A program made the position numbers and the translations under genes. A stretch of DNA of 64,000 nt, taken from positions 25,880,427 through 25,944,426 of the forward strand of contig OX442315.1 in the NCBI GenBank assembly GCA_949358305.1, given 5' to 3'. This DNA is from Strigamia acuminata. Taxonomy: Eukaryota > Arthropoda > Chilopoda > Geophilomorpha > Linotaeniidae. This document shows positions 1-64,000 of the stretch, in pieces; positions within the stretch are counted from its first letter, which is position 1, and every line of letters starts with the position of its first letter. The notes under the pieces were generated by a model. It saw only the letters and a program-made list of their open reading frames with translations, made no database searches and was not told the origin of the DNA.

Positions 1-178
1 TTGGTTGAAATTTAAGTTGTTTTCATTGAAAATTTGATTTTTTGATTGGAAATTCTATTTTTTTAATTGAAATTTCCATTTTTTTGATTAAAAATTTAAA
101 TTTTTTTTAGCGCTAAATTTTATGGCAAATTAGATGGGTTATGTGCAGATCCCAAGGCAGATCCAGACATTACAGAAT

Positions 179-231
179 CAGGCGACAACAAAACTGCCCT
201 CTAGGAAAAATATATTGTGAAATTGATATTT
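179..231 (+). repeat. Dispersed 53-bp element, copy 1
   Basis: This stretch is about 85% identical to the reverse complement of 20272-20324. The shared core reads GGCGACAACA, then ACTGCCCTCTAGGAA, then GAAATTGATATTT. Both copies lie upstream of a gene start (CTNNBL1 here, spire there). The core contains TAGAGGGCAG on the minus strand, which fits the YAGRKGGC centre of CTCF sites. Its nature (transposon relic or conserved regulatory site) is not known. The rest of 1-440 is AT-rich and I see no gene in it. Confidence 0.6.
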
Positions 232-440
232 ATCGGCATTTTTTTTCGTTGCCAAAATTACTCTTCCGCCGTATGGTAATGAAATATTCTCTATTTTCGA
301 TTATATTTTTATTGTTATTTTGTATTTGAATCTTGTTGCGATTAGAATAACACTTTATTGATTGTAAATAAAAATTGAAAAGTCATTCTGGTATTGCAAT
401 TAACGCCACCTATTGCCATCAATATAATTTAAATTTTGGG

Positions 441-754
441 CAGTGTTGTGCATTGCCGAAAAAACCGTACCCGTTACCCGCCCGTTACCCGTCTCCAAAA
501 AAATTCTCTACCCATACCCGCCCGTACCCGACCCGTACCCGTCCCGTACCCGAACGCAAACGCGATCACAACATCACGTGTGCTTACTGATCGATTTTGA
601 TGAAATCATCGATCGCAAAAACATTAAGTATGTATAGCACGACAACGCATACCCGCGCGTACCCGCGAGACCTGTACCCGTACCCGCCCGTACCCTACGG
701 GTACGGGCGGGTACGGGTATGGGTACGGGTACGGGTACCCAATGCACAACACTG
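441..754. mobile_element. hAT-type MITE with GTACCC-repeat core
   Basis: The 314-bp element begins CAGTGTTGTGCATTG and ends with the exact inverted copy CAATGCACAACACTG. It is flanked on both sides by the same 8-bp duplication ATTTTGGG (433-440 and 755-762). Eight-bp target duplications and CAGTG ends are the hallmark of hAT transposons. The inside has no coding capacity: it is made of degenerate (G)TACCC repeats that turn around at about 697-705 into GGGTAC repeats, so the whole element can fold back on itself. Confidence 0.85.
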
Positions 755-774
755 ATTTTGGGTTAAGAAGCGGA

Positions 775-1020
775 TGGCGACAGAAAGGCTCCTCAGCCAG
801 GAGACCAATGAAATTAAAGACACAAACCAGGAATGACTAACGCGTAATACCATATCCCCACTAAATAAGTGCCCATTTCTCCACCACATTAGAAAAACCA
901 GTTAAGGTGAGGTTCGCGCTAGCCCCCCTTGTTAGGAAAACAAAGAAAAAAACCCTAGAACACGCGAAAAACCAAGAAACAGCATTAGTCACTCCTGGCT
1001 GAGGAGCCTTTCTGTCGCCA
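775..1020. mobile_element. Foldback/MITE-like element with 29-bp inverted ends
   Basis: Positions 775-803 and 992-1020 are perfect 29-bp inverted copies (TGGCGACAGAAAGG...CCAGGAG). They enclose about 190 bp without an open frame. No clear target-site duplication is visible, so the transposon family is undetermined. A second short inverted pair (GGAATGACTAA / TTAGTCACTCC) sits just inside the ends. The element abuts the presumed CTNNBL1 promoter. Confidence 0.6.
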
Positions 1021-1147
1021 GGCGCTACTGTTTGGTTATTGCGCATCGTTGTCGCGCACGATCCTGGTTTGTCGCGCCATTCATTCCGAAATAACAACAA
1101 ACTTGTTTCGCTTTTTCCTTCCTGTGTACAACATTTGGATATAAAAC

Positions 1148-3691
1148 ATGGACGTAGAGGAATTATTAGCCTACAAAGTAATTTTTATCTTATTCGAAAT
1201 TATTGAAATTTCTTTAATGGTGAATTTATGTTTTACTTGTAGCCAAACAGTGGTCCAAAAAGACGAACTGAGGAAGATGAAATTGATGATGAGCTACGCA
1301 AAAAGGCAAGACGATTGGCCAAAGTACCAGATCCAGCAGGAGAGGAAGATGAAAAACTTCTAAATGCATCTCGAAAAAATGAGGACGAAGATATTGGTAT
1401 CAGTAATGAAGAAAGGGAGCAAATTTTGAAAATGGTCGAAGCTGAACCCGAGGTTTAAATTGTCGAAATTAGTTCGTGACTTTGAATCATTGAGTTGTAT
1501 TATTTACAGATAGAGCGCTTGGATGACATGTTTTTGAAAAAGATGATTTTGATCTTTGAAAAGAAGGTTTTAAAAAACCAGGAATTAAGAATTAAATTCC
1601 CAGATCTTCCTGAGAAGTAAATACAATTTATATTTATTTAATTTTGCTATTAACAAAACTGATTGTTTTATTACAAGGTTTATGGAATCTGAAGTTGAAT
1701 TAAACGACGCCATACAAGAAATGCACGTAGTAGCAACACAACCCGATTTATATCACATTCTTGTTGAATTGAGTGCGGTGCAAAGTTTTCTTGGTTTATT
1801 AACGCATGAAAATACTGGTGAGTATTAAAAATAACCGTTTGAGCATTGATATTATTAATATTAATGTATTTTTTTCTCAAGATATCGCCATAGCAGTCGT
1901 CGATTTAATCCAGGAATTAACGGACGTTGATACTTTGATCGAAAGCGAAGACGGAGCAGCCATTTTAATTGATTCTTTAGTAATTCAAAGTTATATTTTT
2001 AATTTTCTATTATTAAGTTTCCTTTTTTTAAGCTTGAAGGTCAAATTATTGCTTTAATGGTTCAAAATCTTGACCGATTAGATGAATCAGTGAAAGAAGA
2101 AAGTGAAGGAATTCATAACACGTTAGGTAATTTTGTTAAAAAGTAATTAATTTATTAATTATTTTAATTTTTTAATTTTTATATTTTAGCCATCGTAGAA
2201 AATATCGTTGAATTTAAACCAGAAATCTGTGTTGAAGCGGCTCAACAAGGATTACTCCAATGGATACTGAAACGATTGAAAGTAATTTCTTCTTAACCTG
2301 TTATTCTTTATTTAATGTAAATTTGTAGTAATTTTCTAATGTAATTTTTGTAGGCTAAAATTCCATTTGATAGTAACAAATTGTACGCGAGTGAAATACT
2401 GTCCATTTTATTACAAAATCACGAAGAAAATCGACAGCAGTTGGGAGAAATTGACGGAATTGATGTATTACTACAACAGTTGGCCGTACGCTATTCTTAG
2501 CTAAATATAATAATTTTATTATCATTTATTAATTTATTATATTTTACTGTATTTTCAGTTTTTTAAGAGACACGATCCTTCGACAGGAGAAGAAAATGAA
2601 ATGATGGAGAATTTGTTCAATTCTTTGTCTTCAGCTTTGATGCACACACCAAATCGTGAGCGATTTCTTAAGGGTGAAGGGTTACAACTTATGAATCTGA
2701 TGCTTAGGTGATTATAGACGCAATTTTTAAATTAATTATATGTATTAATCGTACAAATTGTTTTTCAGAGAGAAAAAACTTTCTCGTAGTGGTGCATTGA
2801 AAGTGCTCGATCATGCAATGTGCAATTTAGAAGGCGCAGATAATTGTAATAAATTCGTAGATATTTTGGGCCTTCGAACTGTTTTCCCTCTTTTCATGAA
2901 AACTCCTCAAAAACAGAAACGTAAAGGTCTTTCGACCGAAGATCACGAAGGTAAAGTTATTGTTTAATTTCAAATTATTGTTGTTGTTGTTTTTTAAATT
3001 GACATTCATTTCAGAACACGTTTGTTCCATCCTGGCATCCATGTTGAAAAATTGTAAAGGAAATCAGCGTCAACGTTTGATGAACAAATTTACTGAAAAT
3101 GATCATGAGAAAGTCGACAGATTAATGGAACTTCATTTTAAATACTTAGAAAAAGTTCAAGTTATTGACAATCAAATCGAAAAGGAGAAATTGGTAAAAT
3201 TCATTTTATATTAATAGAAAATAATTTTTTCGTTGTCTAATATAATAACCTGTCCATTTATCAGGATTTACAAAAATTGGGTGAAGAAATTGATTCTACG
3301 ATGGAAGATGACTTTTATTTACAAAGATTAGACGCTGGATTATTCACACTCCAGCTAATCGATTATATCATGCTCGAGTGCTGCGCTTCTGTTCCAGCTA
3401 GTGTAAGTTTTAAACGATTTAAAGTTTTCATTTTGATAATTATATCATTTTTTATTCGGTTTTAGATAAAGCAAAGGGTACTTCAAATGTTAAACTTACG
3501 CGGCGGCTCGATTAAAACTATAAGAAACATAATGAGAGGTAATATTGGTGGACTGCTGTCTTTTTTCAGTTAATGATACCTTTTTTTTGTTATAAATTAC
3601 AGAATGTGCAGGAAATATTGGCAATGCAAAAGATGATGAATCACGAGAAATAGAGCAGCAGCGGATATTGCAGTTAGTCGATAAATTTTAA
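1148..3691 (+). CDS. CTNNBL1: Beta-catenin-like protein 1 (CTNNBL1)
   Basis: Fourteen coding exons (1148-1177, 1243-1452, 1510-1616, 1678-1817, 1882-1979, 2033-2126, 2190-2281, 2354-2485, 2559-2707, 2769-2950, 3015-3193, 3265-3402, 3466-3538, 3603-3691) join in frame to 570 residues, close to the 563 of the human protein. The first ~90 residues carry a basic stretch (KRRTEEDEIDDELRKKARR) expected of a nuclear localisation signal. ARM/HEAT-like helical repeats follow (for example AIVDLIQELTDVDTLIE-type segments and ILSILLQNHEENRQQL), and the family's C-terminal end is LNLRGGSIKTIRNIMRE. In the known family it is a spliceosome-associated armadillo protein binding CDC5L and PRP31. All introns are about 50-70 bp. 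It converges with the glycogenin gene with only 85 bp between stop codons. Confidence 0.95.
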
Positions 3692-3701
3692 CTTGCAACA
3701 A

Positions 3702-3718
3702 AATAAATGTCATTTATT
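3702..3718. terminator. Palindromic bidirectional poly(A) signal
   Basis: The 17-bp sequence AATAAATGTCATTTATT contains AATAAA for the plus-strand CTNNBL1 mRNA (3702-3707) and, reversed, AATAAA for the minus-strand glycogenin mRNA (3718-3713). It lies between the two stop codons (3691 and 3777). Each transcript should therefore be cleaved past the other's signal, and their 3' ends should overlap. Signal use is inferred. Confidence 0.7.
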
Positions 3719-3776
3719 AAAAAAAATAATAACAGTCGAAACTCAAATTTTCATACAGAATTAAATAGTTGGTGAT

Positions 3777-6130
3777 TTATTTCCTCGGCACCAGATCAGA
3801 TTCTTGTGAAAAGAGAAAATCTAGTCGTTTTATAATGTTGTCACAGCTGTGTCGTCCAGTATAGTCAATTCGGCCCGACTCCCAATCGTGCATTCCCGAA
3901 AAATCGTTAATCTGCAATCGAAAAATAGCAATCGCCTGACTTTAAGTGGATCCTGAAATTAATTTACCTGATAGCCAGGGAGATCTGTGATAGAGGTTTG
4001 ATTTTCAGGTTCAATATTCGATCGATTTTTCATCAAGTCAGGTTCAATATTCGATCGATTTTTCGTCAAGTCAGGTTCAATATTCGATCGATTTTTCGTC
4101 AAGTCAACATTTTCTTCACGTGGCCGCATTTCCACGAATTCGGTTTCATCTTCGAACTTCCTTTCCATGAATAAAACACCTAATTTCTGCTGAATGTTTT
4201 CGAATTCATCTTTTCGCATATAATCCGCTTGTCCTTCTTCCCAATCTCTCCTTCTTGCCTGTGATTCAAAAGTCTCTCGGTCTAAAGTTTCCGGTCGGTT
4301 TCGTGATTTGTCACCAGATGATGTTTTTGGTTTGACTGATGGCCGAATTTCTGCTAACGAAGTAGATCCTCCCGATTCCTCATGTCTACTAGTGACTTGC
4401 AGTTGTGAGGATTCGGTTGTTGTAGTAGACGTTCGAGGCTTATGCGTAAACTCTGACTCAAACGTTAAGGCACCTTCGCTTCGTTGTCGGAGTAAAAACG
4501 GGTCAACCTCTGGAGGAGTCGAATCCATTACAAACGCAGCTTGACGTTGAGCCTGATTAGTTGAGCGAATAGGACTGGCTGTGTCGGAACGAAAATCAGT
4601 CTTAATTTGATCGGAATATTGCATAGGTTGAAGTTCGTGAAAAGGCTGTCGATATTGCAGTTGGAAGACTGCAGATTCGGAAAAAACCGACGACGATGCC
4701 TGAAAAAATAGTTGAACTAGCTCAGAAGTAATAGATATCTTTAAATAAATATCTATAAATAGGATTTGGTAAGCTACGATTAAAAGTTTGCACTTTAATG
4801 CTAATTGTGGGATCATGAGAGAGCACTCGGTCTGAATTTGTGCCAAGTTTTTACCTCTTTTGCTTTGCGATAAAGTTCCGGTTTTTTCGAGGCTTGTAAC
4901 AAATTCCATACAGTGTTAACATTACCACCTGCAGCAAGTTCGTGACAAACCTATACCAATATAATAAGTAATGGAAATTACATAAGGCATTTGTAAATTA
5001 AAACGGGTTATTCTTTAATAATTATAATAATACTTCCGGTAGTTGTCCGTATAGTTTATCTCGAAATACATCTAACCAGGTCTGGAGAAATGGATTCTGA
5101 GTATGCGAGTCCGGGTTTTGAGCACTAAAGTTTCCATTACTGTAATTCCAATGCGCCATCCACGGTTTTGGATGGCCAATAAAATGGGCTATTTTTGTCA
5201 TACTACCAAATCTAAATGTAAAGGAATTAATAATAAAATTAAATACTTGATGAATGACGACGTAGTTTAATTTTATATATATTTACTTTTGAAATGCTGG
5301 CGAATATGTGTAAACATAACCCACAATTACATTGTACACCACTGACAATCTTTTATCCAAATTGGTCAACCAATCTTTACCAAAATATGAGTTCAATAAA
5401 CCTTGATCACCACCTGGAAGTGTTAAAATTGTGTGAGATGTTTCATTTATATTTCTTATTGAACTCACCGTCAAAGCTTCCTTTGTCACCAGCTAGGGCA
5501 ATCAATGCTTGGTAAGTTGCATTTGAGGGGCTGTAAACAAACACTCCCGTATTAAAACAGTCCGGCCAACCTTGATCAGGAACTGCTGATAGTTCTTCCA
5601 TGTCAAATAATTCGTCACAGTTTTGTAAAACCTAAATTCAGAACCGCAATTACCTTATAATGAAAACAATTGAACATTTTCAATATTTTATTACTTACCA
5701 TTGTGTCGCAATCTAGAAATACACATTTCGTATATTTCGTCAAATTCCAACATTCGATTTTGGTCAAAGATGGCGATAATTCGGGTCTTTTAATTCGAGA
5801 ATCACTTCCATCCAAGATTGGCACTTCTATCACTTCATCATACACATTTAAAAGTAAATCCCTGCATGTAAAAAATAAAGATAAGAATAAAAAAATAAAA
5901 AAATATTATTTCTCTAACGAGGATTGAACAAATAATCACAACTTTTCCTGTTTAGCAGCTTATCTCGCCACCTTTTTTCCTCACCTAATTTCCAGACTTA
6001 ATTCATTGGTTACCAACACAACTTGATCATATTCTGTATTTTTGCTTAGTGAATGTCCTAAAACAAGGCAACCAAGAGCATCTGAGTCTCTGGCGGCAAG
6101 AGTAACGAATGCTTTTTGTGTTTGAGTCAT
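3777..6130 (-). CDS. GYG: Glycogenin glucosyltransferase, short isoform
   Basis: Eight exons (6130-5985, 5861-5699, 5631-5469, 5413-5287, 5211-5034, 4950-4855, 4699-3968, 3911-3777) give 579 residues. Glycogenin is a GT8 enzyme that glucosylates its own tyrosine with UDP-glucose to prime glycogen. Visible family marks are the start [23 protein letters not shown], shared here only in its features, the metal-binding DxD in [35 protein letters not shown] with the acceptor-type Tyr, and [13 protein letters not shown]. After the catalytic part comes a Ser/Thr-rich linker with three 11-residue repeats (NRSNIEP core). The C-terminal glycogen-synthase-binding motif appears twice: [10 protein letters not shown] and [11 protein letters not shown]. 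Vertebrate glycogenins normally end with one such motif. The start chosen is the ATG at 6130 just before the catalytic fold. Confidence 0.93.
3998..4110 (-). repeat. 33-bp coding minisatellite in glycogenin
   Basis: Three tandem 33-bp units encode an 11-residue repeat, D-L-(M/T)-K-N-R-S-N-I-E-P, inside exon 7 of glycogenin. They lie between the two glycogen-synthase-binding motifs. Units are nearly identical at the DNA level (repeated TTCAATATTCGATCGATTTT on the plus strand), so copy number may vary between individuals. Confidence 0.85.
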
Positions 6131-6722
6131 GTCTCATTCCGTATTTGATGACTATTTTGTCAACTATTGCTTTGGCGCCGGGCTTGGCCTTGACTCCTCT
6201 TCTGGTCTGATATCAGGACGATAACGACGAAGCAACCGGCTTTTCATGAATTATGGTCGCATACTAATCGACTTATTTCACTTTCTAATGAATATTAAAT
6301 TATTTTTGAAAATAAATAACGTAAAACTTCCAACTCTTAAAATCCACGTGAGAAAACACGTGTGAGTTCAAAAGTATGACGTAAAAACTATGAAAGTAAA
6401 TAAAAAGCAAACAAAATCCAGTTCCGGCTTGTATTGTTATCTAAATTTTAAATACTACTCCGTATCTGATAATGTTTAAATAATATTTTAAACTTAAAAA
6501 ATTTAAAGTTTGCACGATAACGTGATTTGGTCTTTGACCAGATCTCGAAAGGACAGTAAACGTTTGAAGGCGGGCCCTCAATTTGAAACACGTGCTTTAA
6601 ACGTAAGTGATTATAATTTTCAGGGGCATTTGAACACGTAATTTCCTACTGTAAAGCACATGTAGGAATAATTTTGCACAGAATTTTCTGAATGTATCGT
6701 AAATTTTTACCAATTACTATAC

Positions 6723-8539
6723 CTGAATTTTGTTGACATTGCCATCGACGTTAAAACAACTAATTTGTTTTGTGTGTATAATTTCAAAGTGTGGCCTAAA
6801 ATTAGAGCTCCAATAATCGAATCTGGATTTATTGCTGCAGTTACAAAAGCCATTTTCTTCTCTTCGTCTTCAATCTTGATTTGTTTGGCTGGCGATGACT
6901 GATCAGTAACTGTAACATCAGAGGATGGAAGTTCCGAGATAAAAGTGCCGAATGAATCGATTTTTGGTACAGTATCAGATACTCTTTTCATTTTTTCTAG
7001 AGAACGTTTTCGTTTTCTCCGTTTTCTTCCTTTACTTTGAGTCATCAGCAGTTGTTCCGTGTGTTCGCGTAACCAGTCTTTTATGTTACTGACGTATTGT
7101 GTTGGATGAACATCGATTTGGTCTTCAGTTTTTAAATTAGACAACTCAGCTGTTCTGGTTAAATCAGCAATATTTGTGTCTTGAATTGGTGCAATGTTGC
7201 TGTGCTCTGCAGATGCATATGATTTAAACATTTTGGTCGAACGAACATGTGACTTGGTTATCTGTTTTGATTTTTCTACTTCTCCAACTTTAAACAATTT
7301 CTCAGTTGTAGATTTTGCTTTTTCAGGATGTTGCTTTACAAGAGTTTTCGGTTTTTTTATGAGTTCAATATCTTGCACAAACTGAGGTGAAGCCAATTCA
7401 AAATTAGTGGTTAAATCAGAAGGTGATTTCATGAAAAATTCTGATTTATTCTTGTCGTCTTGAAATAACTCAGAACTTCTGCTCATTTTATGGTGTGGCT
7501 TTCTTGGAATTTTAGGTTTTGTCGTTTCGTCTACTGGAGTTGAAGGTTTTGACAATTTTATAATATCTCTAACTTCTACTGGAGTTTTTGTTGATTGCAT
7601 TTCTTTTTTACAATAGGGTGCTTCTGGTCGTGAGCTTAATCTTAATGCACTGCCCTGAGTTTCATGTAAAGTGAATTTTGAATTAGTGTGAATGATTTTT
7701 TCTTGAATTATTGAAAGCGATAGGGTGTCATCACGTTTAACACGAAAATCGTCATATTTTTTTTGCGTTTTTGGCTGTTTTAAACCACAAATAGAAGCAT
7801 CAGGAACTGTCAAGGGTAAATATATTTTCTTTTCTCTGGTTGTATAAACATTTTCCTTATTCTGCTCAAAACTGAAAGTGGGTAATATCGAATGCGAGTA
7901 ATTTTCTTCAGATCTGCTGGTTGCATTGTCCAATGAAATAAATTTTTTATTTAGGATTTTTAGAATTCTGAATAATCCATCTTCTACATCTTGAAGCGCG
8001 TTACAAAGCGGTGAATATGCACTTGTATTCATTTGCACATCTGTGAATAATTCAAGTTATGATATGATAGAAGTTAGGGATCTTGCAGAATTTGATTCTG
8101 TAAGTACATATATTAATTCGAATTTTAGTTGTCTTGAGTTACTAATTCAAATTGCACAAGATCCGTATTACAATTAAATGAAGTGCTATTCTTTACCTTT
8201 AACATTTCTCTTTCCAGCACCAGCATTGACATTTCCTTCTGACTCTTGACTCTCTTGTCGTAAATGAGGGCTAAAATATGATTAAACCCACGCTATTTTT
8301 CCCCACAATTAAAATTAGTGTCAAATTGAGATAAAGTGAAATTCTATTGTAGTTATAAGAGTGACACCAATTGGGTCTTATTTACTATTACGTACTTCTC
8401 GACATTGAAAATTTATTGCTTTAATAAATTTCTACATAAATTAAAGTAATTTAACATGTAATTTACACCCATACTAAGAAATAAAACCATACTTTAGACT
8501 ATAATAACTTAAGTTTTCAATTTCAATGTCAAACTGCAT
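6723..8539 (-). CDS. GYG: Alternative 5' exons of glycogenin (long N-terminal extension)
   Basis: The large exon 8040-6723 ends in a second copy of the glycogenin start (AFVTAAINPDSIIGALILGH, then LVVLTSMAMSTKFR) with a consensus donor (CAG/GTATAG) in exactly the same phase as exon 1 of the short form. Spliced to the shared acceptor at 5861 it gives an intact catalytic domain. In-frame upstream exons can be built at 8270-8197 and 8539-8493 (ATG at 8539). With these, the long isoform would be 1,010 residues. The ~430-residue extension is Lys/Ser/Thr-rich with a very basic KGRKRRKRKRSLEKMKR segment (nuclear-signal-like) and no domain I recognise. An internal ATG at 6853 could also start a plain glycogenin. 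Tandem exon duplication is seen; use of both starts is inferred. The gap 6131-6722 holds only AT-rich DNA, presumably the short-form promoter. Confidence 0.7.
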
Positions 8540-9082
8540 GGATTTTTGTATTTAATGATGTGAAAATAGTACAAAAACAGGATATTTGAATTTTGTAAAC
8601 TGACACTAATGTTAAATGTTTAATAATCAGCTTGTGTGTTGTGTTTCAGTTTTAATAATCTTATTTACTGTGGGAATATAGTTTTAAAAGAAACAAAAAT
8701 GTTATACAAGGTGGTTAGAAAGTCTGGTTCACAGTAAATAATTCCCAAACTGTTCTAGATGTTGATTCAGCAAAATGATTGTAAGGGTAGTATGTCGGGG
8801 AAATCCAATTATGACATCCAATTTGACCTCTGAGGTCATCTTCAAGGTCATCCATATTGTAACTCGAGAACCGTGACAGATAGAGCAAAAAAGTGAATTA
8901 GAAAGTTGTAGAGCACCATCCAATTAATCTAAAACTGTTCTTAAAATTATTTCTTACTGAAAAGTTTTGAGAAAAAAGGTCTGAAACGTTAGTCTACTCA
9001 GCGTTGATCGAGACGTGCGCCTACTCGAGTTTGCAGGCTCCCAAGCATACTCCCCGGCAGGCTCCCCAGCAGGCTTCCCAGG
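8540..9082. other. AT-rich intergenic region
   Basis: I see no gene. The last 60 bases are a short GC-rich run of imperfect GGCTCCC(C)AGCA repeats that leads into the 183-bp tandem array. Confidence 0.6.
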
Positions 9083-9636
9083 TTGTTGAGATATTCCAGT
9101 TTAAATTTGTGGCACCAGATTAAGGACTTTGCAATTTCAGTTGCGCCATATTGAAACGGTCGCCGCTCAAAAACTAAGAGGGCTGCAGCGTTGTCCTTTT
9201 CCGGGTTTGTAGAGGAGAAAGTCCTCTATCGTTTGGCTTTTGAAAAAAAAAGAATCTGTGGTCAGGTTGTTGCGATATTCCAGTTTGAAGTTGAGGCACG
9301 ACATTTAGGTCTTTGCAATTTCAGTTGCGCCATGTTGAAACGGTTGCCGCTCGAAAACTAAGAGGGATGCAGCGTTGTCCTTTTCAGGGTTTGTAGCGGA
9401 GAAAGTCCTCTATTGTTTGGGTTTTGAAAAAAAAGAATCCGTGGTCACGTTGTTGAGGTATTCCAGTTTGAATCTGTGGCACCAGATTCGGAAATTTAAT
9501 AAAAGTCTTTTTTGCGCTATATTCAAATGGTTGCTGCTCGAAAACTAAGAGGGGTAAACACTTGTGGTTTTCAGGATGTGTTAAGGAGAAAGTCCTCTTT
9601 CTTTTGGTGTAAAAACCATTAAAACTGTGGTAAAAA
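9083..9636. repeat. 183-bp tandem repeat, three copies
   Basis: Three diverged head-to-tail units start at 9083, 9266 and 9449, each opening with GTTGTTGNGRTATTCCAGTTT. Each continues through TTTGCAATTTCAGTTGCGCC (weakened in the third), CGAAAACTAAGAGGG and GGAGAAAGTCCTCT to an A-run. Spacing is 183 bp in both steps. No open frame is conserved between units, so this is a small satellite-like array rather than a gene. Confidence 0.85.
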
Positions 9637-9837
9637 AATTGGGATTTGTTCTATCTGTAGTTTGGGCGAATGTGAATGTGGTGCCAACTTCAGCCCGGTA
9701 TTTTCATCAATGTATTTCAATGTATCTCTCAACCAATCACAGCGCGTCAGCCACTTCAATTTAGGAAAGGCCAGCTTACCTGATTCTGGACTATCTGGAG
9801 TGTCTGGATGTGCCATAAAGGTGTTACGTACCAGGCG

Positions 9838-10095
9838 CGACATGGGTTGGCGCGACAGTCAAATTCGCGCCTACGCATCTGGGTAGCTGAGTGACGGATG
9901 CGGTAGCGCGATGTCGCTATTAATCATGCCAGTGGTATGGCCTGGCGCGACACTGTGAAGTTTACATACAATTTTATGAAATAGCGCGACATTTAGGTAT
10001 CGATGTCGCTATTAATCATGCCGGTGGTATGGCCTGGCGCGACACCGTGTATATGAAATAGCGCGACATTTGGGTATTACTTGGCGCGACACGTC
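9838..10095. repeat. GGCGCGACA-rich repeat cluster
   Basis: The 9-mer (G/A)GCGCGACA recurs at least seven times within about 250 bp. A longer unit (ATGTCGCTATTAATCATGCC...TGGCCTGGCGCGACAC) repeats at 9911 and 10003, a period of 92 bp. No gene is visible. Each core resembles TTGGCGCG E2F-type sites, but function is unproven. Confidence 0.65.
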
Positions 10096-10194
10096 CAAAT
10101 TTACATAATTTTTCGTTTTTTCGTTTTTCCGTTTTTGCTTACTAGAAATACTAATCATTTCCACACTAGTTTAACCAAAAATTTAAACAATTTT

Positions 10195-10700
10195 TACGTG
10201 TTCTTCCGAGTCGCCGAAAATCGCGTGCATGATGCCGTCGAAACGTCTTCGTTTGCGGCACCAAAAACACGAGCATTCCGTGGCGACGATTGCCACTTTT
10301 CCGTTTTCGATTCCTTGACATCTATCGGTCTGTTTGCTGCGTTCTTTGCACCAAACTGACCGCCAGAACCTCCTCTACAAGTGTGTATTAGTTTCGGGGC
10401 CGAACGAAGTCGTTTTTCGCCGTTTTTTCGCGACTGTTTGCGATCGCCGAAACACATGGCGACGATCGCCGAATTTATGTTTTCGGTTTTTCGGCAATTA
10501 CAGCCCGTAAATAGGTCGGATTGGTGTGTTCTTGGAACCAAATTGTGCGCCAGGACCTCCTCTATCGATCTGTATTGGTTTCCGGATCGACCAGAGTCGT
10601 TTTTCGGTCGAATCTTTCGTTTTTCGTCCGATTCGCGATCGGTGGCAACCCGTGTTTTTCCTGCTTCGCTCGCACGCAAATTCCCGGAAAAAAAAAACGC
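10195..10700. repeat. Diverged ~187-bp GC-richer tandem repeats
   Basis: Two clearly related units (CCAAAYTG...CGCCAGRACCTCCTCTA) start at 10351 and 10538, with a partial third before them. Long overlapping open frames on both strands here (up to 181 codons) result from repeated CG-rich sequence and do not resemble a protein family. Confidence 0.6.
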
Positions 10701-10904
10701 ATTGCAAAAATTCAAAATTTTTAGGGGAGACACATACAAAAATTGCTTATTTCTTGCTTGTAGGACAAAAAATTAAAATTTGGGCTCAATAGCGGCGTAG
10801 AACAGGTCATTCCAAACATATTTTAAAAAAAAGAAAAAAAGAGACTCATTTTGAACAGTTGTAGACTGGAAAAACGAATTAACATGCAAGTGTATGGGAT
10901 AACA

Positions 10905-10918
10905 GTGGCGCCATCTGT
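10905..10918 (-). promoter_or_regulatory. CTCF-like site beside inverted-repeat arm
   Basis: On the minus strand it reads ACAGATGGCGCCAC, an exact fit to the CTCF core YAGRKGGCRSY. It lies 18 bp outside arm 1 of the inverted repeat. Binding is inferred only. Confidence 0.4.
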
Positions 10919-10935
10919 ATTTCAAAGTTGGCGTG

Positions 10936-11799
10936 ACACATTGTCAACAGTTAGAATTATTCGACATATCATACTGCAAAAATGTAACCCCTAATGCATG
11001 CTTATTTGTTTTAAAGAATCTACCCTTTCTCAAACGGTTTGAACATTCTAAGTGGCAAAATTTGTTAATTCTTTTAAGACAAGAACTTCGTTCCAATCGA
11101 ACATTGACTTATTCTATTGAACGGGCAGCGATATGTTTTGGCTTCACGTGTGATGTCATCACTGCAACTACTATATTTCCAAATTTACGTATAGTTGGTA
11201 TTGAGGCGACTTGTGTTATGAGTTTTAGCACGCACATTGCCGAAGCATTACGTGAATCATTCGGAAAGAAATTAATTGCCTTACACCTTGCTTACATCGA
11301 TCAAGTCAATGTTAGAAATATTGACTTTTGCTGTCCCAACTTACGAAGCTTGTCATTAAGAGAATGTACCTTTAATGATGAATTAGACAATAATGAATAT
11401 TTGCAAAATTCGACTAATTTTATGTTCAAAAATTTACAAAAGTTGTGTGCAAGCGGTTGTGTTGGACGCATTCCCGAATTACATTTGCGAATGTTATTAA
11501 GCTGTCGCAGTATTAAGGAGTTAGAATTAGGATACTACGACACCCTAACTGATGACTTGGTTACACAATTTGCAATGCCAAATCTCAGGAGTTTAAAATT
11601 TCATCAGTGTGATTCGATTAGTTTAAGCTCAATTATAAAATTAGTAGACATTGAAAGCCCTTTAAATGAACTGTCTTGCGAATATTGTACAAAGCTCAAC
11701 CAATCGACTTGCTGTGCAATCAGAGAGCTCATTAAAAGAAAAAATTTGGATTTGAAGTTTACTGAAATACATTTAAATTTGGCATTACATAACTTATAG
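10936..11799 (+). pseudogene. 5'-truncated LRR gene copy
   Basis: It encodes the last ~287 residues of the LRR protein at 15533-16828 with no change and the same stop. The first ~144 residues, including the F-box-like segment, are missing because the inverted repeat begins inside the coding region. The DNA before it is unrelated and offers only a GTG in frame. It is therefore most likely a non-functional fragment created by the inverted duplication, unless it is transcribed as an antisense partner for the intact copy. Confidence 0.8.
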
Positions 11800-12000
11800 A
11801 CGGCTCCTTTGTAAAAATAATATTTGAAAGAAAAAATTAAAATTAAAATAAAACACTTACCGTATTTTACCGAATAAGAGTCGCCCTCGTTTTGTAGCCG
11901 CACATCAGAGGCGGTTTGAAATAAGGGGTACCATGCCCTATGGCAAATCGCCTAAGGGCGACACGTCTAAATTTCGCCGTCCATCCTTGTTTTCACCCTT
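10936..12000 (+). repeat. Inverted repeat, arm 1
   Basis: This 1,065-bp arm pairs with 15332-16396 in reverse orientation. The coordinates sum to 27,332 along the whole arm, so no indels occur, and every translated part I compared is identical. The arm ends inside a coding sequence on the outer side (10936) and inside a MITE on the inner side (12000). The arms are separated by 3,331 bp. Confidence 0.93.
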
Positions 12001-12210
12001 TGAGCTGCGGCTTTAATTCGGGGGCGGTTCCAATTCGGGGGTGGCTCTTATTTTAAATAGTGGCCAATATTGTACTATTACGTTCATTGAACGTATATAG
12101 CCGCGGCTACTATTCGAGGGCGGCTCTTATATCAAGTCGCCTATCTCGGCCGCGGCTACTATTCGAGGGCGGCTACAATTCAAGGGCGACTCTTATTCGG
12201 TAAAATACGG
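11860..12210. mobile_element. MITE with 28-bp TIRs and TA target site
   Basis: The element starts CCGTATTTTACCGAATAAGAG and ends with the exact inverted copy (28 matching bases, 11860-11887 and 12183-12210), flanked by TA on each side. TA duplication and short size fit a Tc1/mariner-superfamily MITE. The interior has its own repeats (GCGGCTACTATTCGAGGGCGGC twice, seen around 12110 and 12150). Arm 1 of the inverted repeat stops in its middle at 12000, so the second arm carries only 141 bp of it (15332-15472). Confidence 0.85.
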
Positions 12211-12212
12211 TA

Positions 12213-13000
12213 GTTAATATTTGAAAGAACAAAGTAAAATTTATGAAAAAAAATTTTTTTACTTAATATTGGTCAGATCTAAATACGCTTCCACCTCAAA
12301 TTCAGGAGTATAATATACTTCATAGCTGAAATTTGTATTGTCCTTTAGTTCTTTCGCGCTTAAGTTGTAGTCTGTGTACTCAAAATCAAAAGTTTCCGCA
12401 TTAGAATTTTTGAAAATGGTAAAAGCTGTGCTTTGATTTATCCTTATACTTATGACGGTTACGTCATAATGACTAAATTCACCGATAGATGGCGTTTTCT
12501 ACTTTTAGCGGCAGATTTAACCAGAATAGAAGATTTAGTGCTAAAACTACATAAAACTGAGTTTTATGTGGAGCTAACATTATATCCTTGTATATTTATT
12601 AATTTAAAGGCTTATTGGACCGTTTATGACATTATTCAGAGAATATATCATAAACCCAAGTTGAAAGGTTACTCACCTTTGCGCACCTGCACCAATTATG
12701 GACACCCTGTGGATTTGAGTCAAAGACTTAATCCAAAGTGTGTCCCCGCTATCCAGTTCCTGTCCTGACTTAGGAGAGAGCTAGGTCCTGGGTATCCAGT
12801 TCCTGTTTAGCATCTGGAAGTCATCTAATTGAGCAAGTGGCCTCAGAATCCGACCTCTCACTCAGTGATTGGAGGGATTCCGAGGACTCATGTCCCCATT
12901 GGAGCATTAGAAGTTCCATTGTGCTCTAAGAGCATATATGCCCTTGCAACCGGAAATACAACGCTCTTGTCATGATATTTGTTGAACACTTACTTACTTG
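12213..13000. other. Spacer of the inverted repeat, no clear gene
   Basis: A 111-codon open frame at 12433-12768 (start context poor, no recognised motifs) overlaps TAGATGGCGTT at 12486, a CTCF-like core. From about 12,700 the DNA becomes GC-richer with a duplicated phrase TATCCAGTTCCTGT. I cannot assign a product. Confidence 0.4.
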
Positions 13001-13013
13001 AGCCCGCATATAT

Positions 13014-13400
13014 ATTTATATGCATTCCCCGCCTTAAATGGTGCTGCTTACCATGACCTGTGGTGAAATGCGGATTGTTGCAAGACAATCTTTGGGTGCT
13101 ATCGAAACGATAGCGCATCACCAACCTTTGATTGAGGTTGAAGCCACGAATAATGTTGTGTTTCGTGAGTACGACCCTGGGTGAAGAAACCTCCATCTTT
13201 GCCTGTGGTCATGACCATCCGGACTGGCGAGGAATCAGGCCTGGACGGGCATTTAGTACTCGCTAGGCTAGGTGACGCCGCGGGATTGGGCGATGGATGA
13301 TGTTTGCCGCCAAATCCTGTGAGGCAGACGGCGACTGTGTGATCGCGAGGATACCGGGCTGAGCGATGGATGACGTTTACCGTTCGGACCCGGTAGGATT
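13014..13400. other. GC-rich island of unknown nature
   Basis: This stands out from its AT-rich surroundings. It contains an internal ~74-bp repeat (GATGGATGATGTTTGCC near 13282 and GATGGATGACGTTTACC near 13356). Two overlapping minus-strand open frames of 68 and 101 codons show no known motif. It could be a remnant of a mobile element. Between 13,400 and 14,160 I see only AT-rich DNA. Confidence 0.4.
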
Positions 13401-14234
13401 TCATATTTGTACTTTTACAGTTTGGATTTAGTCAACTCAGTTGCCTAAATCATTTCATCGTATCATGATGTAAAACGAAGTTTTACTCACGATAAAGAAC
13501 TCATTCTACGTAGAACCGGAAGTAAACATTACAGCAATCAAATGATAACCAAAGTTGCTTGTTGTAATCCAGATGACAACATAATGACCTTTGGCTCACG
13601 ACATATACTCATCGAGTTATGTGTGACGCCTGAATATCATTAATTCCCACATGATGAATTACTTACGTCATACTTGATAACAAAAGTATGCGTAATCCAA
13701 ACAGCATAACAGCAATACTCTATGCAAATATCTTAGATATTTACATGAGATTGTGACAATGTGGAATAAGTCAACCGCACAGCCTCGGATACCGCCATTA
13801 CAGAACCGAACCAGAGACCAGTCAGCCCGACGATAGATGACATCTTTTCTCCATGCGAATACGATGTATTGACCCATCTATTTCGGAGCCAAGGACACCA
13901 ATCGCATTATCACTGGCCATCTTTGTAGGCCATTTTATTTATATAACGGAGTTATACTAAATAAATGTCATATGATTTGAGAAAACCCTCGACTCCATTT
14001 TATTTACACTGTTGCAATAATTCACTTTCATTAATTGTTAAACTTGTTCTCGTGAGCTTTTAGTAGTTTGACATAGCTTTTCTCGACCAAGTATTGTTAG
14101 ATATTTGCGCCGAAAGAACATTGTCACATACTTTTATACAAATTGACAAGATCCCCGCTTTCTTTTAATCTATAAAATGAAAAAAAGGGTAATAAAAAAT
14201 GGAGAAGGCTGGGATATTTCGATTATTTCGACTT

Positions 14235-14462
14235 CCTTCTCCGTTTCGAATAATTTTGATTTCCTTCTTATTCTTTTCGTCTTCCCTCTCATTTGTTTCG
14301 GCTTCTTTCTTCTTCGTTTTGATTTCCTTCTCATTCGTTTCGACTTCCTTCTTATTCTTTTCGTCTTTCCTCTCAATCGTTTCGACTTCTTTCTTCTTCG
14401 TTTTGATTTCCTTCTTATTCGTTTCGACTTCTTTCTCACTCGTTTCGACTTTCTTTTTACGG
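14235..14462. repeat. 21-bp minisatellite coding a Lys/Arg repeat
   Basis: About ten tandem 21-bp units (TTCGTTTTGATTTCCTTCTTA-like). The minus strand reads as a 7-residue repeat K-(S/T)-K-R-x-R-(R/G) within a 116-codon open frame (14170-14520). The plus-strand frames are open too. Coding is not supported by any flanking conserved sequence; it looks like a simple minisatellite. Confidence 0.65.
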
Positions 14463-14533
14463 TTAAACGGTCTTTAGCAGGCGGTCGTTCGTGGCACAAT
14501 TTCGAGCGCGATAGGTGCACGATTTATTTATAA

Positions 14534-15331
14534 TTTATTTATTTATTTTATTTAACTCACATGAATGGACTCCTTGGGTATTCATTGTTGTCGGGCTGAA
14601 AACCTTTGATCAATTGTTCAACCTATCAAAGTCATCCTAAAAATAGAATATTTGAAAAAGCAAATCATAAGATAACGTCAGTTTACTTACTGTCAAATGG
14701 ATCTGTCCAATCCGCACACATCTAAATGTTCACATTTCTGGGATGCCCAATCTTAAAATAATTTTTACCTGGATGATCGCCATGCTGTTCAGTGTAGTAC
14801 TAAATGAAGAATATGTGACCTTGAACTACATTTAAATAAAACTGGTTGCACAAAAGTAAGCACAAAAAGGCAATTAAAAATTTGGTAAATGCTGTTTTAA
14901 TTTTAAATTAAAAAAATAAAAATTTTGTATGTGATTGCCTTCCACATATTAGTGTAATTCTTACACTAATATTACTTATTAAACAAATAGGATAAGTAAG
15001 ATGCTTTCTGCTCACAAATGTACAAATACACGAAACAGTTTTTGGATTTTCTTATCGAATTGTGCAAACAATGGAAAGCTACAGACTTGTGCCTGCACAG
15101 TCTGTTTCAATCCGGATCCTATCGTTGAACCGAGTTGTGGGAACTCGATGGGCGAACGGAATTGTTGTGCACACGGATCTAGATCCGTGAACCAAGATCG
15201 AAGGAGGATTATAATAGCGACCAAAAACGACCAAACGGCGAAATAAATAAAATTTTGCCATTAGGACTTTGGTCAAAAAGGCCAAAGTGCCTAACGGCGA
15301 AACCAAATTTTAGCCTTGTTTTAACCATCCG
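14534..15331. other. Intergenic DNA with small palindromes
   Basis: No gene is seen. Two perfect short palindromic signals occur: ATTAGTGTAA-TTC-TTACACTAAT near 14949-14971, and CACGGATCTAGATCCGTG at 15173-15190. A third hairpin (ACTTTGG...CCAAAGT) lies near 15,265-15,290. Confidence 0.5.
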
Positions 15332-16396
15332 AAGGGTGAAAACAAGGATGGACGGCGAAATTTAGACGTGTCGCCCTTAGGCGATTTGCCATAGGGCATG
15401 GTACCCCTTATTTCAAACCGCCTCTGATGTGCGGCTACAAAACGAGGGCGACTCTTATTCGGTAAAATACGGTAAGTGTTTTATTTTAATTTTAATTTTT
15501 TCTTTCAAATATTATTTTTACAAAGGAGCCGTCTATAAGTTATGTAATGCCAAATTTAAATGTATTTCAGTAAACTTCAAATCCAAATTTTTTCTTTTAA
15601 TGAGCTCTCTGATTGCACAGCAAGTCGATTGGTTGAGCTTTGTACAATATTCGCAAGACAGTTCATTTAAAGGGCTTTCAATGTCTACTAATTTTATAAT
15701 TGAGCTTAAACTAATCGAATCACACTGATGAAATTTTAAACTCCTGAGATTTGGCATTGCAAATTGTGTAACCAAGTCATCAGTTAGGGTGTCGTAGTAT
15801 CCTAATTCTAACTCCTTAATACTGCGACAGCTTAATAACATTCGCAAATGTAATTCGGGAATGCGTCCAACACAACCGCTTGCACACAACTTTTGTAAAT
15901 TTTTGAACATAAAATTAGTCGAATTTTGCAAATATTCATTATTGTCTAATTCATCATTAAAGGTACATTCTCTTAATGACAAGCTTCGTAAGTTGGGACA
16001 GCAAAAGTCAATATTTCTAACATTGACTTGATCGATGTAAGCAAGGTGTAAGGCAATTAATTTCTTTCCGAATGATTCACGTAATGCTTCGGCAATGTGC
16101 GTGCTAAAACTCATAACACAAGTCGCCTCAATACCAACTATACGTAAATTTGGAAATATAGTAGTTGCAGTGATGACATCACACGTGAAGCCAAAACATA
16201 TCGCTGCCCGTTCAATAGAATAAGTCAATGTTCGATTGGAACGAAGTTCTTGTCTTAAAAGAATTAACAAATTTTGCCACTTAGAATGTTCAAACCGTTT
16301 GAGAAAGGGTAGATTCTTTAAAACAAATAAGCATGCATTAGGGGTTACATTTTTGCAGTATGATATGTCGAATAATTCTAACTGTTGACAATGTGT
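15332..16396 (-). repeat. Inverted repeat, arm 2
   Basis: Reverse-complement partner of 10936-12000. It covers 141 bp of the TA-flanked MITE (one terminal repeat ends at 15472) and the 3' two thirds of the intact LRR gene. Identity over the coding part indicates a recent duplication, gene conversion between arms, or an assembly artefact. Confidence 0.93.
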
Positions 16397-16828
16397 AGCG
16401 ACTGCAGTTACAACTTCATCTGTACAACAATCTTGTCCCTGAAAATTGAGATGTCGTATTTGCGGTAATAGTTGCACCATCTTAATCACGCATTCGGGTG
16501 GAATTTTTTCAATATTGTGAAACGGGTCTTGTGATGCGACTAATATTGTAAGATTTTTACCAACCTGCGCTAGCTTATCGAAAAGTTTAGCTTGCGGCAG
16601 ATCAAACATTCTCAATAATAACTTTCTTGTGCCAGAATGAATAAAAACGGAAGAATGAAGAAGTCGGTTCCGATCATTCAATACATTGTCCACTTGGAGA
16701 AAAGTCAAGATCTCTGCAATGAGAATGTTTGGAAGACTCGATAAAGAAGGATGAAGTGTATCGTAATGTGTAGATATCATTTGAAAACACAATGTTTCCA
16801 AACTTGGTGCTGATTTCCGTAGAGGCAT
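15533..16828 (-). CDS. Single-exon leucine-rich-repeat (F-box-like) protein
   Basis: An uninterrupted 431-residue frame from ATG 16828 (MPLRKSAPSLETL). The upstream in-frame TTG is not used as the start here. Residues ~25-60 (SLSSLPNILIAEILTFLQ) look like a degenerate F-box or the start of a ZYG11/PRAME-type LRR protein. From ~110 on there are irregular leucine-rich repeats of the cysteine-containing class (HLNFQGQDCCTDEVV, LELFDISYCKNVT, LRSLSLRECTFN, IKELELGYYDTLTDD). Such proteins usually select substrates for cullin-RING ubiquitin ligases, but this role is inferred. Lack of introns among intron-rich neighbours suggests a retrocopied or expanded family. Its 3' two thirds lie in the inverted repeat. 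It faces away from syntaxin-16. Confidence 0.7.
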   Translation of the reverse strand: MPLRKSAPSLETLCFQMISTHYDTLHPSLSSLPNILIAEILTFLQVDNVLNDRNRLLHSSVFIHSGTRKLLLRMFDLPQAKLFDKLAQVGKNLTILVASQDPFHNIEKIPPECVIKMVQLLPQIRHLNFQGQDCCTDEVVTAVATHCQQLELFDISYCKNVTPNACLFVLKNLPFLKRFEHSKWQNLLILLRQELRSNRTLTYSIERAAICFGFTCDVITATTIFPNLRIVGIEATCVMSFSTHIAEALRESFGKKLIALHLAYIDQVNVRNIDFCCPNLRSLSLRECTFNDELDNNEYLQNSTNFMFKNLQKLCASGCVGRIPELHLRMLLSCRSIKELELGYYDTLTDDLVTQFAMPNLRSLKFHQCDSISLSSIIKLVDIESPLNELSCEYCTKLNQSTCCAIRELIKRKNLDLKFTEIHLNLALHNL

Positions 16829-17916
16829 AGCGAGATCAGTCAAAAGAATGAATATAGAATGTTTACACCGACTCTTTTATATCGTACAAACACAGGGTGA
16901 ACGTTTCATGTAATCTTACATTTAACAAGTCACCTACGATTGAAATGAAATCGCACAGCGTACGTTCCATAAACTATTAAGGCACAGACAACGGAGTCGA
17001 TGATCCAGAATTATAGATAATTTACCAATACTCCATCATGATCAAGCACCTCTACTTGAGTTATTTTAAGTTATTTATGGTAGATACTTTTAATTAAGCA
17101 AATTAAGCAATCTATTTCTGGTTTCAATAATCACAGCAGATTTTGTCTTTTTGAGGTCGCAGCTATGACTGTTTATCTATTGACAATCTTTTATGAATTC
17201 TAAACGCGCCCTCCGGTGTCTTCAGCATTTATAAATTTCGAGCTAATCGTATCTCAATTCAGTAGAACAAAAACTGGCTAGCAACATCAATCCGCAATGA
17301 TGGGGTGGACATGGTACTCGTACAATGTCACAAGATTTAGCTGCATTGGATTTTTCCTATCTCACATTGTTTTGGGATATACCTGGTCTTTTTGCTTCAG
17401 GTAAATACACAAAAATAATTGCAAAATAAATTTGTTTATTTTGTCAGAATTAAGTATAAAGCAAATTTGAATACAAAATTACCGGAAAATACCATTCCTA
17501 AATCCTATGATAAAAATTGAAGAAAATAATATTAATTTTAAATCAGCGCCACCTATCGTTAAAATATAAAATAAAATAAGCAAAGAACACAATAACGTAG
17601 TTTTTGGGCAGAAAATTAAGAATATAGTTCGAAATGGCATAAAGATTGTCAAAATTTAATGCAGGGAGACACAGAGTCAAATTTTGCAGAACGAGCCATG
17701 TTTTTGCAGTTGAGGCACCCACTTTATCCGCAGCGCGTTGTGTTTTCGAACCGGAAGAAGCACATAAACGCTCGTCCGAGTAGGTGGTGCCACCTGCAAC
17801 TACCAGTAGTGAGAAATTCAACTTAGAGGACAGATTTAGTGTTGTGATGCTTCAGTTTATAATTCCAGACACCTCTTATACTTTCTAAACGCCCAACCAT
17901 TCAAATTAGATCAAAT
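16829..17916. promoter_or_regulatory. Divergent LRR/STX16 intergenic region
   Basis: It separates two genes transcribed outward. At 17544-17556 the minus strand reads ATAGGTGGCGCTG, a perfect CTCF-type core. A short exon-like open segment ending in a donor (TTCAG/GTAAAT at 17400) lies at about 17295-17400. No further exon for it was found. Confidence 0.45.
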
Positions 17917-19824
17917 ATGGCAACCAGAAGTTTGACAGAAGTGTTTATTTTAATGAGAAACAATGCTATGCACAGTCGGCACATATATTCTGAACAGGTT
18001 TGTATTGTAGTGGAAAGGAAACGAGTAATTATTTCTAACAACTTGACATAAACAAAAGTTCATTGAAGGTTTATTTTGTTAATTATATTTATTTTTAAAG
18101 TCCATGGACGACAAGATGGCTTTAGTGCAGTCAGACCCGGAAATAGGATTAAGTTATGGAAGAGACAATAGATTACCACCTGAATGGTGGGATGTGATTT
18201 CCTGATTGCAAATAAATATGTCCAATCATTTCTGTTTTTTTCAGGGTTGATGGATTAGAAGAAGTTCAGTACCAAATAACACGAATCAGACAAATGAGTA
18301 AATATATTCAGTCACTTTATTTCATCGTTTAAGGATTTTTCTAATTGAAAAAAGTTTTATTTTAGTGAAAGAATTATCAAATCTGCACGACAAGCATTTA
18401 CACCGTCCCACATTGGATGATAACACAGATGATGAACAAGCGATAGAAATGATGACTCAGGACGTTACACAAATGTTTTCTTATTGCCATCGTCTCGTTC
18501 AGCAGATTAGAAATAAAAGTTACGGATCGAGATTTCAAGAGCAGCGTTTAAGCCAGAACGTTGTTCAGTCTCTTGTGGCTCAGCTACAAGAACTGTCAAT
18601 TTCCTTCCGTCAATCTCAATCCAATTATCTTCTAAGTGAGATGAGGAATGATTGTCTCATTAATTCGTCTTATTTTCGTATATTTGTTTTTTTTATTTAA
18701 GAAATTAGAATGAGAGAGGAAAGGTCTCAACAATACTTTGACAATGCTATTGGAAACGGATTTGCAACTGGTGATCACGAACAACTGGAAATGGATGAGA
18801 TGTATACGAGAGTATGTTGTTAATTCGTGAAATCATTATATTAATTTATGATTTTGATCAAATTTGAGATTACGCAACTTTATTTATGCCACAAAGCCGA
18901 CAGTTAAGCAGTGTAGTAGTTTAAATGGGTTCGATTTAATTTTTTTTTTCAAATAAGTCATGAATCATAAATCATTCAAAGCTTTCAGGGAAATTATTAA
19001 TTAATTCCAAAAAAGCAAAATTTTTAGGCTAATGTTGTAATTTCTATTGTGATTGAGTTAAAAATAACCGAATTTGAGTAAATTATTTGGAAATATTATA
19101 ACTAGCCACTTAAACTAATAATTTTGTATCTTAATGTCACTGAAATTTTTTTTTTGGTTTTAACAATTTCTTTATTTAATTTCATTTTTTAAAGTTGTGA
19201 AGGTGTTTCAACTGCTGCAGGTGTGGGATCATGTGGTTTATAATTAGTGCAATTTTTTGGTAGTTATATGCAGCTGCACGTGTAGTGTAGGTTAGTTGTG
19301 CGTCAGTGGCAGTCGGAACTAACAACAGCCGCGTAAAATGGCACTTATAATGCCATCAAATGCGGTAGAAATATCACTAAGCTAGACTTGTGTAATTTTA
19401 TTCATGTTTTTGTTTTATGGCAGGAATTTACAAAGGAGCAGCTAATGTATTTGGAAGAGAACACGGAGGCAGTTCAACATCGAGAACGTGAAATACAAAG
19501 TGTCGTTCGTTCTATAGCAGACTTAAACCAAATATTTAAGGATTTATCACAACTGGTGGTTGAACAGGTAAGAATCATTTTTTTTTAAAATCATACTTTG
19601 TTTGTTAAATATTTGTAATTGATTTATTTTTTCTTCAAAAGGGTGCCGTACTAGACAGAATCGATTACAATTTAGAGAATTCTCAAACACAAGTACATGA
19701 AGGACTACAGCAGCTTCAAAAAGCAGAAGTTCATCAAAAGAAAAATAGAAAAATGATGTGTATAATTATTTTAGCAGTAGTTACGACATTACTCATTATT
19801 ATTTTAGTAGCTATTAAGTCTTGA
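17917..19824 (+). CDS. STX16: Syntaxin-16 (Qa-SNARE)
   Basis: Seven exons (17917-17997, 18101-18186, 18245-18297, 18366-18635, 18702-18811, 19424-19567, 19642-19824) give 308 residues. The start [17 protein letters not shown] matches the family's N-terminal peptide, which binds Vps45. The Habc region includes [18 protein letters not shown]. The SNARE helix runs from about [15 protein letters not shown] through [17 protein letters not shown] with the zero-layer Gln, ending in [11 protein letters not shown] basic KKNRKM and a C-terminal membrane anchor ([18 protein letters not shown]) finish the protein. It acts in endosome-to-trans-Golgi transport. The 612-bp intron 5 is the only long one and holds nothing recognisable. 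Confidence 0.96.
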
Positions 19825-20578
19825 AAACAATTTTATAAGTCCATAAAAGTATGTAAATAATGTAAAGGTGAAAAAAAATGTCTTCAAACGAAATAATTGA
19901 GAAAAAAAATCTTATTGCATTCCAATCAAATGGATTTTTTAAATTATTTTATAATCGATTCATCACTTCAGTTGCTTTGTATTGAATTGTATTTTTTTTG
20001 TGCCAATTTTATTTATTTAATCCTTTACCCCAGTGTAAACCATTTTGAACATAATAATTTACAGTGTGATTTTAAAAAAAAAATGTTTGCGAGGTTGTGA
20101 ATGTGAAGCTATTTGTCAATACATTTTACAGAGTTTATTTTTCTGTACTTTAGCAACAGAATCGACATATTAAATACATATTAAAGTGCTGACATCCTGT
20201 ATTTTTAAATCAATAACCCCCAAAGTCGAAAAAAAAGTACGGAATCCATATTGGGATTTTACACGTGACAGAAATATCAATTTCGCAATAAACAGTTCCT
20301 AGAGGGCAGTTGTGTTGTCGCCTGGTTCCAGAGTAGAAAATTGCATGCTGGTGAGTGGAGATTTTGACGCTCGTCTGCAACTTTACCCGCAGCGCTTCGA
20401 GGGCGCTTGTCATGGGAGAAGATCAAAACGCGTTTGAATGGTTGAGCTAATATTAACAGCTACCATCATCATTTGCTGATAGCCAGATCGGAATTATTAT
20501 TGTGTCACCGCATAATTTTTCAAAATAATGTAGGCAAACATCTCTGAAATGTGAAACGATTATTTATTCCAACGTAAC
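19825..20578. promoter_or_regulatory. STX16 3' end and spire upstream region
   Basis: AT-rich 3'-UTR-like DNA for STX16, then the spire upstream region from about 20,200. The latter contains the second copy of the dispersed 53-bp element with a CTCF-like core (20296-20309). No canonical TATA box was recognised. Confidence 0.45.
20272..20324 (-). repeat. Dispersed 53-bp element, copy 2
   Basis: About 85% identical, in reverse, to 179-231. It ends roughly 250 bp before the spire start codon. It contains TTCCTAGAGGGCAG, unchanged between the two copies, whereas the A/T-rich centre between core and GAAATTGATATTT differs. Confidence 0.6.
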
Positions 20579-23500
20579 ATGGCGGAACATTCGAGCTCGT
20601 CCACACCGCGCTGTGTTTTGGATGATAATTCATGTCTATCGCTGCATTCCATCCTGTCGTCGTTTAATACGCCGATAAACGAAGAACAAGCCTGGGCCGT
20701 CTGTTACCAATGTGCGAAGTGTTTGCAGAAGGAATGGGAGAAGGATCAACATACCTGTTTTGTTTTGAACGATTTGGGCCAAATTTTTATTCATAAAGAC
20801 GGAATTATTCATCCTAACACCAAATCGGTTTCGGTATCTGGTAAGTGTTAAGAGAAAACAACATCAATTCATTGTATTAACAACGTATTTCTCACGTGAG
20901 AAATTGAATGTTGCTCAATTTACGTGTCTTGATTTCTTAACTCCACAATGGATATTTCTTCATTTCTAACATATTTTTCGACTATGGCAATCAATGTTTT
21001 GAGCTTTATTTGGTTTTGTGCTTGGCAACCGATCAATATCTCGACATTTCGCACCTTTTTTATTTTAAGCACATTGTAGGTTAATTTCTTCGTTGATTGA
21101 GATGCCTTTATTTACAAACATGCACTTGATGTGAATCATCGGTGTTAAACACTTCCCGCGATTCTATCCTGATTTTATCAGTGATCAAGGTATGACTAAT
21201 TTATCAACGTAGTGGCGAATGAATCAGTCCTAGTAGCCTAAATAAATCACGTGTATTTGTGTGCATAAGATCATTATTATATTGTCATGTTTCATAAGTG
21301 ATTTTGTCACTTATTTCCCAATCGTGTGTTAATCGATCGTAATGACAAAATAGACTCGTTTTTAACGATGATATAAAAAAACACGTTTATTAATAGAATA
21401 TCAGTTTTATTTTTAAATTACAAAAATAAAATTGAAAAACATTTTAATCAGTTAGGTCAGTCTACCTGCACAATAAAAGGAATTTGAAATGTAAATATTT
21501 AAAGTAACCTTACACCTAGTCCTAAATTTCAAATAATTTCTAGACGTTTAGTATAAACAGAGAGATTTGGAATGGATTAAAACAGTTTTTTTCGATCTGT
21601 TTTTATTCATGACCTTGAAATTGTGAATGTGTTGGATGAGGTGTAGGAGCACTGTTTGTTGCCATGCCAACATTGATCAGTTGGTTAAAGGGATGGGATG
21701 AGACTCGGGTATTTTAACAACGCAATAGAATAGATTCCTTTTAATTTATAGCGCTAAATGTTGTACTACGTTGACTAAAACATAAGGGTTAGAGAGGAAG
21801 CGTGTTGGGAAAACAAGGGAAAGCGGTTAAGTCATAATGGAGGAGAAAATCAGTCAACTGTGAAGCCAGTAATTGACACCTGTGGGGTTTAACTTGTGAG
21901 AAAGTTACTTTCACTGAATACCTCGAAACCTAAAAAAAAGTTAAATGAAAAAATTTATTTTATAAATTTTTACAAAATAACCGTTAAAACTCTGTTTGCT
22001 TTTTGGACAGAAGCAATTGGGTGTGGTAGTCAAGGAGTGACATGTTAAATAGCAAATCACACCCACATGAATATATTTGCTCGTTTTTTTTTTTTTTTTT
22101 TAAAGTTTATTGGAGTCTTCAAAGCATATTTTATGGAGTGGAAAAGATGTGTGGGATTTTTTACTTGAGTTATTTATCGTTTTATTCAAGATATACTGAG
22201 TGATGTGATTTATTTTGCTTCCTGCATTTAAAAAAAAAAAGAGAAATAGGACGATGCATAATAAATTGTTTTTGTGTTAAAATAAAAAGAAAATTGTTTA
22301 ACTGCTTCGGTTTGACCTCAAATGGTTGGAAAGGATTGAAGACGAGTTTTGCAGGAAAATTTTAGGTATCTTTGCTTGCATTACCTGAAGGCAACCCCAG
22401 CTGCAGGTCAGGCCAGGTCTTGACTACGACTAAGTGAAGGGTTATTTTGCGTGTGGAAGAATTAATTAATCTAAAAAAAAAGAAATAAATTAATATGGTT
22501 AAAGGGTTTGTGATCTTTCACTTTTTATTGAAAAATGTTTAAGTTCGGGGTAATTTGTAAATAAGGGCACGAAGCTTAAACGAGGTCAGATTTTTGCGAA
22601 AATGTGGAATCAAATGATGAGAAAGTGGAGTTCGGTGAGTTTTTTAACTTTTAGTAAGGAAATAAAAATTTATTCAAAAATTTTCACATCATTTTGTTAC
22701 GTAAGTACAAGTGGAATTTTTTTTTTGTTTTTCTTTTTGAAGATTACAAGGGGTTATAAACTTGTTAAAATTTTCAAATGAAAAAAAATAATTTTTTTTT
22801 TAATGTTTGATAATTATAGAAAATTATTTTGACGAATAATTTTAACTTTTCTATTTATTCCATCCATTATAACTTCTAATTTGGCTGCAAGGGATGATCA
22901 TGTTTGCCAAAATTGCCTTTCAACCAACCTCCCTTCCCCCTTTTCCTATTTAACAGCCTCACCTGCTCCGGTCAGGTGTTGGAATGGTGTCGGCAGTGTG
23001 TTGGGCCAGATGGTGTCACGAACTGTAATGTCATAGTGGGCATGACAGGACATCTGGTTTTTCTACCTGCCTTTTAGCAACTTTTTAACACACTAAATCG
23101 TTTGAAACTTTCCCCGAAACCAAAATTTAAAAAAAAATATATATTTCTTCAATTTAGAGAATAAAAAAAATTAGATAAACTTTTTTTTCTTTGCATTCTC
23201 ATCCCTTCATTTACAGAAACGAGTAGCGGCTTTCCTTTAAAGCCTGGTTCATACTTGCGGGTACGCTGCGGAATTGTTGCAGCTGGGCTTTGCTGTGATT
23301 GGCTGCGGAAAAAAAATCGCGCGGAAAAATAGGAAATATTTCCATTTTTCCGCGCGTTTTTTTTTCGCAGCCAATCACAGCTCATTGTTGCAAACCCCGG
23401 ATGCAACAATTCCACAAGTTGGCTTTAGGCTAGAATTTCATGTTTTTTTCCTTACATTTAAGGAATTTTTAACTCTACACATTTCCAACCCTTCAACTAT

Positions 23501-26500
23501 AATTGTGACCATTTCTTTCGATGATAGAGAAATTTAAGCTATTGTTACAACATAATAAATTACTTTGAAGAAAGTATTTTTGTGATAGTGTGGCTAGGTA
23601 GTTGCGTAGGGCGAACAAACAGTTTTGTTTAATGGTTGACTATAAATAAGGCCTTAATTTTATTTGTATTTCAGAAAGGTTTAAAAATGTCAAGGCAGTT
23701 TGGAAAACTAGTTATCTCGGGATGCGGTTTCCATGGTAACCTGTGATTGGTTGTTGCTAAGAATTTTTATTTTGTTTATTTTTTAAGGTTGAGGTGTAGG
23801 GAAATGTGAAATGTTTGAGGATAAGGTTTAATAGCAAAAAAGTTCAAGTATATAAGAGAGAGTTTGAGAGTTTGAGCACTTAGGCTGAATATGAGATAAA
23901 AACGAGAGAAAAAGATGAAATGCTCTCAAGGTCGAGGTGAATAGCCATGCAAAGTATCTGGAGGGCATTTAATGAATTTTGGTTTGAAGCTAGGATTTAT
24001 GAATGCTTCTGGCTGCCAATAGGATAGGATTAAGTTGCGAGGAGCGACGTAATGGTCAGAAGTTCAGGGTTGAATTTTGACCTGAAAACAGTTTTAAAAA
24101 GTGCAAGTTTGGTGGGAATAAAGCAATCTGGTTTTACCCCCTTTTTTGTTTAACGGATAAAGGGAAGCGGATGACTTTTGATGCATGAAATGCACAACAA
24201 TAAATGCACGAGGCACCGATGCGTGTAATGAAATCACTGGTTATTGTTTAATAATGGCGGGTGAACTGCTATTAATCAAATGGTGGCAGTGATTGAATAA
24301 GATGTGCCTTTTCTGATTTTTTTCTGCTTGTGTTGGAGAATAAAGATGGAGGGGAGCGGGGTGCTGAGTGCGGTCAGTTGCGACTTGTGCAGCAAGTCCG
24401 AGAAGTGGAACGGGGATGTGTGTTGACCAATTTATGTGCTTAGAGGAAGCTGTGCCTAATGTTTACGTTCGAGGAGCATGTATGTTTTTAGGCTAAAAAA
24501 GAGGTCGAAATTAGGATGGTGTTTGAATTAAGTTTTGTTTTTCTACGTGGAGATAAATGTGGTAATAAATGCATCCGCGATTGTGAATGAGATTGGGTGA
24601 TGTCAGGCGATTGGAATGGCCGAGCAGGAGTTTGCATTCTGAAATCGAGTTATCGAGATCTATTAAGTGGATATGGTTTGGTAGACTCAAGGCTGGAAGG
24701 ATGAACATACTGACCTTGTAACAGGAAGTTAAAAACTGAAACAAAAGCCGTCTGTTAACGTTTATTGTTGGTGATTTTTTTTTGGGACGGAGTTTCAACT
24801 TGGTGGCCGCAGTGTGTGCACTTTAACCGCATGGAAAAAGGCCAAGTACCGTCAATTAATTTTTTTTGTTTAGTTTTTTCATTCCTTTGTAATTTTCAAT
24901 TGGTTCTGGGTGAGAATCTTCTGAAACTTAGGTCTTATTAGCCCAAAAACAGCACCTACGATAGACCTTGAAGCACCCCGCCTTTTAGCCTTGTGGTCAA
25001 GGTTTCATCTTATCCTTTATTCGATTTAAGCCTTTTTGTGGCAGTTTGACTCACCAGTGTGGGTTGAAATTTGCAAAAGTAGGAATTGATTCAATCACCC
25101 CTTTTTGTTTTCACTCCTTTCGTTTCCTCACTTTCTCTCTACATGATTGATGGAGTGTGATGATATTATAAACGTATGATTCATTTTGGCGTGAACATCA
25201 TCATGCTCTGGTTCTAGCTTTCTATCCGTATAGTCGGAAAACAATTTTTATCGATTTTCATCAATTTGCATCATTTGATTTATCCTTTTTTGGGGAAATC
25301 AGATGTCTCTTCAACGTTTGGCGATCGATTTGTCCAATAAGTTGATAGTTGTGGGTATTGTACAAACTGCGAGTGCTCTCGAATCGATGAATTGGAGAAA
25401 GCCGCGCTTGAGTTCGGTTTCGGTCACTGTTTTGTCACGAGAGGGAGAATCACGCTCGGCTAGTCAACAGTGATGCGAGAGATGCAATTTAGGGTTGAAA
25501 GTTTTCGTCTTTTTTGTCTTTTTTTTTCATTATTACAGCGTTGTTATTATTTTTTTTTTAGGGGAGGGTGGAAAATCCTTTTGAAGCTAACCTTGAATAA
25601 GATTACATTGTGTAGAAATGAAAAATGCCGAAGCGATATTTCATGAAGAATGATGTAATTTGATGCAAAGTAGTGTATTTTGTAGACAAGCGGGAGAGGA
25701 TTTGAGTTAATTAGGAACATATTCTTAATATGCTAAACTGTGTCGAGGCATATTTATGATTTTGAAGAGAGTTAATTAATTACAATTACTCTTTAAAGAT
25801 ATTTATAAAAGGATTTCGGGGCTGTCCGCATAATGAAGGCTTTGGATCGGGTAGAAATTGAGCTCGTTGAGGATGTTCTGTGGAATTTGAGAAGAATTTT
25901 ATATGGTCATTGGATTTGATTATTTTGGTCGTTTTTCTGAGACAGGAAGTTTAATATGATATTAAATTCCCGTTTATTGTCATTTTTAAGGACAGGATAG
26001 GATTTATTTTTTTTATTTTTTTAGGTTACTGATGTTGTAATTACAATTTTGTTTTGAGGACTAGAAGAGGAAATATAAAGATTTAGATAGAACAGCCTTG
26101 AAATGTTTACCGGAAGATTGTATGTCGTGACAAATTGTAATTTCTATTCATGGTGTACAGTAGAAAGTTGAGAAAATGTATTTTTTTGCAAATTTACTTT
26201 TTTATTATACGAGGAAAGAGTTAATGCGTGTGGTAGTGCGTGATAAATAAATGAATAAAAATATAAAATGATGTTAAGGTTAATGAGATACAATTTGAAA
26301 TAATTTTTTATGAATTTTTTTGAAGTTCGGACATTAAATGTGAACTGCAGATTATTTTTTTTATTCATTGAACTTCAAATTACTTAATGAGATTGGTAAA
26401 AGTGCAATGAAGAGGGATTAATTATTCAAAATATCCAGTGATTTATCTCGGAGGATAAAGAAAGAATGACTAATGTGATGATGTCATCATTCATTCATTT

Positions 26501-29500
26501 ATAGTAATAAGGAAATATACCTTTGTTATTTAAGAATGGGGATGACGGGCGATTGCTTAGAGTATGAGTTGTTGGTGTTTTAATAGTACACATTTAGTCA
26601 AATAAGGGAACTACTAAGGGGCAGTGAACTTGAAGAGGTGTTATTAATTTGAAGAGATGTTTCCTGCTTTTGTGCAAATATTTACACGTGAAAATGACTC
26701 ATTTACTGGTTTGGAGGGACATGATACGGCTGATGTGTTTTGAAATTTAAAGATGTTTACAGATACTGAAATTTATAACCAGTTATTAAATGTCTAACCA
26801 GTTTCTCAAATGTTTTATACTGACCGCGCACTTTTATTTGCTCTTTTTATTTTCGAAAACGATAAGATTTGAACGATTTAGTGGGATTCAGAAAGATTTG
26901 GAGGATTTGCTACGATCCACTCGCTTAAACAAAGGCATGAATTGATATTTTTAGGCTTATTATAGAAACGACATAAAATTCTTTGTTTACATGTTTGTTT
27001 GGTGGCCATTTTGGAGATTTCCGTATCTGGAGTGCCTTTGCTGTCAAATAAATGTTTTTCAATAAGAAAATGAACTGTTGCGCTTAATGTCATTTCCGCC
27101 AGTAATAAGATAAAGAATTCATGTTTGAAAGAGTGCTGATTGAACGCTCCACAAGAGTTCTATACGGATCCCTATTGGTTTTTTTTGTCGATTTTTTGTT
27201 TCTTTTCGAATTTTTTTCTTAAACTCAAAAACCTTTCTGTCCTTAATGCTGGGATAGTGACTCAACAAAATGTAGTGCATACTTGCAAATTTAAATTCTG
27301 TTACTTGTTATTGAGTTTAACAGTAAGTTAACCTGCTTTGAGGGCAAGTGGAATTCTCCACTTAGTATTTTTTTGCGGAGAAAAAAACGGACTAATATTA
27401 ATATAACTCGATAAGTACATATGTTTTCTTCCTTTTTTCTCTCTCAAATTCAATAAGCTGTGTCGTGCCAAGAATTACACAAGACAAAGGTGATGAGAAT
27501 GGCCATTGGCCAACAACTCATTTAGTTTTCCTTAAAGGAAAAGTCATTTCTGTTTTGTAACCTTCGTACGAGTGCCGGATACAAGAGCCAAGGCTAAGGG
27601 GGAAAATATAAGGAAGAAGGAAAAAGAAGAAAAGACAAAAACTGTGCAAAATTTGTGTGGGATAAAGCTCAGGGAACCAAATTGCGACCATCTCACGGAA
27701 AATTGAAAAATGTTATTTATTTTTCAATTATGATTATTATTCTTATTCTTATTCTTTTCTATACGCTTGTTTATTACTCGTGAAAAAATGTTAGTTGCGA
27801 AGATTGCGCTTAAATGTGTGCACAATGGCCGAAACGTGATGTGGAGCATTCACAAAGTCCTTGGTTCAATGTCATGGCTTTTGTGAAGGAATTTTGAGAA
27901 AAACCGATTTTGGTATGGAACAAAGAAAAAAATTCTTTCAAGTAAAAAAATAATAATAAAGAATTGCGAAATGTCAAAGGCCGATTAATTAGCCGAAATT
28001 AATAGATAACCTTTAAAGACCTCACCGAACAAGGTTTCAGTTAAGTTGTCAGGAAACTTGTGTTGTGCTGCATTTCTGACCGATAAATGCCAGTGATAAA
28101 TTATCAGTGGAAATTCCTACACGAATGTGAATGGAGTTTATTTCTCAATCGTAAAATGTAGATCATTAATTTATATTATCTCAGAGAATATGGATGTGTG
28201 TTTTGGGGTATAAGGAATGCTGAAACGCCATGCAGTAGTTTTCGTTCTTTATCGATTCACATGTCACTTCCTGAGACAGTTAGATTTCTTAAAGGGGACT
28301 GGAATGGATCACAGTAATAATTTTAAATGTCAGTTAAGGTCCGAGTTAAATATTCAAGGGTTTTTCACTTAGTGTGAATTATTGGCGCTAGAATCCACTG
28401 TACAGTTGGTGAAAATAAGATAAAAATAGAAATCAATCGCGTGAATGGTTTTTTTTCTTTCTTTGGGTGTCTTAAGAGCGTCGTATACAAGGTTAGTGAG
28501 ACCCATCTGTTTTTATACTTTACCACTGATAGATTCAAGCATCCCCATATATAATGGAGGGATAAAAGCTTTTGGTCGGTGCTTTTTTAAAAGGTAGCAG
28601 TGGGATGTTGTCAAAAGATGTCAATTTAAAGAGAATTGATCGGCGGTTTTGGCACGAGGACAAGTATATGAGTTGTTGTCTGCAGAACTGACGATTTTGT
28701 TTGAAATTACCGGCTAATTTTAGAAATTGTTTTGTTCCCAAGTGCTATCATGCGATACAGTCGTTATAGTTTGTAGTAAAATTGATTTTATTATTTACAA
28801 TTTTGTCTAAAGAGTTTTGAAGTTGTTTGTTCGTGATTTGTGTTTGGTGATACATGGAGAGTTTTTAATTTAATTATTGCGGAATAATTTTCAGATTGCT
28901 ATGTTATTGGAGATATTAAATGGTACCAAAAGCACTGCTCGAATTACTTGATGCGTGTTGTGGTTTCGTGCAATAGTCAAGTGCACGTGTTATGTCAGCG
29001 TTGTTAATATGTTCGTGATTTGCTGGCTTAGTCGTTTTCTGGTTTCAAGATTTTCTAATTACGTGAAGATCATACTTGAGTGTTTCAGTGCAGTGACATA
29101 CACTACAAAAGACATTTTTTATGTGAGATTTTGTTCTTCTTCTTGCGGGTTCAGTTCAGCGAAGTAGATTAGACCAACTTAGATAAGCTTATACTTCTTT
29201 TGCTCTGTGGATTTTCATTCCTCTATTAAATTAGTGCAACCACCATAGCAGACCACAAACCCAAATCATCTCACTTGGAAGCTCGACCAAATTAGTTGCA
29301 TGCTTGAGACATGAACGTTTCTACTAAATTGCAGGTTTCATATGTTGCAGGACTTTCATTTTTATTTCTGAAATAATTACATATTTCTAGTAGAAGTAGA
29401 CATAGCATTGCCAAATGCGGAATACCAGAGCGAAGGAATTGAGGCTATTTTTTTTTTATTTCTTTTAATAAAATAGTTTTGTGGTTCAATGCCGGCCAGC

Positions 29501-32500
29501 ACAACTCCAACATTTTTCTCTTGGTGATGAATTTAATTGAGCATATTTGTACTAGCGTGTTCGTGGTCTGTAATCTCGTGTCTGTTTATTTCCGTTTGTG
29601 GATCTAAGTCTGTCAGTCACCAGACAATCAGGTTTGGAAATGTTGACATCAAGGCCATAAAAAGAAATTTAGAATTTTTTTTTTTGAAATTTAGTTAAGT
29701 GTCGGTTTCACTGTCTTCTGGAATGGTTAGTGAAAGAAAATTAATTTTTTTTTTCTTCAAAAATTGTGCAGATAGACCGATTGAAATGGTTTTTATTGAT
29801 TGCGTATTAAAATGAAGTTCTGCTTGGATAAGAATGAGAGTTAGACACTTTGGATAAGATTTATTGAGAAAAAAATTAATTAATTCTGTAATTTTTCCCA
29901 ATTACTAACAAATTTTATTAGTTGTAACCCATTTTTTTAAATTGAGGAGGTTGGTGAACTTATTTTCCTTTTTTAATTACAGGTAAATCAAGAACGAAAC
30001 CGTTATCCGAAGAAGAGGTAGGGATTGATTAAATTTTATGCAATTTTATTTTTCTAATATTTTATTTATTTATTTAAAAAAAAATTAGTTGTCCAGTTCA
30101 TTGGGACTCCTTATATTCCATGCATTGGACTATGGTTTACCGGAAGACGAAGAGAGACCCCTTAGTGGACCTTTGGAACACCTGATAGAGCTAATGACGT
30201 CAACAAATGGCAACACATCAAATGACCAAGACACGAGTAGAGACTGTGATAGGTTAATATACTAATATCAATATTTACCAACGCAATTAATAATGTTTTT
30301 ATTTATTTTTTAATTTTTTTTATAAAAATAGGCATGATGCAGATGAAGGAATTGAAAGAGATTCGGAAGAATACGAAGCATCTGATATTAGATTACTTTC
30401 TGGAATTTCGTTTGCCAAGGTTATGGAGGTTAGTAAACTACTATTGCATCGTGTCATTTGATTGAGGAATTTTCTCTCAGGCTTTCTCTGTCGATGTAGG
30501 GCACAGTCACTCTATAGAGTTGTTTGAACTTTTTATTATATGGTGGTTCTAATGACGATTTTTTTTGCGGGATTTGTTGTGGATAGATCTATCACAAGCC
30601 CAATTTGTTTTTATCTTTTTTTATCGGTTTGGGCCGTTACACAGTAAACTGGATTCCATTCGCTCCTTTACCTGCTTTTTACAATTTATTCCATTTCATT
30701 TATTGATTTTTTTTTATCACATTTCCATAACGTTGGAAAATAAATTTCTTTTTTTATTCCCGGTTGTTTTTAAATTGTTTTTTTTTTCTTGCAATGTGGG
30801 GGTCGCGAATTTAAAGTATTGTGAATTTAAGAATTTAATTCACCTCATGAGAATTCATCTGTTAGTGGATGTTTTCCGAAACGGGAGAATTCTAGCTTAA
30901 GGAAACAATAAATTTTTCGATGCTTGTGATTTGTAAAAGACAAAAAAAAAAAGGACCAGGCCAGAATTGAATTTAAACTGTAAATGCTATTTTGAAGATG
31001 TGGGATTTTCTTTCGTTGCTGGAAATATATGAGGCTTAAGAAGGCCAACTGTGGTTAAGGTTAATGTTAAAACAAACTTTTATCACCGAAAGATTGAATA
31101 AAATGTCGGATTTTTTTAGAAATGGTTTTTTTTTTGCTCATTTAACGTTTGTATTTTTTAATTTTAGGTGTGTGCAAGTCATTTACACATTCCATCACAA
31201 GCCGATCTTCATTACAAAGCTGTGTGTAGGGCTCTGGTTGCCGAGGCTTTGGAACTATCATCATTTCTAGAGAAAATCACTCAGGGGAAAGAGGTTGAAA
31301 AATTAAATTTTTTTTGTAACTTAATGTTTTATCGTTTTTTTTTTTGTTCTTTTCACCTTGTTAGGAATTAAATCAATTGAGGAGGAACACTCCTGATGTT
31401 TCAGATGGTGCTGATTTGGAGGCGCTTAAATTCAGCGATTGGGTAAATAATATATGTGATTGGAAGTGTGTTTTGTTGACTTTTTTGTTTTTCATTTTAA
31501 AGGCGAGATTATGGGTCCAAGTAATACGCGATTTAAGGCACGGTGTCAAGTTGAAAAAAGTTGTAATTGAAAATTTACCACCGAATGAATACGAATTAAC
31601 TCCGTACGAAATACTCATGGATGATATTAGGTCACGAAGATATAAGCTTAATAAAGTCATGGTAATTATGCGTTAATTTAGACTGTGCGTTTTGTTTATG
31701 CGTGATGTTTAATTACAGGTAAATGGTGATATTCCACAAAAGGTTAAAAAAGATGCTCATGCAGTTATTTTGGAATTTATTCGTTCTAGACCACCGTTAC
31801 ATCCAGTAAGTTGTGCTGTTAAAAAATCTTTATTTTCTACTTGATTGATTGATTTCATTAATTAATTAGGTAGCTGAAAGAAAACTTAAACCAATTAAAC
31901 CAAGTCCTACAAGCCCGTACGAAGCTCTGATGAAATCAATTCGACAAAAACACAGACTTAGGAAAACTCCGGCAACGAAAACTGGTAAGCAATTTTTTTT
32001 CTTCTTATTTTTAATTTAGTAGTTGCCTAATGACTCGTGCGGTGGCGACACTTTGCAATTTCTCGAACGAGTAATGCAGGGAAGCTCGTTGAGAAGCGTG
32101 ACCTGGAATGTGATAGGATAATTAATAGGTAAAGTTAAGATAAGAACGGTTTGAACACAATTAAGCTGCACAAAAGGTGTTTATAAATTTGAAATATTAT
32201 TAATTGCGGGAATTTTTCTTTTGTTCTGGTATCCGGCAGTTGGAATTACGAGCAGACTGTTCGGGAAAATAGCTAATAATATTCCTACCATGTCAAGGTG
32301 GATTTTTCACCTTTAATTTCTTGATAGTATTTACTATTTAGTGTAAATTCAAGGCTTACTAATTGAAAGGAAAACTGTTAATTTTGATTTCAAAGTGATA
32401 ACAAAACCCAATTAATCCATTGTTTATGAAATTTATGTAGAACATTAATTATTTATCGTGAAATATATCGAGTAAAAAGTGTGTGACCCATTTCATAACA

Positions 32501-35500
32501 ATTCTTGCCTTGTTTGCCTTGTTAATTTAATTTCGAATGACGTAGAGATAGAAAGGCTGCACTGTTATTTACATGATTTTTTAGTCAACCAAGCCCAAAT
32601 TGGGAACCAAAGTTGGACAACACCCTATATCAATACAACTGGATTAAATACGACATTTTAAAATACAGTTGGAGAGAATTTTAAGAGAAAATAATAAATC
32701 CGGATGTGGGTTGAAGTGATTACGTGCAATTAGATATAAATTTCATTTTTTTTCTAATTTCTTATTATTTATGTCAGTAATAAACCAATAAAGAGAAATG
32801 AAGTGATTAATTGAAATTTACCTGGTACCATAAATGAAAAAAAAAACTACTCATTTGATTCATAGAACTCGATATCTGTAAATGCGATAAACGATTTTTA
32901 TAGTCTTATCAAACACTTGTGCAGAGTTGTGGGTGGAATACGTGTGCGGATATAGCTTTAGCTCCATCTCCGTATTAGTTACCGTTTGAAAACGCTATTT
33001 CTTGATATAATTTGTTGTTGTTTTTTCCCTCGTCTGTGGAATTTTATGTATCCAGGTAAGGAAATTGTCCTTGACACTAATCAGACCCATTCTACCTGTT
33101 TATCACGGCATTTACATTGTTTTGAATAGGAGTAATCTTTGAAAAACATTTCATTTAAGTAATTTATTTATACTTAAAGACCGATGGTTAGCATACAATG
33201 TTTGCTCCCAAATATCTATTATTTACTTACCCGGAATCAAATGATAAATCTAATCGGAATTTCAAACCAAATTGAGTTATTTTCGGAGTTCAGTGTCTTT
33301 ATTACAACAGTGGGTAATAAAACGGAAAAGTTTTTGTCCGCTATTCTTTTACCATCAACATTACGACTCCATAAAATGTTTCTACACTGAAACATATCGC
33401 ATAGATAAACTTTTAATGTTGTGTGTGCTTGTTATGACGTAGATTAATATCGCCGGGTAGCTTTTTTTAAGATTTTATTATATTTTTATATTATTTTAAC
33501 GTACGTTGCCCCTTGTTTCCACCCCTTCATGAAGTGTGTGATACGTGTAGCAATTTATATTGAAAGTTCGCTCTTGAAATGAAAGTGCATTTGAATTTTT
33601 CATGGCGTTGCTTCACCTAGAAATGGCAATATTACCTGAAATTGGACCAAAGGGAATTTTGAATGGGAATTTCTACTACACTGCAAAAGTGTATTATGTT
33701 GTCTCGCTACCAGCAGAGAGCTTAGCTAGCAACCTTTCTTTCCTTCCTTCTTTTTTCATTCAAACTTGTACTCGGATATTTGCAGTGACAGCGTTCACGA
33801 ATGCGTTGGAAACTCGTTTCGACTTTTCGCTGGGATGCCAGATCTTAAAATCTTTTTTTTTTGTTCTTTTTTATATTGGTCGACGAAGCAAAAGCAGAAC
33901 TCCTTAACTGTTAATTCGAGGATGATTAATCAAGTTTAGCGTTCCATTCAAATGAGAGCACCTGCCTTTTCCTCTTCCGGTTTTTGCTGGTGTTGAATTG
34001 TCGCAGGTGTATTTTTGTCTCTTTTTTTTTTGTGTCGTCTGGAAATTCGATTTTAGAAGTTTATTTGATTTGTATTTGGCAGAGATTGTGAGTGGGGTTG
34101 TATAGAAGTGGGTGCCAACTGCCAAGTGAAAATTACTTAATCCATTGTTACTCTAGAAAGGAAATATAAGTCGTTTGTCCTTGGATTGAGCCTGAGATTA
34201 ATATTGGAAACGGATTTGCTCGTTACTCAATATTATTTTTTTTTTTTGCTCGTACTTAAGGTAATACGGAAATTAATTTCGCAAGATCAGATTATAAAAA
34301 TATAATACGATACGGAGGACTTAGGGATTGAAAGTTCTTGAGACTTGATTTGAAATATGGGACTTTGAAGGTTGTTTTTTAGGGCCGCGAGTGGATTTCA
34401 GGGCGTAATTTTGCTGTAAGGAAGGAAAAAAATTAAAATGGAATTAAAAAAGAATAATGATTGCTAAACCAAAAGAAAGAAATGATTTCTGTTGTATTAC
34501 TTATCGATTTCGCTGTCATTCAACTGTGAAATTAGGAAAATGTCACGTGATGTGGTGTATACGCAATGTTCAATTGCAACACCACTAAGTGCATTCAAAA
34601 ATAGAACATTTTTCGTTTCGCACGGTACAATATGTTGCGAGTTTTATCTTCGATCCGAAACGTAAGCTTTAAAAAAAACGGATTAAAAACGTTTGTTGTG
34701 TTTTTTTTCTTTCAATTCTTTTAAAAACAATTGAAAATAGGAAAAATTACGCGGTTATTGTTTTCAATTTGCCGATTTCAGGCGCTTTTATTTTGAGAAT
34801 TGGATGTTAGGGCTGAATGGTGTTGTCTATTTTCTTGAGTAATTGATTAGTGGCCATATGGGTGCGGTGCGTGAAGCCCCAAAACGGTTCATTTGAGCTT
34901 CGCTGCAGTGTTAATTTTATTTCCCTTTTAATTTCCACTTTTTGCCCAGCACACAGAAGGAAATTCAGTTTTTTCTTTCTTACCTAAACAACCTGAAATG
35001 TCTTCCTTCACTTTTTGCTCATATTTCCTTGTCTTTATTTCAATTTTTAAAAAAAGCTGTAAAAAGAATAAGAACACAGTTGTGTGTCATTTGCCTCTAG
35101 CACATGATTACTTCCCTAAAACATCCTAGATCGAGGCTAACGTAGCCTCGATGTGTGAGGCTTTCTGCTCGTAGCAGAAGCTCTTCTGCTCTGCAGTGGA
35201 GTTGGTGTGTAGGTTGCAGTTTTGAGTCCATATCGTGCATTTAGGCCAAGTCTGCTCAAGTGTTTTTTACATTTTTCAACAAGCATCGAGCAGTTATTGC
35301 TGATTTAATCGATTTTTTGGAGGCATTTGATCATGCCGGAGTTAGCTGAGCTATCAGATAGCGATGATGATTTTCTTGATGATTTGTGGACGGAAGAACA
35401 ACAGCCTACCTGTAAGTCTTTTTTAAATTGGGTTTTTAAACTGAATGCGCTGTTATTTTTTCTCTTTTGGGGATTGAAGGTGACTAATATGCATGAACAT

Positions 35501-38500
35501 AAATATTACATAAAGGGAAAAAAATTATTCAAGGTGAATTGTGTTGTTTGTAACCGTTTTAAGAAATTTTTCAATCGTTGGTAAGGAATGTGTAAGGAAT
35601 GAGTCATTCTTAACCTTTACCAAGTAAATTACCTAAGAGTATAAGCGACAAAGAAAAGAAAGGTCTGCCCTCTCTCACAGGTCAGACATATTTACGAGGA
35701 AAAGATTACATGTTATTTTCGATGCTACAATATTTTTTTTAACCGTAATTTGGTTCATTTGCTTATTTTTTTGCATCGGTTGTCTGGTATTTTTTATTTT
35801 TTTGGGGAGATGATGAATCTACAAAGTAAAGCCAATTTGATGCGGTTCGAATTGAGAATGTTGAAGATTATGCTTGGAATTGTCTCGCTTTGAGTTTGGA
35901 ATAAATTAAATGTTAGAACATAGATCAATCACGCACAAAATAGCATGTTGGTGCGATGTTTGGTGACGATTGGGAATTCTTTTTTCATTTTTCATTTTTT
36001 TTTTTTGCTTAAAGACATCATTCACAAGTTGTAAAAATGTATGTCAGGTCAGAGTGATATTAAGAGGTTTGGCTTGAATTCCGGAAACCTCTTTTACACG
36101 TGGTAAAGACGTTTCATTTTATGGTACAATATTTTTTTTTACTCCCAAGAATTACAAGGCCACGTCTACGGTATATGCATAAAAGATGTTTTGTTCGAAT
36201 TTCATTAAGGGTAATCTAGTTTACAAAAAATTAGGTGAAACGTAAATTTTTTGTAGGACCTGTAACTTGTAAAATGTACAATTATTTATGTTTTACTACA
36301 AATGAGGTAAATTTTACGTTTTAATCTTCTATTTAGTATTTTTGATGTAATGTTTTCTATGTGGATTATAAAAATAGGACAGTCCCCAAATTATCCGGCA
36401 TTAATATTCCTTCTGAGAAATATATTTTTTTTTTATTATAGAGTTTTGATAAGCTCGTTACTTAGGAGAAGAACTTGTTCAAGTAGCAATTATGCAAGGG
36501 TAGTAGGCAGCCAAAAAGAGGTCGTCTGGAGTAATTAAATTTTGTTTGTCAGTCTGTTTTGATTTGGAGGTTTTATAATTATTTGCAACTCTGAATTAAT
36601 TATATAACGTATTTCTAAGGATTTTGATATACGTTTAGGTTCCGTGCTATCTTTTCTACCCTTTCTCTGAAATCTAATCTTTATTAAGCTCTTGGTTGAT
36701 GCACGTTTCGACTCCTGACGTGGTAGCAGCCAATGTCTATTCCCAAGTGAACAGTTACACCAATTGGAAGTTGAAGCTGAAAGCGAAAATTATCAATATT
36801 CGCGTCATTTAGGTCTTTATTTCGTAGTTAAATATTAACGACGAGATTAAATGTACTTCGAAACGTATTAAAAGGAGATGTGCATATTTCTTAATGCAAA
36901 ACTCACATAAGCGACGCCTACTTGGCGACATGAGAATGAGGCTTCATCTCAACCTTAATATGGAATTTCTAATATATTTTAAAAATTCATATCTCGTGAA
37001 CAATTGAAGCTTTAAAAAAAATTTTTTTCTCAAAAATTTGTATTTGGTTTGGAATTTAGTACGGAACAAGTTTACAATTCAAGTTTTGAGAACAGTTTGA
37101 ATAATTTTTAAGGTTAATAGATTTAACTCGAAAAATTTTGTGCAGTTCCTGCAGCGTTGTCCTTGGTAACCTTTCCACGCCCATTCTCTGGAGATTGATG
37201 AAGGTCCTCCACCCTTTTTTACGTTAGAGGATACCATGGGGATTGATTTAATATGTTTGTTTTAGGATAGTTTTATGCTGTGTCTATACACGAATATACA
37301 CATGTCATATCCACTTCAGTTTCACTGGAAACTGGTGTTTTTTTTTGTTTTTTTTAAATAAGAATGAATGAAATCTAATGGAAAGCAAAGATAGTGTCAT
37401 AAAGGACTTATATCTAGTCCCATCGTGACAAGAAAGAATGATTGTAATACCTATTTTCGATTTTAGAACCAAATAGCGTGTAGAATAACGGAAAAGAGAA
37501 AGGATTTTTTTTAAAAAAAACATAATTGTTTGTTGTTTGGGGGAACTACAGAAAGTGATTGTGTTTTATACTGAAAACAAAGAAATTATTGTACAAACCT
37601 ACGGAAAATTAGGACATTGCCAGTGCTCTATTAGGTTAGGGGGCGAGGACCTGCTTTCCCTTCTTTGACACGGTATTACGAGCACGTTTAGCCTTTTTTT
37701 AAAGTTAAATATTAAATTAAAACGTTAAAATGTAATCATAACTTTCCTAAGGCTAAGGCGAGGTTGGAAAAATTATCTACGGACCGAATTGAAAATTTAT
37801 AACTCAAAAATTAATGTGAAAAGTAACCCATTGAACTCTGTTTATAGGCTGAAAAATAATTAATGGGTTTTATTTATTTTTTATTTTTTTATTTATTTTT
37901 TTATTCTTGCGTCATATGTTTCGAAATATCCAGATAAGAATATGCAAGTGTTTGTTTCCTGGCTGTTCAGCTTGGTAACTCAAGTGTAAGGTAGACTCCA
38001 CTGGGCCTTATGGTAAAAAAGAAAAAATTGCAAATTGTTGCCTGGGTGGCTTAGTGGTCACTGACATGATCCTGAGTCAACTGATAAAATAAAAAATAAA
38101 AATTTTGTTGTAGGGGGCCAAGTGGGAATTAAAAAGGTAAAAATCTAAGTTTAGTAACAATTTTTTTTAATGTCGTAGATATTTACTTTGTGAAGGGACT
38201 TGACACAACAAAAGAAATTTGGTTTTTTTTGTTGTGTTTTAGCTTTCAGTAATTTTTTTTTATTACTTTTTTTATTTTTATTTTTATTTTTTTTTTGGCG
38301 AAATAAAAATTGAGAGCGTCATTTATTTGATGGTACTGCTTGCTTTAAAGATGTCTGATTACATTTCAGTGGAGACTTCCCGAACTCAAGCCGGAGAAAA
38401 CGATGCAACGCCGCAATCGACACGTCGTCTCATTAAAGTGGACATGTCTCTGATAGTGGACACTGATGTAAGACTTTTATCTGATTTTTGTAATTCTATT

Positions 38501-40438
38501 CGCACGGAAAAGACATAAAAAGCTGTGTCGCAAAGATTGAAGACATAAAATTTACATTTGAAATTTTCATCTTGTGTTAATGAAGAGAATTTTGTAGCGA
38601 GCAATAACCTTTCTCTCCTTAAAATGCACTGCTAAGGGCTTGTGATTAGGCTCTTAACAGCATTGATGCTGAGAGTGCGAATTTAAAGCTTATGTTTAAG
38701 TTTGACTAACTTAATTAGATGTGACGTTATTTATGTTTTAATTTGTTTTTAGGATGATGATGATCTTGAATTACCATCTTCCCCTTGTGACGAAGGGAAG
38801 AAACAACTTACTTTTGAAGATGATTACAAATTGTCTGCGAGAAATAGAATGTGGAAACGAACGGGTGAAAATTTGAAAATTTGAAAATTTAAAATAAATT
38901 CTAACTTTTTTTTTTAGTTGCCTTAGATTTGGCCGCAAATGAAGCTTCTTTAATACCTGAACGAAGGCACAGTATCACAGTGTGCGAGTCACCTGTCAAG
39001 CCACCGAATGGGGGTAGTGGCGAGGTAGTTGTGAGCCCCACCACTTTGATCGGCGTTGAACAACCTGTGTCCCTTCCTGTCCAGCTGTCCACTTGTGAAA
39101 CCATCACCCTCAAAACCACCACGTTGTTTTTCCAGTCCGTAAGTAGTAGAAGGAACATTTTTGTTGTTTTGTTGTTTTGCTTGTTTTGACTAATATTTCA
39201 ATTTTCAATTCAAAATTTAAAAAAACTCTTTTTCCTTGTTTTATAAAAATCTAAATGCGATGTTGATATAGCGGTATGTTAAATGTTTCCGTATTTTTTT
39301 TACATTTATATTTTTTTTTACATATTAACTTATTTCCTGCTTGGTGTTGTCTTGGTGATTGGTGTCTGTAAGTGGAATGTTCCTCTACTACTCTTTATTT
39401 CACACTTGAACTAATTTTGTTTTGTTGTTCAGAATTATTATTTTTTTTATTATTATTATCAATTTTTTGTCTAATTATTTTTTTTCTTTCCTTAGAAGCA
39501 GTTTAAAAATTCAATGGAGTGCCTGTCATTAACTCTAGAGGAAGTTGTGCATATTCGAAATGTTTTAACCAAAGCAGAATTGGAAAGTTTACTTGTGGAT
39601 AAAAATCTGTATGAAGAAGTAGCCAAAGGAAAAGTAAGTGCTGAGTAAAGTTTTTTTTTTTTTTAATTAGTTAATTTTTATAATTTTATTTCAAAGATCT
39701 GCTTTACGTGTAAGAAGACGAAATTTACATTTTTTGGGTCGTGGGGCCAGAAGTGTCGTTTATGTCAGAGGAATGTGTGTGAAAAATGCTGCGCGAAGGT
39801 AAATTTACTAAAACTAATCGCTTTGAAAGCAGATAAATTTTTAATTTCCTCTTTTAGATGCGAATTCCAACCGAACATTTTGCTAGCATTCCTGTGTTTA
39901 CACTCAGTCCCGGTTCCTCGTCGAGCACGGAAGATGAATCAACGAAAACGGTTTGGAAACTACCGGACGTTTCTTCTTTCTTAAATCGGAGAATGAGGTA
40001 TTGAATTTCGAGAAAAAAAATATTTTTTGTTAAATCTAATTTTTTTCTTTTAGTGTTGGATCAGCCCCTTCGTCGCCGAACCTTCCAAGTAAGAATGGCC
40101 ATCCCATTGGTTCTCCGAGTTCCGTGAGCAGTTCGCCCATAGCAACACCAATGGGTACATCGATCAAACGTCGACCTCTTTTGCGATCTCGAACTTTGAA
40201 CAGGGCTGACTCGGTTCGAAGAGAGAAGTTGTGCGGGGAGCTAATGACTGTTTGTAAGGAATGTCGTGCTGTAGTCAAGCATGCCATTGTAGCTAATAGA
40301 CAAAGTTTGCAATTACATCAAAAGAAAGTGTTAAAAGCTGCTAATGGAAATGTAGCAAATGGTAAATCGAGTCCATCGTCCTCTCGTCGCATGCCACCAT
40401 CAAGGGACCTGCATCTCAATTTGGCACCCATTTATTAA
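20579..40438 (+). CDS. spir: Spire actin nucleation factor
   Basis: Exons: 20579-20840, 29983-30017, 30089-30252, 30332-30428, 31168-31293, 31365-31442, 31503-31661, 31719-31805, 31870-31984, (optional 35358-35411), 38370-38467, 38753-38864, 38918-39138, 39496-39633, 39697-39798, 39858-39997, 40054-40438. They join in frame to 772 residues, or 790 with the optional exon. In order: KIND domain ([20 protein letters not shown] onward), which binds formin tails; four WH2 actin-binding repeats ([75 protein letters not shown]); spire box ([20 protein letters not shown]); and a modified FYVE finger with paired cysteines (CFTC, CRLC, CEKC, CKEC) for membranes. Spire nucleates actin filaments with formins, for example in oocytes and on vesicles. 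Introns of 9.1, 3.4 and 3.0 kb make it by far the longest gene here. Confidence 0.96.
20841..29982 (+). other. Spire intron 1 (9.1 kb)
   Basis: AT-rich with many poly-T runs and no supported exon or gene on either strand. The only clear structure is the foldback element at 23238-23427. Large first introns often hold enhancers, but I cannot point to one. Confidence 0.6.
23238..23427. mobile_element. Foldback MITE-like element in spire intron
   Basis: A 190-bp imperfect hairpin. Ends TAAAGCC / GGCTTTA are inverted. GGAATTGTTGCA recurs near each end, and a perfect 16-bp arm (GCTGTGATTGGCTGCG, 23292-23307 and 23366-23381) encloses an A-run/CGCGCGGAAAAAT stem. It has no coding capacity. No certain target duplication was seen, so the superfamily is open. 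Confidence 0.7.
31985..35357 (+). other. Spire intron before the optional exon
   Basis: A 3.4-kb AT-rich intron without recognisable genes. The last ~250 bp (35,100-35,330) are less AT-rich and contain consecutive perfect hairpins: ATCGAGGCT-AACGT-AGCCTCGAT and TTCTGCT-CGT-AGCAGAA. This suggests a transcribed leader or promoter for an internal spire start. Confidence 0.45.
35333..35411 (+). CDS. spir: Spire alternative first exon or cassette exon
   Basis: The segment encodes [18 protein letters not shown] followed by WTEEQQPT and ends at a strong donor (CCT/GTAAGT, 35411). Read from ATG 35333 it would start a short isoform with only the spire box and FYVE-like finger, similar in plan to C-terminal-only isoforms known for Drosophila spire. 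Read from the acceptor CTATCAG/AT at 35358 it is a 54-nt in-frame cassette between exons 31984 and 38370. Both readings keep the same frame. The polypyrimidine tract is weak, which favours the alternative start. Confidence 0.6.
35412..38369 (+). other. Spire intron after the optional exon
   Basis: 3.0 kb of AT-rich DNA without a supported exon. A tRNA-like box A (GGTGGCTTAGTGGTCA) at about 38,044 resembles the head of a truncated tRNA-derived SINE; no matching T-arm or B box follows. Confidence 0.45.
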
Positions 40439-42037
40439 GTCGTAATTTTTTGTTTATTGGTACTAAATTAGGTGGAACCTTTCTTCCTTTAACGCTTTCT
40501 TTAATTTTTAAAAAAAATATTTTGTTTACTTAACGTGTAAATTATTAATTTGTAACTGTAGGTTTCTAAAAAAGAAAAAAAAAGGAAAAAAAAGGAAATA
40601 ATGTAAAGTTAATTTATTTGTTTTGATATGAAAAATATTAATGGCAAATTTTTATTTTGGTTTTAAAATTTTTTAATTTTATTTTTGATTACTAAATGTG
40701 ATTTTTAAAAAGAATTTTCATGTCTTAATAGTTGAGGGATAATAGCCTTGAAAAAATCATCGTGGATACAAACAACTTTTCCTTGCATTTATTCTCAATA
40801 ATTGCCGTAATGACGACGTAAAATTATTTAACGTTTCAACTCTTGGTCGTCAGCACCAAGTTTGATATTTTTTAATGCAGCGTAGTCTTTCTAGTCAAAG
40901 AAGTAGCAGTTCAAAATACTCAAAACTGTCATAATCATATTAGCCGTAATTTTATTTCAATAACAACTTACCTATTTTTTGCACTGCAATTTCCTTGTCT
41001 GTTTACTTTGTACTTCTTGTAGGAATTTTGCTTAGAAATTTCTGCCAAATGTAATCGTATTTGTTTGTTATTCTCTGATTGGCTTGAAATTTATTGTTTC
41101 TAAAATGAGATTACCGTAATTGTGATGCAGGGAGAATTATGACTATCCTTTAAGTTTGTATAACTTAGAATGAATCAAGGTAAAATGATATCAAACAGTG
41201 TTTGAGTTTTTGTTTGGAAATACTTAAATTTGTCTGAATCTCAAATGGCTTAAAACTTAATTTTAAATGTTTTTTTTTTTTTTTTAATTTTTGAAACTCA
41301 GGTAAAATTTTAACTTTTGATCCGATTATACAGGTGACGATGAAAAAAGATTCAGAAAACTTTACACTTCAATAACATTGGAAATGTTTACTTATAATGA
41401 GACACTCGTTTGAACTGTAAATATGTGCACTGTAAAAATCTTGACAGTTTCTCATCTTCGGCTTGCCATAAACAGTTTTTATTTTTATGTTAAGAAGGAT
41501 CTGATATATGAGAGAAAAATAATGTTTACTTATGTATCTTATGTTCTAATTTTGTATATTTTTGGTGGAGTTCAAACAGGTGATTGAATGAGGCACTTAT
41601 TTAGATTGAACGCATTATTTAACGCAGTTTAACTTAAGTTTGTCTCTTAGTTGATCGAATGTTGTTAAGAATTATGTATGGTCACAATGTGACATTAATA
41701 AAATACAAAAAGTTACCAAAAATATTGACTGACTTGTGAGTGTGTAACTCAACGTTTTAAACTGGGCAATCACAAGAGGGGGAAATTGAAACAACACTTT
41801 ATTTCCATTTTTTAAAGTTTCCATTTATTTAACCATTAAACAGAAAAAAAACAAAAAAAAACTACATTGTCAAACTAGTTTGGGAGCTCAAACTATTCGT
41901 TAATAATTTAAATAGCCAAACTGTGGAAACCGCTCCCAATTTCACTTCAAAAAAAAAAAACTAACATTTGTAATTTATACAAATTTACATTCCATAAAAC
42001 TATGACAATAAAATCATAGTTAAAAGAAGGAAGTCAT
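40439..42037. other. Spire 3'-UTR and UQCRFS1 3'-UTR
   Basis: Tail-to-tail region. A spire poly(A) signal AATAAA is at 41697-41702. For the minus-strand Rieske gene, AATAAA signals lie at 41829-41824 and 41803-41798. I see no other gene. Confidence 0.6.
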
Positions 42038-43063
42038 CTAACCAACAACCAAAGTATCATCATCCACAAACTCGTGGACAGGAATTTCTAAATTAAGAGG
42101 TGCCGGCCCTTTGCGAATTCGTCCTGCTGCGTCGTAATGCGAGCCGTGACAAGGGCAATAATAGCCAAAATAGTCACCCGCGTTAGCAATTGGTACGCAG
42201 CCTAAATGAGTGCAAACACCAATTACTACAAGCCATTCGGGACGGGCTGCTCGAACGCTATCGGGTTCAGGATCTCGCAAACTTCCAACATCCACTGCTT
42301 GTTCTCTCGCAATTTCATCCGCCGTTCTGAAAATAACCATTGAAAATTATTTTATTTTATTTTATTTTATTCAATTTAATTTACCTGTGTTTGATGAAGA
42401 GGGGTTTCCCTCGCCATTTAATGGTCATGTTCTTTCCTTCAGGTATTTCGCCAAGTTTTACTTCGATCTTTGCCAAAGCCAATACATCAGCAGATGCCGC
42501 CATACTCGAAATGAACATTGTCACCATTCCCTTTGCTGCATACGCACCGCCAACACATCCAGCTGAAATTAACGGGGCAACCTTAGAAATTGAATTATTC
42601 ATTAACATTATTCGTATATTTACACACCAGCAGCAACCAAGTAAGAAAAGGTTTGACGGCTATCTATCGTCTCACGGGCAGATTTTCTTGGATCTTTTGA
42701 AGCTTCCTTTCGATAAGCAGAAAAATCAGGGACCTTGATGTCGGTGTGGGCCAATCGAATTTGCGAAGAAACTGGATAGAATGCAATGAATATATTAGGT
42801 ATGTATTTTTTAAAAACTCGAAATGCTTCATTGTGTATCGTAATCACACCTCCAATTCCAGATTTAGCTGTAGGAATTGCTCTGGTTGGCAAAAGTTTGG
42901 CAAGGGCATAATGAGTGTGCCGCTCTTGCTCAGGAGGAGCCAACGGTTTCTCCGATGCTGCTTTAACGGGAGGTATTACTCCCACCGTTTGTGACGGCAC
43001 AGCTAATGAAGCTGGTTTCATAAGCGTTGCAAGGCATGTAGATCGACCAGCAAAGGTAATCAT
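42038..43063 (-). CDS. UQCRFS1: Rieske iron-sulfur subunit of complex III
   Basis: Four exons (43063-42850, 42771-42628, 42562-42385, 42326-42038) encode 274 residues, the usual length. The protein carries electrons from ubiquinol to cytochrome c1 in the inner mitochondrial membrane. The N-terminal ~70 residues are a mitochondrial presequence rich in Ala, Pro and basic residues. [20 protein letters not shown] begins the mature part. A transmembrane anchor ([19 protein letters not shown]) and hinge ([17 protein letters not shown]) follow. The [2Fe-2S] ligands are in CTHLGC and CPCHGS. The conserved [17 protein letters not shown] end is present. The start ATG matches the family. It is transcribed divergently from the RING gene 358 bp away. 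Confidence 0.98.
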
Positions 43064-43136
43064 TTTGGCAAACTATGAGAAATAATTTTGATATTGCGAG
43101 AGAGTTCTGAATTCAAGATGGCTGGTCGTATCACCT

Positions 43137-43152
43137 ATCGCCCTCTGATGGC
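43137..43152 (-). promoter_or_regulatory. CTCF-like site between UQCRFS1 and RNF
   Basis: The minus strand reads GCCATCAGAGGGCGAT, fitting YAGRKGGCR. It sits about 75 bp upstream of UQCRFS1 in a 357-bp divergent promoter. Binding is not demonstrated. Confidence 0.4.
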
Positions 43153-43420
43153 AGAAAGTTTTAAAATTAAAATCACTCTCAGCAAATGAAAACAAATAAA
43201 GCTAAAATCGGAGCTGTAATTGCAAGCTCGGTACTTTTTTTTCAAATGTCATATTAAATAAAGTTGTAAAAAAAAAATATTAAAAAAATGTACAACAACG
43301 CTCTGAGTTTAGTACTAAAACGCACTAAAAGCTGAAAGAAAACTGACGCCATTAGGTTTCTTGCTGGGGCGTATTATTGATCAAATCCCGACGGTGGCGT
43401 GTGTGTTTCAATTAAGTTCA

Positions 43421-44421
43421 ATGGCGTCGAGAGCAATAGCTTTATTTCGGCATTCGAAAAATCTTATTTCATGTTTAGATAGTGTGACTTGTTCGATATG
43501 TCTGGAAATATATGAATTGCCGCATTCAATTTCGTGCGGACACATGTAAAATTTGGTTTAATCTACAAACAAACGTCAATTATTGTATTGTTTCTTTTTA
43601 TTTTTATCAGATTTTGTAAAAATTGTTTAGCCAACTACAGTGGCATCGTAGAACCAGCTTGTCCTCTGTGTAGAAAAACATTTAAGTCATCCTCTATTTC
43701 AAAAGCCAGTGACATGGAGTCTAAAATTGCTTCTTCCAAAACAATTTGTACGGGATGTGAGAAAGAAGTATGCCAAAAATCAAATAAATAAACAAATAAA
43801 CTATAAATGAACATTTTAATTCGCAGATATCACTGTTAAAATACAGGCACCACCAAACTTCCTGCGAAAAGTTGAAAACACAAGCCGAAGGAAATCCTCC
43901 CGCGGAATTCCCCACTACTGTTCTCAAGAACACGGCAGTGTGAGAAAATGATGCGTAAACTCGAATTGCCCGTAATAATTTGGCAAATATATATTTCAGA
44001 GATGCTCCCAATCGTTACACGTTTACCTGTCCGTATTGCGGAGTTCAGAATTTCGATACCCACGGATTGAGAACACATGTTAATGAAAAGCATATGGGAA
44101 ATCCAGAAAGAGTGGTATGCTTAACCAATTGAAGATGTAAAATTTAATATGTCAATTTTAATTGCAAATTTGTAGGTGTGTCCAATATGTGCATCCATGC
44201 CTTGGGGTGATTCTTCGCAAACCAGTGCTAATTTTGTTACTCATCTAAACTTAAGACATAAATTTGAATATGATACTTTAGTAGTAAGTAATTTTAAAAA
44301 TTTTTAAAGCTTTTTAAACGTTATTGACCCCTTTATTTTTTTTATTAAGGATTTCGAATTGGATGATGAGGCTGCATTACAGCAAGCTATCCAAGCTTCC
44401 ATGCAAGAGTCGTTAAATTGA
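43421..44421 (+). CDS. RING-C2HC-UIM ubiquitin ligase (RNF114/125/138/166 family)
   Basis: Six exons (43421-43545, 43611-43767, 43827-43939, 44000-44114, 44176-44283, 44350-44421) give 229 residues. A C3HC4 RING lies at ~25-65 ([27 protein letters not shown]). The family's C2HC finger comes next ([20 protein letters not shown]), then two C2H2-like fingers (FTCPYCG...LRTHVNEKH and [13 protein letters not shown]...FVTHLNLRH). A C-terminal ubiquitin-interacting motif ([17 protein letters not shown]) ends the protein. This order is specific to the RNF114/125/138/166 ubiquitin ligases, cytosolic or nuclear E3 enzymes. Vertebrate paralogues cannot be told apart here. A poly(A) signal is at 44572-44577. 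Confidence 0.93.
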
Positions 44422-47400
44422 ATGTTTTTTATAATTGATAAGCAAAAAGTAATGTTTATATTTAATATATTAATGTGCTTAAGTTGAGGTAAGGGGTAAA
44501 GTGCCTTTATACATAGCAATTAATTGCGTTAAATATATATAAAAATATATATATATATAAATAAGAATAGAAATAAATAGCATTTGTAAGAAGAGGTAAT
44601 TGATAGCTTTGAAAGAATCGGAAAGGAATAGTAATAATGGAGTTAAAAATAAGCGGTTTTATTTGAAAAAGAACGATTTGTAACTTCTGGCCCTAAAAGC
44701 GGATCAGAAGACGTGAATTTGGTGTCCGCGACCATCTGCTGACAGATTGATTGGACCACGTGATGCACTGATCTCATTTTTCAATAATTCGATCGAGTTA
44801 AAAACAATCCACGTTGGTGCCTTCGCTCGTAAGGATTACTCAGTTTAGTGGCACAACTGATGAGTAAAGGGAAACAGATAGCGGAAGAATGGGATTAATC
44901 CGAATTGTCACAGCACCAATTAACCTTAAACAAGTTGCCATGACGACAATATAGAAAATCAGTAGAACGAGTGGAAATATGAAGTGCATTTTATTTTATT
45001 CGTAGCGGGTTATTTAAATTGCTAGTTATTTAATTGCATTAGCAACTGGACAACAGTTTTGAAAGTTAAAGAGTTAAGTTGAGCAACTTGTTGACACACT
45101 TATTGGTAAATGTGAGAGTGGCCAGCATCAAAGAGTTGCCCGAGTCCAAATCCAGCAGGAGATAAATCTGAGTCCACTGGGCTGGAAAATAGGGATGCAG
45201 AGAAGAGAGGGGAGGGTGAAGAGTCCTCAGTGCCCTCGCCTCACGAAGATCAGAGTAGCAAACGCAATGTCCACCCTCCTGCGTTCAACCTGGCGGCCAT
45301 CCTTTCACTTTCCCGGTTGGGATTAGGAGGCGACAGTGCGCACGCGTCAGATGGACGCTTCTTTCCACTTGGACTCACGCAGGTTAGAAGTTGAATGGAG
45401 AAAAGTGAGGAAGTGATTAAAATATGATGAACCGAGAGCAAATTAATAAAAAACGAATCGGTTTGGTCTCGTTTATAATAATTTCTCTCGACTTTGTTGT
45501 TTTATTTTTATTCCGATGTTGATTTTCTATTTTCCACTCAAGTCGGTTTGGAAACAAGAAAATTCACTTGGTTTTCGGAGGAAGGAAAAAGCCGTGACTG
45601 TCTCGCTGCGTTTACGGCTCAACTGTTCCGATTTCAGTGCCAACCCTGGTCGTGCTGACGGAAGCCAAGACTTGGCATGCGCGAGTGATTCCTCGTGCTT
45701 GCCTGCACTTGGCCAGCTGCTCCCTGGGACAGTTTCTCTGCACACCCCCACCACATAAAAAGGTAAAGAAAAAGAAAACTACCACTAAAAAAACACAAAA
45801 AGGAAATATCCAAACATATATACATAGCAGAAAAATTAAAGAAAAAAAAGGGAAAGAAATTGGACAGAATAATAGTGTAATAAAAAAATAAGAAATGGTA
45901 GTGGGGCCGTGGAGGTGATTGTCGCCTGCGAGGCAACTTTTCCCGCATGAGCTGGGGTGGCGAATTTAAAAAAGGCTAGATTAGTGCATGTGCAAAGGGA
46001 GTGCAGAAGCAAATACACATTATCATGTTTGAACTTCATTAAGCGTGATGTCTAATCAAATTAGAGGGCGAACCAGCGAGTGCACGAGCGGTGCATACCG
46101 GAACGCGCGGCTACCAATTACACGCGTCGCTCCACTGGTCAAAATCACGGCCCACTCCCTTAAGCTCCGGTAGAAACATTAAATTTAAGTAACCCACCTC
46201 GCTTTTTTAAATTAATCGATTTAACATTTGTACAAATCAATTTGCTCGTAATTAAGGTAATTAATTGGCGATTAATGTTTCGAATTCGTTTCGATGGTTT
46301 TGCGCGCTTTTAAATGTTTATTTAGATGGAAATTTAATCAGGGAATGTTTGAAGTGATGTTGGTGGGAAAATCTGTAGTTTTAGCTAGAAAATTTGTGAA
46401 AACAAGCATCCTAAGTTAGTTTCTTTTTTTCCCCTTTTTTACTTTCAGCTTCTTTTCCTTTCCTCGCTTGCACCCACTCGCTGGCTTGATAATTAATACA
46501 GTGCAAATGGAAAGACAACAGCCCCAAGGAAAACATGTGCTGGTCTAAAGTTCAGAAACCCACTGAAAAGAGACGAGCACTGTGAAGCACGAACTTGGAA
46601 AGTTGTCTTTGCTTGCTTAATGTGTCCACTTCTCAAGGCAACAGTAATATAAATAATTAAGACGAAGAAGCCGAGAAATAAAAGTAAATAGACGATAAAA
46701 AGCGCTTTCCCAAGTCAATAAAAAAAAGTCCCAAGATTTAAAGTTTGTGAAAAGAAAGTTGAGAACTTATTATAAAAAAAAAAAAAAAGATTTTTAAAAA
46801 AAAAGATGAAAAAAAAATATTTGCAAGTGCTTATTTCTCAAAATTTATTCATCATCTTCGTTTTTTGCCTCCTCCCTCACACAAGTTTCTTCAGTCTCCC
46901 CTCAACTTGTTCCTTGCTTGCGGGGGTCCAGTAGTGCGTACATTGAAGATCTCCCATCACCCGCTTAGTTCTCCGCCCGCACCGAACCCATCGCCATGGA
47001 AATCAAACAGTGAAATGAACATCCCCGATTGGGCTTGGAAATTATAAGGTTGGCGGGGTTTTGGTCGGGAGAAGATGCAGCAGTGGCTAAGGCGCTGAGG
47101 CGAGCGCTTCGCTTTGCAGCCAACAGACTGGAAAATCAGAGCAATGTGTCTGGAATAGCGTTAATCGCATTGCCGACCTAGTCAGGTATGCAAACAGCGA
47201 CAGATGCCACCGTTCACAGCAGGCAGTGCGAACAGCAGCGGCAGCAAAAGAGAAGCAGGATCAGGCAACGGGGCGGGCGAGGCGGGCGAGGCGGGCGAGG
47301 CAAGCGAGGCGGGCGGGAGGCACAAACCCGACATTGGATGGGCTGCGCTGCGCCATGGAGCGCGCGTGCAAGCGTGCGCGTGCTGCTGCGCGGCGGCGGC

Positions 47401-47551
47401 GGCAAATCGTGGCCACTTAGTCAATAGAGCTGATAGTAGATAAATGCTGGAAGGGTGGGGGCTTGACAGTGTGATAACCGACCCGCCACTGAACACTGCA
47501 TCGGCCACGTGGGAGCTCAAGAGTTGCCACTAAAAGCATCCGAGTCCAGTG
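44422..47551. promoter_or_regulatory. 3.1-kb region upstream of the Pax gene
   Basis: No gene is supported. GC-richer islands at ~45,100-45,760 and 46,050-46,150 contain a full NF-I-type palindrome (GCCAAGACTTGGC near 45662) and E-boxes. They would be natural places for enhancers of the developmental gene downstream. Between them lie long A- and T-rich runs. Open frames here are short and unlike any family. Confidence 0.45.
47085..47420 (+). promoter_or_regulatory. GC-rich presumed promoter/leader of Pax gene
   Basis: A CpG-rich stretch in AT-rich surroundings, ending ~130 bp before the Pax start. It contains about five tandem 10-bp units GAGGCGGGCG (47271-47320), each an Sp1-like GGGCGG-type box, and a CAGTGGCTAAGGCGCTG segment at ~47,085 that looks like a tRNA-type box A. 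Open frames on both strands come from its composition. Promoter role is inferred from position. Confidence 0.5.
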
Positions 47552-48668
47552 ATGACTCACAGAGGTACTTTCACTTACTTCTTTTTCGATTCAGATCTCT
47601 CTTTTTGCTTTGATTTTTACTTTTCTTTTCATCTTTTCGTGTTTAGTTTGTTGTTTGTGTTATGATGTATCAGTCGATATATTGGTTAACTTGTTAATTC
47701 AATTGAACTGTGTAGTTGTGGTTGTGTAAAGGGTTGAATGAGTTTAATTACTAACAAACATGATCGTCATCCTCTTTCTGCTTGGCTGTTGCCAAATTTG
47801 CTGCTTGGATTCAGTTGGTCAGCAAGATTCGAGTTACCGAATTACTGGGCGTGTTACGCTACTTGGTCATTTATTTATTTATTTATTTATTTTATTTTGT
47901 CTTTTCTTTCCCTTTTTCTTTTCTTTTCTTATCGTTAACATTTCCTAATGCAGGTCAAGGAGGTGTGAATCAATTGGGAGGACTATTTGCCAATGGGCGT
48001 CCTCTGCCCTTTCACATTCGAAGGCGGATTTTGGAATTGGCTCTTTACGGATTCAGACCTTGCGACATTTCGCGCCAATTGCTCGTTTCCCACGGCTGCG
48101 TTTCCAAGATACTCGCGCGGTTTGCTGAAACGGGGTCCATCTTACCTGGAGCAATAGGTAAGAGAAAAAAAATAAGCGAAAAACACTTACCCCGATTGCT
48201 TAGAAACACGCTAAATACAAGAAAAAGACACGCACATTTCATTGAATAGAAAATAAACAATTTTTAAAACTCGATAGGGTCGACTTCCATTTTCCCGCAG
48301 GTGGCAGTAAACCAAGAGTTTCTACACCACTAGTTATCACTAAGATCAAGCAATATAAGCAGGAAAATGCGTCTCTCTTCGCTTGGGAGATCCGTGAGCG
48401 GCTTCTGTGCGATGGAGTTTGCACACGTGAATCGCTTCCGAGCGTCAGTTCTATCAATCGCATCCTAAGGAATTCACCTCATAAGAGAACAGGTGCTTCG
48501 TCCCTTAAATCAGACGATGATTCGCCCACATCACAAATTCAAGCGCTTAGGCAAGCGGGAATGACGAGACGCTCTTTTTTTATTGCTGACATTTTGGATC
48601 TTGACAACAAATCAAATAAAGAAGAAAAAAAAGTCAAGGAAACGACAGAAGAAACAACAAACGCGTAA
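47552..48668 (+). CDS. Compact paired-domain (Pax) protein with eh1-like motif
   Basis: Exons 47552-47564 (MTHR and a split Gly codon), 47954-48157 and 48301-48668 join in frame to 194 residues. A tiny first coding exon with this phase is typical of Pax genes. Residues 5-130 form a full paired domain: N-terminal PAI part ([39 protein letters not shown]) and C-terminal RED part ([34 protein letters not shown]). The PAI part resembles Pox-neuro and Pax1/9; the RED part is nearer Pax4/6. There is no homeodomain. Only ~64 residues follow, with one notable motif, FFIADILDL, matching eh1 (F-x-I-x-x-I-L), which recruits Groucho, and recalling the TN motif of NK homeoproteins. A DNA-binding repressor is the likely role. 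The subfamily is unsure. Confidence 0.85.
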
Positions 48669-50059
48669 GCAACAGGTGCCCGAGTGAGAAAAGCGGCAAA
48701 GTTTCTCGTCTTCTTATTTTTAATTTTTAATTTCAATTTTTACGTGTGTTGCGTAAATAAATAAATATAAATATTTCTAATTGTTTATGAGAATCAAATT
48801 CTAACTAAAAGTCAATAAAATGTTGTATAGAATAAATCAGATTTTGTAATGTGTGTGTTTATTTTTTTTCGAGCTGCTTTTAAAAGGGTGGTGTAGGTTC
48901 GTTTGTTAAAAGGCAAATGTTGACATTGTTTTCTAAACACGTGTTGCATGTAAAGCGGTTGTTTCCGCTGAAGTTCACTGCTGGCTAAATGCATTTCGGC
49001 TACAATACCCAAAACACAGATCGAAAGATTCATTGGAGCGTGGGACTATGCACGACTTGTGCTGTTATTTTTTTTCTTCCACTTTTCTCTAGCAGCGGAA
49101 ACATTACTGAGACGCGGTCAGGCGCAACGGTGGCAAATCAGGCTTGAAAAGCTTCTGCTTAAAATGCTCTTGAGGAGGAGGGAAAATTCCTGCAAAGTTC
49201 CTTTTGTGCACGCGGGGGAAACAAGCAGGCTTTCAATTGTGCGTCAGTGAAGTGGAGTAAGTTGAGCAAGTGTTTTGAGTTTTAAAAAAAAGAACGTAGA
49301 AGGAAATGAGACTCATCATTGATGACAAATTAATTCATTAGAGATTTATTCTGTCCGGTTTGCTAGTTACGTGGACAGATTGTAAATGCAATCAACTTTT
49401 TCTTCTTTTTTTTAAAGGAACATTATTTTCCACTCAATTAAATTAAAATCTAACTCATGACTTGAAACCAAACATTTTTAGATTTTTTTTATTTTTTTTA
49501 TTTTTCTTTACAGTGCGCTGCAGACAGCATGAAATTCCATTACAAAATGGGACAATTCCTTTCCACTGATTTCTAAGCTTTATTACTCCTGTTTTATAAT
49601 AAGTTTATAATCGTGATTTGCTTTCAATGACGTCGTCGTCAGCGCATATGGGTGATAGTTGTTGGCAAGGTAGTTTTACATTGCAATAATATTTGTAATG
49701 AAACGATTTATATTGCTCCAAAGTTGCTTCGCCACGATTTAAATAAGTTGCAGTACTTCGTAACTCAGCAGTTGTTTTTTCAAATGGTGTGGTTGAGCTT
49801 GAGCCAAGGAAATCAGGTTCCTTTGGGTAAAGTTCATCACCTATGTATAAACAGATTATTCATCTTTACTCACTTTTACAAAAAAATATTTTGTCTGGGA
49901 GTTACTAGAGGCGAGGAAACTAAACTGAAAGGAATTCTTCTTTATTTGTTTAAAATTTTACTGTCAAATACTACTAATGTTCAAGCTGATAAAATGTCAT
50001 AAAACTTAATTATTAATAATCCTCAGGGCATTAAAATTAACGTAATTTAGTCCCACTGC
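48669..50059. other. Pax 3'-UTR and intergenic DNA
   Basis: Poly(A) signals for the Pax gene are at 48756-48761 and 48814-48819. The plus-strand open stretch 49652-50002 (116 codons, no ATG at its head) ends inside the presumed NUDT19 3'-UTR, whose AATAAA is at 49946-49941. Its sequence (LCINRLFIFTHFYKKIFCLG) looks protein-like but matches nothing I know. It could be the last exon of a small unrecognised gene. Confidence 0.4.
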
Positions 50060-51093
50060 TTAATCATATAGTGGTGTACCTGGCAATACATGTATGATTC
50101 CATCAGCTGTTAGGCAAGCTACAGGAAACCAACACTCCGTCCCTTGACGAGCCCTATTTTTAGAAAACTTTGCTAATTTTTCAATTGATTCCATTTGTCC
50201 TAAACGAAGAATATCGTAATTTTGCGGCGGAGGAAGAATTAATTTGTCTGCCCAAAAATTGTCCATTGCTTCCGCAGGCGAGAACCACTAAAAGCATAAA
50301 ATATCATAAATGCAGAAAAAAAAATTCTATTCAGACACCATACTTGAGAATGAGATATCTCTTGATTGTCAATTGCCACTTCGGGAAGAAAATTAAGAAA
50401 ATAAGTATAAAACACTGTGTTAAACCTACGAGCAGTAAAAACAGTAGGTGTCAGCCAGTTTGACCATTCGTTAAGGCCCCAAATATCTGGGCAAATGCCC
50501 TTTTCTTCGCATAAAACAAGAAAATCTTTGGCGTCGGCACGAACCCTTTTCCTCCAAACGGAAAGCAAATCTTCATCGAGAAATGTTTCACCAAATTCAG
50601 CGTTACAAATTTCTTTCTTCGGGACAATTTTTCTGGCCAATAGGACACCGCTTTCTTCAAATGTTTCTCTAATTGCAGAAATTCTGATCCCAATTTCATA
50701 CGGCAACGTCGAGCCGGTTCCTTCTAGTGCTAGTGCGCCACCACCTTCATTAGCCGCCGCAGATGCGAATTTGAATGGTCTGGGTTTGTCGTCGGGTAAT
50801 ACAAAGCGTGTTAAAAACTTGTCGTCTAGTTTGCTTAATATTGGAGACCATTTAATAGATAAATCGGCCTTTTCAAGCACTCCTCCCGGAAAAACATACG
50901 TACTTGGCATGAACGGGCTTTCTTTTCCCCGTTTCAATAAAAGAAATCGATAATCATATTGCTCGTTCTTCAATTTACCCGGCAATTTGTTTCGATGGGA
51001 TGATGGCGGTGCCGTCAAAACACTATTCGTGGTGGCATCACATTTGGCAATCAGGATAGTGCATGCGGAGTTCCTCCAAATTTGTTTCGCCAT
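50060..51093 (-). CDS. NUDT19: NUDT19-type Nudix hydrolase
   Basis: Two exons (51093-50344 and 50287-50060) encode 325 residues. Nudix hydrolases of this subfamily cleave CoA or acyl-CoA to 3',5'-ADP and phosphopantetheine, usually in peroxisomes or mitochondria. The sequence shows the early YRFLLLKRG strand, FMPSTYVFPGG, the long insert typical of NUDT19, and the Nudix helix core AIRETFEESGVLL, where R-E-x-x-E-E coordinates metal. ARRFNTVFYTYFL and WFSPAEAM are further family marks. No clear C-terminal SKL-type peroxisomal signal is seen (it ends GTPLYD). It is head-to-head with the HERPUD gene. Confidence 0.92.
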
Positions 51094-51472
51094 TTTCTTT
51101 TAATTTTCGACTGTGCCAATGCGATATGATGTCACCTCGAGCTATGAAAAGTTAATCTCAGTTTAGAGTCCGAGGTTCAACTGAATAAGAACTTGTATCC
51201 TAACCTCGAAAACAGATTTAAATTCGGGATAGAAGCCGCCATTTTTGTTTATGCGGTGGCGCCATGAGGCATCAGGTGTTACCTAGAATGACATCGGCTC
51301 ATAATGTCGACAAAAATTCAGCAACGACGGAAAAAAAAATAAAATGATCCGTATATTTGGTTCATACAAATTTCTACGTTTGAAAAAAATAAAATAATTA
51401 ACTTGATCTTTAATTGGAACTCATCGCTGCTCATCCACCAATCAAATTACGCCGAATTGCGAAGTTTATGTC

Positions 51473-51480
51473 TGACGTGC
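51473..51480 (+). promoter_or_regulatory. UPRE-like element upstream of HERPUD
   Basis: TGACGTGC contains the TGACGTG core bound by XBP1/ATF6 in unfolded-protein-response genes, about 300 bp before the HERPUD start codon. A CCAAT at ~51,438 lies nearby. HERPUD genes are classic UPR targets, so the position fits; function is inferred. Confidence 0.45.
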
Positions 51481-51775
51481 GGTGTTGCTATCGGAGTTTT
51501 TTTTTCCCCCAAGATAATCTTTTGGAAGTTGTTCGTTGTGTGACATTGTCATTTCAAAAATTCTCTTGACAATTAAAAAACAATTGCAAACCGGAGGTGT
51601 CATCTGCAAGCATAGGATCATCTTTTTTTTATTTTATTATCGTGCATATCGTGAGTAGCAATTCCGGAGCGAAGTTTAGTGTTTACGCCCAATATGTTCG
51701 GGTTTCACTGTTTAGGCTTAAAAATCTTGAAAACTAAAAAACCTTTAAAAATGTTCATTTAGTCAATCATTCTGG

Positions 51776-53290
51776 ATGGATCTGCTTGATGCTCCCGTCC
51801 GCCTAGTAGTGAAGGCTCCAAATCAACGGGTGGGAGATCAAACGATCGACTGTGCTTTAAACTGGACCGTTCGAAAACTTAAAACGTATTTATCGGAAGT
51901 TTATCCAAACAAACCCGTAAGTTATTACGCAACACTTTGACAATACAAGTTTTAACATTTAATTCGATTATCAGAAAAGTGAGGAGCAAAAACTTATTTA
52001 TTCTGGACAATTATTACACGATCATTTGATGTTGAAAGATGTATTGCGTCAGTACGACCAAAATAACACGCACATTCTTCACCTAGTGTGTTCATTGACA
52101 AAAGATGACGTAGCAAATGCAAAGGTAACACGGAAATTTGTTTTTATTTAGAATACAACAATTTTTATTTTATATTTATTTATTTGTACAGGACTCGTCG
52201 AATTTTAGCAATAGTCATCCAACACCAAATGTTTCGAGGATTAATGACGACGGGATACGTCAAAGACGTCCAGAAAGTCAAACGAATACCCCCTCAAACA
52301 CCACAAATGTTTCCGCAAATATGTCCACAACACTTCCTAATTATCCAATGAGCTCCGGGATGGGTTACACCGGCACTCCAGCCTTAATGCTAACACCTGA
52401 GCAAATGTCGCAACAGATGTTGTGGATGCAACAAATGTATACCCAGTACATGACTCACTACATGCAATAGTACGTTTATATAACTTATTGTTAAATTAAT
52501 TAATTCTTTAATCATAGTTACGGTAATTGATTATAATTATTTTTTATAGCGCTCAATTGCAATCAAGTCCTACTTTGCAACCCACAATTATCCAACAGGA
52601 AACCCCACAGCAACAAAATGCAGCAGTTGCTCCTTCACCGAATGCGCCTGCCGCTAGACAGGCAAACGAGAATGTTCGTATGAATGCTCAAGGCGGGCAA
52701 GTTATCGACGACGACGACGAAGAATTCGGCCCAAACAGAGATTGGCTGGATTGGTTTTACATTTCCAGCCGTGCATTTGTTTTGCTTAGCATCGTTTTTT
52801 TTTACTCGTCTCTAAGCCGATTTATTGCAGTTGCTTTACTTGTAGTCTTATTTTACATGTACGTATACAAAAGCACACTATATTTGTTCCGTTGTTTACA
52901 GTGATGTCGTTTTGCAGGTATCAAACCGATTGGTTCCAAATGCGTCAAAGACCGAGACGTGAACTACCTCGTGAAGATCCAGTCGTGGTTGAAGAAAATG
53001 TAAGAAACGACGACAATAATAATAGACAACAGCAAGTTTTGACTGCCCCAGTAGTTAATGAAGAACATGTGAGTTTTCTTTAGATAAATTTTTGTTTGAA
53101 GTTGTTTTCTTACGGTTTGATCTTCTTTTAGCTCAATGAACTCCAGGAGATGGAAAATCTCATGGACAATGACATGGACAATCCCGTGCCACAAATTGAA
53201 CTTGGCCCTTCCATATTCAGTGTAACCTGGACTTTCATCAGTGGTTTTTTTGCTTCTCTAATTCCTGAGCAACCAGCACCGATTAATTAA
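51776..53290 (+). CDS. HERPUD: HERPUD (Herp) ER-associated degradation protein
   Basis: Six exons (51776-51916, 51975-52124, 52192-52469, 52550-52858, 52918-53068, 53132-53290) give 395 residues, the usual length. An N-terminal ubiquitin-like domain spans ~7-90 (VRLVVKAPNQRVGDQT, WTVRKLKTYLSEVYPNKP, LIYSGQLL, HILHLVCS). A Gln/Pro/Asn-rich linker follows, with a methionine-rich patch (MSQQMLWMQQMYTQYM). The conserved RDWLDWFYISSRAFVLL leads into two closely spaced membrane segments (SIVFFYSSLSRF, IAVALLVVLFYMY). Herp links the Hrd1 ubiquitin ligase and the proteasome in the ER membrane. The C-terminal SVTWTFISGFFASLIPEQP is also a family feature. Vertebrates have HERPUD1 and 2; this is a single pro-orthologue as far as can be seen. 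Confidence 0.93.
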
Positions 53291-53505
53291 AGCGGGTAGA
53301 ATTCGGTTCTCCTATTCCATTTTTACATTTTTGTTTAGAGGAAGGAAATTTCAAATTTTACAAAATATTCATCAAACTTTTGTACAAATTAATAGGAAAT
53401 TTATCGCCATATTTAATGTACAACTTAATATTTCCTGTATGAACAGTTAAATTATTAAAGGGACCACTTAAAGGGGTTTTAAGTGTTGAAACCAAAGTTA
53501 ATGTT

Positions 53506-53550
53506 AATAAACGACTCCAGAGTCTAAAAAATTGTTGTAACAAATTTATT
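53506..53550. terminator. Overlapping poly(A) signals of HERPUD and AlaRS
   Basis: AATAAA at 53506-53511 serves the plus-strand HERPUD mRNA, and TTTATT at 53545-53550 is AATAAA for the minus-strand alanyl-tRNA synthetase. The stops are 280 bp apart, so the 3'-UTRs must be short and probably touch. Confidence 0.6.
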
Positions 53551-53570
53551 TCCGCGTATTCATATTCTGG

Positions 53571-56500
53571 TTAATTATTTAACTTCAGCTTTGCAAACTC
53601 CTTTGCTACTTCCATGGCCTCGTTTAACGCAGATATATTATTTCCGGTCGCTTGAGCAGCTTCCTCTTTACCGCCACCTTTTCCGTTAATAATTCCACTT
53701 ATCTTTTCGACCCATTCATTGGCCTTCAATCCTTTTCCTACAACGTCCTTTGACAACAAACAGGTAAATGGTTAGTCGTGAAAATTAAAAAAGGAAATGT
53801 ATTCGAAATACTTTTGGCACACTGCTTAAACAAATGACTTTCTCGGATTCTGCATCAGAGCTGAAAAACATTGCAGCAGTTTGCGGTGATAGCAGTTTAA
53901 CTTGCTTCAATGCGCCGTCCAATGCCTGATTCAATTAACGACATTATTCACGGTGTAATCATTCAATTAAATTAATTCTACCTTTGCATTGGTGCCAGCT
54001 TCAAATTTATGAACAATTACAGGTCTATTTACGTCGTTTTCGAAGAGCATCTTTGTTTGCTCGATTACTTCGAGAGCAATACCCGCTTTTTTAGCTTTGT
54101 CTTTATCATCGAGGCACTTCTTCAGCGTTTTTAATTCTCCACGTAATTCATCTTTACTCCAATGTGGGATTATTGCTTGCGATATATCCTGAAAATATAC
54201 ACCGAGGAATATTTATATAATTGTATAGTTAAAAAATGTGAAATTCAGCGTACATTACTCAATTCTACGATTTGTTTGCCGATAACATTTGACGATAAAC
54301 TATTGTCGTTCACAACAAGTTTTAACTTGTCTAATTTGCTTCGTAATAAAGCAGCCTTGTTCCTTGCCTAATAATTCAAAATATCGTTTCATTCGATTAG
54401 CATAATCAAAGAAATTATTTATAACGCATTCGCAGTACTTTAGTTGCTTCTGGTCCAGTTAGAGCGACAATTCTTCTGTTTCCTGCGGCAATTGCCTCTT
54501 CACTCGCAATTACAAAATCGCCGATGTGACCGGATCGAATTAAATGTCTAAAAATTGATAATTTTAAATTAAAAAATAAACAAACAAATAAAACCCCAAA
54601 GAACTTACGTTCCGCCGCAGAATTCGACCGATGTTTTATTTCCACCAGGACCCAATGGATCATCCAGCAAATCCTCAACTGGGATTCCAATGGACACAAT
54701 ACGAACAGGATCGGGATATGTCTGCGGACAATTCCACATTTAGAATACTGCGATCAACATTAATCAAGCTAAAAAGCTCACCTCGCTAAACATTGCTCTC
54801 AGGCCTTGAATGGCCTTGGCAGCTGCTAATGGCGCTTCTTTAGCATAAACAACTTCATTTCTTGCAATCATTTCATTGGCGATTCTTTCAGTTTCCTTCA
54901 CCTGCTTTGGAGTCATCGCAGACTTTGCGGTAAAATCAAATCTTAACCTGTTTGGAGCTACGAGCGATCCTTTTTGATCCGCATCTGCAGTCAACACTTG
55001 ACGAAGAGCAAAATTAAGTACGTGAGTTCCAGTATGATTATTCATAACCAATCGACGTTTATTCTGGAATTAAATTTACTGGTTAACGCTTTAATAATTT
55101 CAATTTTATCGAAAATGTACCTCATCTATGAGCATTTTCATCGTATCTCCCACTTTCAATTTCCCTTCAATGTTTCCTATGTGCAATATAAAGCCACCTT
55201 TAACTTGGACGTTCTTGACTTTAAACTCTGCTTCCTGGAATTAATAGAAGACAATAAAATTAGTCGATATATTGACAATTTAAATTCTGAACTAACATCA
55301 TCATTTCCATCCTCGCATTCTTTAACCATGAACCCCTCGTCGTAAGTCTGTCCACCTTGTTCTGCGTAAAAACAAGTGCGATCAAACAGAACTCCACATT
55401 CGCCTCCGTCAGATATTTCTTCGACAAATGTTTTATTTTTTCTGAGAGCGAGAACTGTTGCGCTAAACTGTTCGAATTCTGTACAAATTGGCAAAGTTAG
55501 TTATTTCTTTAAATGCAAGCGAAAAATATATCAACCCAACTGTATTCAGAATTTTTATCAGCTACGTAATTATATTTGTACAAATCATCTGTTGCGGCGA
55601 CTTTTTTGTCTTGAAGCTCTGCTATTGCATGAATATCTAACTTAATCTCGTCGTCTACTCCACCACCTTTGCCTTGCGACATTAACTGAAATAAAATGCG
55701 AACAATAGCAAATAAAGCTTAAGACTCGATGGAAAGTAATTTTAACTAACTTGTGAAGCTTTTTTTGCCTCTTCATAAGCGTCCATGTCAATTGTCATTC
55801 CTTTTTCTACCGTCATTAATTGAGTTAAATCAATAGGAAAACCATAAGTATCGTATAACCTCCACGCCAAATCCCCTAAAGATAAATAGTAGTATTTACT
55901 CTTTTTTTTAAACAAATGTGTAACACTGACCAGGAAAAATGTTTACTCCAACAGGCATTTTTGCCATAGTACGTTCAATTAATGTTCGTCCACGAGTTAA
56001 CGTCTTTAAAAACTGATTCTCTTCTTCATTTATGATTTCTTTAACTAATTCAGGATCTTTTGTTACTTCTGGAAAGGCACTACCCTAAAAATAAAACATT
56101 AAATCAAACCAATGAGTTTAGCTCAACATTTTACCAAAATCCTTTACCAAATTCTCAACAACAACATCGACTAACGAGCTGAACAGTCCCGGTTTAGCAT
56201 TTAATTTTTCATGGGCATAACGAACTGCACGACGAAGAATTCGTCTCAACACATATCTGAAATTGTAGATGTGAGTACAAGTGCATTGTGGCATATCGGT
56301 GGGTATTATTTACCCTCTTCCAGTATTGTCTGGTCGGCCACCATCCGACAAGGCAATAGTAATCGTTCTGACATGATCTGCCAAAACACGATAAGCCATG
56401 TCTACGCAGTTAATGTCCTCTTCACCAACTCTTCCATGATAAGGTTCGCCATTTGTTCCCTGAGAAGGAAATATTACTCAACAATTCGATAAAATAAATA

Positions 56501-57608
56501 ATTAATAATTAACAACCTCCCGAATTGCATCAAAAATCGGCACGAAAAAATCCGTATCGTAATTCGAAGTCTTTTGTTGGATGACGGAGACCAATCTTTC
56601 CAGTCCCATTCCACAGTCGATGTGTTTTTTAGGCAACGGTCTCAAAGAACCGTCAGTTTCTCTAATGAAATGAAACATTTAAATTTGTGTAGTTTCCTAA
56701 TTCATTCGTATAATTTCAGCTGTTTGCTATACCTATTAAATTGGATAAAAACAAGATTCCATATTTCTAACACATCTGCAACATCGGCATTTACTAAATG
56801 TTTAGCATCCCTGCCACTGATTCGATCAAAATGAATTTCTGAGCACGGACCGCACGGACCGGTTTCTCCCATTTCCCAGAAATTGTCTTTCATTCCAAAA
56901 GGCAATACTCTGTCAGGTGGTACCCTAGAAGAAAAAATTAAATAATTATTTACCGTAAATAATTTTTTTTACCAAAAAATCAAAATTTCCATTTACCCAA
57001 TTTTTAACCAAATATCACGACATTCGTTATCGGGTTCCAATCCAATTTCAGCTTGTCCGCCAAAGTAACTCACGTATAAGCGATCTTTTGGGATATTATA
57101 AACTTCAGTTAACAGTTCCCAAGCCCAAGTACAAACTTCAAGCTATCAAAACAAAGACATGATTTAGTTTCCGAAATCCGAGGTCATCAAATTCCAATAC
57201 GTTTTCGTTTCATTACTTTGAAGTAATCCCCAAATGACCAATTTCCTAACATCTCGAAAAATGTATGATGATAAACATCTTTTCCAACATCATCTAGATC
57301 ATTGTGTTTTCCTCCTGCTCGAATACATTTTTGAGTATTTACTGCTCTGACCCACTTTGACATCGGGCTGTTCGGATCAACAGACCCTAAAAAAATCGGC
57401 TTAAACTGTTCAAGACAAAAATTAATAAACACATTGAAAAAAATTAGACGTCTATGTTTACTTGATTCATTCCAGCATTAGCGAATAATAAAGTTGGATC
57501 GTCATGAGGAATGACAGAAGATGAGTGAACGTAAGTATGATTATATTTTTCCGTAAAAAAATCCAGAAACATTTGACGGATCTGTTTAGAAGTTAGTGAT
57601 GCGTCCAT
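53571..57608 (-). CDS. AARS1: Alanyl-tRNA synthetase, cytoplasmic type
   Basis: About nineteen short exons cover a complete class II alanyl-tRNA synthetase, from [18 protein letters not shown] to the C-terminal end [18 protein letters not shown]. It charges tRNA-Ala. Catalytic landmarks are [80 protein letters not shown] and DCGMGLERL. The tRNA-recognition and helical part includes [18 protein letters not shown]. The editing domain that removes Ser and Gly has zinc ligands in HTGTHVLNF and in [13 protein letters not shown], split by an intron. The C-Ala domain includes the glycine-rich [14 protein letters not shown]. The ATG at 57608 lies directly after an acceptor-like TTTTCAG, so a 5'-UTR intron is likely. 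It ends tail-to-tail with HERPUD. Confidence 0.97.
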
Positions 57609-59644
57609 CCTGAAAATTAAACAAAAAACAACTTATCACAGGTATTAAAATATGATAACGAACACAACATAAGTTTATGGGAATAGTATTGGTTCTGGTT
57701 TCGTCTGATGCAATCTGGTGAAATATAATCCGAAATCGAGCATGTGGGATTTATTTTATTTTGTTTACCAGTGATCTTACTTGTTTGCAGTTCTACGAAC
57801 CTTGTATTAAACTGTATTTTTCTAAAATGTAAGCTATACAGCTCTTTTTATATAAAGAATCTCGAGTAGCAGCCAGCACACGCAGACCGGTAAGCAAGTG
57901 GCAATCCAGCGAGCGATTCAGGCAAAATTCTTGCAATGTGACGTCATTTCTCAGACGAATTTTTGCGCCAATTGCAAGTTAAAAAGTTTGTGCCATTTTC
58001 AGTTTATTTCGCAAAGATATTTTTTATTTACACATTTTTAAAAGAATAAAGCAATTTTATGCGGAGTACAACAATCGAGACAGTAATATATGCAGTACCG
58101 AGATCAAAATGAGTGTGTGTTTCGTTTGGAAACAGATTTCTTTTGCACAATTAATTTTTTAACCTCGTGTTTCATCAATCAATCTTAGAAAAATTAAAAT
58201 GTTTGTTTTACAATAAATCAGGAGTTTAGAGCGATTTAACTAACTTGTAAAGCTGAGAGTAAGGGGAAAATTAGAAGAAATTCTTGCAATGTGACATCTT
58301 TTCTCAGACGTGATTTTTGCGCCAATTGCAAGTTAAAAAGTTTATGCCATTTTCAGTTTATTTAGCGAAGATATTTTTTATTTACACATTTTTAAAAGAA
58401 TAAAGCAATTTTATGGTGAGTACAACAATCAAGACAGTAATATATGCAGTACCGAGATCAAAATGAGTGTTTCGTTTGGAAACAGATTTCTTTTGCACAA
58501 TTAATTTTTTAACCTCGTGTTTCTTCAATCAATTTTAGAAAAATGAAATGTTTGTTTTACAATAAATCAGGAGTTTAGAGCGATTTAACTTCGCAGAAAG
58601 TAAGGGGAAAATAAGAAGCAATCTCCACAAATAAAAGGAGGTGAAACGAAAAAGAAAGTTGTTATGGTGGATGGCGGCAGCACTTGTGGAGACGGCGAAC
58701 CGGCGTATGATGGACTATGGCAGTCGGTGCAAGAGAGATGTGAAAAAGCAGCAATTTTTTGTGTCTCGGACGTAAAATCCTGCGTCACGACCCTGATTTT
58801 GGCAAACTGAGCATAACTCAATAAACATCAAGGTTTTCTTATTTAATTTTCAACTGAAAGTGGAAACTTCGGTGAAATCACATTCTTGGTCCTTGAAGTT
58901 AAAGTTACAGAAAATTTTACATTCTAGCAAAGAAAGTAGAGTAAAAAAAAAAAAAAAATTGGCTTGGCAGTGCTTATTACAGATAATCTAATTAATTTTA
59001 ATAACCTCTTCACATTTACAGAGAAATATTCTCTAATAAGAGAACAAGACAAAATATAGCAATAGTTATAATTTAATTTTAAAAAAAAAGATCAATTCTT
59101 AAATTATATCTTAAAAATTAAATATTAAAGCACAAAACAAACAGAACTCTCATTCAAAAACCAAAATAAATCGAATTTTATCCACACAAAGAAAAAAAAA
59201 TTTTGTTAGTTTGTTTCTGAATATAGGGAGGGTGAAATTTACATCAGGTATTACAACTTTTAACTTTTTACACCAAGAAAATTATCTATACATTATCCAA
59301 TAACCTCCTTATTAAAACATAACCAAACAACTTTAACAGTAATAATGAAGGCAACAACTGTTCTTCAAAAACTGTTGTCATAGTTCCAGTTTTTACATTT
59401 TGTTCTGTACATTCAGCTTGATAGAATCCACCATCTTTCCACGTAGATTCTGTTTGTCTTGTGTGCTATGTACAGATTATCAATTTTTGTTTAAGTGTTA
59501 AAACAAGAAGAGATGATCAAAATTTTTAGTTCGTATTTGCTGCAAAATACTCCAAACTTGACACACCTTAAGTTTTTAAAAAAAATAAAAATAAAAATAA
59601 TTAGTGCGTATATGCCTAATATTATACCAACATACCCTCAATTA
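57609..59644. other. AlaRS upstream region and CHMP4 3' region
   Basis: No gene was found. The AlaRS-proximal part contains the 353-bp tandem duplication (57925-58618). The remainder, to 59644, is AT-rich and is probably 3'-UTR and spacer of CHMP4, which is transcribed in the same direction. Confidence 0.5.
57925..58618. repeat. 353-bp tandem duplication upstream of AlaRS
   Basis: Copy 1 (57925-58277) and copy 2 (58278-58618) both begin AAATTCTTGCAATGTGAC. They share TTTGCGCCAATTGCAAGTT, GCAGTACCGAGATCAAAATG and GGAGTTTAGAGCGATTTAAC, and differ by a few substitutions and small indels (roughly 90-95% identity by eye). A TGACGTCA-type CRE core is intact in copy 1 (GTGACGTCATT) but changed to GTGACATCTT in copy 2. 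Confidence 0.9.
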
Positions 59645-60898
59645 TTAAGATGCCCATTGCTCTAACTCTGCTAATTCTTTATCGTCCTCTGGTTTTGATC
59701 TGGCCACTACAAGAAATTAGAATAAAATCAGTGACTTCACACCAAATAAACCCTTTCAATCATCTAATACTATACAATACCTGCTGCTGGCTTCCTTGGT
59801 TCTGCTGTGGGAGGACTGGGTAATTCGTCAACCGATGGGCCACCTACATCCAAAAGTTTTTCATCTAATTCTTCTTGTTCTAATTCTTCCAATTCTTTCT
59901 CTAATTCATCCTAAACATCCGAATAAAATACAAGTTAATAAAAATATTCAATGTTTGATATCGATTTATTACGTCATCAATATCATTTTGAAAGCCAATA
60001 GGATTTGAAATAACATCAGATATTTCTTTAGCAATATCTTGTTGTTCTGCAACTTCATCCATGAGATCATGGACTTCATCGACATCCCTAGCGATTAAAC
60101 ATTAATCAGCGTTGAAATACATTTCGTAACGCACAATTTCGTCTTACATATTTTGATGAGCCGCTTTGAGAGCTCTTGCAGCAAAACCCATAATCTTTAA
60201 TACTTCTGTATTCGTGTTTGCATTTTCTAACGCCTCTCGTTGAAATTCAATCGTCGATAGAGTTCCGTCTATTTGTTGTAGCTGTTTTTCGAATCTCTTT
60301 TTTTTCTTAAGTGCTTGCAAAGCCGCTGTAAATAATAATAAAATTAGTAAAAAATATTAGTAAACTTGAGTAAAAAGAAAACTGATCGGAAGTGTCAAAT
60401 TGAACTCTTATCACTTAAGTATTACGTGTCAACAAAAGACGATACGTCACAATGGTTCGATAATTAAATACACACAACTTATCCTTTTGTGCGTAATAAT
60501 ACGAACTATTACTCATCAGTCTTGTTGAAATTTAGAATAATGATTAATTTCGAATCAAAAGATGTATAAAAGTTTAACTAAATTACCAAAACAACGTAAA
60601 TTACAATAACTTCAAAGTGACATTCGTACACATTTTAAACTAATCCTTACTTACCCCAAAGAGAGACAAAATACTTACTGACAACATGTGCTACGCAGTT
60701 GTTTATACACCTACCTCTTTTATTTTTGGTTCCATTTTTCTTGGCGACTGCCAATTCGTACTCTATTTTCTTCTCGAGATATTCCTGTTTTTTACATAAC
60801 ATCGATTCTGTTTCTCTTAATTTTTGAATCGCCTCTCCTGTTGAGGGTGCTTTATCCTTCTGCTTCCCACCACCGAATACCTTTCCAAAGAAACTCAT
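59645..60898 (-). CDS. CHMP4: CHMP4/Shrub (Snf7) ESCRT-III subunit
   Basis: Five exons (60898-60715, 60325-60148, 60087-59973, 59910-59781, 59706-59645) encode 222 residues. The N-terminal amphipathic MSFFGKVFGG membrane anchor, the basic helical hairpin (EAIQKLRETESMLCKKQEYLEKKIE, AALQALKKKKRFEKQL) and helices through MGFAARALKAAHQNMDVDEV are those of Snf7. The acidic regulatory half (DDDELEKELEELEQEELDE) and the C-terminal Alix-binding helix (ELAELEQWAS) complete it. CHMP4 forms the filaments that cut membrane necks in multivesicular-body formation, cytokinesis and repair. It is transcribed divergently from nibrin. Confidence 0.97.
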
Positions 60899-61530
60899 TG
60901 TCCGTAGCTTTAATAACGCGAAATTTTTGATGACTGAAAATACACTCCTGAAATTAAATGGCTTCCATAAAACTTCCGCTTACGTAATCTCGACATCACG
61001 AGACCGAAGCATCTAGGCATAGACCAAATCCCAAGCCAAATTCTAATTCTCGTATAGTAGACACTTAAAAAATGAAAACATTAATTAAGTATTAAACAAA
61101 AAATTCTTTTAAATATTTAATAAATTATTTTTATTGCCGATTATTTTTATTGTATTTTAAAGCGAATAATGTTCAAACTGTACTGGCATCGGTCTCTTCC
61201 CAAAAAGCTTTCTTCTGGGTATCTCTTTTTCCGATTCGATCGTACTCACTACGTCATGGTCGCGTTATGACCGCACTACGGGTTTCACTAAATTGTGGTG
61301 TCTCGTAATTATGACGCCCCGTTATTTCTTTTAAACGTCATTTTAAATACAATAAATAGTTTGTAATAGTCTTTTGGAGTCAGTTATATATCCAAATTTA
61401 AATAAGATGATTAAAAAACAAAAACTGCTTTCTAATAATTTAAATAAAAATCCGTATTTTTGACCGTGTTTTCGTAAGCTTTCACTTTATCCCACATCCT
61501 AGAAATAGTTTCTGTTGGACCGTTGTCAAC
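60899..61530. promoter_or_regulatory. Divergent CHMP4/NBN promoter region
   Basis: The region contains CRE-like cores (TTACGTAA at ~60,982 and TACGTCAT at ~61,250), an ETS-like ACTTCCG near 60,973 and a short palindromic TCTCG-ACATCA-CGAGA near 60,988. These fit a shared housekeeping promoter. No gene is seen within it. Confidence 0.45.
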
Positions 61531-64000
61531 ATGTGGAGTCTTCAAAAGTTTGATCAACCCGGTGATAATGATATTTTAACTTGAAATGAACATTAATTCA
61601 TTCGGAAAATAGCAAAGACGGGAAACAAGTTGACAGATAACAGTATTAATTTTATTTTGTTTCATAGACACTGTTTACCACCTCATCAGCGGGAAGGAAT
61701 ATATCGTCGGAAGAAAAGACTGTGATATAAATATTGAAAATGACAAATCAATTAGTCGGAAGCATGCTGTACTCACAGTAACCCATCACGAATCAAATGT
61801 CGTAAGTGGTAAAAATTGATAAATTGTTAATTAATTAATTTTTAATGTTTCGCGTTGCAGTGCACGCCGGCAAACCTTCCAGTTCTACAGGTAGAAGATG
61901 TTTCCAAATACGGAACTTACGTCAATAAAATTCAAATAAATAAACACAAAATTATTAAAAATGGCGACGAGATAAAATTTGGTGGTTTAAATAGCAAATT
62001 CAAGTAAAACATGCCAGTTTGAGTGCGATACGTAATTTTATACTTTAATTTAATTGTTTTTTACAGGGTGAATTATCAAGCACTTGTGGTGACGACATCA
62101 TCCTTGAAGAACATCGCGGATAAAGGATTAATTAAAAATTGCCTTTCACAATTGGGAGGTCATTTTGTTTTGGACTGGAAAATAGACAACACTCACCTCA
62201 TTATGTCGAGTCTTGTTGTGACAATTAAAGCTGTCTGCGCCCTGCTTAGTGCCAAGCCTATAGTTACACCTCAGTATTTAGAAGAATTATTGAAATTCCT
62301 TGGAAATGGAGGCGCAGAACCTAAACTTAAAGAGTATTGTAGTAAAAAAAATCAAACAATAGTATTTAAAAACTTATTTGTTTATCCATTCTTTCCAGTT
62401 ATTTGCCGCAGCTAGGTGAAGCTACTTTAATCGACCAAAATATTGATTTTACACCTTCTGAGATTAGAAAAAAATTATTCATAGGAAAGACATTTTTGTT
62501 CGCAAGCTCTAAGCAAGTTAGTTCCTACCTTTGAATAATAAAGGAGAATTAATATTACGTTATTGTTTTTATTTATAATTCTAGGAGTCAAAACTTAAGT
62601 TACCAATTAATTTAGGAGGCGGTGAAACTGTTTTGATTTCATCCCCACCAATCGCTTGTTATTTGGGCCGACCTGGAGTTTGTGTTGTAAATCCCTCTGA
62701 GCCTGCAACACAATCGTCAGTTAATTCGTGGATCCAATCAGCTGAGAAAACTTTAAAAAGGTTGCAAAAGCATAGAAGATTTTATGCGTTTTAATTTTTT
62801 AAAAATAAAATGGGAAAATTCTCTGTTGAAGGCACAGTAGACGGTTGATTCCTGAGTCTGAGATTGGACTGGCAGCTGTGTACTGCTCAACTGAAAAATA
62901 CTGCAATCCTGATTTTCAAATTGGTATTTTAAGTTTAAATGAATTAATAATATTGTTAAATTATTATACATATGTATATTTTAAAATTTAGTGCCTGAAA
63001 CGATGAATCTTACATCGCAAACTCAAATTGGAGACACGCAATCAAGGTAACAACTTAATACTTTGTTTAATCACAATTTTTATATTTATATCTGATCAGT
63101 TTATTTTCGGCAAGCGGAAATAATGCAGAATCACTGAGTGGGTTATCTCCGGTAATTTAATTGAACGTAAGGGTTTGTAACTGCTTAATGCTCTGGTGTT
63201 GTCTGCCATCTGGTGTAGGTAGCTGAAACGTTTCGCCAGAAATCACTCCGAAGTACGCCGTCCGTACATACAAATATAAGAAAACAGTAATTTGAACCTA
63301 TAATTAAATTCTTACATTCTTTATTTTATTTTAAATTTTTTTTCCAGTTCAAGAAACCATGAAGATAATGCTGTTCACCGTTCGAAAATTCCGCGACTCG
63401 AAAGTCATGCCGAAGAAGATGAAGATTTATTTGGGGGTAAATTTGAATTTTGTTTGAATGCGTTTGTTTAAACTAATATAAAAATCCAGATCCAAATGAG
63501 TCGATTCAAGTAATCAATGAAGAGGGCGAAGAAAACATGGAGGTAGAAACAATCACGCTAGATTATGTACCACCAACAGCCCCAACACCAATGAACAAAA
63601 GCCCCAGCGAAGAATCACAAGAAATCGATATTTCTTTTGCTAATAGTAATTGGACACCTGGTAAACAACCTAACCTAGAATCAACTCGAAAACCGGTAAT
63701 TTAAATTCACAACTTTTTTGTTATTTAATTAAAATATTCAAAATTTAGGATGAAATTGAAAAGGACGTCAATATGGGAACATCGTCCCAAAATGAAAATA
63801 ATAATTTCACCATCATCGAGTACAAATCGTTAGTGATATTACCGGCCAGGCCGTACCGTCGTGAATTACGATTAAATGCCGGCGAAAACTTTAAGAATTT
63901 TAAAAAAGTAAATTAAAAAAAAAAAAAAAAATAGATAAATAAGTTAAAAGTTATTAATAAATAAATAAATTGTTAATTGGGATGCAGGCACAGCCATTAA
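61531..64000 (+). CDS. NBN: Nibrin (NBN), 3' end outside window
   Basis: Exons: 61531-61561, 61668-61801, 61861-62003, 62067-62333, 62399-62516, 62585-62760, 62841-62923, 62992-63046, 63100-63151, 63219-63286, 63348-63436, 63490-63695, 63749-63907, then 63988 onward. 527 codons are complete before the last partial exon. It starts MWSLQKFDQP, then an FHA domain (YIVGRKDC, DKSISRKHAVLTV, VSKYGTYVN) and tandem BRCT repeats (LGGHFVLDWKIDNTHLIM; later IGKTFLFASSKQ). The RLIPESEIGLAAVYCST segment is as in vertebrate NBN. The C-terminal MRE11-binding region is recognisable as EYKSLVILPARP and NFKNFKK. Nibrin brings MRE11-RAD50 and ATM to DNA breaks. The part between BRCT2 and the MRE11 motif is short. 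The extreme C-terminal ATM-binding end lies outside. Confidence 0.92.
63201..63216 (-). promoter_or_regulatory. CTCF-like site at an NBN splice acceptor
   Basis: The minus strand reads ACACCAGATGGCAGAC, an exact YAGRKGGCRS core, only 2 bp from the acceptor AG at 63217-63218. Whether it binds anything is unknown. Confidence 0.3.

What the first reader, a model, noticed from the sequence alone, without database searches (positions are those of the whole stretch)
3777..8539. Glycogenin with a duplicated first exon and a ~430-residue unknown extension
Seen: the exon at 8040-6723 ends in a second, diverged copy of the glycogenin start (AFVTAAINPDSIIGALILGH...) with a donor in the same phase as the canonical first exon (6130-5985); both can splice to the acceptor at 5861. 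Upstream exons 8270-8197 and 8539-8493 keep frame, giving a 1,010-residue form. Known: glycogenin is a cytosolic self-glucosylating primer. Inferred: the gene makes two primers with different nucleotide-binding first strands, and the long one carries a Lys/Arg-rich tail that could direct it to the nucleus or another site.
Basis: partly seen in the sequence, partly recalled or inferred. Interest (0 to 1): 0.75.

Follow-up and report, generated by a model that had tools for sequence, protein, structure and literature searches.

The report
Centipede glycogenin with spare first exon
In a centipede genome, a gene for glycogenin (the protein that starts glycogen) has, upstream of its normal first exon, a second, diverged copy of that exon fused to a long unknown coding stretch, so the gene could make a second, much longer form; whether it does is untested.

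Summary
The window lies on chromosome 2 of Strigamia acuminata. The gene is a diverged glycogenin paralogue; a canonical-type copy sits on chromosome 8 and a sister copy on chromosome 6. Upstream of its ordinary first exon (6130-5985) lies a 449-codon open frame (8056-6707; best of 100 simulated windows 229). It ends in a diverged copy of the glycogenin first exon: 39.5% identical, 30.1 bits against a profile of 72 first exons (best of 2000 shuffles 10.0), with a donor at the homologous place and phase. Simulated neutral decay rarely keeps such a copy (0 and 4 of 3000).

Best explanation: a UGT1-like alternative first exon that swaps the first strand-helix-strand of the nucleotide site and adds about 390-436 probably disordered, Lys-rich residues. 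No transcript data could be reached. The one named S. maritima relative has the ordinary start; no relative of the extension was found. The two small upstream exons are one of four comparable guesses. Nuclear targeting rests on one 8-residue basic run. A relic or a separate upstream gene is not excluded.

The parts
6723..8040 (-). Alternative (upstream) first-exon candidate: about 390 codons of unknown, probably disordered sequence followed by a diverged glycogenin exon-1 copy; donor after 6723 (CAG|gtatag). Open frame runs 8056-6707; first in-frame ATG 8032.
6722..6853 (-). Diverged copy of the glycogenin first exon (ATG 6853, MAFVTAAINPDSIIGALILGHTLKLYTQNKLVVLTSMAMSTKFR; the exon ends at 6723 and the last codon is completed across the splice)
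   Evidence: tblastn; profile score; neutral simulation; alignment through it to glycogenin-1 chains
5985..6130 (-). Canonical first exon ([20 protein letters not shown]...LEI), donor TAG|gtgagg; matches the start of S. maritima T1J521 (P0001)
5699..5861 (-). Shared exon 2; highest-scoring acceptor between 6715 and 5700; DxD motif (DCD) at its end
5469..5631 (-). Shared exon 3 of the GT8 domain
5287..5413 (-). Shared exon 4; most of FDGGDQG and the acceptor tyrosine region YVYTYSPAF (5318-5292)
5034..5211 (-). Shared exon 5, end of the GT8 domain
4855..4950 (-). Shared exon 6
3968..4699 (-). Shared exon 7: linker, first glycogen-synthase-binding-like motif [26 protein letters not shown] (4246-4169), 33-nt tandem repeat [11 protein letters not shown] x3 (4105-4007)
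3777..3911 (-). Last exon: second glycogen-synthase-binding-like motif [26 protein letters not shown] (3887-3810), stop TAA; AATAAA at 3718 follows
7004..7027 (-). Run of eight basic residues (RKRRKRKR) in the extension, NLS-like
8197..8270 (-).
8493..8539 (-).

Best explanation
The locus is a diverged, Strigamia-lineage glycogenin paralogue with two alternative first exons, arranged like the vertebrate UGT1 cluster. Shown: the upstream exon is one long open frame that ends in a homologue of exon 1, with an intact donor at the homologous place and phase. Inferred: a transcript begun upstream (5' end near 8040-8540 or further) joins 6723 to 5861, the highest-scoring acceptor downstream and the only one of four tried that keeps the frame open, so that the canonical first exon is skipped as intron; a transcript begun near 6200 uses the canonical exon. 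The two proteins share exons 2-8 (DxD, acceptor tyrosine, two glycogen-synthase-binding-like motifs). They differ in the first strand-helix-strand of the nucleotide-binding fold, and the upstream form also carries a long, probably disordered, Lys-rich N-terminal tail. Most likely role (inferred): a promoter-specific isoform that still binds glycogen synthase but primes differently or elsewhere in the cell.
For: 449-codon open frame against a best of 229 in 100 simulated windows, and GC1>GC2>GC3 over the whole exon as in the known exons. Exon-1 homology that stops exactly at the donor. The spliced product aligns to solved glycogenin-1 from residue 2 onward, E 1e-73, most of that score coming from the shared exons. 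Neutral decay to about 40% identity keeps both an open frame and 30.1 bits in 0 of 3000 runs (canonical exon as ancestor) and 4 of 3000 (chromosome 8 exon as ancestor). No further glycogenin exons at E 1 or better in the window that the upstream copy could join. No AATAAA or ATTAAA between the fallback stop at 6707 and the canonical exon. 5861 is the highest-scoring acceptor between 6715 and 5700 and the only one of four tried that keeps the frame open.
Against: No transcript, EST or proteomic evidence was reachable. The one named S. maritima relative (P0001) shows only the canonical start. No homologue of the extension, and none among the 120 of 480 hits that could be read (best E 0.6). The copied exon is a very long branch (2.42 changes per column) that the tree does not place; its changes are not clearly fewer at conserved columns (Fisher p 0.05, 0.40, 0.55 and 0.16 against four references); taken alone its 43 codons do not show GC1>GC2 (0.34, 0.37, 0.28). 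Residues of the UDP site differ from rabbit (L8A, T10I, Y14S). The donor at 6723 is moderate and a higher-scoring one lies 12 nt downstream at 6711; acceptors at 6576 (8.6) and 6440 (6.8) are not negligible and would end the frame within 45 codons. The selection could be ancient, from when the copy had its own downstream exons.
Confidence: 0.57

Rival explanations
1. A relic: the upstream frame is what is left of a tandem glycogenin copy (or of a gene that captured exon 1) whose downstream exons are gone. It is no longer used, or only spliced at low level as noise.
For: Very long branch; UDP-site residues changed; the S. maritima entry lacks it; no relatives found.
Against: 449 codons still open with period-3 composition; intact donor; 0 and 4 of 3000 neutral runs keep what it keeps; no glycogenin exon remnant found between the two first exons.
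Confidence: 0.2
2. A separate upstream gene that ends at the stop at 6709-6707 (...FRYSNW*), or by splicing to an acceptor such as 6576, and happens to carry a glycogenin-like C-terminus; glycogenin itself has only the canonical first exon.
For: The frame ends 5 codons past the donor; the extension shows no relation to the 120 glycogenins read; an acceptor at 6576 scores 8.6 and would end the frame 45 codons on.
Against: The homology stops exactly at the donor; no AATAAA or ATTAAA between 6707 and 6130, though the weaker variant AATACA occurs at 6435; an isolated GT8 strand-helix-strand has no obvious use without the rest of the domain (inference).
Confidence: 0.14
3. The upstream exon is used, but translation starts at ATG 6853 (MAFVT...), so only a normal-size glycogenin with a different first strand is made and the upstream 390-436 codons are a separate or regulatory frame.
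For: ATG 6853 sits directly before AFVT with the context AAAATGG.
Against: The upstream frame is in phase with it and is itself coding-like; it would then be an in-frame N-terminal extension.
Confidence: 0.09

Closest known systems
UGT1 (UGT1A) cluster of vertebrates (PMC3325998, start of the abstract seen in a search listing only; the rest recalled)
   Same: Variable first exons that code the N-terminal part of a UDP-sugar enzyme, each upstream of one common set of exons.
   Different: Each first exon there has its own promoter, which is not shown here; glycogenin is family GT8, not a UGT; two first exons only, one with a long non-homologous extension.
Glycogenin-1/2 (GYG1, GYG2)
   Same: GT8 domain, DxD, acceptor tyrosine, C-terminal glycogen-synthase-binding-like motif.
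   Different: Here a 4-residue gap near the lid, DCD for DAD and changed first-strand residues, two GS-binding-like motifs and the N-terminal extension.
Human GYG2 as a non-autoglucosylating, GS-suppressing paralogue (PMC12267440, passages seen)
   Same: A diverged paralogue beside a canonical glycogenin; a possible model for how the diverged Strigamia copies act.
   Different: No activity data here; different sequence changes.
P0002, an unnamed 1588-aa glycogenin with a 1014-residue N-terminal extension and a hydrophobic, anchor-like start
   Same: A very long tail before the glycogenin domain.
   Different: Tail not detectably related to the window's (149 of 300 shuffles score as high; ungapped 287 of 400).

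Membership tests
Glycogenin (GT8) | GT8 domain related to solved glycogenins | tested here: met
   Alternative-exon form (254 aa typed) matches glycogenin-1 chains from residue 2 to 247, E 1e-73
Glycogenin (GT8) | DxD metal site and acceptor tyrosine (Y194 rabbit, Y195 human) | tested here: met
   D101, D103 and Y194 columns kept; they lie in the shared exons. Role of Y195 from passages of PMC9188544; the others recalled
Glycogenin (GT8) | First-strand UDP-binding residues (recalled: L8, T9/T10, N11, Y14) | tested here: inconclusive
   Canonical: L A A R ... D; alternative: A A I N ... S; each form keeps part
Glycogenin (GT8) | C-terminal glycogen-synthase-binding region of about 34 residues | tested here: inconclusive
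   Two stretches resemble it by eye, against a recalled pattern; region named in passages of PMC9188544; no profile test and no binding test
Glycogenin (GT8) | Self-glucosylation | not testable with these tools
   Needs protein
UGT1-like variable first exons | Homologous first exons with the same donor phase before one common exon set | tested here: met
UGT1-like variable first exons | Inner first exon lacks a competing acceptor, so it is skipped | tested here: inconclusive
   Highest acceptor 6715-5700 is 5861 (13.2; 11.0 left out of its own matrix), but 6576 scores 8.6 and 6440 6.8; only 5861 of four tried keeps the frame
UGT1-like variable first exons | A promoter for each first exon; both transcripts observed | not testable with these tools
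   No RNA data; promoter scans were not run

The most novel reading that the evidence does not exclude
The gene makes a second glycogenin isoform in which a divergent first nucleotide-binding unit is combined with a long disordered tail carrying a nuclear-localisation-like basic cluster, giving a compartment-specific (for example nuclear or chromatin-associated) glycogen primer or decoy under its own promoter.
Probability: 0.13. Interest if true: 0.7.

Novelty: new variant of a known kind. Interest (0 to 1): 0.42.

Why it matters
If used, it would show the UGT1 trick (exchangeable first exons that rewrite the donor-sugar half of an enzyme) evolving in a self-glucosylating primer, together with a large N-terminal tail on a protein that usually begins at its Rossmann fold. 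It would also give a simple system to ask how two primers with different UDP-glucose sites share glycogen synthase.

Tried and rejected
Origin of the extension: no Pfam or NCBIfam family above cut-off (the best Pfam match, a phage family at E 0.016, is below its cut-off), no PDB chain, no second copy in the genome at E 10 or better, no protein homologue. By the tool's length rule one search scored only proteins of about 263-838 aa. One search covered a 120-residue piece and had 460 candidates. One search scored 7981 candidates, mostly glycogenin-like among the 120 of 480 hits listed. A diverged homologue could therefore be missed.

Fold: AlphaFold of the long exon alone, single sequence, mean pLDDT 39.8. 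Taken as probably disordered with two or three possible helices; a single-sequence model of a protein without relatives is weak evidence, and too poor for a fold search.

Link to P0002's long tail through a WLxxxTxxLL resemblance: rejected, no better than shuffles. P0002's first 256 residues have no match in this genome (the tool warns that an empty answer without a known positive shows nothing).

Dating the exon duplication by tree: rejected as unresolved. The tree used 19 of the 78 rows of the exon-1 alignment; ALT sits on a branch of 2.42, beside P0002 (85/53), and the five groupings tested that hold ALT have AU p 0.15-0.36. N11 and A18 shared with canonical glycogenins hint that it branched before the chromosome 2/6 paralogues, but this is only a hint.

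Literature (listings unless said otherwise): 'glycogenin' with 'insect' and 'isoform' 40 papers, 20 listed; with 'Drosophila' 95, 20 listed; with 'nucleus' and 'nuclear glycogen' 2; with 'alternative first exon' 1, a liver glucose-6-phosphate review by its title; with 'myriapod' 0; with 'Asp162'/'Tyr194' 2. No listed title is about alternative first exons of glycogenin. Passages seen in PMC9188544 and PMC12267440.

Full report
Where it is. The genome held for the window has 237,517,015 bases in 157 contigs. TTAGG repeats start contig C1 at base 1, and the best-scoring protein relative is from Strigamia maritima. The S. acuminata genome note gives 237,534,282 bp in 158 scaffolds and chromosomes 2, 6 and 8 of 37.79, 14.72 and 10.36 Mb; contigs C3, C8 and C10 have 37.79, 14.71 and 10.36 Mb. 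So the window is very probably chromosome 2 of the centipede Strigamia acuminata. That section lists DNA and Hi-C data for the specimen and no RNA.

The gene. On the minus strand, exons 6130-5985, 5861-5699, 5631-5469, 5413-5287, 5211-5034, 4950-4855, 4699-3968 and 3911-3777 join with GT-AG borders into a 579-residue glycogenin. Its GT8 domain is 81% identical to S. maritima T1J521 (P0001, and 205 of 252), which begins with the same kind of first exon. The genome has at least two more glycogenins: a canonical-type one on chromosome 8 (150 of 250 aligned residues identical to rabbit) and a sister copy on chromosome 6 (178 of 253 identical to the window's). In a tree of first exons the window gene, P0001 and the chromosome 6 copy form a clade (100/98). 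They share a 4-residue gap near the lid, DCD for DAD, and R for N at rabbit position 11. The window gene is therefore a diverged paralogue, not the species' only glycogenin. Two stretches near its C-terminus (4246-4169 and 3887-3810) resemble by eye the glycogen-synthase-binding motif; the pattern is recalled.

The upstream exon. The frame 8056-6707 has 449 codons without a stop. The longest in 100 order-1 Markov copies of the window was 229, and with the exon's own composition 232 in 50. Its codon positions have GC 0.41, 0.36 and 0.26, the same order as the known exons (0.50, 0.39, 0.33); the intron 6722-6131 shows no such order, and the 43 copied codons alone do not either (0.34, 0.37, 0.28). 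The frame ends with a copy of the glycogenin first exon: E 5e-5 against the canonical exon in a tblastn over six stretches, 30.1 bits against a profile of 72 distinct first exons, best of 2000 shuffles 10.0. On the same profile the canonical exon scores 50.0, S. maritima 39.5, chromosome 6 57.9 and chromosome 8 96.3. The whole-genome search, made with the canonical exons 1-2, did not list the copy at E 0.001. The homology stops at the donor CAG|gtatag (6723), in the same phase as the canonical donor. If unspliced, the frame stops five codons later.

Is it kept by selection? I let the canonical exon and the chromosome 8 exon mutate without constraint down to about 40% identity. Of 3000 runs each, 574 and 567 stayed stop-free, 0 and 14 kept 30.1 bits, and 0 and 4 did both. 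This says that much of the divergence probably happened while the copy was held to the glycogenin pattern. It does not say when: it may date from a lost full-length tandem copy. The ancestor is assumed and indels were not modelled. Against it, identity is not clearly concentrated in conserved columns (Fisher p 0.052, 0.40, 0.55 and 0.16 against four references). Of 18 columns at least 90% conserved the copy matches 10, the canonical exon 13, S. maritima 11, chromosome 6 11 and chromosome 8 18, so the copy is about as diverged there as the accepted Strigamia exons.

Splicing. With a small score matrix from 12 donors and 12 acceptors of the three glycogenin genes, the donor at 6723 is in the top 7.8% of GTs; the gene's other donors range from 0.4% to 41%. 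The acceptor at 5861 is in the top 0.17% of AGs and the highest between 6715 and 5700; 6576 (8.6), 6440 (6.8) and 6687 (6.4) follow. Joined to 6723, only 5861 of these four keeps the frame open; the others stop within 45 codons. A higher-scoring donor at 6711 also keeps the frame into 5861 and would add four residues. No AATAAA or ATTAAA lies between 6707 and 6130, though the variant AATACA does at 6435; AATAAA at 3718 follows the last exon. No further glycogenin exon is found in the window at E 1 or better with a human query. So a transcript started upstream would most simply join 6723 to 5861, as in the UGT1 cluster, whose tandem variable first exons with their own promoters are described in the start of the abstract of PMC3325998 (listing). 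That the canonical exon is skipped is inference.

The 5' end. The first ATG inside the long exon is 8032.

The extension. It has no Pfam or NCBIfam member above cut-off, no PDB relative, no other copy in the genome and no protein homologue (limits given under tried and rejected). AlphaFold without an alignment gives mean pLDDT 39.8 with 369 of 444 residues under 50, and helices at 10-42, 318-338 and 347-360. It is 12% Lys and 11% Ser and has a run of eight basic residues, reached by 4 of 20000 shuffles. A nuclear role is only a guess.

Other long N-termini. Of the 120 glycogenin relatives that could be read (480 hits in all), 110 begin no more than 10 residues before the window protein's start, 5 have 10-60 residues more and 5 have over 60; only P0002 has a comparable tail, 1014 residues, and it is not detectably related.

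Function. Both forms keep the D101, D103, D159, D162, Y194 and K217 columns (rabbit numbering, roles recalled), because these lie in the shared exons. The S. maritima orthologue and the chromosome 6 copy have E at 162. Position 14, Tyr in the canonical-type sequences aligned, is D in the canonical first exon of this gene and S in the alternative. Human GYG2 does not self-glucosylate in complex and lowers glycogen synthase activity (PMC12267440, passages seen), so a diverged paralogue that regulates rather than primes is a fair alternative for the whole gene.

Verdict. The anatomy is real and coherent, the two-isoform reading is the most likely one (0.57), and expression and cross-species conservation are untested.

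Noticed in passing
window 10936-12000 and 15332-16396: A 1065-nt inverted repeat, 100% complementary, 3331 nt between the arms; it carries part of an open frame (447 aa at 15533-16876 minus, shorter copy 10903-11799 plus) with weak LRR-like Pfam matches, all below cut-off. Recent duplication, or an assembly fold-back.
   Followed up: partly
L006 871-1185 / 8941-9255, 451-610 / 9736-9895, 728-873 / 9252-9397: The chromosome 6 glycogenin copy lies between imperfect inverted repeats (arms of 146-315 nt, 90-94% complementary, 7.8-9.1 kb apart), as if copied within a larger duplicated or mobile unit.
   Followed up: partly
window 5861-5287; P0001; L006: The diverged Strigamia glycogenins share a 4-residue gap near the lid, DCD and R11, and two of three have E for D at position 162: possible non-priming glycogenins beside a canonical one.
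   Followed up: partly
window 4105-4007: Three head-to-tail 33-nt units ([11 protein letters not shown]) in the linker of the glycogenin; by eye one related stretch in S. maritima P0001.
   Followed up: no
P0002 (1588 aa, unnamed source): A glycogenin with a 1014-residue tail and a hydrophobic, membrane-anchor-like N-terminus followed by basic residues (by eye): possibly a membrane-bound glycogenin.
   Followed up: partly
window 2514-3465 plus strand: Open pieces that look like CTNNBL1 (recognised from memory) appear to lie tail-to-tail with the glycogenin gene.
   Followed up: no
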